From positions 1 through 36,007 of IMG/VR virus record IMGVR_UViG_3300009163_000008: 36,007 nucleotides of DNA. One strand, given 5' to 3'. Positions within the stretch are counted from its first letter, which is position 1; each line of letters begins with the position of its first letter. The notes under the pieces were generated by a model, which was not told the DNA's origin, ran no database searches, and saw only the letters and a program-made list of their open reading frames with translations. Below, piece by piece: positions 1 to 36,007 of this stretch. This stretch comes from a virus. The position numbers were made by a program, and so were the translations under genes.

Positions 1-123
1 ATAGCATCGGCGGTGCCAGTGTAGTCGATGATCGGGACAAGAATTTTGCAAAACTCCTCGCGCATTTCGACCGCAGCGTTTTCCCTCAGCGCGTCAATCT
101 GGTCAAATGACCATGCAACTGCA
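1..123. repeat. Terminal direct repeat (left copy), circular closure
   Basis: These 123 bases are identical to 35885-36007. The repeat falls inside the Cas4-like nuclease gene, and joining the two ends restores one continuous 309-codon frame. The window is therefore a circular sequence written with an overlap. A terminase of the lambda GpA type normally cuts at cos, so I read this as assembly overlap of a circular or circularly permuted molecule, not as a physical terminal repeat. Confidence 0.95.
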
Positions 124-296
124 GTGGCTTCCTCCTGACTGAGCGGAGGGACTTCGCCGGTCGTCCAAACTTGGCGGAGCGCAGCATCAAGCCGTAGTCC
201 TCGCGTTGCTGCCTCAGAAGGTTCTCCCTTGGCTCCTTCAAACTGCCCGCATAACGCCAGTTTGGGCAGTGCGGATGATCGGATTTGTGTATTCAT
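1..296 (-). CDS. Cas4/RecB-like PD-(D/E)XK nuclease, N-terminal part (continues at the window's right end)
   Basis: This is the 5' part of a gene interrupted by the window boundary. It starts at ATG 296-294, which overlaps the TGA of the upstream gene as ATGA, and stays open to base 1. Joined to the frame at 35251-36007 it gives a 309-residue protein. This piece supplies the first 77 residues that are absent from the other end, including C16 in the segment LPKLALCGQF. That cysteine is placed like the first iron-sulfur ligand of Cas4/AddB-type nucleases, whose other three ligands lie near the C-terminus. The function is discussed with the 35251-36007 entry. The ATGA overlap ties it to the small accessory genes upstream, so those genes and the recombination block probably form one early transcript. 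Confidence 0.85.
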   Translation of the reverse strand, partial: MNTQIRSSALPKLALCGQFEGAKGEPSEAATRGLRLDAALRQVWTTGEVPPLSQEEATAVAWSFDQIDALRENAAVEMREEFCKILVPIIDYTGTADA

Positions 297-802
297 TTGG
301 TTTTTGCTTTTTGACGTGCGCGAAATGCTGCGCAGGCGCGTTTGACTGATTGTCTGCGTTTTTCAAGGTCAAGCGTTCGTCGCCGCTTAGGCGGTCCATG
401 TTTGGCTCGGTAGATTTCCCGCCGGCGGGCGAGCAGTTGCTGTTGCTGCTCTGGGGTCAGGTTGCGCCGGTAGTTTTGAGCCCGGCTTAGGTGCGGCAGG
501 CTATTTGCCTCAGAGCGCGGGCCTTGCATAGGCCGTGGAGCGCGCGGGACTTTAATGGGAGTGGCGCTGGGCTTTTTGGGCTTTGGATTCCAAGTAACCT
601 CAGCCCGAGGCGTTGGTTTAGCGCGGCGATACAGGTTGCTTGCGGCGCCGTACTTAAACTCGTTTTTGCCATCCCAGCGCTTTTGATCCCATGCTTTTAA
701 GGCTCGCTTTAATGCGCCGCAAACGCCTCCCTCTAGCCCGCCCTCGGCCTGAGATGGGTAGGCGTCCTGCATTAACAGTGACTGACAAGCTGGCCGCCTC
801 AT
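293..802 (-). CDS. Basic, proline-rich hypothetical protein
   Basis: A 169-residue protein with no family that I recognise. It is strongly basic: the middle is rich in Pro, Lys and Arg (for example PKPKKPSATPIKVPRAPRP), and the C-terminus has repeated Arg/Lys clusters with a Q-rich stretch (TPEQQQQLLARRREIYRAKHGPPKRRR). This suggests nucleic-acid binding, but no fold can be named. It starts by ATGA overlap with the HTH-like gene upstream and ends by ATGA overlap with the nuclease gene that crosses the window edge, so it sits in a tightly coupled early operon. The similar-length frames on the other strand here look like shadows. Confidence 0.7.
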   Translation of the reverse strand: MRRPACQSLLMQDAYPSQAEGGLEGGVCGALKRALKAWDQKRWDGKNEFKYGAASNLYRRAKPTPRAEVTWNPKPKKPSATPIKVPRAPRPMQGPRSEANSLPHLSRAQNYRRNLTPEQQQQLLARRREIYRAKHGPPKRRRTLDLEKRRQSVKRACAAFRARQKAKTK

Positions 803-1005
803 TTGAGCACCCCCGCTTCTCTGGCTAATTCCTGAAGCTTAGAAAAGCCAAACTCCACGCGCGGTTTCGGCTTTGGAATTGTCGCGACAATCCCGTTAAC
901 CTCGGCGGTTGTCATTCCAAGCTGGCGCGCGATGACTACGCTGAGTTCGCCTTTTTCGTGCATTGCGATGATCCGACTGCGGATCGCTGCTAAGTTTAAT
1001 TTCAT
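799..1005 (-). CDS. Small helix-turn-helix-like protein
   Basis: 68 residues. The stretch from about residue 20 to 43 (GELSVVIARQLGMTTAEVNGIV) reads like a helix-turn-helix of the kind found in small phage regulators and homeodomain-like proteins, with a tail of alternating Pro and Lys after it. I chose the ATG at 1005 because it makes an ATGA overlap with the upstream gene and has a GGAGG about eight bases before it. An upstream in-frame ATG at 1029 lacks both. A role as a DNA-binding regulator of the early operon is inferred from the motif only. It could equally be a structural DNA-binding protein. Confidence 0.75.
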   Translation of the reverse strand: MKLNLAAIRSRIIAMHEKGELSVVIARQLGMTTAEVNGIVATIPKPKPRVEFGFSKLQELAREAGVLK

Positions 1006-1175
1006 TTTCGATCCTCCAATCCGCCGCACCGAGCGCGCAGGGATTTATTTTTTGCCGCTCTGGCGTTTTTTGCTGCCAGGGTTTCGGCTTTGGTTTGGTC
1101 GGGTTTTTTTACCCGGGCTAATAATAACTTGTAACGCCTCGCCGCTGCGTAGCCAGCGTGCAATTGGGAGCCCAT
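1002..1175 (-). CDS. Small basic hypothetical protein
   Basis: 57 residues, rich in Ala, Lys and Arg (for example KAETLAAKNARAAKNKSLRAR), probably one long helix that could bind nucleic acid. No family is recognised. The start at 1175 is favoured because its ATG shares one base with the stop of the upstream membrane protein gene (TAATG), a typical re-initiation arrangement, and the gene ends in an ATGA overlap with the HTH-like gene. A longer frame extends upstream to 1286 but only shadows the membrane protein gene. Confidence 0.6.
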   Translation of the reverse strand: MGSQLHAGYAAARRYKLLLARVKKPDQTKAETLAAKNARAAKNKSLRARCGGLEDRK

Positions 1176-1444
1176 TATTTCCGCGCCTCCAGAGCTGCCA
1201 GGATTACCAGGATGCCCGTCGGCATGGTCAACGCCGCCACGATGCAGGCCTCGACCGCGGATTCGGCAAAATGCGCCATGGCGCACCCGTCGGCCATCAG
1301 CAGCCCGATGCCGACCAGCAGCCAGACTGTTGCTGCGGTGCGCTGCGGTCGGCGCGGGGTCAAGTGTGGATCCCCGAGTGGGATCCGGATCGTATCGCGG
1401 CCGGTGTCGCCCTGGGGAGGGCGGGAATAGTGTGAGGTGCTCAT
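1175..1444 (-). CDS. Small membrane protein
   Basis: 89 residues. After a polar N-terminus of about 35 residues there are two hydrophobic segments, near residues 37-58 (VWLLVGIGLLMADG) and 67-86 (CIVAALTMPTGILVILAAL), so a two-pass inner-membrane protein is likely. No known family is recognised. It lies three bases after the coiled-coil gene and is coupled by TAATG to the next small gene. It is in the early or accessory cluster and not beside the lysis genes, so superinfection exclusion or membrane remodelling are possible roles, but nothing in the sequence proves either. Confidence 0.65.
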   Translation of the reverse strand: MSTSHYSRPPQGDTGRDTIRIPLGDPHLTPRRPQRTAATVWLLVGIGLLMADGCAMAHFAESAVEACIVAALTMPTGILVILAALEARK

Positions 1445-1447
1445 GGT

Positions 1448-1906
1448 TTATAAAAGTTTGATAATGGTTTCGGCGACAGCGTCAAGCGTTCCGGCTCTCT
1501 TGAGCGCGGCAATTCGCTCGCAAAGATCGACGAACTCGCGCAGCCTGGCTATTTCCCGATCGTGCTCGGCCCCGACAAAAAAAGTGCGGATATCTTGCAG
1601 CTCTTTTTTTATGGCGGTCACTTCGGCGACGTATGCGATTTTGAATCCCTTCAAATTTGAGAGGTGATTCTTCATGTTTTCCCGGTGTTTTTCCATATCC
1701 CCGCCGATGCCATTGTACATTTCGTCGATCGTCGCCCGGGCGTCTTGTGCCATGAGTACTTGAGGCCTAGTTTCTCGTGGCATCTTGCCGATTTGCTCTG
1801 CAATTAAGACGGCTATGTCGTCAAAGCTGTAAACCTCCTCTCCGTTGATAATCTTGGTTTTGATTTTGCTGTCGCTGTCGTGACTGCTCATTACGTTATT
1901 TTTCAT
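1448..1906 (-). CDS. Hypothetical coiled-coil protein
   Basis: 152 residues, with no recognised family. The N-terminal third is polar and may be flexible. From about residue 65 to the end the sequence is mainly charged helix with heptad-like spacing (EKHRENMKNHLSNLKGF, then EVTAIKKELQDI), which suggests a coiled coil and an oligomer. It starts five bases after the stop of the 133-residue gene and is followed three bases later by the membrane protein gene, so all are probably co-transcribed. The function is unknown. Confidence 0.65.
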   Translation of the reverse strand: MKNNVMSSHDSDSKIKTKIINGEEVYSFDDIAVLIAEQIGKMPRETRPQVLMAQDARATIDEMYNGIGGDMEKHRENMKNHLSNLKGFKIAYVAEVTAIKKELQDIRTFFVGAEHDREIARLREFVDLCERIAALKRAGTLDAVAETIIKLL

Positions 1907-1911
1907 ACTAT

Positions 1912-2313
1912 TTATCGTTTTGAAATTCTGTAGCCTGCACGCACCCCTGCGACAATCCGCTCATCTTGCGCCGGCGTCAGCGTTAGCATGCTGCCGCCGC
2001 CGTGCCATGTCTCGACGCTGGTCAGCTCCGTCAGCGTCCAGCCGGTGGCGACGCGGACCAGCGTGGCCTGGGTGATGCGAACTTTATATTTGTAGGCGGA
2101 GGGCAACTTTTGCCCGCTGGCAATAACCACACTAGCGCCCTTGCATGCGCTCTTGGGTAATCCCAATTTTGCCAGGGTAAGCTCTGCCAGCGCTGCGTCG
2201 GAGATTAACTCGCTAGCACGGGTGTAGGTGTGTACGCAAGCTTTGCCGTTGACGGCGAGCAGCGCGGCTTCAATGGCGATTTTGTTGGCGCCTGTGAGTT
2301 TAATCGGTTTCAT
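1912..2313 (-). CDS. Conserved phage hypothetical protein
   Basis: 133 residues. It begins MKPIKLTGANKIAIEAAL and has a conserved-looking centre with KLPSAYKYKVR and a tail with LTPAQDERIVAGVRAGY. From memory this layout (AxVNG, AYKY, LTPxQD) matches a family of early phage proteins of unknown function seen in several phages of Gram-negative bacteria. The name of the family is not known to me. It is the first larger gene after the presumed early promoter region at 2330-2400, so it may be among the first genes expressed in this cluster. Confidence 0.75.
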   Translation of the reverse strand: MKPIKLTGANKIAIEAALLAVNGKACVHTYTRASELISDAALAELTLAKLGLPKSACKGASVVIASGQKLPSAYKYKVRITQATLVRVATGWTLTELTSVETWHGGGSMLTLTPAQDERIVAGVRAGYRISKR

Positions 2314-2329
2314 TTTTTTGTTCGTTTGG

Positions 2330-2400
2330 GTTTTTTACTCTGACGGCCTCGTCAGTGGCGCCTATCTTAACCAAGCCGGTTGGCTAGTAAACAAAAAAGT
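2330..2400 (-). promoter_or_regulatory. Candidate early promoter with operator-like repeat
   Basis: On the minus strand a TTTACT hexamer and a TAAGAT hexamer stand 16 bases apart, a plausible sigma-70-type -35/-10 pair reading towards the 1912-2313 gene. The spacer holds the left copy of a 15-base inverted repeat (2376-2390). A short hairpin (TGACG, loop, CGTCA) follows near 2339-2352. This is a pattern call, not proof of a promoter. Confidence 0.35.
2376..2390. repeat. Inverted repeat, left copy (operator-like)
   Basis: AAGCCGGTTGGCTAG here is the exact reverse complement of 2562-2576. Each copy has internal dyad symmetry (AGCC-GGTT-GGCT). The two copies flank the 44-codon gene at 2418-2552, and each lies between candidate -35 and -10 hexamers. 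They could be binding sites for one regulator. Confidence 0.6.
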
Positions 2401-2417
2401 GAAACTATTTTTCAGCC

Positions 2418-2552
2418 CTAAGCTAAACCCTTGTCCTTTCGTGCGTTAGGACGCGGCTTTTTTGCGTTCTCCCTGCACGCGGCAGCCTTTTTTTCCGATT
2501 TTACAGCGCCCCCCTTGCGCCCGATTTTACCGAGATGCTCTTTAAGTGTCAT
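2418..2552 (-). CDS. 44-residue basic small protein of the GRKGG...KSE type
   Basis: A short frame starting at ATG 2552-2550 and ending at TAG 2420-2418, giving 44 residues. It holds GRKGGAVKSEKKAAACREN, which resembles a recurring small motif of phage and plasmid proteins (GxKGGxxKSxxKxxAxRxNG, often followed by a basic tail), probably DNA-binding. No ribosome site precedes the ATG, but a possible -10 hexamer (TAGAGT) ends six bases before it, which would make a leaderless or nearly leaderless message. The ATG lies in a small dyad (AGTGTCA-TTT-TGACACT, 2545-2561), a possible self-control site. Two 15-base inverted repeats flank the gene. The motif supports coding. A regulatory role is inference. 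Confidence 0.65.
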   Translation of the reverse strand: MTLKEHLGKIGRKGGAVKSEKKAAACRENAKKPRPNARKDKGLA

Positions 2553-2561
2553 TTTGACACT
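2545..2561. promoter_or_regulatory. Perfect short dyad over a start codon
   Basis: AGTGTCA-TTT-TGACACT is a perfect 7-base inverted repeat covering the start codon of the 44-residue gene. It has no U-tract on either strand, so it does not look like a terminator. An operator, or an RNA hairpin hiding the start, is possible. Confidence 0.35.
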
Positions 2562-2576
2562 CTAGCCAACCGGCTT
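2562..2576. repeat. Inverted repeat, right copy (operator-like)
   Basis: CTAGCCAACCGGCTT, exact reverse complement of 2376-2390. It lies just after the endolysin stop codon. On the minus strand it sits in a 17-base spacer between TTGCGT and TAGAGT, upstream of the 44-residue gene. Confidence 0.6.
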
Positions 2577-2579
2577 AGT

Positions 2580-3179
2580 TTACGCAAGCGCCTGCGCAAA
2601 CAACTCAGCCTCAGCCACCCTGCGATCCCGTAGCCCCTCAGTGTCGGGCCAAAGCCGCACTTGTTTGCGAAACAGCTCAGGAATATCACTTAACTTACCA
2701 TCTGCCAGTGCGTTACGGATGTCCATCATCTCAGTTCGCCGCTCTCCTGTTAGTTTTGTGCCGCGATTAAAAACCAAACTTAACAAAGCACTTGCAGCAT
2801 CCGGCGGGATAGATTCGGCGTGCGGGTAGATCCGCAGCATCTGTAGGTAAAACCGAGGCACCGTCTGCTCCTCAAAGACTTGGCACGCGGCATCCCACGG
2901 GATCTCAATGTCGTGTAGGCCGATGCACGCTTGATTAGCTGCCTCGCCAGTCACTCCGCAATAGCGACTTAGCCGCTCTAGGTTGCGCGGGAATAAATGC
3001 GAGCCCCAATCTCGGGTGGCTTGCGCAATGGTGTTGTAACCGAGGTCATAGCCAATCCCGATGGTGACTCCAGACGACACCCCAGGCCAATTCGGGCGGG
3101 ATTCGCGCTTGGTATAATACGCTTCGGAGGTCGCTTCTTGCGCGACAATGAAGTCCAAACCTTTGCGGGAGAGATTCAT
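2580..3179 (-). CDS. Endolysin, T4/pesticin-type lysozyme
   Basis: 199 residues, a peptidoglycan muramidase of the lysozyme/pesticin C-terminal type that would cut the glycan strand during lysis. E15 in IVAQEATSEAYY, T39 in SGVTIGIGYD and D45 in IGIGYDLGY are placed like the Glu/Thr/Asp residues of T4-type lysozymes. A later LVFNRGTKLTGERR segment matches the conserved Asn-Arg-Gly region of the family. There is no signal peptide, so it needs a holin, and holin-like genes lie directly upstream. It starts by ATGA overlap with the small membrane protein and is the last late gene before the control region at 2314-2579. Confidence 0.85.
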   Translation of the reverse strand: MNLSRKGLDFIVAQEATSEAYYTKRESRPNWPGVSSGVTIGIGYDLGYNTIAQATRDWGSHLFPRNLERLSRYCGVTGEAANQACIGLHDIEIPWDAACQVFEEQTVPRFYLQMLRIYPHAESIPPDAASALLSLVFNRGTKLTGERRTEMMDIRNALADGKLSDIPELFRKQVRLWPDTEGLRDRRVAEAELFAQALA

Positions 3180-3358
3180 TTTTGCTTTTTGTCGCGGATT
3201 TCTTGGATTGTCTGGACAATTTTTGCCACCGTGTAGAGAAGGGAAGCAATCATCACCAGCAACTTAACGATCTCAGAAAAGTCGCTAATACTGACAGCAA
3301 ACGCGGCCAGGTTGACAAAGTTCACTTTCAACATTTCGTCGATGTTGCGCTCAAGCAT
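3176..3358 (-). CDS. Small single-pass membrane protein of the lysis cluster
   Basis: 60 residues. It has a hydrophobic stretch from about residue 30 to 50 (EIVKLLVMIASLLYTVAKIV) and a charged C-terminus (EIRDKKQK), as in small holins or antiholins. It overlaps the upstream frame by 8 bases and the endolysin by ATGA. A second holin, an antiholin or a pinholin-like factor is plausible from the position. No family match is claimed. Confidence 0.65.
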   Translation of the reverse strand: MLERNIDEMLKVNFVNLAAFAVSISDFSEIVKLLVMIASLLYTVAKIVQTIQEIRDKKQK

Positions 3359-3581
3359 GGCTCAGAAAGGTAAGTGTTGAGGCCGGCGTTGGCAAGCGTC
3401 CAGACTCGTCGTAGATGCCTGAGTACGGCGTGATTTCGTTAGGCCCGAGGCCGTTGCCGTCTTGGCCCGCTGGCGGTAGGACGCGGTTTGGTTTTACAAG
3501 CACCACCAGCCCGGCGGGCGGCACCTCGTTGAGGTAGCGCTGCTGCATTCTTGGAATTTGTGGGACGGGCAAGACGGTCAT
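3351..3581 (-). CDS. Hypothetical lysis-cluster protein, overlaps the upstream gene
   Basis: 76 residues, rich in Pro and Gly, without cysteine or a membrane segment (MTVLPVPQIPRMQQRYLNEVPP at the start). The first 143 bases overlap the upstream membrane gene in another frame. The amino acid composition looks like a folded or extended virion or envelope protein, and the frame fills the space down to the next gene exactly, which supports it. An out-of-phase gene nested in a membrane protein gene recalls Rz/Rz1 spanins, but the lipoprotein cysteine expected of an o-spanin is missing. Function unknown. Confidence 0.5.
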   Translation of the reverse strand: MTVLPVPQIPRMQQRYLNEVPPAGLVVLVKPNRVLPPAGQDGNGLGPNEITPYSGIYDESGRLPTPASTLTFLSHA

Positions 3582-3720
3582 GTTTAAAGTAGTTAAAAAG
3601 ACGCGGGCCGTAGGCGCCGATGCCGATGCCTAGTGCACCGGAAGCGAGCACCCAAAGTGTTGGGGCAATGAGTGAAAGCAGGTTTAGGAAGAGAGGAATC
3701 ATGGCGGTTTTGCCCGTCAT
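3439..3720 (-). CDS. Small membrane protein of the lysis cluster
   Basis: 93 residues. The start is well supported by an ATGA overlap with the holin stop. The N-terminal half holds a long hydrophobic segment (about residues 7-38, including LFLNLLSLIAPTLWVLASGA), and the C-terminal half is very basic (Arg, Lys, Pro, Ala) and lies over the 3351-3581 frame. The membrane part looks real. The basic tail may be only what the second gene's frame imposes. It may be a holin partner or a spanin-like protein. The two frames differ by +1, so a frameshifted fusion or a base error cannot be excluded. Confidence 0.55.
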   Translation of the reverse strand: MTGKTAMIPLFLNLLSLIAPTLWVLASGALGIGIGAYGPRLFNYFKHDRLARPTNSKNAAALPQRGAARRAGGACKTKPRPTASGPRRQRPRA

Positions 3721-4202
3721 TTTTTATCCCCAGGCTGGATGTGCGACGCGCCAAAATAAAACGAGACGATCATAGCCCACGCACTAGCCAGCGAGCCAAC
3801 CAGCATTTGGAGTTCCGCGTGCCCCTCCCACATCTTTAGGTCGCCAGTCATTAGGCCAACAAGGATGCCAAAAAAGCCCACGGTGACGGCACTCGCAAGG
3901 ATTGGCACCGTGTGCGAGCCGGTCTTTACCTGCATTTCCCGCGCCGACGCCCGATCTGCTGCGGCCAATTTTTCGGCATCAATCCCCAACTCCGCCATCC
4001 GCGTTTTAAGTTGCAAATCCGCAGCCTGAAGCGCTGCCATTTGCTCCGCGGTAAGGTTGCCGGAACTAAGCGCTTTTTGCACTTTGTCAGCGGTTGCGTC
4101 AGACATCCCAAGAGCCTTGCCCACGGCCTCGACTGCTAGGCCGCCCATGGGGCCGCCAAGGACTGTTGCAAGCGTTGGCAGGATGGATGAAAGCCAGGTC
4201 AT
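3717..4202 (-). CDS. Holin, 3TM gene-transfer-agent type
   Basis: 161 residues. The layout fits the family described as holin of 3TMs for gene transfer release: an N-terminal Gly/Ala-rich amphipathic segment (LATVLGGPMGGLAVEAVGKALG), a long charged helix in the middle (QLKTRMAELGIDAEKLAAADRASAREM), then two clear membrane segments near residues 102-120 and 133-152 (GSLASAWAMIVSFYFGAS). It would make the membrane lesion that releases the endolysin encoded downstream. The ATG at 4202 is preferred: it follows the fibre gene's TAA by one base, and upstream in-frame ATGs would lie inside that gene. Confidence 0.75.
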   Translation of the reverse strand: MTWLSSILPTLATVLGGPMGGLAVEAVGKALGMSDATADKVQKALSSGNLTAEQMAALQAADLQLKTRMAELGIDAEKLAAADRASAREMQVKTGSHTVPILASAVTVGFFGILVGLMTGDLKMWEGHAELQMLVGSLASAWAMIVSFYFGASHIQPGDKK

Positions 4203-4203
4203 T

Positions 4204-5433
4204 TTAGCCAGAGTAAATTCCCGTCCCATCACCACTTGCCACAACCTTAGTTGTGTTGCCAGAGAGCATAGGGTAGGGGCCCCAAGCAATGTCTAACCGC
4301 ACGGGATCAGGATAGGTTCCCGGCATTGCGTTTTTAATCCAAGAAACCCCATCGGCAGACGACCATGCGTTGAATATGGCAGGGTAATTTCCTATTTGCG
4401 ACAATGTTACAAAAAGTCCATTATAATAATGCACGCCAGTAAAAACGTAGCCGGTAGCAATTGTTGCCGGTGATGTCCATGTGGCGGCATCCGTGGACGT
4501 TATAACCTTACCGTCTTCGGAAACTGCAACAAACTTCCCGTTTCCGAACGCAACACCTCCAAAATGCAAAGCGTTTGACCCCAGCAACGTTAGCAGCCGC
4601 GTTGCATTGGTTGTTAAATTGCTGATAACCGCCATGTATTGGTAAGAGCCAACCACAACCCATTTTCCCGCGCCATAAGCGACTCCGGTAAATCTTTTTA
4701 GCGGGTAAGTTACTGCAGATCTTGAGTCTAGCAAATAACTGCTATTGTAAGAATTATTTTCAAAGCCGTTAAAGTCGTAAACAATAACGTTTTGATTCAT
4801 TGTGTCGGGAATAAATTGAGTCGTTGCATCCCACCCAACTGTCATGGTGTTGCTGCCATCTGTCGCAAAACGTTGACGGTTTTGAAAACTTGCGCCTGCA
4901 TTGTTGACAAAACTAAAACTTCCAAAAACGTCTGGTGGCGTCGGAATTATATAGGCATTAAATGCAAAAAAAGCAGCACCCCCATTGGCGTTGTACCAAA
5001 CGCCTTGGAATTGTATGTAAACTTTTAAACTAGTGGAGTTTATAGATGAAAAAGCCAATTGTGTTACAATTTTACTGGTAGTATTACTCCAGCGCCCAGT
5101 CCCAAAAACTGTCGTGTCTGGCGACAGTGTCCCATAAATCGTCCAGTTAATTAAATCCGTGGACGTGTAGAGCGTAATCACCGCACTACCGTCTGGGTTG
5201 TGCACTGGGGCGTAGTAGGTTGCGTTTGCGGCGTGATAATAAACGTACCCAACCCGTTTCCCAGAAAATGACCCTCTTAAGGTCCACGCAATCCCAAGGT
5301 AAGCAAATACTTGCTGCCAAACTCCCGCCTGTTTTGAGTAGACTTTTTTAACGGTCTCCCAGACGCCGCTGCGTTTAGCGTAAATTTTTGTTATCGGCTG
5401 CCATGTCCCTGCAACTTTTAAGGAAATGCTCAT
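4204..5433 (-). CDS. Terminal tail-fibre / receptor-binding protein with propeller-like repeats
   Basis: 409 residues. The N-terminus has two spaced copies of a W-x-x-[IV]-x-x-[IV]-Y-x-K-x-x-GVW pattern (WQPITKIYAKRSGVW, then WETVKKVYSKQAGVW). These are short stalk-like repeats often seen at the start of phage tip proteins. The C-terminal half has blades such as FTGVAYGAGKWVVVGSY and FGGVAFGNGKFVAVSEDGK followed by STDAATW, typical of YCF48/sialidase-like beta-propeller repeats in phage adhesins. It lies at the end of the fibre series, next to lysis, the usual place for a receptor-binding tip. Binding to a host surface glycan is inferred. Confidence 0.7.
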   Translation of the reverse strand: MSISLKVAGTWQPITKIYAKRSGVWETVKKVYSKQAGVWQQVFAYLGIAWTLRGSFSGKRVGYVYYHAANATYYAPVHNPDGSAVITLYTSTDLINWTIYGTLSPDTTVFGTGRWSNTTSKIVTQLAFSSINSTSLKVYIQFQGVWYNANGGAAFFAFNAYIIPTPPDVFGSFSFVNNAGASFQNRQRFATDGSNTMTVGWDATTQFIPDTMNQNVIVYDFNGFENNSYNSSYLLDSRSAVTYPLKRFTGVAYGAGKWVVVGSYQYMAVISNLTTNATRLLTLLGSNALHFGGVAFGNGKFVAVSEDGKVITSTDAATWTSPATIATGYVFTGVHYYNGLFVTLSQIGNYPAIFNAWSSADGVSWIKNAMPGTYPDPVRLDIAWGPYPMLSGNTTKVVASGDGTGIYSG

Positions 5434-5435
5434 GG

Positions 5436-8288
5436 CTAGTATTGGTACCAGAAATCGCCGTTAGCGCCGTCGCCGCTAGTTGGCGCAACCGTCGAAACCG
5501 TTGGTGCATAAGCGACTGTGATAGCACCTGCTCCGTTTGTAATAACGATGCCAGACCCCTGCGTTAGCGTCGCTTTTGCAAGTGTCCCACCAGTCCCGTT
5601 TCCGATCAACAACTGTCCGTTGGTGTAGGTTGTTTGCCCAGTCCCGCCGTTTGTAACCGCAACCGTGCCAGAGACATTTGCCGCCGTGCCGGTGATGTTA
5701 CCAGACGGGACAACGTAATCTGTCCCCGCTGTGGCTGCCACCATTGCTGTTGTGCCGGTGCCTTTGACAAGTCCGGTGAGCGTGGTTGCGCCAGTACCGC
5801 CGTTTGCAACCGCCACGGTGCCGGTAACATTTGCTGCCGTGCCGGTAATATTGGATGTCAAAAGCGCGTTATCTCCACGCTGGCTTATCACCCTTGTTGT
5901 CAAAAGGGTGACGCCTACCGTAATGTCAAAAGCACCCACCGTTGTCGGGTATAAATTGCAGGTAAGCCCCTGGCTTGTTGGCCCTTGCTGGATTGTACAA
6001 GCAAGCGGATAAGCCGTGCCAGTAAACCAGCTTGGGCGCGTCAAAACTTGAGAAACTCCAGTTGCGCCTTTGGTTGTACAAACCCAAGGGCCGTTCTGTG
6101 CCGTTGCCACCTGCGCCGCAAAAAACACAACGTCCCCAATTTCAATTGTGCGCCCGTCAATTGCCTGCGCGCCAGTGGGATAAATAAACGTGGTGTTTGT
6201 GCCCCGATACGCTCCATTGTTTTGAGCTGTTGCAGGTATCGATGGGCTTCCCGACATTGTAACGTCCAAGCCGTTACTGCTAATTGCAGTAATTGTAAAC
6301 GCTCTTAAGGCTGTGGCTGAAAAAGTAGAGCCAACAGTCAGTCCCGTGCTGCCTCCTGCGTTTGTGCATGTAACCGTCGGAGAACCAGCATTATACGTCA
6401 AGTTGTAAGTCCCAATAATTGGGTCAGGAGTTACAGCCGTTGTTTGTCGCACGGTTGCGTAAAACACAGCGCCGCTCGCAGCTGGAGCCCACTGCGTGCC
6501 GTCCCATGACAGCACCTGCCCTGTCGTTGGCGCTGTAGCCGCAACAGTGCGCCCGCGAAGCTTTTCCACAGTCGTTGCAGGGTTTCCGGCAGCGCTTGTC
6601 ACGTCGCCGGTAAGCGCTGCCATTTGATCCGTGCGCAGAGTGCTCCCCGAAAGTTTGGCTAGTGTTGAGAGTTGGTCTGTCGCAATTGCGCCAATGCCGG
6701 CTGGCGTGATTTGCGCGATCTGCGCGGTCGTTAGAGCAGGGACCTGGGCCGTTGAGAGTTTGCCTGCGGCATCGAGTTGCGGGACTTTGCTCGCGGTCGC
6801 TGCGGTCGTCAAATCGGACGTCAAAACGTAGCTTGCCAGCGCCGACGTGGTTAGTGCGGTAACGCGCCCTTTGGCGTCAACTGTCACCGAGGGGATAACC
6901 GTTGCCGAGCCCTGCGCGCCTACTGGCAGCCCGGAGATGGTTGCTAGCTGATCCGTGCGCAGCGTGCCGGTCGTAATGTTGCTGGCGTTGGTGGTGTCGG
7001 TCGTCGCGGATGCTGCAAGCCCTGCGATCTTGCTGTTTGCAATTGCGGCAGACGCGTCAACGTCAGCGTCAAATAGCAGGCTCGCAGGCGATTGCAGCGC
7101 TCCACTGACGTTTTTCCACAGCCCCGTGCCACCGACAAGCGGCAGCGACGTGTGAATGTGGCTAGGCGTGCTGTCTCCAAACTGAGCGGTGACGGTGTGG
7201 TTATTTCCAGTCGCGTAGGCTTCGAGCGCGATGTAAATGCGATCCGTTGCAAGAACTGCCGTCTGCGGGACTAACACCGAAAGCGAGTACTGCGCAGAGG
7301 TGCCGTTAATCACCTGCGAACTGGATGGCGAGCCTAAAGCCGTGAGCGTGCCGCCTCCGGCGAGGCTGTAGATATAAGCCACTGCGCGGATGCTAGTACC
7401 AGCCGCCACGTTTGCATCTCCAAAACACCAAAAGTTTGTGTCCCACAGCCCTGCGGGAATGAGGATCGTTGCAGGATCCTGCGGTGCCGCCTCGCTTACA
7501 AAACCAGCGATTAGCGTCCAAGTGTTTTGCGTTAGCGTGCCAGTAGTAAGCACCGTCTGCCCAGCCTCGCCAGTGCGCCCCAATTGGTGCGGCGTCCCAG
7601 GGATGTTGGTCACCGGCGCATCTGCGGCAGTGGCCTGATTGAGAAAATAAGTCAGCCCGTTGGCTCCACCGCCACCGCCCGTGTTGTTAGAGGTCGCCGG
7701 AGCCCACTGAGCGCCATCCCAGACAAGCGTCTGGCCGGTTGTGGGAGTCGCGTTGGAGATCGCTTTGCCTTGGATTTTGCCAACGGTAGTCGCGGGATTG
7801 CCAGCGGCGGAAGTAACGTCGCCAATCAACGCCGCAACCTGCGAGGTCGTGAGCGTGCCAGCGGTCAGCGTTGCCAGTCCTGCGCGCTCGCTGGTCGCCA
7901 TTGCGCCAATATTAGCAGGCGTAATATCCAGCGCGGTGCGGGCTGCCGCTGCGGTTGTTGAGCCCGTGCCGCCCTTGCTGATGGTGATTACATCGCCGGT
8001 TGCCACTGCTCCAATCGCAGCAGGAGAGATCTGCGAGATCTGCGCGGTCGTCAGCGCGGGAATCTGCGCCGTGGTCAGTTTGCCGCCAGCGTCGAGCGTG
8101 GCGACTCCGCTGGCTGCCCCAAGCTGAGACGTGGCAATTGCCCCCACGTCTGCTGCCGACGGCAGTTTATGAACGTGATCCGCCCGCGAGTAGCTAGACG
8201 ACGTGCCTGCTGCTGCGGTGCCAAGATCCTGCGCGGCAGAGTTGCTGCCAGCGTTGAGCATGTCGCCCGTAGGTTTGTTGAGTGCCAT
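5436..8288 (-). CDS. Long tail fibre protein with repeated modules
   Basis: 950 residues, the largest protein here. It shows classic tail-fibre signs: SYSRADHVHKLPSAADVGA near the N-terminus, three GGTGxTT repeats (SKGGTGSTT, ANGGTGATT, TNGGTGQTT), and two near-identical segments containing GDVTSAAGNPATTV followed by a GQxLxWDGxQWAP module. Segments of the form ALTTAQIxQIxPAxIGA recur at least twice. Such repeats make an elongated trimeric shaft. The ATG at 8288 follows a good fibre start (MALNKPTGDML) and overlaps the upstream gene by ten bases, and the in-frame ATG at 8303 is less likely. It probably carries the tip protein encoded next. Confidence 0.8.
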   Translation of the reverse strand: MALNKPTGDMLNAGSNSAAQDLGTAAAGTSSSYSRADHVHKLPSAADVGAIATSQLGAASGVATLDAGGKLTTAQIPALTTAQISQISPAAIGAVATGDVITISKGGTGSTTAAAARTALDITPANIGAMATSERAGLATLTAGTLTTSQVAALIGDVTSAAGNPATTVGKIQGKAISNATPTTGQTLVWDGAQWAPATSNNTGGGGGANGLTYFLNQATAADAPVTNIPGTPHQLGRTGEAGQTVLTTGTLTQNTWTLIAGFVSEAAPQDPATILIPAGLWDTNFWCFGDANVAAGTSIRAVAYIYSLAGGGTLTALGSPSSSQVINGTSAQYSLSVLVPQTAVLATDRIYIALEAYATGNNHTVTAQFGDSTPSHIHTSLPLVGGTGLWKNVSGALQSPASLLFDADVDASAAIANSKIAGLAASATTDTTNASNITTGTLRTDQLATISGLPVGAQGSATVIPSVTVDAKGRVTALTTSALASYVLTSDLTTAATASKVPQLDAAGKLSTAQVPALTTAQIAQITPAGIGAIATDQLSTLAKLSGSTLRTDQMAALTGDVTSAAGNPATTVEKLRGRTVAATAPTTGQVLSWDGTQWAPAASGAVFYATVRQTTAVTPDPIIGTYNLTYNAGSPTVTCTNAGGSTGLTVGSTFSATALRAFTITAISSNGLDVTMSGSPSIPATAQNNGAYRGTNTTFIYPTGAQAIDGRTIEIGDVVFFAAQVATAQNGPWVCTTKGATGVSQVLTRPSWFTGTAYPLACTIQQGPTSQGLTCNLYPTTVGAFDITVGVTLLTTRVISQRGDNALLTSNITGTAANVTGTVAVANGGTGATTLTGLVKGTGTTAMVAATAGTDYVVPSGNITGTAANVSGTVAVTNGGTGQTTYTNGQLLIGNGTGGTLAKATLTQGSGIVITNGAGAITVAYAPTVSTVAPTSGDGANGDFWYQY

Positions 8289-8296
8289 AAAAATGA

Positions 8297-9802
8297 TTAC
8301 CAAGTGATGGTGACTGAGGCAGTTCCAGCGCCTGTAGAAATTACAATTGGAATAAGATCATCTGCCGTAAATAGTTGAGCGCGATCAATTGATTGCCCTG
8401 CGCCTCCTGCTGTTGCGCCGCTGCCTGTTCCGCCTTGGCCCCCAATGCCAACACTGCTTGCATATCCTCCTCCGCCGCCGCCACCGCCGCTACTATATCC
8501 GCCTCCGCCGCCGCTTCCACCATTGCCGTAACCTTGCCCTCCATTTCCCCCCCCGTTTGCCCCTATTCCAACAGCCCCTTGGCTTGCTCCGCCGTCTGTA
8601 CCTCCGCCATGCCCAAGGCCGCCAGCCCCGCCGGCGCCCGAACCGTCTTCTCCGCCGCCGCCTTCGCCTGCATTTGGCCCGTTCCCAGTGTTCCCCGCAT
8701 ACCCGCCAGTGACATATGTTCCTCCTCCGCCGCCGCCGCCATATCCAATGCTCCCAGCTTGTCCTGCGGTGCCGCCAGAGAAAAGCTGCCCATTAAAAGT
8801 GATTGATTTGCCAACAGCCCCCGCTGATCCGCTTCCATCCGTTCCGTTTGCGCCCATTGTTGGAGCGCCTTGCGTCACATCGCCACCATTTTCCCCATCA
8901 GTCCCTTGCCCATTAGTCCCCGCCGAGCCAGCTGGTGTTGTGAGTTGCACCCGAGCGTAGCGCGTGGACGCTGGTACGCGCCAATAATGCGTTCCAACTG
9001 TGTCAAAAGTAACCGTCCCGCCCCCGCCGGTTGGCTCCCATTTTGACGTCGTTGAGTTCCAGCCTAAAACCTGCCCCGACGTGGGCGCAGTTGTTGCAAT
9101 GTTGCGCCCTTGAAGCTGCGTGGCATTTCCGCCGCCGCCGCTTACAGTCCCCGGCTTCCACATCGTGTTGGCGTCGTCCCAGACAATTGCCTGCCCATCG
9201 GTTGGCGCTGTTGCTGCCAGCGGACGAAACTGTAACTGCACTGCACTAGCGGGCATGGGCGCCCACCATGTTGGCGACGTTGCGGGATCGTTGCCAGTGT
9301 TGGCGGCTTGAATGCAGATCCACGTGCTGGTCTGGTCCGTGGCAACCAAATCTCCCTCGGTGTACGTCGCTGCGCTAGACCATGCGCGGCCCCCAATGTC
9401 AGTGCCGCCACTGCCGCCAGAGCCCGCAACAACCGCACGCACGACAATCGTCGCGCCAGAGGGCGGTGCAGTGGCAAAAATGACAGTGCCACCAGCCGCT
9501 GATGAGATTGTCCAGTCGACTGTGGGGCGCTGCTCGATCCCTCCAACGCTAACCAAGTAAGCGTTGACGTTGGTGGTTGTATATCCATTCAGCGGGGCAA
9601 ATGACGTGCCGCCCGCTGCTGTAAACGTGCTGATGGTAGTCCCGCCCAAGCTTCCCGCAAACGCCAACTCTTGGACGCCTGTATCGGTGCCCAGGTAGAG
9701 TTTGGCCGTCGAGCGGTTAGCCGCCAACTCCCCGAGAGTCAGCGTTGTAGGTGCTCCAGCCCCTGGGGCCGAGTTGAGCTTAGGGATGATCGGGAATGCC
9801 AT
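8297..9802 (-). CDS. Glycine-rich tail fibre / adhesin
   Basis: 501 residues. The first half resembles the neighbouring fibres, with a YLGTDTGVQELAFAG start region and two WDD/WNS modules (GQAIVWDDANTMWKP and GQVLGWNSTTSKWEP). From about residue 265 a beta segment (HYWRVPASTRYARVQLTTPAG) leads into a long glycine-rich region to about residue 470, with runs of five to seven glycines, and the protein closes with TASVTITW. This matches the glycine-rich domain found at the ends of phage tail fibres, thought to fold as packed polyglycine helices that display host-binding loops. The role as an adhesin is family knowledge applied by analogy. Confidence 0.75.
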   Translation of the reverse strand: MAFPIIPKLNSAPGAGAPTTLTLGELAANRSTAKLYLGTDTGVQELAFAGSLGGTTISTFTAAGGTSFAPLNGYTTTNVNAYLVSVGGIEQRPTVDWTISSAAGGTVIFATAPPSGATIVVRAVVAGSGGSGGTDIGGRAWSSAATYTEGDLVATDQTSTWICIQAANTGNDPATSPTWWAPMPASAVQLQFRPLAATAPTDGQAIVWDDANTMWKPGTVSGGGGNATQLQGRNIATTAPTSGQVLGWNSTTSKWEPTGGGGTVTFDTVGTHYWRVPASTRYARVQLTTPAGSAGTNGQGTDGENGGDVTQGAPTMGANGTDGSGSAGAVGKSITFNGQLFSGGTAGQAGSIGYGGGGGGGTYVTGGYAGNTGNGPNAGEGGGGEDGSGAGGAGGLGHGGGTDGGASQGAVGIGANGGGNGGQGYGNGGSGGGGGYSSGGGGGGGGYASSVGIGGQGGTGSGATAGGAGQSIDRAQLFTADDLIPIVISTGAGTASVTITW

Positions 9803-9810
9803 AAATGCGA

Positions 9811-10737
9811 TTAGTAAACTCCAGCGGTCGCAACGGTTGCCACGCCAGTCACACCGTCAACGTCAATCGAAGCAGACGCTTTAATGCCGCCCAAGGCAAA
9901 CGCCGTTGCGATTGGCAGCGTATACCCGGCGCCATTGGCGGAGAGCACGCCAGATCCGTCAATGGACAGCCCATTGCCGACCTTGATGGAGCCGAACTCC
10001 GAGGTCGTGGCGGCGATGAGTTGCGAGGTCGAGAGTTTGCCTGCGCCCGTCAACTGCGGGACGCCGGACGCCACTGCTGCGGTCGTGAGAGCGCTGGTGG
10101 CCACTGCTCCAACATTGGCGGCTGTCAGTGTCACATCCCCGTTGATCGGGAGTTGCGAATTGACGGAGATCACCTCCGAGGTCGCTCCGTGGAGCAGGTC
10201 CCAAGCGACCCCGTTGTAAGCCATCATATCCCCCGCAAGAATCTTTGCGTGGCCGTCTACGGGAGTAATTGTCGCGTTTGCGGTAGCGATGTAGTAATCG
10301 CCCTTTGTGCCGGTGCCGCTTACAAGCACCGGGCTCGTATTTGGCACCCAAGCGCCCTTGTAAACCAGAGCGCCGGTCACGATAGGCGGCAACTGCGCGG
10401 CGCTGATTTTGCCATCTACACCAAGCTGTGGCACAAAGTTTGCGACTGCGCTGGTCGTCAAACAAGCAAGCTGCGTCGTGTTGAGCGCGGCAATCTGCGC
10501 GGTGGAGAGGTAGCCAACGCCGTCAAGCACCGGCACCTTGCCAGCCTCTTTGAGCGTCGTGAGTTGCGACGTGGCGACTTTGTCCTGGCCGATCTCAAAA
10601 ACGCCAGCGTTCCCCTTTAAGTAAACGCGATTTGTCTGCGTGTTGACTGCAAGCTCGGCGATATCCAGCACGCCAGCGGTTGGCGCAAGCTCGCTGGTAG
10701 CGATGATGTTGCGCTTTGGAATGATCGGATTGCTCAT
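9811..10737 (-). CDS. Tail fibre protein
   Basis: 308 residues. It begins MSNPIIPKRNIIATSELAP, similar in style to the start of the 8297-9802 fibre (MAFPIIPKLNSAPGAGAPT), and both continue into LAVNTQTNRVYLKGN or LAANRSTAKLYLGTD, a recognisable fibre head. The middle has LSTAQIAALNTTQLA and LSTSQLIAATTSEFG repeats. A GDYYIATANATITPVDGHAKILAGDMM-type segment (about residues 145-172) and MAYNGVAWDLL are typical of phage fibre domains. The three fibre genes probably arose by duplication of a common module. They are spaced 8-10 bases apart or overlap slightly and are probably co-expressed. Confidence 0.75.
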   Translation of the reverse strand: MSNPIIPKRNIIATSELAPTAGVLDIAELAVNTQTNRVYLKGNAGVFEIGQDKVATSQLTTLKEAGKVPVLDGVGYLSTAQIAALNTTQLACLTTSAVANFVPQLGVDGKISAAQLPPIVTGALVYKGAWVPNTSPVLVSGTGTKGDYYIATANATITPVDGHAKILAGDMMAYNGVAWDLLHGATSEVISVNSQLPINGDVTLTAANVGAVATSALTTAAVASGVPQLTGAGKLSTSQLIAATTSEFGSIKVGNGLSIDGSGVLSANGAGYTLPIATAFALGGIKASASIDVDGVTGVATVATAGVY

Positions 10738-10743
10738 AAAAAA

Positions 10744-11025
10744 CTAGTAGGTGCCTGCGTCAAAAGTTGTTGGAACCCAGCGGATCCCGTTGTATTGCAA
10801 AAACTGAGTGCCAGTAGGCGCGATTTCCGAAACCGGGATTGTTTGAATGCCGGTGACGGTTGCGACCGAGCCAAACTCGCCGACGGCCAACTCCACGTCG
10901 CCACTGAGCGAGGTTAAATCACCAGGCGCGCCTTGTGGACCCTGCTGTCCAGTTGGCCCAGTTGGCCCAGGAATGCCGGTTAAAAGTTCGACGGCAACGA
11001 TGCCGCATTCATTTGCGCAGCTCAT
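10744..11025 (-). CDS. Small collagen-like tail protein
   Basis: 93 residues. A Gly-X-Y stretch runs from about residue 17 to 35 (GIPGPTGPTGQQGPQGAPG), followed by LTSLSGDVELAVG and a C-terminal module (TQFLQYNGIRWVP) that is the same fibre module found in the larger fibres. A collagen-type triple helix suggests a short trimeric linker or spike in the fibre complex. The start at 11025 makes an ATGA overlap with the upstream gene. An upstream in-frame start at 11151 would lie inside that gene. Confidence 0.75.
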   Translation of the reverse strand: MSCANECGIVAVELLTGIPGPTGPTGQQGPQGAPGDLTSLSGDVELAVGEFGSVATVTGIQTIPVSEIAPTGTQFLQYNGIRWVPTTFDAGTY

Positions 11026-11333
11026 AAAATGGTAATTCTCGAAGAAACAGCCTGAAATTGAAATCCGTCGGAAATGCGCAAAACTAAAAGCGACAACGAT
11101 GCCCGCTGTGCCGCCAGCGCGGCGGTAACCGGGTGGCCAATGCGGATGCAACCATCAACGCCCTCAGCAGCCACTGTAGCGTCGGCAATAGAGGCTCCTC
11201 CTGTGGCGCGCAGCACGGCACTAAAAGTGTAGTCTGCGAGGCTGATTTTAGCGCCAGCCGCGTCAAGAAAATGAAACCCCAGGGCAAAATCCGTCCCGCG
11301 GATGATTGAGCCAGAGGTCAGAGCGGGAGTCAT
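11022..11333 (-). CDS. Hypothetical tail-tip-associated protein
   Basis: 103 residues, probably a small beta-sandwich (alternating hydrophobic residues in FALGFHFLD, YTFSAVLRAT and SLSLLVLRISDGFQF). It has some likeness in layout to short baseplate or fibre-linked domains of siphophages, but no family can be named with confidence. The gene is preceded by the leader motif shared with two head genes (TTTTTACAC about 18 bases before the ATG), which suggests that transcription or translation of the fibre cluster is set here. Confidence 0.65.
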   Translation of the reverse strand: MTPALTSGSIIRGTDFALGFHFLDAAGAKISLADYTFSAVLRATGGASIADATVAAEGVDGCIRIGHPVTAALAAQRASLSLLVLRISDGFQFQAVSSRITIL

Positions 11334-11355
11334 ACTCTATGGGGCCGTGTAAAAA
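11331..11355 (-). promoter_or_regulatory. Shared leader motif, copy 1
   Basis: On the minus strand TTTTTACACGG, three bases, then CCATAGAGTATG leads into the start codon of the 103-residue gene. Nearly the same string precedes the start codons at 20075 and, less closely, 22739. Before it is a weak hairpin (CCGGC...GTCGG), so it may combine a terminator with a promoter or ribosome-loading element. Confidence 0.45.
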
Positions 11356-11568
11356 TCAGCCGACCCTATCGCAGCAGCCGGAGATGGCTGGGACGTCCTC
11401 GGGCCAAGCTTTTGCCCATATCAATTCATCAGCCATCGGTGGCAGTTTGTCAAGCGGGCAGTCTGGCGTTGGGGTCAGCATGGTGAATTTGCCAGCGCAC
11501 TCTAGCGCTTGCGAACAAACGTGGCAAATGTCGTGCCGTTTTTTGGCAAGCCAAGCGGGAATTATCAT
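11356..11568 (-). CDS. Small cysteine-containing hypothetical protein
   Basis: 70 residues with seven cysteines, among them the pair CHVC near residues 15-18 and CC near residue 65. It is followed by motif 1 of the shared leader. It starts by ATGA overlap with the 200-residue gene. In several siphophages a small Cys-rich protein of this size lies in the tail tip region with metal or iron-sulfur ligands, which fits by position. No named family is claimed. Confidence 0.65.
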   Translation of the reverse strand: MIIPAWLAKKRHDICHVCSQALECAGKFTMLTPTPDCPLDKLPPMADELIWAKAWPEDVPAISGCCDRVG

Positions 11569-12167
11569 AAGAAACTGACTCCAAGTGTGACGGCTGGAGC
11601 ACCGGGGTTATCGGGGTAATCGTTTGAAAAATATCCGATTGTGCCGTCTTCGCAATCGCCAAAAATCACCTCAGGGCCTTGCTCGTTGTAGTAAACTGTG
11701 TTTTGCAGCCACATTGAAAATTGCAACAAACCGTGCGATTTAAAGGCGTTGTATTGCCGCAACGCCCCAGGGTAGTACGGGTCTTGTTCGTCCCATGGTT
11801 TTAGGCGTGGCGGATACCGATAGGATGAAAACCGATTGGGCCTCCACGATAACTCGCAAACGCTTCCATCTGGCCCGGTTATTGTTTGAGAATCGGCCCA
11901 TGGCATTTTTCCAGTCGTAAACCGAAAACATGTGACTCCATTACGAATAGCAAGCGCGGCGTATTCTTCTTTGGAACATGCGTTGTGTTTTCTGGGGGGC
12001 GCGTTTGTTGGTGGATCTTGATTTGTGTAGCGCGTTTTGCACCTTAGACAAGTGCGGGTGTTTGGTCTTCTGGATGTGTTTGTTTGCGTGCCGCTATACC
12101 CAGAGTCTTCAATCATTGCAAAAGTCAGCGTCAAGCCATCAATTGCTGTAAACTCATAGCAGTTCAT
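11565..12167 (-). CDS. Tail-tip hypothetical protein
   Basis: 200 residues, with no recognised family. The sequence is rich in Tyr, Trp and Pro (for example SYRYPPRLKPWDEQDPYYPG) and has several cysteines including CLRCK, with a beta-rich C-terminus (GPEVIFGDCEDGTIGYFSN). It lies between the three-repeat protein and a small Cys-rich protein, coupled to the latter by ATGA. The position argues for a tail-tip or baseplate component. Confidence 0.65.
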   Translation of the reverse strand: MNCYEFTAIDGLTLTFAMIEDSGYSGTQTNTSRRPNTRTCLRCKTRYTNQDPPTNAPPRKHNACSKEEYAALAIRNGVTCFRFTTGKMPWADSQTITGPDGSVCELSWRPNRFSSYRYPPRLKPWDEQDPYYPGALRQYNAFKSHGLLQFSMWLQNTVYYNEQGPEVIFGDCEDGTIGYFSNDYPDNPGAPAVTLGVSFL

Positions 12168-12170
12168 ACT

Positions 12171-13520
12171 TTACGCCGGAGTGCTCCAATTTAGCGCGCA
12201 CGGGTTTGGCACAATTGCCGCGCATGCGCTTGATATTGTTTTGATTTTGCCCTTTTCCTCGTCCCATTCAACGGTTCCGACTAGCACATATTCAATCAAA
12301 TCCGTGTTTGCCTTGGTTGTTGCCTCGGCGGAAAACACAATGCTGTCTGTGCCTGCAATGGTAAATGTCGTGGCGTCGTAAGTGAGAGCGCAATAAATAA
12401 AACTTTTCTGCGAGATTTCAATCAACAGCGGTGGCTCAACTGCTGGAGGAACCGGCATCCCTTTTGGGACATAGCTATCAACCTTGCCAAACGCAACTTG
12501 GATTTGCTCCTTAGTGTCTGTGCTGCCATTGGTTAGGCGAAACGGACAAGGAGGGATCGGCACCACAAAAGGCAGCGTGCAATAATTGTAAATGTACTCC
12601 ACCACTCGATTGCTCTCTGCGTCGTTACCCGTTTGGATTTCTGCGATCAGAAAATAAACGACCGTGTCCGTTGAAATCTGCACGTCGTCATAAAGCCCAA
12701 AGGTGACGTTATTTTCGCCAGGCACAATATTCCCATTTTCGACAACCAAAACGCAGTACAAATACCAGTAATTACTGTTTTCTTCAATTTCGATTGAGTA
12801 GGTTGCGTCCCCCTCCATTCCCGTCGGAAAATTTCCTGCAATTTTATAACTGCGGATGTCAACCTTAAGCAGATCCGCTGGAAAATTTGGGGAGTTTTTT
12901 TCCACCAAAAACGGGCATCCAGGCAAAGCAGGAAGTTCAACAATGGGGCACGCGTTTTCAATGTTTGAAAAGTAATAATTGTTGGCTTCGTTTTTTCCAA
13001 CGTTCACCCCCGCAAGGTAAACCATTATCTCTGTGCTGGTTGACTCAGCCCAATGATTTAGAAATACAATTTTAGGAAGCTTTTTGGTATCCCCGTCTAC
13101 AAGTAGGCTTTGCCGTTGATCGACAATAATTTGCAAATAAATGCCGTACCACGCCTCTTCATTTTCAGGAATATCCTCGATTACAAAGTTTGGCTCTTCG
13201 GGACTTGTCGTGTCAGGCCAGCAATGAAAATCGCCACTAGAAAATGCCTGAATTTCTTCGCATTTTACGTTCAGTTTTAAAACAGCCTGCCCGCCGCCTT
13301 CTGGAGCTTCTGAAGCGTCAGTGACACGAAACGGGCATTGCGTCGCAGCCGATGACGACCCACCTGGTTGCCGGTCAATAACTAGCGTCGTCCCTCCAGG
13401 CGTGCAGGAAAGGCTGCCTCCAATCACGCTTGTAATCGTGCTTGATCGGATTGAGTTGCTTAATTTGTTGAGCTGCGCAGAAACAAGCTCCAACCCGCGT
13501 CTGAAAACTGGAAGGTCCAT
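12171..13520 (-). CDS. Tail-tip protein with three repeated domains
   Basis: 449 residues. After an N-terminal helix (LELVSAQLNKLSNSIRS) there are three domains opening with the same signature: CPFRVTD (about residue 62), CPFLVEK (about 202) and CPFRLTN (about 326). Each continues with a beta pattern and an aromatic segment: YGIYLQIIVD, YWYLYCVLVVE and FIYCALTYD. A Cys-containing end (ENACPIV, YNYCTLPF, SSACAAIV) closes each unit. Internal triplication of an approximately 130-residue beta domain is therefore visible directly. It shares one base with the upstream stop (TAATG). Function: probably a tail-tip or fibre-attachment protein; the family is not recognised. Confidence 0.75.
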   Translation of the reverse strand: MDLPVFRRGLELVSAQLNKLSNSIRSSTITSVIGGSLSCTPGGTTLVIDRQPGGSSSAATQCPFRVTDASEAPEGGGQAVLKLNVKCEEIQAFSSGDFHCWPDTTSPEEPNFVIEDIPENEEAWYGIYLQIIVDQRQSLLVDGDTKKLPKIVFLNHWAESTSTEIMVYLAGVNVGKNEANNYYFSNIENACPIVELPALPGCPFLVEKNSPNFPADLLKVDIRSYKIAGNFPTGMEGDATYSIEIEENSNYWYLYCVLVVENGNIVPGENNVTFGLYDDVQISTDTVVYFLIAEIQTGNDAESNRVVEYIYNYCTLPFVVPIPPCPFRLTNGSTDTKEQIQVAFGKVDSYVPKGMPVPPAVEPPLLIEISQKSFIYCALTYDATTFTIAGTDSIVFSAEATTKANTDLIEYVLVGTVEWDEEKGKIKTISSACAAIVPNPCALNWSTPA

Positions 13521-14128
13521 TAGGCGTAAATGCTAGGCTCCCAGGTGGTCCCATTGGCGCTGCCAAGGTATTCGCGGGTAACGCGATATTTGACGCCTTC
13601 TTGCTGCGCTGATAATCCGGTTAAAACAAAATTCACCGCACCCACATTGCCTCCCCAACCTGTCTCGCTAATTTTTCCAACTTCGGAAGCATTGGGTTCC
13701 GTGTCTTCAAGCGTTGTGCATTTTACAACAATGCGGGGCGCAAAATAAGACGTTATTGACCTCTGCCACAGGTAGTAAAGAAATTGGATAAGCTCCACTT
13801 CGCTGTCTTTGGGATCCCATCCGTTCAGTACAGGGTCTTGCGAATTTTGCGTCCACCGTTTCCAATTTGATCGGTCGAGGGGTTCGAGCGAAACAAAATG
13901 CGCGTGGGACTCAATCGGCTCAGTCGTTGTCGAGACGTCAAGTTGGTAAACCGGATCCATCGTGTCGAAAAACTCCTCGACAATGGTGACCACCCCGTCG
14001 TTTTGATTGACGCGATAACTGCGGCAATCTTCAGAAGGATCTTCCCATTCAAATGCCTGCTTTGTCACTGTCCGCGTGACTAGCCCCGTGGGGTCACGAC
14101 TGACTTCGATTTGTGTTTCAGTTGCCAT
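13520..14128 (-). CDS. Hypothetical distal-tail / tail-tip protein
   Basis: 202 residues, following the tape measure gene, the usual site for the distal tail protein. It has a mixed beta pattern with many Trp and Asp residues (SNWKRWTQNSQDPVLNGWDPKD) and a middle hydrophobic segment (IQFLYYLWQRSITSYFAPRIVV). No family is recognised. The ATG at 14128 is chosen: the protein then opens with MATETQIEVSRDPTG, and a longer in-frame version to 14260 would lie mostly over the tape measure gene. It ends in a TAATG overlap with the three-repeat protein. Confidence 0.7.
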   Translation of the reverse strand: MATETQIEVSRDPTGLVTRTVTKQAFEWEDPSEDCRSYRVNQNDGVVTIVEEFFDTMDPVYQLDVSTTTEPIESHAHFVSLEPLDRSNWKRWTQNSQDPVLNGWDPKDSEVELIQFLYYLWQRSITSYFAPRIVVKCTTLEDTEPNASEVGKISETGWGGNVGAVNFVLTGLSAQQEGVKYRVTREYLGSANGTTWEPSIYA

Positions 14129-14133
14129 AATTT

Positions 14134-15438
14134 TTAAGCTGTTAAAACCATCCCCCCGCCACCAGAAGTGATTCCGAGATCTTGGTTGCCGCCCTTGACG
14201 ATTTCCAGGAGCTGCTTTGTATAATCCAAAATTGACTCTTGGACCCGCACGGACTGCCACGCGGCTTGATCCTGCACAATGCCACCACCCATGCCTCCGG
14301 AAGCCCCGCCAACCTTGGTCAAACTGCTTAGGGTAGAGGATATATCAACAGCCGCCCCCATTGGCATAGGCTCAACTTTAGCCGCAACTTCAGTGACTGG
14401 CATTTTTGTAATACCTTGTTGCTCTGGGGTCAATACGCCTTCGCCTTTTGCTTGAATTTCTTTGGCAACTTTTTTAGATGCGCTCCACCCTTCAGTGAAT
14501 AGTGTTTTCCAGATCCGGATATCATCCATCAAACTGCGAACCCATGCGCCAAAAGCTTTTCCGGCGCCAACAAGGTCAAGCTTTTCAATGCCATCAACAA
14601 AAGCCGTCAGTTCAGGGATTACCTGGGAGGCTGCCCCCGCCCAGAAGTCGGCAACAGAAGCAAACAGTTTGCGAATCTGCCCCTGGAACTGCATAAAAAC
14701 ATCGCCATATTGAGAAAAAAGATCGCCAATTGAGGCGGTGGCTTTAGCGCTTCGAGCCTGCTGTTCGGGCGCCAATGCTGTTGCCTGCCTGGCTCCACCT
14801 AAAAGAAATTTGGATGTTGCAGCCTTTTCCGATCCAGTTCCCATTTTGGAAATTGCTTCACCGACCATGCGAAGCTGTTGCATTTGATCCGTCATCGCCC
14901 CCAACTGATTGGGATCAATGCCGAGCGTTTTAAAATATTCGGCAGCTTTGCCTTGTCCTGTTTGCGCCTGTTCAATTTTAGTCGCAAGTTTTGCATACGA
15001 CGATTCGGCGTCCTGCGCAGATAACCCGACTTTTTCAAACGCATTTTGGACAGACATCAGTGTTTGCACCGATGTCCCAAAGTTTTCGGCAACCATGACA
15101 AGTTCTTTGCTGCGACTCATGGCGCCCCACATGCCATTGGCTGCCACTGTTACGGCAGCAATGCCAGCCACAGCTCCAGCAAGCGGGATTGCCATCGCCC
15201 CCATGCCTGCGACCATGCCTTCAATTCCGGCGGCTGCTCCAATCAAATTACCACTAGTCAGGGCGCTGGTAATTCCACCCATTTGCCCGCCGATTTTTGA
15301 AATATCAGCTTTGAGATTTTGAAACAGCCCTTTTTTATTGGAACTTGTCACCAAGTCTGCAACTGCTTTTTTAGCCGTAGCGCTCCCCTGCTGTAATCCA
15401 GCCGCGTCGATACCCAATTTGATTTTGATGTCGGCCAT
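14134..15438 (-). CDS. Tail tape measure protein
   Basis: 434 residues. It has the usual features of a tape measure: a start with ADIKIKLGIDAAGLQQG, a hydrophobic Gly/Ala-rich segment near residues 60-105 (AAAGIEGMVAGMGAMAIPLAG), long helical stretches rich in Ala, Gln and Lys (ATKIEQAQTGQGKAAEYF), and a Gly-rich end. The length is low for a siphovirus. With the rough rule of 1.5 angstroms of tail per residue it would give a tail of about 65 nm. It follows a 238-residue gene that sits between the chaperone pair and this gene, and precedes tail-tip genes. Confidence 0.85.
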   Translation of the reverse strand: MADIKIKLGIDAAGLQQGSATAKKAVADLVTSSNKKGLFQNLKADISKIGGQMGGITSALTSGNLIGAAAGIEGMVAGMGAMAIPLAGAVAGIAAVTVAANGMWGAMSRSKELVMVAENFGTSVQTLMSVQNAFEKVGLSAQDAESSYAKLATKIEQAQTGQGKAAEYFKTLGIDPNQLGAMTDQMQQLRMVGEAISKMGTGSEKAATSKFLLGGARQATALAPEQQARSAKATASIGDLFSQYGDVFMQFQGQIRKLFASVADFWAGAASQVIPELTAFVDGIEKLDLVGAGKAFGAWVRSLMDDIRIWKTLFTEGWSASKKVAKEIQAKGEGVLTPEQQGITKMPVTEVAAKVEPMPMGAAVDISSTLSSLTKVGGASGGMGGGIVQDQAAWQSVRVQESILDYTKQLLEIVKGGNQDLGITSGGGGMVLTA

Positions 15439-15442
15439 AAAA

Positions 15443-16159
15443 TTAAGTTATAAAGCCTGCGCTTTTTGCTTTTTCTTTTGCGTAATGCTCAATCTGACGG
15501 GCCATGTTGTTTGCCTGCATCCCAATCGCGGCATCGGCAATGCTTTGAATTTTTACCCCCTCACGATGTGATGTGATGTTCGTGGCAGTCAAGTAATACC
15601 CCCATTGGCTCACTTCAACATCCATTCGCGATCGCACTCCGCCCCAACGGGAAATCCATTTTGGAAGCGAAATGCCAAAGTAGGCGGCGGCTTTACTCCA
15701 GCCCGCCGGAAACGATCCTTGCCGCTTTTGTATTTCGCGCAAGACAAAGTCCACCTCTTTATTGGTCGCGGCTCGCTGCGGGCGTCCTGGAATCCGCTTG
15801 CGTGAGTTTCGCGCCTTAAGGTACCAGCTCAACGCTTCATCTTTGTCTGCAAACGCGCGATGGTCTGTGTCTGCCACTTGGTGAAATGCCTTTTTTATGT
15901 CAGCAAGAATACAAGCACGTCCTTTTGCCAAGCCCGCTGCAAAATCTACAGCCCCCGTTTTTTGACCCTTGGCGTTAAATTTAAATGAAGCCGAATTCTC
16001 AGCCCCTCCCATTGGTGGGGTCAATGCCAAGAGATTGCGAACCGTCCCTTTAAAATTTTCGTTGATGACTTCAATTGCGGTGCGTTTTGAAGTTACAACC
16101 ATCATATCGAGCGAGCGGTAGAACCCATCCCCCCCAATCACTTCAACCTCATTCTTCAT
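15443..16159 (-). CDS. Conserved phage virion-associated protein
   Basis: 238 residues. It has a layout that I recall from several uncultured phage genomes: a helical start with NFKGTVRNLLALTPPMGG, a helical section with ILADIKKAFHQV, a WYLKARNSR segment with Arg/Lys, then QKRQGSFPAGWSKAAAYFG and LPKWISRWGG. The function is not known to me, but the gene sits between the tail chaperones and the tape measure, so it probably belongs to the tail. The ATG overlaps the end of the frameshifted chaperone extension by 11 bases, as expected for a coupled start. Confidence 0.7.
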   Translation of the reverse strand: MKNEVEVIGGDGFYRSLDMMVVTSKRTAIEVINENFKGTVRNLLALTPPMGGAENSASFKFNAKGQKTGAVDFAAGLAKGRACILADIKKAFHQVADTDHRAFADKDEALSWYLKARNSRKRIPGRPQRAATNKEVDFVLREIQKRQGSFPAGWSKAAAYFGISLPKWISRWGGVRSRMDVEVSQWGYYLTATNITSHREGVKIQSIADAAIGMQANNMARQIEHYAKEKAKSAGFIT

Positions 16160-16762
16160 CGTCCGCTTGCGCCTCCAGTGCTACCGCCAGCAATGCGTTG
16201 TACTCCGCTACCGGGGTAACTTTTGCGCGCACCGTCCACGCTCCATTTGCCCAAAGAGAAGCGTGGATGTATCGCAATGCCCGTTGATAAGGAAGTTCCC
16301 ACAAAATGAAATACTCGGTAAAATGGTAATGCTCGGCCAGCGCATAGACTAGAGATTCTAGCTGCCCTGGCCTATGAAGTTTCCCGGCGCGTTATCCTTT
16401 CCGCTTCCGGGTTTAGGGGCAACCTCTACCGCTGCCGCTGTTGATGCGGCAGCAATGCGGTTAATTTCGGCAATAATAGCTGGCAAAGAATTGACTGGCA
16501 CTGTCCACCCAAATTCCTCTGCACAGACATTTGCGGTGCCATTGCGGAGCGCTGCAATGACTTCTTTAAGCGGTTGCGATTGAATCCATGCAAAGGCAAT
16601 CAATTGTCGCTCGGACTCGCCATCATTTTCCGGCGATGTGCCATCCGTAAACATGGTGAGCCGCATCTGTTCGCAGGCGGCTTTGCTACCAATTGTGTAG
16701 GGGCGAAAATTTAATCCGCCCACCTTTTTTTCCCCGTCAATAAAATCGTGAATTTCGTTCAT
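16149..16762 (-). CDS. Tail assembly chaperone, -1 frameshift fusion (gpGT-like)
   Basis: The product expected if ribosomes slip -1 at the heptamer GGGAAAC (16379-16385). The first 128 residues are those of the short chaperone. Reading then continues for 76 residues in the -1 frame to a TGA at 16151-16149, giving 204 residues. The extension contains a compact, clearly protein-like sequence with HFTEYFILWELPYQRAL followed by LWANGAWTV. No start codon precedes this part, and without frameshifting a gap of about 200 bases would be left. This matches lambda's gpG/gpGT arrangement, where both forms help fold and assemble the tail around the tape measure. The slip site is seen; use in vivo is inferred. 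Confidence 0.75.
16358..16762 (-). CDS. Tail assembly chaperone, short form (gpG-like)
   Basis: 134 residues. It starts at ATG 16762 by ATGA overlap with the upstream gene. The sequence is acidic to neutral with FIDGEKKVGGLNFRPYTIGSKAACEQM and a segment with RQLIAFAWIQSQPLKEVIAAL, the size and layout usual for the first chaperone of siphophages that sits before the tape measure. The Ala/Pro/Gly-rich end (VAPKPGSGKDN) contains the slippery sequence GGGAAAC read as G-GGA-AAC, followed by six more codons and TAG. Sequence identity to lambda gpG is not claimed. The call rests on position, size and the frameshift site. Confidence 0.75.
   Translation of the reverse strand: MNEIHDFIDGEKKVGGLNFRPYTIGSKAACEQMRLTMFTDGTSPENDGESERQLIAFAWIQSQPLKEVIAALRNGTANVCAEEFGWTVPVNSLPAIIAEINRIAAASTAAAVEVAPKPGSGKDNAPGNFIGQGS
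16379..16385 (-). promoter_or_regulatory. Programmed -1 frameshift site GGGAAAC
   Basis: Reading frame: CCG GGA AAC, so the heptamer fits X-XXY-YYZ exactly. It lies six codons before the TAG of the short chaperone. The -1 frame beyond it stays open for 76 codons and ends overlapping the next start. Confidence 0.8.
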
Positions 16763-17202
16763 AATTCGGCGAGGATTTGATTTTTGCGGGCCTCTGGAAG
16801 GTCTGGGTGGATCACCGCTACGCGCCCCCCACGGCGGATTAAAACGGCAGGTTTGAGCGTTTTGATCCACGTCTTCATCTTTGCGCCATTGTCGCGGAAA
16901 AGGCGCATGTAGCTGATCGGGTGATCTGGGTTTTCTGCGCACCAGGTCGCCGACATCCAGCGCCGACGAAACTCGGAAAAAGTCACCGCCTCGGTGCCAA
17001 ACGCCACTGGCGCATCGCCATCAATGCACCATGTGACTGTCTGCTTTGGACCGTCGTGCGTATCTTCAACTGTCCAGGCGTAGGGGTCTTCTTTAAGGAG
17101 TTGCCCCCCGCAAGTGAACCACGCGCCAACGATGTCGGTGTTGGGTGATTTTAACGGCGGGAGGTTGTCCCGAATAAATTCAATTGTCTGTCCGACGTGC
17201 AT
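16759..17202 (-). CDS. Hypothetical virion/tail protein
   Basis: 147 residues, no family recognised. It is rich in Trp and Asp and has an N-terminus HVGQTIEFIRDNLPP and a basic C-terminal part (KTWIKTLKPAVLIRRGGRV). Its place between the tube-like proteins and the tail chaperones suggests a tail assembly or tail component. The next gene (chaperone) begins by ATGA overlap with its stop, so the two are translationally coupled. Confidence 0.7.
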   Translation of the reverse strand: MHVGQTIEFIRDNLPPLKSPNTDIVGAWFTCGGQLLKEDPYAWTVEDTHDGPKQTVTWCIDGDAPVAFGTEAVTFSEFRRRWMSATWCAENPDHPISYMRLFRDNGAKMKTWIKTLKPAVLIRRGGRVAVIHPDLPEARKNQILAEL

Positions 17203-17222
17203 AATATTTCAAAAAACTGCGG

Positions 17223-17528
17223 TTAAGTTGCGTGCGGGTAAGCTGTTCCAGAGTAGGAAAATCCAACCCAATCGTCGTTGGTTTCTGTGAGCGTCACGTT
17301 TGTGATGATGATTTTTCCAGTTGCCCCTGTCGGCGCCCCATCTGCCGACCCAATCGTGACGGGACTTATGCCTTTGCCTTTAACGGAAAATGTGTATGAG
17401 TCGTCCACGGAGCGAACAGCGGAATGCGTTCCGGTTGAGGTAATTAGCTGTTTGACCTCTGCTTTATGCTCGAGATCAACGCTCTCAATTAAATCCCCCG
17501 TAATTTTTGTGATGCCAAAAGTGCTCAT
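17223..17528 (-). CDS. Tail-tube-like protein B (paralogue of the upstream gene)
   Basis: 101 residues. It starts MSTFGITKITG and has VSIKGKG-like beta strands (YTFSVKGKG), then IIITNVTLTETNDDWVGFSYSGTAY. The same order (FG start, acidic stretch, KxKG, NDD[FW]) occurs in the gene immediately upstream, so the pair looks like a tandem duplication. A beta-sandwich of this size at this place in a siphophage is likely to be a tail tube or tube-decorating protein. The start at 17528 is chosen because the longer in-frame version would run over the upstream gene. Confidence 0.65.
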   Translation of the reverse strand: MSTFGITKITGDLIESVDLEHKAEVKQLITSTGTHSAVRSVDDSYTFSVKGKGISPVTIGSADGAPTGATGKIIITNVTLTETNDDWVGFSYSGTAYPHAT

Positions 17529-17532
17529 AAGT

Positions 17533-17832
17533 TTAGGCGTAAAGGCTTCCCGTGACTTCAGAGGTTCCAAAGTCGTCGTTAGTTTGCGAATATTTTGACG
17601 ACGTAATTGTCATGCCGGAAAAGTCGCCAACCGCAACGGTTGACAATGTTGCGTCGCCTTTGGTTTTAACCGTTACGGTCTGAAGCGTGCGCGGCTTTTT
17701 GACCGCCTCCACAATTTGCCCTGTGGCATTTTTAATTGTGGAAACCTCCACGTCAGTAGAGCTTTCTGAGCTTTGAAGATAACCAGTGGGAGCTGTTACT
17801 CCGAATGTGTCTGCGACACCGAATGCGGGCAT
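17533..17832 (-). CDS. Tail-tube-like protein A
   Basis: 99 residues. It starts MPAFGVADTFGVTAP and contains TVTVKTKGDATLSTVAVGD and ITSSKYSQTNDDFGTSEVTG, and is clearly related to the next gene at low identity. It probably folds as a small beta-sandwich. Two consecutive ~100-residue proteins of one family between the tail terminator and the chaperones suggest that one is the tail tube subunit and the other a variant or inner ring. Which of the two is the major tail protein cannot be told from sequence. Confidence 0.65.
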   Translation of the reverse strand: MPAFGVADTFGVTAPTGYLQSSESSTDVEVSTIKNATGQIVEAVKKPRTLQTVTVKTKGDATLSTVAVGDFSGMTITSSKYSQTNDDFGTSEVTGSLYA

Positions 17833-17837
17833 AAGGA

Positions 17838-18221
17838 TTAGTTTTTTGGGCCGTAGCCGATTGTGGATGTGAGCGTCGTAGACCAGTGGCGCTCGGTGTT
17901 GTTTCCGTCAGAAGATTTTGAAATAATCCCGTATAACTGCACGGCATCAGAGTCGATTTCGAGGTTTGTCAAAAAGTCTGAAACCTCTTTTACAAATGCA
18001 ATGTGTTGCGCAACCGTTGAGTCATCAGCCTGTTGCGCCACAGCAACAGAAAGTTGCCCTGTCCACAGCGGCGAGTTGAGCAGCGAGTTGCCTTTTAAAT
18101 CGAGGATGATGCAAGGCATTGTGATTCGCTCGTTGTCATGCGGCAGGCCCACAAAGGTCGTTGGGAAAGCGTCTTGCAAACTGTTGCGAATGGCATCGCA
18201 CATCGCCAAATCAAGGCTCAT
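17838..18221 (-). CDS. Tail terminator / tail completion candidate
   Basis: 127 residues. It starts MSLDLAMCDAIRNSLQDAFP and continues with PCIILDLKGNSLLNSPLWTG and a beta pattern (GQLSVAVAQQ), ending with HWSTTLTSTIGYG. Helix first, then strands with a central small-loop region, fits the tail terminator class that sits between the connectors and the tube. The ATG at 18221 overlaps the upstream stop as ATGA, and the longer in-frame version to 18362 is inside the upstream gene. Confidence 0.6.
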   Translation of the reverse strand: MSLDLAMCDAIRNSLQDAFPTTFVGLPHDNERITMPCIILDLKGNSLLNSPLWTGQLSVAVAQQADDSTVAQHIAFVKEVSDFLTNLEIDSDAVQLYGIISKSSDGNNTERHWSTTLTSTIGYGPKN

Positions 18222-18517
18222 CGTGACACGTCCTCCAGATAAAGAGTCCAGGCCACCGGGTGCTCTGCCGTGCGCACAATGCGCAACGGTGTCCCTGCTA
18301 TGGTAAGTTTGTCGCCCTTCACCGGCACTGGAAATCCGCGTTTCTGAATCACGATTGAACACGTGCAGTAAGTCGCAAAACCACCAGCCTCAAGGATTTC
18401 GTGAGTATCCGTTTGATTGATGACACCACGCCACGTCTGCCCCTGGTAAACAAACTCTTCGCCCATAATGGCAAGAGCTTGATTTGTGGCGTCTGCGGCT
18501 ATGGCGAACCAGTTCAT
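18218..18517 (-). CDS. Head-tail connector candidate
   Basis: 99 residues. Small beta protein with the order of a head completion or stopper protein: helical N-terminus (NWFAIAADATNQALAIMG), then GEEFVYQGQTWRGVIN, GDKLTIAGTPLRIVR, and an end with VAWTLYLEDVSR. Proteins of the lambda FII type have this size and place, with a conserved strand series of this form. It starts by ATGA overlap with the 65-residue gene and ends by ATGA overlap with the tail terminator candidate, so these genes are coupled. Confidence 0.6.
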   Translation of the reverse strand: MNWFAIAADATNQALAIMGEEFVYQGQTWRGVINQTDTHEILEAGGFATYCTCSIVIQKRGFPVPVKGDKLTIAGTPLRIVRTAEHPVAWTLYLEDVSR

Positions 18518-18711
18518 TTCTTGGACTTTACAGCGGGCGTTTCATTCTTCTGAATTTTGATTCGTTTCTCGCGGTCGGGCCGCGTGAGGCAAAACACCTT
18601 GATGATCCCAGGCTCGTTGTAAGTTTTGTACGCTTTAATGGCCGCGTCGTAATCGTCGCCGATGTAAACGATTTCGAGATCCTTTGTAACAACTGTAAGT
18701 TTTTGAGACAT
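18514..18711 (-). CDS. Small hypothetical head/connector-region protein
   Basis: 65 residues. It starts MSQKLTVVTKDLEIVYIG with a beta-helix-like pattern (DDYDAAIKAYKTY) and ends basic (KNETPAVKSKK). It follows the major capsid gene after a hairpin and starts the connector genes. No family is recognised. It could be a small decoration or packaging protein. The ATG at 18711 is preferred over an in-frame one at 18741, which would lie inside the hairpin region. Confidence 0.6.
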   Translation of the reverse strand: MSQKLTVVTKDLEIVYIGDDYDAAIKAYKTYNEPGIIKVFCLTRPDREKRIKIQKNETPAVKSKK

Positions 18712-18716
18712 AATTA

Positions 18717-18756
18717 GATAGACAAAGGGAGAGGCGAGCAAACGCCCACCTCTCCC
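18717..18756 (-). terminator. Hairpin after the capsid gene (weak terminator or attenuator)
   Basis: GGGAGAGG (minus strand, from 18756 down) pairs with CCTCTCCC after a 14-base loop that can extend the stem, followed by the modestly U-rich TTTGTCTATC. It would lower expression of the connector genes relative to the capsid protein. The U-tract is short, so partial termination or RNA-end protection is the more cautious reading. Confidence 0.6.
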
Positions 18757-18771
18757 CGTGTGAGTGGTTAT

Positions 18772-19650
18772 TTATTCAGCAACAATGCGAACACCAGCTT
18801 CTACACGGCCCGCAGTGGCTCCAAACAGCACACCCATGCTGTAGACCAATTCTCCGGCGTTCACGTCGTAAAAACGGCGCATCTGCACAGGAAGGTTTAG
18901 CCCAGGGACAAGGACGTCAGCGACCTCAGCGCCCATCTGTTGTGCGCCGTCAGCGTTGACGCGACGGGAAGCGAGGAGCAACGCGGATTTGTGGAACACG
19001 AAGCCACCCAAGCCCTGGCCGTTTGCATCGCACTCGGTGGATTCGTAAACGTCGAAACCAGCAACGCGAGGAATAAAGCCTTCGCCCTTTTCAGGAATGA
19101 AACCCGGAAACTCAGCCGTGTTAAGCGATTTAAGCAGGCTGGCAAAATAAGTCGGATTGAGCAATACAGCGCGGCCCTCCTGCGGCATCCCCTGCGTGTT
19201 CAAGCGAGCGCGGAGATCAGCAAGATCCGAGCGGTCAAAGTTGGCAGCATTGATGCCGACAGAGTTGAAGTTACTGGAGGTCACCAGGTTCCAAATCGTG
19301 CCAAACACGGATTGACCAACTGCGGTCAACGCGGGAGCAATAAACAGGTCGTTGAGGTTGATCGAGGACTTGGATCTTTCCAGGTCATTGAATCCGTAGC
19401 AAAACCCAGGGTAATTCGTCAAGGTTATGGTTTTTGCGGTTGTTTCGACGCCGGTGCGAATGAAGCCAAGGCTCAGATCCTGAGCGGTAACATTAACCGG
19501 ATAGCGAGTCGTGATGCTTGCGCCGCGATCAGCGATTTCGGCGGAGAAATCCGTCGTGCAAGCTCCGAGGCTTGCGAATAAAGCTTTTAGGGAATTCAGC
19601 GACTCCATGGCGATCGCTGAGAGGTTTACACCGGCAATTGTATTGGACAT
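18772..19650 (-). CDS. Major capsid protein
   Basis: 292 residues, starting MSNTIAGVNLSAIAMESLNSL. It has a long central part with beta strands and loops (TTRYPVNVTAQDLSLGF, PGFCYGFNDLERSK), FDRSDLADLRARLNTQGMP, and VLLNPTYFASLLKSL, typical of HK97-fold capsid proteins of this packaging type, and ends with AGELVYSMGVLFGATAGRVE. It follows a coiled-coil protein and an S49 protease and precedes the connectors, which is the classical order. Terminators upstream (20093-20130) and downstream (18717-18756) isolate it with the coiled-coil gene, which fits the need for high expression. Confidence 0.8.
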   Translation of the reverse strand: MSNTIAGVNLSAIAMESLNSLKALFASLGACTTDFSAEIADRGASITTRYPVNVTAQDLSLGFIRTGVETTAKTITLTNYPGFCYGFNDLERSKSSINLNDLFIAPALTAVGQSVFGTIWNLVTSSNFNSVGINAANFDRSDLADLRARLNTQGMPQEGRAVLLNPTYFASLLKSLNTAEFPGFIPEKGEGFIPRVAGFDVYESTECDANGQGLGGFVFHKSALLLASRRVNADGAQQMGAEVADVLVPGLNLPVQMRRFYDVNAGELVYSMGVLFGATAGRVEAGVRIVAE

Positions 19651-19676
19651 AAGGACTTAGAGAAGTTGGGGTTGAG

Positions 19677-20075
19677 TTATTTGGTGAGAGCAGCGCGATG
19701 TTTCGCGTAAAAGGAATTTCGATCTTCAATCGGAAGCGCGTTAAATTCGGCCCACAATTCTGTGGAGCTTTTTGCCTGCGCGGCGTCGGGGACGATTGCC
19801 ACAGGGGCGACGCCGATGTTGGCGACGATTGCGTTGGCGCGTTCAGAAGCGGTGAGTTTTTCGGCTTCGAGGGCGGCAATCACTGCGGCTTGATCAGCGG
19901 CAGCCATTGATGCGGCAGCCAGCGAGGCGGCCAGCTCCTGATGTTTATCGGCCAGCGCGTTGAGGGCGTTGAGCGTGGTCGCGTGTTCGCTGGCAAGGAT
20001 TTCGAGTGCCTGCGCATCAGCACGGGCAGCGGAGAGCGCCTCCAGCGCGGAGGCAAGGGTGTCGGGTAGATCCAT
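19677..20075 (-). CDS. Coiled-coil scaffold candidate
   Basis: 132 residues. Almost entirely Ala-, Leu- and Glu-rich helix with heptad-like pattern (SALEALSAARADAQALEIL, HQELAASLAAASMAAADQ), followed by a short Pro-containing linker and a C-terminal helix (STELWAEFNALPIEDRNSF). Its place between the protease and the capsid gene, and its helical nature, suggest a scaffolding protein or a delta domain for capsid assembly, probably removed by the protease. It is the first gene after a strong terminator and carries the shared leader motif directly before its ATG. Confidence 0.65.
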   Translation of the reverse strand: MDLPDTLASALEALSAARADAQALEILASEHATTLNALNALADKHQELAASLAAASMAAADQAAVIAALEAEKLTASERANAIVANIGVAPVAIVPDAAQAKSSTELWAEFNALPIEDRNSFYAKHRAALTK

Positions 20076-20100
20076 ACCTATGGACCCCGTGTAAAAAAAA
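20073..20100 (-). promoter_or_regulatory. Shared leader motif, copy 2
   Basis: On the minus strand the terminator U-tract runs into TTTTACACGGGG, TCCATAGG and then TATG at the start codon. Compare 11331-11355, which differs by one base of spacing and a few positions. It could be a promoter element or a translation leader for the scaffold-capsid unit. Confidence 0.5.
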
Positions 20101-20130
20101 CACCCGCCTGGCGGTTAAACCAGACGGGTG
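20093..20130 (-). terminator. Strong intrinsic terminator after the protease gene
   Basis: On the minus strand an 11-base-pair stem (CACCCGTCTGG / CCAGGCGGGTG, one T-G wobble, 8-base loop) is followed by eight Ts. It lies 20 bases after the protease stop and just before the scaffold candidate, whose leader motif starts inside the T-tract. Confidence 0.9.
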
Positions 20131-20149
20131 AACGATGAACAGATAAAAC

Positions 20150-20971
20150 CTAAACCGATGAAACCAAGCGGTCGTAAGCTAACTGCTCTGCCCCAATTTT
20201 GTCAATAAGCTTATTTTGAAGCGCGCGTCCAGCCAAAAAGCACTGCCCACGCATTGCACTAGCTGGCACGTTTCGGTTTCGCAACACGTTGTCGCGGAAA
20301 AGATTAAACGAGTCCTGAACGTATTCAGCAAGAGACGCGTTTTGCGCGGCGGTCAAGCTTGGACCCATCATGGCGCCTTTGAGATCGCCCTCGGAGTTAG
20401 TTATTGGCGCCCACATCATGCCCTCCTCGGCCCACATTGCGCCGTTGTCTACCCAGGGGATGATTGCGCCAATGCTGCCAACGGTGGCGCTCGGAGAAGC
20501 CCAGATTTCGCGGCAACTCGCGGCAATGTTGTACGCCGCAGAACACGCCATTCCATCGGTAAAGGCGAGCGTAGGGATTTTGCGAGAGATCAGTTGGAGT
20601 TGGTCGGCGATCTCCGAATTGCCAGTACAAGCGCCCCCAGGAGAATCAATCTCCAGCCAAATGCCGCGCACATTTGCGGCCATCGCAGCTTCGAGTTCGT
20701 CTTCGATGTCTTCATAGTCGGTCGCACCGCAGCATTTCTCAATCGGTGAAATCCCTTTTGCCAGCGTGCCGCAGATTTCAATGTGCGCGATCCCGTTTGG
20801 GTCGATCTCCATCGGCTCCCGCTGGTTGGCGTACATGCTCATGTCTGGCATCTCATCGTCGTCCATGCGCGTCAAACGGGCCTGCACAAGGCGATGCACG
20901 GCGTCAAATCCACCGGCGGTGATGAACCAGGGTTGATGGTAGACGCGGGAGAGGATGCGGGAAAAGCTCAT
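20150..20971 (-). CDS. Prohead protease, S49/SppA-type serine peptidase
   Basis: 273 residues, equivalent to lambda gpC in place and fold. Key parts: IAHIEICGTLAKG at the first strand, IWLEIDSPGGACTG (substrate-binding Gly-Gly region), S144 in GMACSAAYNIAA as nucleophile, and K198 in GDLKGAMMG as the probable general base, the S49 Ser-Lys pair. It should cut scaffold and capsid proteins during prohead maturation. It starts by ATGA overlap with the portal gene. The strong terminator that follows separates it from the scaffold and capsid unit. Confidence 0.85.
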   Translation of the reverse strand: MSFSRILSRVYHQPWFITAGGFDAVHRLVQARLTRMDDDEMPDMSMYANQREPMEIDPNGIAHIEICGTLAKGISPIEKCCGATDYEDIEDELEAAMAANVRGIWLEIDSPGGACTGNSEIADQLQLISRKIPTLAFTDGMACSAAYNIAASCREIWASPSATVGSIGAIIPWVDNGAMWAEEGMMWAPITNSEGDLKGAMMGPSLTAAQNASLAEYVQDSFNLFRDNVLRNRNVPASAMRGQCFLAGRALQNKLIDKIGAEQLAYDRLVSSV

Positions 20972-22476
20972 GGGTTTTGAGTAGGCGCCACCATATCCTG
21001 CGGCTGGCCGTTAGGGGTAAGGGTTCCGAATACAGAGCGAGGAAGTCCACTGCGCGCCATGCGTTCGCGAATGTTATTTTCTTCGGCCTCGATTTGGTCG
21101 AGGTGCTCGTCCAAAGTGACGCCGCCGGACCCGAGAATGTCGGTCATTGAGCGCATCCCAGCGCGGAAAGATTCAATGGCATCGCGGGAAGCGTAGCCAG
21201 AGTCAGCGGTGAGCTGCGGAGGCGCCGTGAATTTGAATTGGTACGCACCACCTCGCTCGGCGTCGCTGCCTTTGTAGGCAGGCAAGAGCCCCAGTTTGAT
21301 TGCGTTGGCGACGGCAAACGCGCACCGGCGCTTGCAGTACTGCGAAAGATACTGATGGCGATCACTGATCGCACGGTTGGCAAGCTCAAGCATTATACGG
21401 ACGCTGGCTCCCCCAAGTTTACTCATATCCCAGCCCAACTCCGGCGGCCACCCCATCGCGAGGAGAGCGTCGCGGATGATTCGTTCCTGCAAGCGGTCCT
21501 GCGCCTCAGAAGGGACTTCGGATTTGAGTTGGCTGATTTTGGACCCAGAGCCTGCGCGGAAATACTGGACGTTGCCTCCCTGCATCTGCTCCATCCGAAT
21601 GCCGGTGACGTCGTTTGCGGCGGCGCTGGTATCGAGCGCGTAAGCCGGATCACTGGGATCAGCCAGCCCAGTCTCGGTCTCCATTATCAGCGAAATCTTT
21701 GCGGCTGCGTTGCTTGCAAACCGAATATCGTCGCCCAACTCTTTGAGCGAGCGAAGCCCCAGGATGGCCGGAGCAAGCCCAGAGATCCCGCGCACCTGGC
21801 CGATCTCGCGCCGGTCGCAGGTCATCATCGCAGCGCGGGCGGAGATGTCGCGGTCTTGGTCAGCGGTCTCGCCCATAACTCGGTAGGCAATTGCTCGCCC
21901 AGCCGCGTTAAGGATGACGCCGTTTTCCATCCGATAGCCAGCGTAAGGCCCATCTTTGACCGTTGCGCTGTCAGCGTCCCGAGAACCGATTTGGTGCCAG
22001 GGGACGATCTGAAGCTGCGGGAACCCGTTGGGCGAAAGCGTGCAAATCGTTAGACAATCCCCGTCGCGGTCAATTGCAACCGACTCAAGGAAAAGCGCAT
22101 CCCACCAGGACGACCCGTCAGTGTAAGCGATTTGGAACCAGTCGTTTAGCCATGCCTCAGCCAGTTTTCCCCAGGCTTTATCTTCCCCCGTATAAATCGG
22201 GCGCATGGCCTTGCCTACCGTCAGCATTGCCCGCTGATCGATGGCGGAGTTTACAAGCCCAACGTTCCAATAGAGCTTTCGCGCCATCGAAGTCAGCGTG
22301 CGCCACTCCCCAACCGGGAGTTCCTTGGCCATGCTCTGCGTATGGTTTTGGTAAAACGGACGCTGGCCCCACGCGCCGCCTTCGATAAGTCTTTGGCGGC
22401 GATAGACTTCGTACTCGCTTTTTACCTGCGGCACGTCTGACTTAAAAAACGATTTGAAACGAGAAAGCAGGCTCAT
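20968..22476 (-). CDS. Portal protein, lambda type
   Basis: 502 residues. The start MSLLSRFKSFFKSD and the segments WRTLTSMARKLYWNVGLVNSAID, WWDALFLESVAIDRDGD and LGLRSLKELGDDIRFASNAAAKIS are typical of the lambda gpB portal family, which forms the dodecameric channel through which DNA enters and leaves the head. The ATG at 22476 overlaps the stop of the gpW-like gene as ATGA, and a longer in-frame version to 22569 would lie inside that gene. Its C-terminal 100 residues include QIEAEENNIRERMAR, a helical crown region. Neighbours are protease and gpW-like connector, as expected. Confidence 0.85.
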   Translation of the reverse strand: MSLLSRFKSFFKSDVPQVKSEYEVYRRQRLIEGGAWGQRPFYQNHTQSMAKELPVGEWRTLTSMARKLYWNVGLVNSAIDQRAMLTVGKAMRPIYTGEDKAWGKLAEAWLNDWFQIAYTDGSSWWDALFLESVAIDRDGDCLTICTLSPNGFPQLQIVPWHQIGSRDADSATVKDGPYAGYRMENGVILNAAGRAIAYRVMGETADQDRDISARAAMMTCDRREIGQVRGISGLAPAILGLRSLKELGDDIRFASNAAAKISLIMETETGLADPSDPAYALDTSAAANDVTGIRMEQMQGGNVQYFRAGSGSKISQLKSEVPSEAQDRLQERIIRDALLAMGWPPELGWDMSKLGGASVRIMLELANRAISDRHQYLSQYCKRRCAFAVANAIKLGLLPAYKGSDAERGGAYQFKFTAPPQLTADSGYASRDAIESFRAGMRSMTDILGSGGVTLDEHLDQIEAEENNIRERMARSGLPRSVFGTLTPNGQPQDMVAPTQNP

Positions 22477-22739
22477 GCGAAGCGAATTGTGGTGCGCGTA
22501 ATAGGAGCGCAGACGCCTGCCTCTTTGTAGCTGATCGCAAGCTGGACGTGCTGTAATGTGTCTAGGCAACTCATGCCCGATGTAAACGTGAAGCTGGAAC
22601 CATTGACGGTTGATGCGCTTAGGTAACCGCCTTGGCCCGAGATCACTTTGTCCAGTAACTCGTCCCTGAGTGCGCGTAGCTCCATCAAGTCGCGCGAGAG
22701 AAACGCTTTGAGAATGAGTTGAGGAATCGCGGCAGCCAT
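22473..22739 (-). CDS. Head-tail connector of gpW type
   Basis: 88 residues, in the lambda gpW position between large terminase and portal. Two helices at the start (LILKAFLSRDLMELRALRDELLDKV) are followed by GGYLSASTVNGSSFTFTS, a strand pair, and a last helix (CLDTLQHVQLAISY), the order of gpW-like small connector proteins that plug the head-tail junction. I choose ATG 22739: the longer frame to 22787 crosses the terminator hairpin. The gene is the first after the terminator and carries a variant of the shared leader. Confidence 0.7.
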   Translation of the reverse strand: MAAAIPQLILKAFLSRDLMELRALRDELLDKVISGQGGYLSASTVNGSSFTFTSGMSCLDTLQHVQLAISYKEAGVCAPITRTTIRFA

Positions 22740-22766
22740 TACTAGAGAGGCGTGGTGTAAAAAAAA
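22737..22766 (-). promoter_or_regulatory. Shared leader motif, copy 3 (divergent)
   Basis: The T-tract of the terminator runs into TTTTTACACCACG, then CCTCTCTAGTAATG at the start codon. The TTTTTACAC part and the distance to the start match the copies at 20075 and 11333; the middle differs. Confidence 0.4.
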
Positions 22767-22795
22767 CCGCCCCACCCGGTTTCCCAAGTGAGGCG
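22759..22795 (-). terminator. Strong intrinsic terminator after the large terminase gene
   Basis: On the minus strand a 12-base-pair stem (CGCCTCACTTGG / CCGGGTGGGGCG with G-U pairs) closes a GAAA tetraloop and is followed by eight Ts. It starts 28 bases after the terminase stop and separates packaging genes from the head genes. Confidence 0.9.
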
Positions 22796-22823
22796 TTGAT
22801 TCATTGCTGTGGTTGCTAAAACC

Positions 22824-24566
22824 CTACCCTTGCTTTTCCTCCGAGTCAACCACCGTCTCGCGCAGCAGTCCCAGCATCAGCGCCACCGCTGTAATCATCG
22901 CCTCGCAGTCCCCCATGTGATTGTCGCGGTGAATGCGGACGTAGCGCCGCTGGATCGTCTTTGTAAATTTATCCACTACCTCACGCTTAGCCTCGGCCAC
23001 AATTTGCTTGAGGTAGTCCTTGGGCGTATCCAGCCCGTACTCCCAGACAGGCGAGCCCATTGCGCGAAGCTGGGCGAAACGATCCTTCACCCCTTCGTTT
23101 GCCCAGAAAATATATCTAGCCCGCCCTCCAGTCGGTGCAGCCGCGTCTTTTACTGGCGAGTAAAGCTTGTCCACCATTTTGTGCCCGACCGAATGCTGAA
23201 ACGATTTGCGGCCGGATCCGTGAAGCGCCGTCCAATTCCAACGCGCGCAGCAGGAATAAGTTAGCCCGGTGTCGTACTGGGCATCCATAAACACCAGTTT
23301 GTCATGGACTTTAAGCCGCTGCTGAATCTGTCGGAGCTGCTCCTCGGTTAGCACTTTCCCACACCAAATCAACCGACTAGAGCCATCAGAGCGCCATGCC
23401 CTGCATACTGCCCAAAAGTGATCGCGCTGCCGGTCAACAGACATCAGCCGCTTTGCCTCTCCATCAATTGCCTGCCCGTCTCCGTGGTCAGCGAGATGAT
23501 AATCGCCGGCCGTGAGGTTGATTTCGGGCGACTCTTGCTCATCGCTCCAGCTTTGCGCCAGACGCTTTTGGCGAAATTGCTTCAGCGGTTCCGTGTTCCC
23601 GCGCCGCTTCTCCTCATTGGCTTTAAGCCATTCCACAACCATATCGGCCCAAGTAATCCACCAGACGCTTTGCGCTGACCAGGTAAACGAGACGTTACCG
23701 GCAATAGGTTGAGCCCCGTGCTCGATCTCATAGCGGCCTCTACTAGCCATCCCCCTGCGCCCCTGAGTCGTATCTAGCGTGACGTGTCCACAAAGCGGGC
23801 ATTCGTGCCGCGCCGACGCCATGACGCCAGCCCAGTTCCATTCGTTTTTCTCGTCGCGGATCTCGTCGTATTTAATCGAGGTCCAAAGATATTTATGCCA
23901 GTCGCCGCACGACTCGCACTCCGTTCCCCATTCGTGGACTACGCCAGAGTGAAACTCGCGGTCGAAATCGTCGCCGGTTTTGCTGCCCTGCGACACCAGA
24001 ATCGTCTTACGATTCCACCGGTCGTGGTGCCGCTTTTTGAGTTCATCAACCAGCCCTGGCTCCCAGCGCCAGCACTCGTCGCCGTAACAGTACCGCATCG
24101 ACTTTTCTTGGAGACTGCTCATGTTGGCCCCATTCAAAAAAAGAGCCATATGCGGAAACATGATCGCAGTCTTCCGTTTCTGATGCCGGTCATGAGGAAA
24201 CAGCCGAGCCACTGGCGGGCAGGATTCAAGGATCGGCATCAGTCGCGACTCGGCCCATTCTTTTGTCGTCTCGTCAGTTTGCCCAACGATCATCATCGGT
24301 CCAGGTTGCTGGGCGATGACCCACGGAACAACCAGTTCTAGCAACGTTGTCTTGCCTCCGCCCGTAGGCGCCCGGGCAACGATTTGTTTGATGCGATCAT
24401 CGCAGACCGCGCGAAAAATGTCGTTGAGCCAGGGCGCGTTGTCCGGCTGAAACCGAGTCGACCGCGCCGAATGCGGCAGTCGGACATGCTCCGCTAGCCA
24501 GTCCAGCGGGTCGCCCTGATAGCTGGTAACGATGCCAGCGGCGACGCCTTCCTTAAGTGGATTCAT
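22824..24566 (-). CDS. Terminase large subunit, GpA family
   Basis: 580 residues, the packaging ATPase-nuclease of the lambda gpA type. Walker A is APTGGGKT at residues 66-73, inside QIVARAPTGGGKTTLLELV. MMIVGQTDETTKEWAESRL follows, then CYGDECWRWEP. Cysteine pairs (CESCGDWH and CPLCGH, about residues 218-270) suggest a zinc-binding insertion found in this family. VFMDAQYDTGL (about residue 415) fits the nuclease acidic region. A family of this type implies cohesive-end (cos) packaging. It overlaps the small subunit gene by 14 bases and is followed by a strong terminator. Confidence 0.9.
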   Translation of the reverse strand: MNPLKEGVAAGIVTSYQGDPLDWLAEHVRLPHSARSTRFQPDNAPWLNDIFRAVCDDRIKQIVARAPTGGGKTTLLELVVPWVIAQQPGPMMIVGQTDETTKEWAESRLMPILESCPPVARLFPHDRHQKRKTAIMFPHMALFLNGANMSSLQEKSMRYCYGDECWRWEPGLVDELKKRHHDRWNRKTILVSQGSKTGDDFDREFHSGVVHEWGTECESCGDWHKYLWTSIKYDEIRDEKNEWNWAGVMASARHECPLCGHVTLDTTQGRRGMASRGRYEIEHGAQPIAGNVSFTWSAQSVWWITWADMVVEWLKANEEKRRGNTEPLKQFRQKRLAQSWSDEQESPEINLTAGDYHLADHGDGQAIDGEAKRLMSVDRQRDHFWAVCRAWRSDGSSRLIWCGKVLTEEQLRQIQQRLKVHDKLVFMDAQYDTGLTYSCCARWNWTALHGSGRKSFQHSVGHKMVDKLYSPVKDAAAPTGGRARYIFWANEGVKDRFAQLRAMGSPVWEYGLDTPKDYLKQIVAEAKREVVDKFTKTIQRRYVRIHRDNHMGDCEAMITAVALMLGLLRETVVDSEEKQG

Positions 24567-25098
24567 GCAACTTGGCCTTCACCCTGTCCAATAAAAGGTC
24601 AATGCGGCACTGCAACTTAGGACGCAATTCCTCCTCAGACTGCCCCGCAATTTGTCCCGTCAAATCGTTTACCAGCGCTTGGCACTCTGCCGACAAGATG
24701 GCGCCAATCTGCACCCCCGCCTCCCGCACCTCAGCGCGGTTGATAAGTTCGCCGCGGGCCTGGGCGTTCTGAATCTCCAGTCGCTCGACTTCCAGCATTG
24801 TCTTGCGGAGTTTTGCGTCAGATAACCCCACTGGTGTCTCTTTAATTTTTGCTGCTCGCCATGCGTCCATCTCCTCAACCGTGCCTTTAAGCGGAGCCCC
24901 GACCTTGCCCCACTTAATAATTGTAACGTGTGAGACGCCGTAATGCGCGGCCCATTCCCGCGTTGTTTTAACAGGCGCTTGGCCACGTTCGTAAGCTTCA
25001 ACTTGCGCTTGTTCTCGGCGTGAAATAGTTTTGCCAGATTTTAGTTTGGCAAAAATGTTTGTGATTTGCGCGCGCGTTGCCTGTTCTGCTAAATTCAT
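24553..25098 (-). CDS. Terminase small subunit (Nu1-like)
   Basis: 181 residues. It has an HTH-like part near residues 50-70 (TTREWAAHYGVSHVTIIKWGK), then a basic linker and a long helical C-terminus (LRKTMLEVERLEIQNAQARGELI), the layout of Nu1-type terminase small subunits that recognise the packaging site and bind the large subunit. It is coupled by ATGA to the ParB/methylase gene upstream and overlaps the large subunit gene downstream. A cos site would be expected nearby, but I could not identify one. Confidence 0.8.
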   Translation of the reverse strand: MNLAEQATRAQITNIFAKLKSGKTISRREQAQVEAYERGQAPVKTTREWAAHYGVSHVTIIKWGKVGAPLKGTVEEMDAWRAAKIKETPVGLSDAKLRKTMLEVERLEIQNAQARGELINRAEVREAGVQIGAILSAECQALVNDLTGQIAGQSEEELRPKLQCRIDLLLDRVKAKLHEST

Positions 25099-26333
25099 TT
25101 TTGCTTAATTTTTAATTCGTCAAATGTTTTGCCAGATTTGTGTAATGCTTTTTTTCCAGTAAATGCCTGCCAGCGATTTAAAATTATATCAACGTTTACT
25201 GGGTTTAATTCCAACGCGAATGCTGTAGTACCAATTATTTCGCACGCCATTACAGTTGTGCCCGAACCTGCAAATAAGTCCAAAAACACACTTTTTCCAA
25301 CCCCTCTAAATATTGCTTCAATCCATTTCATTGGTTTTGAATGGCAATGCCCTCCGTTTTCTGAAGTTGTTGGAAATGCTTCTACCGTGCGTAAATGAAC
25401 TGCTCCATTTAATGGAATATAGTCGCAATCACCTCTTGTGTTTGAAACTGTTTTTGCCTCCCGTTTTTTTCCGTCTTTAATTATCGCTGCTTCGAAATTC
25501 CATTTGGGATCGTCTCCAAAAATCCCGCACGCTTTGTGCCTGGCCAATGGTCTGTTAGGGGTAAACCAAGACGTCACATTATCCCAAATCAATTCGTATA
25601 ATGGCGCCCAACCGAATTCCATTGCGCATTTTGCAGCGCAAGCAAATCTTTTGAAGTCCCAAAAAATTATAAGTTTAGCTCCTTCATTTTGAGGAAGCAT
25701 CGCCGTTGAATAAAGGGACTCTTGCTCATAAGGCGGATCAAATATTAGGCAATCCCATTTTGCGCCATCCAACAAAATCTCAATATTGTCAATGCTTGTG
25801 CTGTCTCCGCACATAATCCGGTGATCGCCCAGCGTCCAGATGTCCCCGAGCACCGTCACCGGATCTTCAGGCGCTTCCGGCACCTCATCAGGGTCGGTCT
25901 TTCCCTCAATTATTTCCACTGACATTAGCGCTTTAAGTTCATCAGCGTTGAACCCAATAAGCCCCAAATCAATCTCTTCTCGCAGTGACTCAAGTTCTAA
26001 TTTTAACATCTCCTCGTCCCATCCCGCATTTAGCGCCAGTTTATTGTCGGCAATGACATACGCACGCCGCTGCGTCTCCGTTAAATGCGCCAGCCGAATG
26101 CAGGGTACTTCAGTCAGATCGAGTTTCCGAGCTGCTAACACTCGACCATGTCCTGCAATGATGCCTGACTCCGCGTCAACCAGCACTGGGTTGGTAAACC
26201 CAAACTCTTGAATGCTTCCTGCAATCTGAGCCACCTGGGCATCGGAGTGTTTGCGCGCGTTAGCGTAATACGGGATCAATGTTTCAATCCCGATCATTTC
26301 GATTTGGTAACGTGGATTTTTCAGATTACTCAT
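25095..26333 (-). CDS. ParB/Srx-domain and N6/N4 DNA methyltransferase fusion
   Basis: 412 residues with two domains. Residues 1-110 are a ParB/Srx-like domain with SGIIAGHGRVLAARKL, close to the conserved GERR/GHGR region of ParB-like nucleases and partition proteins. The rest is a DNA methyltransferase in beta-class order: DPPY at about residue 199 (LIFDPPYEQES) before FAGSGTT at about 354 (LDLFAGSGTTVMACE). It would methylate adenine-N6 or cytosine-N4 in the phage genome, probably against host restriction or to mark DNA for packaging. The ATGA coupling to the small terminase is notable. Such fusions are known in phages. Target sequence unknown. Confidence 0.85.
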   Translation of the reverse strand: MSNLKNPRYQIEMIGIETLIPYYANARKHSDAQVAQIAGSIQEFGFTNPVLVDAESGIIAGHGRVLAARKLDLTEVPCIRLAHLTETQRRAYVIADNKLALNAGWDEEMLKLELESLREEIDLGLIGFNADELKALMSVEIIEGKTDPDEVPEAPEDPVTVLGDIWTLGDHRIMCGDSTSIDNIEILLDGAKWDCLIFDPPYEQESLYSTAMLPQNEGAKLIIFWDFKRFACAAKCAMEFGWAPLYELIWDNVTSWFTPNRPLARHKACGIFGDDPKWNFEAAIIKDGKKREAKTVSNTRGDCDYIPLNGAVHLRTVEAFPTTSENGGHCHSKPMKWIEAIFRGVGKSVFLDLFAGSGTTVMACEIIGTTAFALELNPVNVDIILNRWQAFTGKKALHKSGKTFDELKIKQK

Positions 26334-26377
26334 AAAAAAAGAGAACTAGAGCCCAGCACTGCGACAAAACCCCCAGC

Positions 26378-26722
26378 TTAAAAAGATTCCTTAGGGGGGG
26401 CCTTCATTGCCTGAAGCGCCGCATTTTTCCAGTTTGCCACTGTCGCATGGCTCACCCCCTCGCCTCGGCCTGCGTCGTCAAGCGTCTCGTACCCCGCAAA
26501 ATCAGGGCGACCGACCGCAAACGCCAACCCAATCGCTTTGGATCTGGCATCCCAAAGTTTAGGTAATGGCGAGAGCAACCATTCGAGGATACGCCATGCA
26601 ATGTCGACTGTCGCGTCGCCCCGAGCTTCGGCGACTATCCCCCTGTGCCATGCCTCCACAGTCTCAGCGTGTCGCTCCGGGATCCCCATGTCTAGCAATT
26701 CGCCGATGATGTTTTCATCCAT
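26378..26722 (-). CDS. Hypothetical protein with HTH-like C-terminus
   Basis: 114 residues. The first part is helical (ETVEAWHRGIVAEARGD). Near the C-terminus GRGEGVSHATVANWKNAALQAM resembles the recognition part of a helix-turn-helix or a phage regulator. No family can be named. It starts directly after the stop of the preceding small gene, with no spacer, and ends 44 bases before the methylase gene. A role in regulation of packaging or replication genes is possible from position only. Confidence 0.65.
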   Translation of the reverse strand: MDENIIGELLDMGIPERHAETVEAWHRGIVAEARGDATVDIAWRILEWLLSPLPKLWDARSKAIGLAFAVGRPDFAGYETLDDAGRGEGVSHATVANWKNAALQAMKAPPKESF

Positions 26723-26953
26723 TCATTCGGGTTTCGCGCACGATTTTCGAAATGTCCAGCCTAAAAGCTCAAGATCTCCAATTTGAGCGGTGGACATTGT
26801 GCGCCATTTGATGTCGCAGAAACACGTCGGATCCATATCCATCGTTATGCTGCCCAGCAGCGCCCCCGTAAGAGGGTCACAGCACCGCACTATTGCCACC
26901 CAACTTCTACAACTCGGCCCAACTAACACAAAATACTCAGGACACTCATTCAT
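26723..26953 (-). CDS. Small hypothetical protein
   Basis: 76 residues with six cysteines (for example CRSWVAIVRCC and CFCDIKW), no known family. The beta-like order FVLVGPSCRSW, ALLGSITMDMD, LELLGWTF is compatible with a small folded domain. It has no clear ribosome site before the ATG at 26953, and its first codons carry two of the ACTCA repeats of the upstream control region. It is the first gene after the AT-rich tract. Medium confidence in coding. Confidence 0.55.
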   Translation of the reverse strand: MNECPEYFVLVGPSCRSWVAIVRCCDPLTGALLGSITMDMDPTCFCDIKWRTMSTAQIGDLELLGWTFRKSCAKPE

Positions 26954-27094
26954 GACTCAGTCTTTTTTTTTGGTTTTACAGAGGAAATACTCACAATACT
27001 CATATAACTCTATATATAGATATATATATATAGGGATATTTCTCTCTCTCTATATATGTCTATCTCTTTCCGGAGTTGAGTTGAGTTTTTGAGT
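26935..27094. other. AT-rich tract flanked by ACTCA/TGAGT repeats: candidate origin or control region
   Basis: Five ACTCA pentamers on the left (26935, 26944, 26955, 26989, 26998) and three TGAGT pentamers on the right (27077, 27082, 27090) flank a tract of TA and CT dinucleotide runs (about 27003-27068). TGAGT is the reverse complement of ACTCA, so the repeats face each other across the AT-rich part. The region lies directly downstream of the primase-helicase gene. An origin of replication with short iterons and an unwinding element is one reading. A complex promoter region is another. Confidence 0.45.
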
Positions 27095-27097
27095 GTT

Positions 27098-29566
27098 TCA
27101 AAACAGATCCATAGGGAGCCGCACGGTCCGTTTCCGCATGGCGCCAATCTGCACCTGCGAGTCCATACGCATTGCGCCTGGGAACCGTTTAAGCTGGTCC
27201 ACCCAGCGAGTGACCCCCAACCGTTGGCGAAGTTCGATCCCGTTCGTTGCGATGTCGACGTGTTCCTCTCGCGCACGAACCCCTATCCTGGCGAGCGCCT
27301 CTTCGGCCCAGCGGGCTTTGCTGTCGTTTTCAGAGCGCGTCTCCCTAATTGCTTCCGCAACCGTGATTTTGGACCTCCCAGGGCCGTCCAGCGTGTCGAC
27401 CTGCAGCCACGACTCCAATAGCCGGTTGAGCAGCGAGCGCTCATCAGTGTCGCCACGGTCAGCGCTGGCGAATGTCCAATCCTGCGCGTCTACCCACGCG
27501 GTGGCAGTCTCCAGCGTGATTCGGTCGGTGGATGTCAGCGCGTAAGCGCCGGCAAGCAATGCGCCGACTTGATCCGCGTTTCGGGCCTCGTCCAGTTTCC
27601 CGCGTGCAGCTTGCTTAAATGTGATCGCGTTAGCAGCAACAACCGCTGCCAGCGAAATGCACCGTGCCCTCCACTGCTCGCACCATTCTGGCCGATCAAC
27701 AGTTTCAGCCATCAATCGTTTCGCCTCCGAAAACCGATCCTGGGTCCGCAAATGCTCTGGAGTGAGTTCTAGAACCGTTATTCTGCCTTGGTCAGCGCGT
27801 TTATCCAGCGAGACGGCGATGGATGCAAATAGAAACGACGAACGGATGCGGTAGGACATAGCCTGCCCAGTGGCCCCGCCCTTGAGCATAACCGCCCCCG
27901 ATTCCCGAGATGCAGCGCGAGCCAAAGCCACCACCTCAGCCATGCGCTTCTGTCCTGACTCGCCCTCGCCCTCAGCCTCGTCAAAAATAACAGGCCGAGC
28001 GTCGCACCCCAGAGCTTGCCTGATCCCAGCCTCGGTCGTATTTCCCTGGAGATGAAGCGCGATATCCCCAAGGAGTGGTTCGACAACCTCGGAGAGGATG
28101 GTCGTTTTCCCTGAGCCAGCCGCGCCGGTTAGCCAGACGTGGGGGCGCCAGTCCAGTGCCCCGCAGATCGCCGACGTGACGAGCCAGCCCGCCATAAATA
28201 ACGAGTCGAGCGGATTAACAAACTGGAAACAGCCCAACATGGTGCGCAGCTTATTCGCCTCGACGTTGGAGAGCGGTTCCGCCGTTACGACCCCAAGCCG
28301 CTCTGCGCGCGCGTAAACGTATTTTGAGCGCACCGATAGCAAATCGCCCGGGATCCCGTCCACGAACAGCGCGTTGCCCGCATGGAAAATGACGCGATCC
28401 TCATCTAACCATGCGCCTCGGCCGCGAATATGCCCAGGGCTGAACTCCATGCCACCTGCCGTCTGGATGAGCCAGTCCACGGCAACCTGGATGAGGACGT
28501 CGCCTTTTTTGTCCATCTCGGCTTCCCACCATGATAGCGGCGCCAGCTCCATCAGCGCGTTGCGAGTGTGCTGCCCCGAGGTCAGCGCGACTAGCGAAGC
28601 GGTGCGGCGGCTTAGGTAATAATAAACTCGGTTGAGATTCCCAAGAATGAGAAACGGTTTATCATTTTTGATCGACGATTCCTCGGCAGGCTGCGGCTTT
28701 TCCCAGTCTTCCCAGCAGACTTCGCCGATGCCGAGCGCAAGCAGTTCCTGCCTAGCCTCCCCGCGCTGCGCTCCAGCGAGCCGTGCAAACCGTGCAGGAT
28801 TGAGGCAAGAGCGATCCACGGTGACGCCCTCGAAAGCGTCCATGGCGTCTGCTGCTTTTTTGGCGCGCGCCCGATACTCGGCTTCGTTTTCGGCGTCGAC
28901 GCGGACCCAGGCGTGGAGTGATTTGCCGCCAGAATCCACAACGCAGGAAACGGGAAGCCCACTGGCGATAATCGCAGCCCACTGGAGTGGTTTCGGAGTT
29001 TTGTCAGACTCGATCAGAACGTGGCGAAATGCGGTGACTTCATCGTTTTTAGCTCCGCCCAGCCGCATCGGGTTGACGCGGATAAACGTCCCCCAGCGGG
29101 CAGTCGGTTGAACCTGATTAGGTTTAAACGTCTCGCCTTTGCTTGTGATCCCGCCGTCTTTATCAGCCGCGACAACAGAGACGCACTCATCCTCGGCAAA
29201 ACACGCTGCTAAGTGCCGTTGCAAACCTCCGCTCATCGGTGGCGGAAGATCCCGAGCAACGAGTGATTTTTTGACGGGATCCGGCTGTTTTTTAACGACC
29301 GAATAGCTAATTGGCGTCGTGGATTTTTGAACGCGGCCTATTGCCGAACGCAGAGATTTATTCGCGCTCGCGAGCTGCTCAGAACAGGAATTGTGAAAAC
29401 AATGGATTGTCGGTGGGCGACCATCATCCAAAGTGATGCGGCAGTCTGCGGGATTATTTTTTCCCGTGTGATTCGTCAGTCCTGGGCACTCCATCCAGCC
29501 AAGTTGAGGGGTTTCCCACTCAATTTGAAATAGAGATGAGGCGATGTCTTGCGGCGATATATTCAT
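27098..29566 (-). CDS. Primase-helicase
   Basis: 822 residues, probably the replicative enzyme that primes and unwinds phage DNA. An N-terminal zinc-finger-like part has cysteines and histidines at C27, H33, C42, H55, C56, H58 and C61 (THHx: CPGLTNHTGKNNPADC, then IHCFHNSC). A middle part with LIESDKTPKPLQWAA at about residue 184 and SCVVDSGGKSLHAWVRVDA, then SCLNPARFARLAGAQRG, fits an archaeo-eukaryotic-type primase-polymerase. The helicase part has Walker A GAAGSGKT at about residue 480 and Walker B VIFDEAEGE at about 527, followed by VMLKGGATGQ. It overlaps the VRR-NUC gene by 47 bases and precedes the candidate origin. Confidence 0.8.
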   Translation of the reverse strand: MNISPQDIASSLFQIEWETPQLGWMECPGLTNHTGKNNPADCRITLDDGRPPTIHCFHNSCSEQLASANKSLRSAIGRVQKSTTPISYSVVKKQPDPVKKSLVARDLPPPMSGGLQRHLAACFAEDECVSVVAADKDGGITSKGETFKPNQVQPTARWGTFIRVNPMRLGGAKNDEVTAFRHVLIESDKTPKPLQWAAIIASGLPVSCVVDSGGKSLHAWVRVDAENEAEYRARAKKAADAMDAFEGVTVDRSCLNPARFARLAGAQRGEARQELLALGIGEVCWEDWEKPQPAEESSIKNDKPFLILGNLNRVYYYLSRRTASLVALTSGQHTRNALMELAPLSWWEAEMDKKGDVLIQVAVDWLIQTAGGMEFSPGHIRGRGAWLDEDRVIFHAGNALFVDGIPGDLLSVRSKYVYARAERLGVVTAEPLSNVEANKLRTMLGCFQFVNPLDSLFMAGWLVTSAICGALDWRPHVWLTGAAGSGKTTILSEVVEPLLGDIALHLQGNTTEAGIRQALGCDARPVIFDEAEGEGESGQKRMAEVVALARAASRESGAVMLKGGATGQAMSYRIRSSFLFASIAVSLDKRADQGRITVLELTPEHLRTQDRFSEAKRLMAETVDRPEWCEQWRARCISLAAVVAANAITFKQAARGKLDEARNADQVGALLAGAYALTSTDRITLETATAWVDAQDWTFASADRGDTDERSLLNRLLESWLQVDTLDGPGRSKITVAEAIRETRSENDSKARWAEEALARIGVRAREEHVDIATNGIELRQRLGVTRWVDQLKRFPGAMRMDSQVQIGAMRKRTVRLPMDLF

Positions 29567-29879
29567 TTAGTTGGTTTAGTGCTTCTTCTTCAGATCGAGC
29601 GACAAAAGCGATGCCGCCCGATTCATTTACGTTTTTCATCCACTGCTGCTGTTCTTCCCTAACTCGGCCCGTGGCCGTTTTTACTTCAATGCTCAAAAAA
29701 ACTGCGATGTGCCAAATCCTGACCCACCCAATCAAATCAGCGGACCCTTTGCGCAAGCCAAACGAATGCACCTGGCCGCGTTGGTCTTTGACTACGCCGA
29801 CGTGATTGCGAAAAAGCCGGACGTCAGGACGCGAGCCGAGCGCCAGCCGGATTTTGTTTTGGATTGTGGATTCGGTCAC
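29520..29879 (-). CDS. VRR-NUC domain nuclease
   Basis: 119 residues. It matches the VRR-NUC class of small PD-(D/E)XK nucleases: TESTIQNKIRLALG, LFRNHVGV, GLRKGSADLIGWV, FLSIEVKTATGRVREEQQQWM, with D of SADLIG and EVK as the active-site residues. Such enzymes cut branched or structured DNA in phage recombination. I place the start at GTG 29879, where GTGA overlaps the upstream stop and a perfect AGGAGGT lies seven bases upstream. An in-frame ATG at 29897 is part of that ribosome site. It is followed by a 47-base overlap with the primase-helicase. Confidence 0.85.
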   Translation of the reverse strand: MTESTIQNKIRLALGSRPDVRLFRNHVGVVKDQRGQVHSFGLRKGSADLIGWVRIWHIAVFLSIEVKTATGRVREEQQQWMKNVNESGGIAFVARSEEEALNQLNEYIAARHRLISISN

Positions 29880-30142
29880 CCCTGCACCTCCTCCCATTTG
29901 CCCAACGTGCGCAGAAACGCCTCTGCGCGTTGGCGGGCTGTTGCCCCCAAATAAGCACGATATTCACCCCTTGAAGCACGCCTATCAATAAAAGCTGAGT
30001 AAGCATAAAATTGATCTATTGTTAACACCTTCTCCGCCTCATGCATCGAATTGAGGTCGGCGCAGTAGTCCTTCTGAATCATCCAGTGCTCGTCAGCGTT
30101 AATTGCTTTTGCAATTGCTGCGTTGATTTGTTCGTCGGTCAT
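29876..30142 (-). CDS. Hypothetical protein, MTDEQINAAIAKA family
   Basis: 88 residues. It starts MTDEQINAAIAKAINADEHW. The first ten codons are repeated, with changes, at 31590-31534 (MTDDQINAAIDR), where the copy stops after 18 codons. The rest has acidic-hydrophobic patches (EKVLTIDQFYAYSAF) and a helical end (ATARQRAEAFLRTLGKW). No known family is recognised, though the Asn/Ala start is common in small phage proteins. ATGA coupled to the upstream gene and GTGA coupled to the nuclease gene. Confidence 0.75.
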   Translation of the reverse strand: MTDEQINAAIAKAINADEHWMIQKDYCADLNSMHEAEKVLTIDQFYAYSAFIDRRASRGEYRAYLGATARQRAEAFLRTLGKWEEVQG

Positions 30143-30426
30143 TTTGCCTCCTTTGCTGCTGCGATGAGTGCGTCTGCCTGTTCAACTGCCCAGATTGCCT
30201 CTTCTACAGTTTCCCATTGCTCTGTCTCCCTACTCAGATTTGCCGCCATCAACCGCGCCGCAATCTCCAGCCGCGAGGGCTCTGGGCGGGTTGTGACGCG
30301 CCGGAGTCTGACTAGGTCCCGCTCCAACTCCTCCAGCCTGTCGGCGGCGGCGCGGTGTATTTCTTCGGTGAGTGGTCCCAGCGGCATAATGCTTCTGAGG
30401 CGTTGAATTAATGCTTCTGTGTTCAT
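30139..30426 (-). CDS. Small phage protein with TTRPEPSRLEIAA motif (copy A)
   Basis: 95 residues. It holds the segment TTRPEPSRLEIAARLMAAN near residue 43, which occurs also in the gene at 31571-31765 with the same order and similar end (EQADALIAAAKEAK against EAADALIAQQ). Helical throughout. I choose ATG 30426 because it overlaps the methyltransferase stop as ATGA; the alternative at 30441 lacks this. The function is unknown. The pairing with the MTDEQ gene is repeated in truncated form on the other side of the methyltransferase gene. Confidence 0.75.
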   Translation of the reverse strand: MNTEALIQRLRSIMPLGPLTEEIHRAAADRLEELERDLVRLRRVTTRPEPSRLEIAARLMAANLSRETEQWETVEEAIWAVEQADALIAAAKEAK

Positions 30427-31541
30427 TTCAATTGGTTCCATAATGTTCTAAATGCTTTTTCTACTGTTGCCGGTACTACTCCGTTGCCGAGGAGTCGCAG
30501 TTCGTCGGTGCGATTGTCGCAGGTGACGCACAACTTGGCATAGTCCATCCAATCGGGAGACCCATCAGTGTCTCGACCCAGCGAGGGTTGAGTTTGCCCG
30601 TCCCCGCTTGCTGCGGTAATTGAATCTGTTTCAGGCCGTGCGGCTGCGGATTGCTTCCCTCCTTCCAATCTCTGGCTTGCGGCGTTGCCCATTGTACTTG
30701 ATTGCATAAACCCTGCTGCTTGCTGTTTGGGCCATGCCCCTTGTGCTCGCAAGATCTCGGCGTTGCCCACGCTTTCGCTTGGCTCGTTAGGCTCGGATGA
30801 CAATGCTCGCCCCTGTCCGCATTCCGTGTCACAAAGTTGCTGTCCGCTGCTGGCTCGTTTGCTCTGGGCGTTAGCCACGACTCTGGGCGGCTCCCATGCG
30901 TGCTGGGGTTGTCCGGGGCGGGAGGGCCAGACATCTCCCCACGCCTCGCCATTGCCGATAGGCACTTGCTCTGCTGTGAGTCTCCCCCAATGCGATAACT
31001 GTCCTCGTTGGCTGTTACTGTGGGCCAGGATGAACACCCGCTTGCGCTGGTGAGGCGCACCGCATTCAACCGCGCTGAATATTCCCCCCGTCGCTGCGTA
31101 ACCAAGGCCTTCCAAGTCTGCAATGACTTCTCGGAGTCCGAGGCTAATGTGTCCTTCGACATTTTCAAAGAAGCAGACTCGGGGGCGCATAAGCCTAATT
31201 CCATCTGCGATGTAGGGCCAAAGGTGTCTGGGGTCGTTCGCTCCGAGGCGCTTGCCTGCTGCGCTGAAGGGCTGGCAGGGGTAGCCTCCAGTGAGGATGT
31301 CCACTTTTCCAGAAAACTTTGCCCAAGGGAAGGTTTTAAGATCCGTCCAGATAGGTGCCGAGTCCATGAGTCCCGCTTCCATTTTTGCGACCAAGTTCGC
31401 GCAGGCGAATGCTTCGATCTCACAAAGAGCGACTGTGCGCAAAGCTGGGAGGACTCGTTTGAGTCCAAGCTCAATGCCGCCATATCCGGCACAAAGGCCG
31501 AGGTGTGTAGTTGTTTTGGTAGTATCCACATTTTCAAGCAT
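30423..31541 (-). CDS. C5 cytosine-specific DNA methyltransferase
   Basis: 372 residues, Dcm family. Motif I is GLCAGYGGIELGL (residues 15-27), motif IV GGYPCQPFSAAGKR with catalytic C89, motif VI FFENVEG with E126-N127-V128, motif VIII HQRKRVF at residues 164-170, and motifs IX-X near the end (RLLGNGVVPATVEKAF). The variable recognition part (about 180-330) is rich in Asn-Ala-Ser-type repeats (VANAQSKR, VGNAEILR, MGNAASQR). It would methylate cytosine, protecting phage DNA. The gene lies between two copies of a small-gene cassette and shares nearly all its length with another frame. Start ATG 31541 overlaps the end of the 18-codon remnant. Confidence 0.9.
   Translation of the reverse strand: MLENVDTTKTTTHLGLCAGYGGIELGLKRVLPALRTVALCEIEAFACANLVAKMEAGLMDSAPIWTDLKTFPWAKFSGKVDILTGGYPCQPFSAAGKRLGANDPRHLWPYIADGIRLMRPRVCFFENVEGHISLGLREVIADLEGLGYAATGGIFSAVECGAPHQRKRVFILAHSNSQRGQLSHWGRLTAEQVPIGNGEAWGDVWPSRPGQPQHAWEPPRVVANAQSKRASSGQQLCDTECGQGRALSSEPNEPSESVGNAEILRAQGAWPKQQAAGFMQSSTMGNAASQRLEGGKQSAAARPETDSITAASGDGQTQPSLGRDTDGSPDWMDYAKLCVTCDNRTDELRLLGNGVVPATVEKAFRTLWNQLK
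30476..31537 (-). CDS. Long out-of-phase frame inside the cytosine methyltransferase gene
   Basis: 353 codons on the same strand, nested in the methyltransferase gene and offset by one base. The sequence is not random: it has three W-x-TP segments (SWLTPRANE, AWATPRSCE, QWATPQARDWKEG), a cysteine/serine-rich part with GCSSWPTVTA, and an end with LNPRWVETLMGLPIGWT. The last is, from memory, a conserved tail of a phage protein family found next to or within Dcm-type genes. The WATP frame reads the same bases as the VGNA segments of the methyltransferase. It may be a true overlapping gene or a conserved shadow. Coding in this frame is not proven. Confidence 0.5.
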   Translation of the reverse strand: MKMWILPKQLHTSAFVPDMAALSLDSNESSQLCAQSLFVRSKHSPARTWSQKWKRDSWTRHLSGRILKPSLGQSFLEKWTSSLEATPASPSAQQASASERTTPDTFGPTSQMELGLCAPESASLKMSKDTLASDSEKSLQTWKALVTQRRGEYSARLNAVRLTSASGCSSWPTVTANEDSYRIGGDSQQSKCLSAMARRGEMSGPPAPDNPSTHGSRPESWLTPRANEPAADSNFVTRNADRGEHCHPSLTSQAKAWATPRSCEHKGHGPNSKQQGLCNQVQWATPQARDWKEGSNPQPHGLKQIQLPQQAGTGKLNPRWVETLMGLPIGWTMPSCASPATIAPTNCDSSATE

Positions 31542-31590
31542 TTAGAAACATGATTCGGTCAATCGCTGCGTTAATTTGGTCGTCGGTCAT
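31534..31590 (-). pseudogene. Truncated copy of the MTDEQINAAIAKA gene start
   Basis: 18 codons starting MTDDQINAAIDRIMFLNA and ending in TGA. The first twelve match the start of the 29876-30142 gene almost exactly, and the nearby bases, including the GCCTCCTTTGCTGC-type string upstream, match too. It ends within the methyltransferase start. It looks like the remains of a duplicated gene cut by insertion or replacement of the methyltransferase gene. Confidence 0.65.
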
Positions 31591-31765
31591 TGCGCCTCCT
31601 TTGCTGCGCGATAAGTGCGTCTGCTGCCTCAAGTGCACTTCTGGAGAGCCGCAGCGTATCGAAACTGCTGGCTGCTAGCATCCCTTGCATTGCCATCGCA
31701 GCAATCTCCAGCCGCGAGGGTTCTGGGCGGGTTGTAGTGCGACGCAGCAGCGTTTCAGTTGTCAT
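31571..31765 (-). CDS. Small phage protein with TTRPEPSRLEIAA motif (copy B)
   Basis: 64 residues. Shorter relative of the 30139-30426 gene: RRTTTRPEPSRLEIAAMAMQG near residue 8 and a similar end (LEAADALIAQQ). The start at 31765 is supported by GGAGG seven bases upstream on the coding strand; a longer in-frame version to 31819 would run into the upstream gene. Function unknown. Together with the 18-codon remnant it repeats the order of copy A and its downstream gene. Confidence 0.7.
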   Translation of the reverse strand: MTTETLLRRTTTRPEPSRLEIAAMAMQGMLAASSFDTLRLSRSALEAADALIAQQRRRNDRRPN

Positions 31766-31904
31766 TTTTATCCTCCGGCTTAGAGCACACCTCGCAGAAC
31801 CACTCATCCCACAAATCAAGGCTCATTTCATTTTCGCACTTCTCGCAGAACGGCACCTCTTCATGCCGGTCGTCCTCGTCGTCAGGGTATCCGATTGAGA
31901 TCAT
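31755..31904 (-). CDS. Small zinc-ribbon-like protein
   Basis: 49 residues. Two CxxC pairs, FCEKCENEM and FCEVCSKPED, separated by an acidic-aromatic stretch (LDLWDEW), fit a tiny zinc-binding domain. The rest is acidic (PDDEDDRHEE). Starting at ATG 31904, one base after the preceding TAA. Small phage zinc proteins often interfere with host enzymes, but no specific target can be stated. Confidence 0.65.
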   Translation of the reverse strand: MISIGYPDDEDDRHEEVPFCEKCENEMSLDLWDEWFCEVCSKPEDKNDN

Positions 31905-31905
31905 A

Positions 31906-32124
31906 TTAGCGGAGTCTGATGAATGTTTTGAGAGGTCTAACGGGAAACTTTTTTTCCGCAACAAAAGACACCACGATGCCCTGTGTCGTGTTTTTAATGT
32001 CCAGTTTGTAATGGAGGTCCGTGTCGGCCTCTAGCCCTTTGCGAACGTAGTCCACAAAAGAGTTAGAATCGATTGAGTCAGCGACGGCCTCCAAGGCGTC
32101 TTCTAGCGTTTCAATTTGGTTCAT
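31906..32124 (-). CDS. Small hypothetical protein
   Basis: 72 residues. N-terminal helix (IETLEDALEAVADSIDSNSF), then VDYVRKGLEADTDLHYKLDI and a beta-like end (GIVVSFVAEKKFPVRPLKTF). No family recognised. ATGA coupled to the gene upstream, with one base between its stop and the next start. Confidence 0.65.
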   Translation of the reverse strand: MNQIETLEDALEAVADSIDSNSFVDYVRKGLEADTDLHYKLDIKNTTQGIVVSFVAEKKFPVRPLKTFIRLR

Positions 32125-32297
32125 AAGCTTTCAATTTCTTTTGCGGGAATTGTATTACGGTGAAAATAATTTCCTCGCTCCATGTCTTTTGCAGTTCCCG
32201 CCCGCACACACGCGCCGTTCGGTTTCACAAAAACTGCTCCACTTTGTTTTTTGCTTCGCACCATACGGGCAAAAGTTTTCCCTCCATTTTTTTTCAT
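32121..32297 (-). CDS. Small basic hypothetical protein
   Basis: 58 residues, starting MKKNGGKTFARMVRSKKQS, rich in Lys and Arg. Chosen start at 32297 because it overlaps the preceding stop as ATGA; a longer in-frame version to 32339 lies inside that gene. Probably nucleic-acid binding, otherwise unknown. Confidence 0.65.
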   Translation of the reverse strand: MKKNGGKTFARMVRSKKQSGAVFVKPNGACVRAGTAKDMERGNYFHRNTIPAKEIESL

Positions 32298-32467
32298 AGT
32301 GCCACCTCTTCCATCAATCCTTTTAGCTGCATTTCCCAAGTCTCTTTTGCCTCAATCCGTTGGTCAAACGAACACGCTTTTTTAAGCAATTTCATTGCCA
32401 TTCTAAGATTCAATTTCGCTGCCGCAAGCTCTTGCGCCATAGCAACATACTTCTCTTGGGTTATCAT
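32294..32467 (-). CDS. 57-residue helical hypothetical protein
   Basis: A short gene: 57 residues from ATG 32467, starting MITQEKYVAMAQELAAAKLN and ending with LMEEVAL. It is coupled at both ends by ATGA: the helicase stop overlaps its ATG, and its own TGA overlaps the next ATG. The helical composition (AAAKLNLRMAMKLLKKA) suggests one long helix. Function unknown. The double overlap is good evidence for coding despite its length. Confidence 0.75.
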   Translation of the reverse strand: MITQEKYVAMAQELAAAKLNLRMAMKLLKKACSFDQRIEAKETWEMQLKGLMEEVAL

Positions 32468-33819
32468 AGGTTATAACTGAACTTTGGTTTTTTAACTTGG
32501 TGCCAAGCCCACCCAGGCTTGTAGCCTTTTATTTTTCCGATTCGCTGAAAGTCTGAAAGTGTTTTTGCCGACGCCATCAGCGTTGCAAGGTTATGGGTGC
32601 CCGCTTGAAATTCAACCAAATCTCCTTCGATTTCTGAAACTTTACGCTCCTCCGTCTTGAACAGATACCCACACTCTGGGCAGGTCAGAGAGGCAAGCGC
32701 CACGCAGCAATAACATTGTGGACAGTCCTTCATCATTGATTCGGGCTTGCCCTTCTTTTTTTTACGAGTCTTCAGCGACCACTCGCGTTCGTCCTCAGCG
32801 GCACCGTGCTTATGGAGGTTGCCAGCATGGTCGATGATGATTGCCCGCTCTTTAGTGGAGTGGGTCCTGAGCACCCGCCCGATCTGCTGGAGATGCATTG
32901 AGAGCGACGCCGTTGGGCGCAGCAGGATCGCCGCCGTCACCACTGGGAGATCGAACCCCTCGGAAACAATTTCGCACGCCGATAAACCATGCAAGCGCCC
33001 GTCCCCGAGCATTTCTACCAGTTCCCGCCGCACCCCTTTGTCTAGCGTCCCATCAATCGTTGCCCACCGATACCCGGCTGATCTAAATGCGGCAGCAACA
33101 GCATGGGCGCGATTAACAGAGGGGCAAAACGCAATCGCAGGAAGTCCATCAGCGCGTCGTTTGTACTCGGTGACGGCGTCGCCCATGATTGCGTCGGTCA
33201 GCATCGCGTTAAGATCCTCGACAACGTAGTCCCCCATCGCGATTCGCGCATTTGACGCGTCCATTAGCGGTTTGCTCCAGTACTGCGGGCGACTCAGAAA
33301 TCCCTGCTCGATAAGCTCGCCAACCTTGGGGCCAAGAATCAGTGTATCAAACACGCTGTCCAGCCCCTTGCCATCTAGCCGCAATGGGGTGGCCGTGACA
33401 CCGAGCACCCGCGCCGCCGCGTAATGCTGAAGCACTGAGCGCCATGTCCCAGCAACGGCGTGATGAGCCTCGTCGACAATGACGATTTGAGGCGTCTCGT
33501 ATTTATGTAAACGCCGCGCAAGAGTCTGTACGCTGGCAACCTGTACCAAATGCGCTCGCGAGTCTGTGCGCCCGCCTGCAATGATCCCGTGAGGCACGCC
33601 GTACGCATCTAGCGCCCGGGAAGTTTGATCCACTAGCTCTTGCCGATGCACAAGAATCGTTACTCGATTCCCGAGCGCCGCTGCGGCTTGTGCGATGTAG
33701 CAAAAAATGACGGTTTTTCCCGATCCCGTTGGAGCCACTAGCAGGGGCTTTCGCGCCCCTTGAGTGAACGCTGCGCGAATTTCGTCCACGGCAGCTTGTT
33801 GATAATCTCTGAGTTTCAT
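32464..33819 (-). CDS. DEAH-box superfamily 2 helicase
   Basis: 451 residues. Q-like region near the start (LRDYQQAAVDEIR), Walker A APTGSGKT at residues 29-36, DEAH at 116-119 (IVIVDEAHHA), TAT at 142-144 (LGVTATPLRLDG), and motif VI QQIGRVLRT near residue 300. A C-terminal zinc-finger-like part (CPQCYCC...CPECGY) follows. Homologues remodel branched DNA or act in replication and recombination, as UvsW- or RadD/SSL2-type enzymes do. It is in the recombination block, after the SSB-like gene and 45 bases from it. Confidence 0.9.
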   Translation of the reverse strand: MKLRDYQQAAVDEIRAAFTQGARKPLLVAPTGSGKTVIFCYIAQAAAALGNRVTILVHRQELVDQTSRALDAYGVPHGIIAGGRTDSRAHLVQVASVQTLARRLHKYETPQIVIVDEAHHAVAGTWRSVLQHYAAARVLGVTATPLRLDGKGLDSVFDTLILGPKVGELIEQGFLSRPQYWSKPLMDASNARIAMGDYVVEDLNAMLTDAIMGDAVTEYKRRADGLPAIAFCPSVNRAHAVAAAFRSAGYRWATIDGTLDKGVRRELVEMLGDGRLHGLSACEIVSEGFDLPVVTAAILLRPTASLSMHLQQIGRVLRTHSTKERAIIIDHAGNLHKHGAAEDEREWSLKTRKKKKGKPESMMKDCPQCYCCVALASLTCPECGYLFKTEERKVSEIEGDLVEFQAGTHNLATLMASAKTLSDFQRIGKIKGYKPGWAWHQVKKPKFSYNL

Positions 33820-33864
33820 TGATGTAATGCGCGTGGTCGGAATGCGCGCCCCTCCAAAACCGCT

Positions 33865-34338
33865 TTAGAACTGGATCTGATCGTCGTTTGCTTTTGCGGC
33901 TACCGCTCGCGGGCTGGGTTCCCACGTTTTAATCTGAGTGTAAACTTTCCCATTCGTTTCCGGACCAAGCTCCACTGTAACTTTTGCCGTTCGCCCGAGG
34001 AACGCGGCGGAGTTAATTTCAAAACCATCTCCCGTAGTCATGTCGTGCCCAAGAGCACGCAGGATTTCGGAGAGTTTTCGGAGCAAGTAAACGCCAGTTT
34101 CTTGGACTGGGTTTCCATTTTCGTCCAGTGTCGGAAGGGTGACAAACTCAGTGGTTTCGTATAAATTTCCATCGGTGTTTACGAGAAGCAATCCGAGCGA
34201 CAACTTCGGATCGCCATTGCGAGAGATAAGTTTTTCACCGTCGCGATTTTTGGTTGAGACGGTTTTAATTTCCGCGATATATTCTCCGGCTTTGGGAGCG
34301 GGATACCGAAGAGTGGGAACAATGAATTTGTAGGACAT
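33865..34338 (-). CDS. DUF669-like, SSB-like protein
   Basis: 157 residues. The order AGEYIAEIKTVSTKNRDG, KLSLGLLLVNTDG, LYETTEFVTLP, LLRKLSEILRALG and LGRTAKVTVELG fits the DUF669-type phage proteins that replace SSB, binding single-stranded DNA through a beta-barrel. The C-terminus (AKANDDQIQF) is acidic and ends in an aromatic residue, as SSB tails do. It follows the RecT-like gene after three bases, so single-strand coating and annealing are linked. The family match is by pattern. Confidence 0.7.
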   Translation of the reverse strand: MSYKFIVPTLRYPAPKAGEYIAEIKTVSTKNRDGEKLISRNGDPKLSLGLLLVNTDGNLYETTEFVTLPTLDENGNPVQETGVYLLRKLSEILRALGHDMTTGDGFEINSAAFLGRTAKVTVELGPETNGKVYTQIKTWEPSPRAVAAKANDDQIQF

Positions 34339-34341
34339 AAT

Positions 34342-35007
34342 TTAGAGGAGTTGAGTTTTCTTGAGGTCTTTGAGTTCTGTCAGCTGGGAAAGGTCTGCAG
34401 GATCGCATTTTGTAGCAACCTCAAACCATGTTTTTTTGAGTTCGTCAAGCGATTCGCAGCATTCAAGCTGCGCAACCGCTGTGTGAAACGGAAGGAACTT
34501 TCTAGGCTCCGACAACGCCGCCTGGGCGACTTCCGCTGGAGCAAATTGAGCGACTTCCTCGGGAGTATACATCCCAACGATGACGCCTGGGAATACCGTC
34601 CTGACGCCCTCTGAAATGCATCGAGCACGCATCATTGCGGCTGGAAACTTTTGAAGATTTCCAACACCTGCTTTTTTTGCGCGATCCAAATCCCAGCGAA
34701 TTGTGACTGAGCCGCCAGCGGGATGCGTAAACGTGCCAGTGACGGCGTCATCTCCGTAAACTTGCCACTGGACGCGCCCGCCGGCCGATTGAAAGCGGGC
34801 CAGCATTGCGTCCGCACTTAGCGACGGTTTACCTTGAATGATGTGATAGTGCGTTGCAGCTTTCGCCGGGTGCAGTCCATCTGCCTGGGCGACTAGCATT
34901 AGTGCGGCGGCTTCTTCTGGAGTTTTAAACCCGAAGAACTTGGATTTTGACATGGCGCTTGCCATTTCTTGAATGTCCCCAATGGGGATTAGTTGTATTT
35001 CGTTCAT
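34342..35007 (-). CDS. RecT-like single-strand annealing protein
   Basis: 221 residues. The segments MASAMSKSKFFGFKTPEEAAALM, HYHIIQGKPSLSADAMLARF, VTIRWDLDRAKKAG and LQKFPAAMMRARCISEGVRTVFPGV with MYTPEEV are typical of the RecT family (the Met-Leu-Arg-Ala-Arg-ISEGVR-type string is the strongest sign). It would anneal complementary strands and support recombination-dependent replication with the Cas4-like exonuclease. The ATG at 35007 lies one base after the preceding TAA. An in-frame ATG at 35064 is inside the upstream gene. Confidence 0.8.
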   Translation of the reverse strand: MNEIQLIPIGDIQEMASAMSKSKFFGFKTPEEAAALMLVAQADGLHPAKAATHYHIIQGKPSLSADAMLARFQSAGGRVQWQVYGDDAVTGTFTHPAGGSVTIRWDLDRAKKAGVGNLQKFPAAMMRARCISEGVRTVFPGVIVGMYTPEEVAQFAPAEVAQAALSEPRKFLPFHTAVAQLECCESLDELKKTWFEVATKCDPADLSQLTELKDLKKTQLL

Positions 35008-35008
35008 T

Positions 35009-35254
35009 TTATGCTGTGCGATTTTGCCAATTTGCGTAAACGGCTTTAAAGTCCTGATTATCAAATTCTTCTTCAGTCAATGGAACATCCGAACCTTGTG
35101 CTCCGCATCCATCGCATTTGACTGAAACCCAAATTCGACCCCAACTGTTATTTGCAACTCTAAAAAACTCACTTTGCCCACAAAATGGACATGGCAAAAG
35201 TTTTTCTGCGATTGAGTCAGGTGAGATTGCATTTTCAATATCTTCGTTGTTCAT
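35009..35254 (-). CDS. Lar-like restriction alleviation zinc-ribbon protein
   Basis: 81 residues. The pattern LLPCPFCGQ, a Trp-rich strand (WGRIWVSVKCDGCGAQG) and a closing YANWQNR match the Lar family of small phage proteins. The four cysteines bind zinc. Lar of Rac prophage modulates host type I restriction by favouring methylation. The same function is plausible here, but the wide family includes members of unknown role. ATGA coupled to the Cas4-like gene upstream. Confidence 0.75.
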   Translation of the reverse strand: MNNEDIENAISPDSIAEKLLPCPFCGQSEFFRVANNSWGRIWVSVKCDGCGAQGSDVPLTEEEFDNQDFKAVYANWQNRTA

Positions 35255-36007
35255 TTTGTTTTTGTTAATGAGGGTTTGCTGGTTTTACTGATCGTCGGAA
35301 ACTCGACGCCCTCGCCGACAAGTTCCCGAAATTTTTTGGCACTGAGCGGGCCATGTAGCCAAAGCAGTTCTTCTGGGTCGCGAAACGTCAGTTGAGTTTT
35401 AACGTCAACGGTTTCCGTGGTGCGTCCCTTTTGGAGCCTCCACCCCTCAACCCGCACCCCAGCGTCTAGTAATTCCCGAGCGCGGGCTTCCGCCGCTTCT
35501 CTGAAATCGTCCAGCACGCGGCACTTGTCTAAAAACTGCGCGAGTTTATCGGGGTCTTCCAAAATAATGTCAAACCGTTGATCGAGCAATTCAATGGCGC
35601 TCACCCTAGCTGAACAGGTCAGCGACTTAGCGCACCAGCCGCAACACTCATTTGCGACAGGCGGTTGCCCGACGTTTTGAAAAACACCGAATACAATCTC
35701 GTAAGCCTCTCGAAACGAGAGAGTTTCAGAAACAACTTTCTGCTGGTCGCAAAATAACAAATGGTAAGTCCACTCGGACTCCATGTGTTGCGCCATCAGA
35801 CCTAGGCAATACGCGGCCATTTGTTCTCGGTAGTTCCGAATCATTCCCGACTTAAGATCAGCAATCCAGAGTTGCTCGGCGCAGATAGCATCGGCGGTGC
35901 CAGTGTAGTCGATGATCGGGACAAGAATTTTGCAAAACTCCTCGCGCATTTCGACCGCAGCGTTTTCCCTCAGCGCGTCAATCTGGTCAAATGACCATGC
36001 AACTGCA
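35251..36007 (-). CDS. Cas4/RecB-like PD-(D/E)XK nuclease, C-terminal part (continues at the window's left end)
   Basis: The frame is open to the window edge and continues at 296-1, giving 309 residues. Active-site residues: D97 in TGTADAI, D108-x-K110 in IADLKSG, and Q120/Y124 in REQMAAYCLGL (motif QxxxY). Four cysteines at 16, 180, 183 and 189 (NECCGWCAKSLTC) are placed to hold a 4Fe-4S cluster, as in Cas4 and AddB-type nucleases. It would resect double-stranded ends for the RecT-like protein two genes downstream. An internal Met at 35949 could be mistaken for the start if the circular join is not made. ATGA overlap with the Lar-like gene. Confidence 0.85.
   Translation of the reverse strand, partial: AVAWSFDQIDALRENAAVEMREEFCKILVPIIDYTGTADAICAEQLWIADLKSGMIRNYREQMAAYCLGLMAQHMESEWTYHLLFCDQQKVVSETLSFREAYEIVFGVFQNVGQPPVANECCGWCAKSLTCSARVSAIELLDQRFDIILEDPDKLAQFLDKCRVLDDFREAAEARARELLDAGVRVEGWRLQKGRTTETVDVKTQLTFRDPEELLWLHGPLSAKKFRELVGEGVEFPTISKTSKPSLTKTK
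35885..36007. repeat. Terminal direct repeat (right copy)
   Basis: Exact copy of bases 1-123. See that entry. The overlap lies within the nuclease gene, so counting the window as a linear genome would double part of this gene. Confidence 0.95.

Follow-up and report, generated by a model that had tools for sequence, protein, structure and literature searches.

The known enzyme closest to the locus described here is M.EcoHK31I, which has the target YGGCCR. Its smaller polypeptide, of 176 aa, is encoded in another frame within the gene for the larger one. Motifs I-VIII and X are carried by the larger polypeptide along with a predicted recognition domain, and the smaller has only motif IX (PMC3404938). 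In M.AquI one subunit has motifs I-VIII and the other has IX and X; both enzymes demonstrate that such splits give working methyltransferases (PMC3404938). The multispecific phage C5 methyltransferases of SPR, phi3T and H2 are single polypeptides in one frame, and the region from motif VIII to motif IX holds several recognition units that can be exchanged (literature cited in PMC8936443). Ambiguous start sites have been described separately. In E. coli, translation of both frames can begin at AUGUG sites, and a 2022 study names Thermus rnpA-rpmH as the single bacterial precedent (PMC9841429).

Here we describe a phage locus from IMG/VR record IMGVR_UViG_3300009163_000008, of which a stretch of 36,007 nucleotides was analysed (the window). 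The Dcm frame (alpha) extends in its longest form over 30423-31541 on the minus strand, and a second frame (beta), offset by +1, over 30476-31537 on the same strand. The preliminary description of this DNA had reported two long same-strand frames overlapping by about 1,060 bases, the second free of stops for 353 codons, and both observations held. It had also credited the first frame with all Dcm motifs, which proved incorrect: motifs I-VIII and X are present, and motif IX is missing and is found in the second frame. We consider it highly probable that the locus encodes a C5-cytosine DNA methyltransferase divided into two subunits, the genes of which lie over each other on the same DNA, with translation of both, assembly and activity being inferred. 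Comparison of homologous sequences, on which this reading rests, indicates that both frames are under selection, that their motif content is complementary, that motif X is mobile between them and that their twin start is conserved.

Table 1. Features of the alpha/beta locus, in positions of the window.
Feature	Position	Strand	Description or basis
alpha gene	30423..31529	(-)	368 aa from GTG; large domain with motifs I-VIII, then a long linker and motif X
beta gene	30476..31531	(-)	351 aa from ATG, in the +1 frame; array of W-x-TP modules, then motif IX
twin start ATGTG	31527..31531	(-)	beta ATG, alpha GTG 2 nt further on
alpha motif IV PCQPFS (catalytic cysteine)	31263..31280	(-)	sequence; invariant residues in alignment A4
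alpha motif VIII region APHQRKRVFI	31029..31058	(-)	sequence; alignments A2 and A4
beta W-x-TP module array	30599..31027	(-)	segments WPTV, WLTP, WATP, WATP
beta motif IX LNPRWVETLMGLPIGW	30545..30592	(-)	homologue comparison; codon-position diversity
alpha motif X LLGNGVVP	30471..30494	(-)	sequence; in beta frame in 10 relatives
18-codon leader ORF MTDDQINAAIDRIMFLNA	31534..31590	(-)	sequence; TGA end 2 nt before beta ATG
Shine-Dalgarno AAGGAGG of leader ORF	31595..31601	(-)	sequence

Alpha has the appearance of a catalytic half. It matches PF00145 (E 1.4e-31) and TIGR00675 (E 9e-24, below the cut-off of that model), and both matches end at motif VIII. The C5-cytosine DNA methyltransferase motifs I, IV (PCQ), VI, VIII and X are present, and the residues of motif IV (P84 C85 Q86 P87 F88 S89) are invariant in alignment A4. 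Motif IX was found in alpha in none of 248 unique alpha/beta pairs. The AlphaFold2 model is confident at residues 1-172 and 345-368 and of low confidence at about 180-342, a region that we read, from the model, as disordered. The DNA of the module array, read in the alpha frame, is this same stretch of predicted disorder. A Foldseek comparison of the model with known structures returned M.HhaI, a C5-methyltransferase large domain (E 2.5e-12). At two loci (L095 and L107) a long additional segment of alpha separates the motif IX region from motif X, and beta terminates early in a variant form of motif IX (LNPRWVCVLMNLPVFW).

Beta matches phrog_1008 (E 3.2e-19), as do all 39 aligned beta members. 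No match was found to beta among Pfam and NCBIfam profiles, a beta profile gave no meaningful match to PDB sequences, and beta modelled alone is of low confidence (mean pLDDT 55). Motif IX lies in beta in 72 of 74 unique homologues, and the remaining two have variant forms. When loci were fetched by motif IX alone (n=160), motifs IV and IX could both be located in 151, and motif IX was at +1 relative to motif IV in every one of these. The second protein is thus related to methyltransferase function, as it carries the motif IX that alpha lacks. By inference, it also carries the target-recognition modules of the enzyme.

These modules are formed by the W-x-TP stretch, which splits into 388 modules in 100 genes, in 90 arrangements. 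The same module families occur at differing positions between genes (the largest family was chained by single linkage). Tandem exchangeable modules between motifs VIII and IX are one criterion of multispecific phage C5 methyltransferases, and such modules are present here. By analogy with those enzymes the W-x-TP modules are probably recognition modules; their target specificity is only inferred. Unlike in SPR, phi3T and H2, the modules lie in a different frame from the catalytic domain.

Dcm homologues were gathered from viral contigs with the Dcm-frame protein as the sole query, giving 80 parsed genes including that of the window. One locus (L059) was not parsed and was left out; at its position 3571 a single stop interrupts the alpha frame near motif VIII with beta intact, and a real stop cannot be distinguished from a sequencing error. 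The +1 frame is open across nearly the whole gene in all 80 parsed genes, and the +2 frame of the same genes is open for at most 149 codons. The window gene was also shuffled 20,000 times among synonymous codons, with the Dcm protein and its codon usage preserved. Beta stayed open in one shuffle, and the string LNPRWVETLMGLPIGW was retained in none. The 353-codon opening had been called improbable by chance at average base composition, and these shuffles indicate that chance does not explain it.

The two frames leave distinct traces in the substitutions of 47 independent gene pairs. Around motif IX, substitutions that are silent in alpha and change beta are depleted (24, 0.29x expected), and those that change alpha and are silent in beta are in excess (217, 2.92x expected). 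Over the modules the values are 1.13x and 1.44x, respectively. Dividing third- by first-position differences in the alpha frame gives ratios of 1.23 for the N-terminus, 2.46 for motifs IV-VIII, 0.80 for the modules, 0.15 around motif IX and 2.90 for motif X, compared with 2.44 in 76 flanking control ORFs, some of which are perhaps shadow frames themselves. In the DNA of motif IX the codon-position diversity of the alpha frame is reversed (0.40/0.08/0.035). From these ratios, the dominant frame is alpha across motifs IV-VIII and X and beta across motif IX and the modules, and neither frame is free to vary in the N-terminal part. The constraint on beta over motifs IV-VIII is weak.

For the modules, the result depends on how they are paired. 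Regions paired by DNA differ at alpha positions 1, 2 and 3 by 0.303, 0.122 and 0.124, with an identity of 0.56 in alpha versus 0.81 in beta. Module pairs picked by alpha-protein similarity give the opposite sign (0.44 in alpha versus 0.33 in beta); given this low identity, we read them as alignments of unrelated modules, which is unproven. When module families are instead defined by beta similarity, identity is higher in beta than in alpha in all 27. These families are biased toward beta by construction, so the claim is carried by the DNA-defined pairs.

The preliminary description had proposed a long dual coding in which the recognition region of the enzyme and a second protein constrain each other, and had named three outcomes that would refute it: disruption of the second frame by stops in relatives, neutrality of substitutions in that frame, and a lack of its homologues outside Dcm overlaps. 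None applies. The beta frame is unbroken in the 80 parsed genes, and both the substitution classes and the module codon pattern depart from neutrality. Homologues of beta outside nested overlaps exist in actinophages. There, the same pieces are found as adjacent genes (Inventum gp68/gp69), as genes with short overlaps (Backyardigan, Firecracker) and, in one phage, as a single fused ORF (Aggie gp53). The proposal is therefore supported. As far as can be judged without evidence of expression, the second frame is a genuine gene and not a shadow; its translation is inferred.

The start of beta is most likely the ATG at 31531 rather than the TTG at 31537, and that of alpha is most likely the GTG at 31529, which overlaps the beta ATG as ATGTG. 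The ATG at 31541 is a possible alternative start of alpha in the window. Each of the 94 unique start regions from the clade of the window gene has a twin start. Alpha begins 2 nt after the beta ATG in 68 regions, 5 nt after it in 22 and 8 nt after it in 4, with GTG at +2 (ATGTG) and ATG at +5 and +8. In 52 of the 94 regions no ATG, GTG or TTG other than this start occurs from the upstream stop to motif I. The twin start is frequent in the nearer relatives of the window gene and missing from many distant ones. No Shine-Dalgarno sequence was seen upstream of 51 of the 68 ATGTG starts. In the window the leader ORF has a strong one, and we infer that this ORF serves reinitiation at the twin start.

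The sequence pattern of an ambiguous start, with start codons 2-4 nt apart in two conserved frames, is present as ATGTG in 68 of the 94 regions; the other 26 have the two ATGs 5 or 8 nt apart. Thermus rnpA-rpmH and E. coli pqiA, tamA and narQ likewise have start codons 2-4 nt apart in two frames (PMC9841429). In contrast to those cases, both products here are long and conserved, and are proposed to be parts of one enzyme.

Motif X is not fixed to one frame. Among the 248 unique pairs, alpha alone has it in 224 and beta alone in 10; no pair has it in both frames, and in 14 it was not found. One of these 14 is truncated by a contig end and the other 13 show X in neither frame; some are perhaps degraded or outside the pattern used. 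In two relatives of the window gene (L084 and L091) beta extends into NRTDELRLLGNGVVP. At the same two loci (about 1400-1522 and 3890-4016, respectively) alpha ends in a cysteine-rich tail, CQPCECCDDVICWKCGGHYADCPCLG, that resembles a zinc-binding segment. A tree built from the catalytic domain of alpha, with a bootstrap that is not fully settled, requires 9 changes for the state with X in beta; well-supported branches force at least 5 of these. Motif X thus appears, from this tree, to have shifted from alpha to beta in at least five lineages. Because the content of motifs IX and X is complementary, the frames look like two complementary subunits of one enzyme.

The layout resembles that of M.EcoHK31I, with motifs I-VIII and X in alpha and motif IX in beta, although this is a likeness of motif layout and not a demonstrated homology. 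In both, the beta-type polypeptide is encoded in another frame that overlaps the alpha gene. Unlike in M.EcoHK31I, the overlap here is almost complete, the starts are fused as ATGTG, and beta contains a long module array. The ten loci with IX and X both in beta (L084, L091, L117 and seven others) are like M.AquI; the window gene, whose motif X stays in alpha, does not have the M.AquI-type arrangement. In Paenibacillus phage Shelly (gp55/gp56), the +1 frame of the Dcm gene holds gp56, which is annotated as 'g55 internal gene' and terminates with LNPEWVECLMGFPIGWTD. Unlike in the window, the Shelly beta is shorter, starts within alpha and is without the twin start. The closest cellular matches are from Verrucomicrobiota. 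In Streptomyces phage phiBT1, gene 9.1 is annotated 'DNA methylase may be inactive'; after it comes a +1 frame that lacks annotation and contains sequence resembling motifs IX and X. No description of overlapping phage cytosine methyltransferase genes was found in the literature covered, and none of genes that overlap almost completely, share a conserved twin start, have repeatedly relocated motif X or contain a shuffled module array. Coverage of the literature was incomplete, so this lack is not proof of novelty.

Direct repeats at 30112-30306 and 31560-31747 of the window flank the alpha/beta gene with a spacing of about 1,445 (48 nt at 90%, 51 nt at 86% and 29 nt at 79%). Similar small genes (TRPEPSRLEIAA) lie on either side of it. 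From these repeats and small genes, it looks as if the alpha/beta gene arrived with a duplication. Another methyltransferase gene of the phage lies at 25095-26333 on the minus strand; it matches phrog_498 (E 2.7e-98), a DNA methyltransferase that has a ParB-like domain.

A second frame might be open only through the amino acids of alpha and the base composition. The VANA-type repeat of alpha can indeed read W-x-TP in the +1 frame, stops are few in GC-rich DNA, and a few single genes have shuffle P values of only 0.02-0.04. Such a shadow ORF does not account for the substitution pattern, the module codon pattern, the conservation of the start site or the relocation of motif X; we rejected it on the substitutions, the start and motif X, and regard it as extremely unlikely. 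Beta could also be a genuine but separate protein with a function of its own, for example a regulator. Its N-terminal half has no known domain and PDB sequences gave no meaningful match to beta, which leaves room for this. However, beta has the motif IX that alpha is missing, motif X has moved into it in some relatives, and fused and adjacent-gene forms exist, so that a protein other than a subunit of the alpha enzyme is very unlikely.

Programmed +1 frameshifting from alpha into beta, which would yield a fusion instead of a separately started subunit, is unlikely, though it has some appeal. Where alpha stops after motif VIII and beta has IX and X (as in L117), a single shift by +1 would be enough to make the enzyme complete, comparable to the single ORF of phage Aggie. 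Against this, the beta ATG is conserved, alpha ATG starts have a beta ATG 5 or 8 nt upstream, and in the usual layout a single shift would lose motif X.

Under the preferred reading of two separately started subunits, alpha would fold as the catalytic large domain (I-VIII), followed by about 160 residues that are predicted to be disordered and then by the motif X helix. Beta would supply motif IX, preceded by the module array, which probably reads DNA sequence. The ATGTG twin start would let ribosomes begin either frame, in the window probably after termination of the leader ORF. The subunits would then assemble into one active enzyme that modifies the DNA of the phage (or its host). Whether the locus is in addition a multispecific methylase, with exchangeable DNA-reading modules in one frame, a disordered linker in the frame of the catalytic subunit and subunit output set by ATGTG, we judge to be evenly balanced. 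Within that multispecific reading, free exchange of modules would be possible, since the linker that overlies them would accept almost any sequence without stops.

Long overlaps in which both frames are demonstrably selected are rare. As the two products look like halves of one enzyme, the role of each frame is separately testable. If the proposed reading is true, the locus would be a case in which the ATGTG ambiguous start is used in nature and has been conserved. The locus also suggests that an unannotated partner subunit may exist for other phage cytosine methylases whose annotation calls them complete or inactive, such as phiBT1 9.1.
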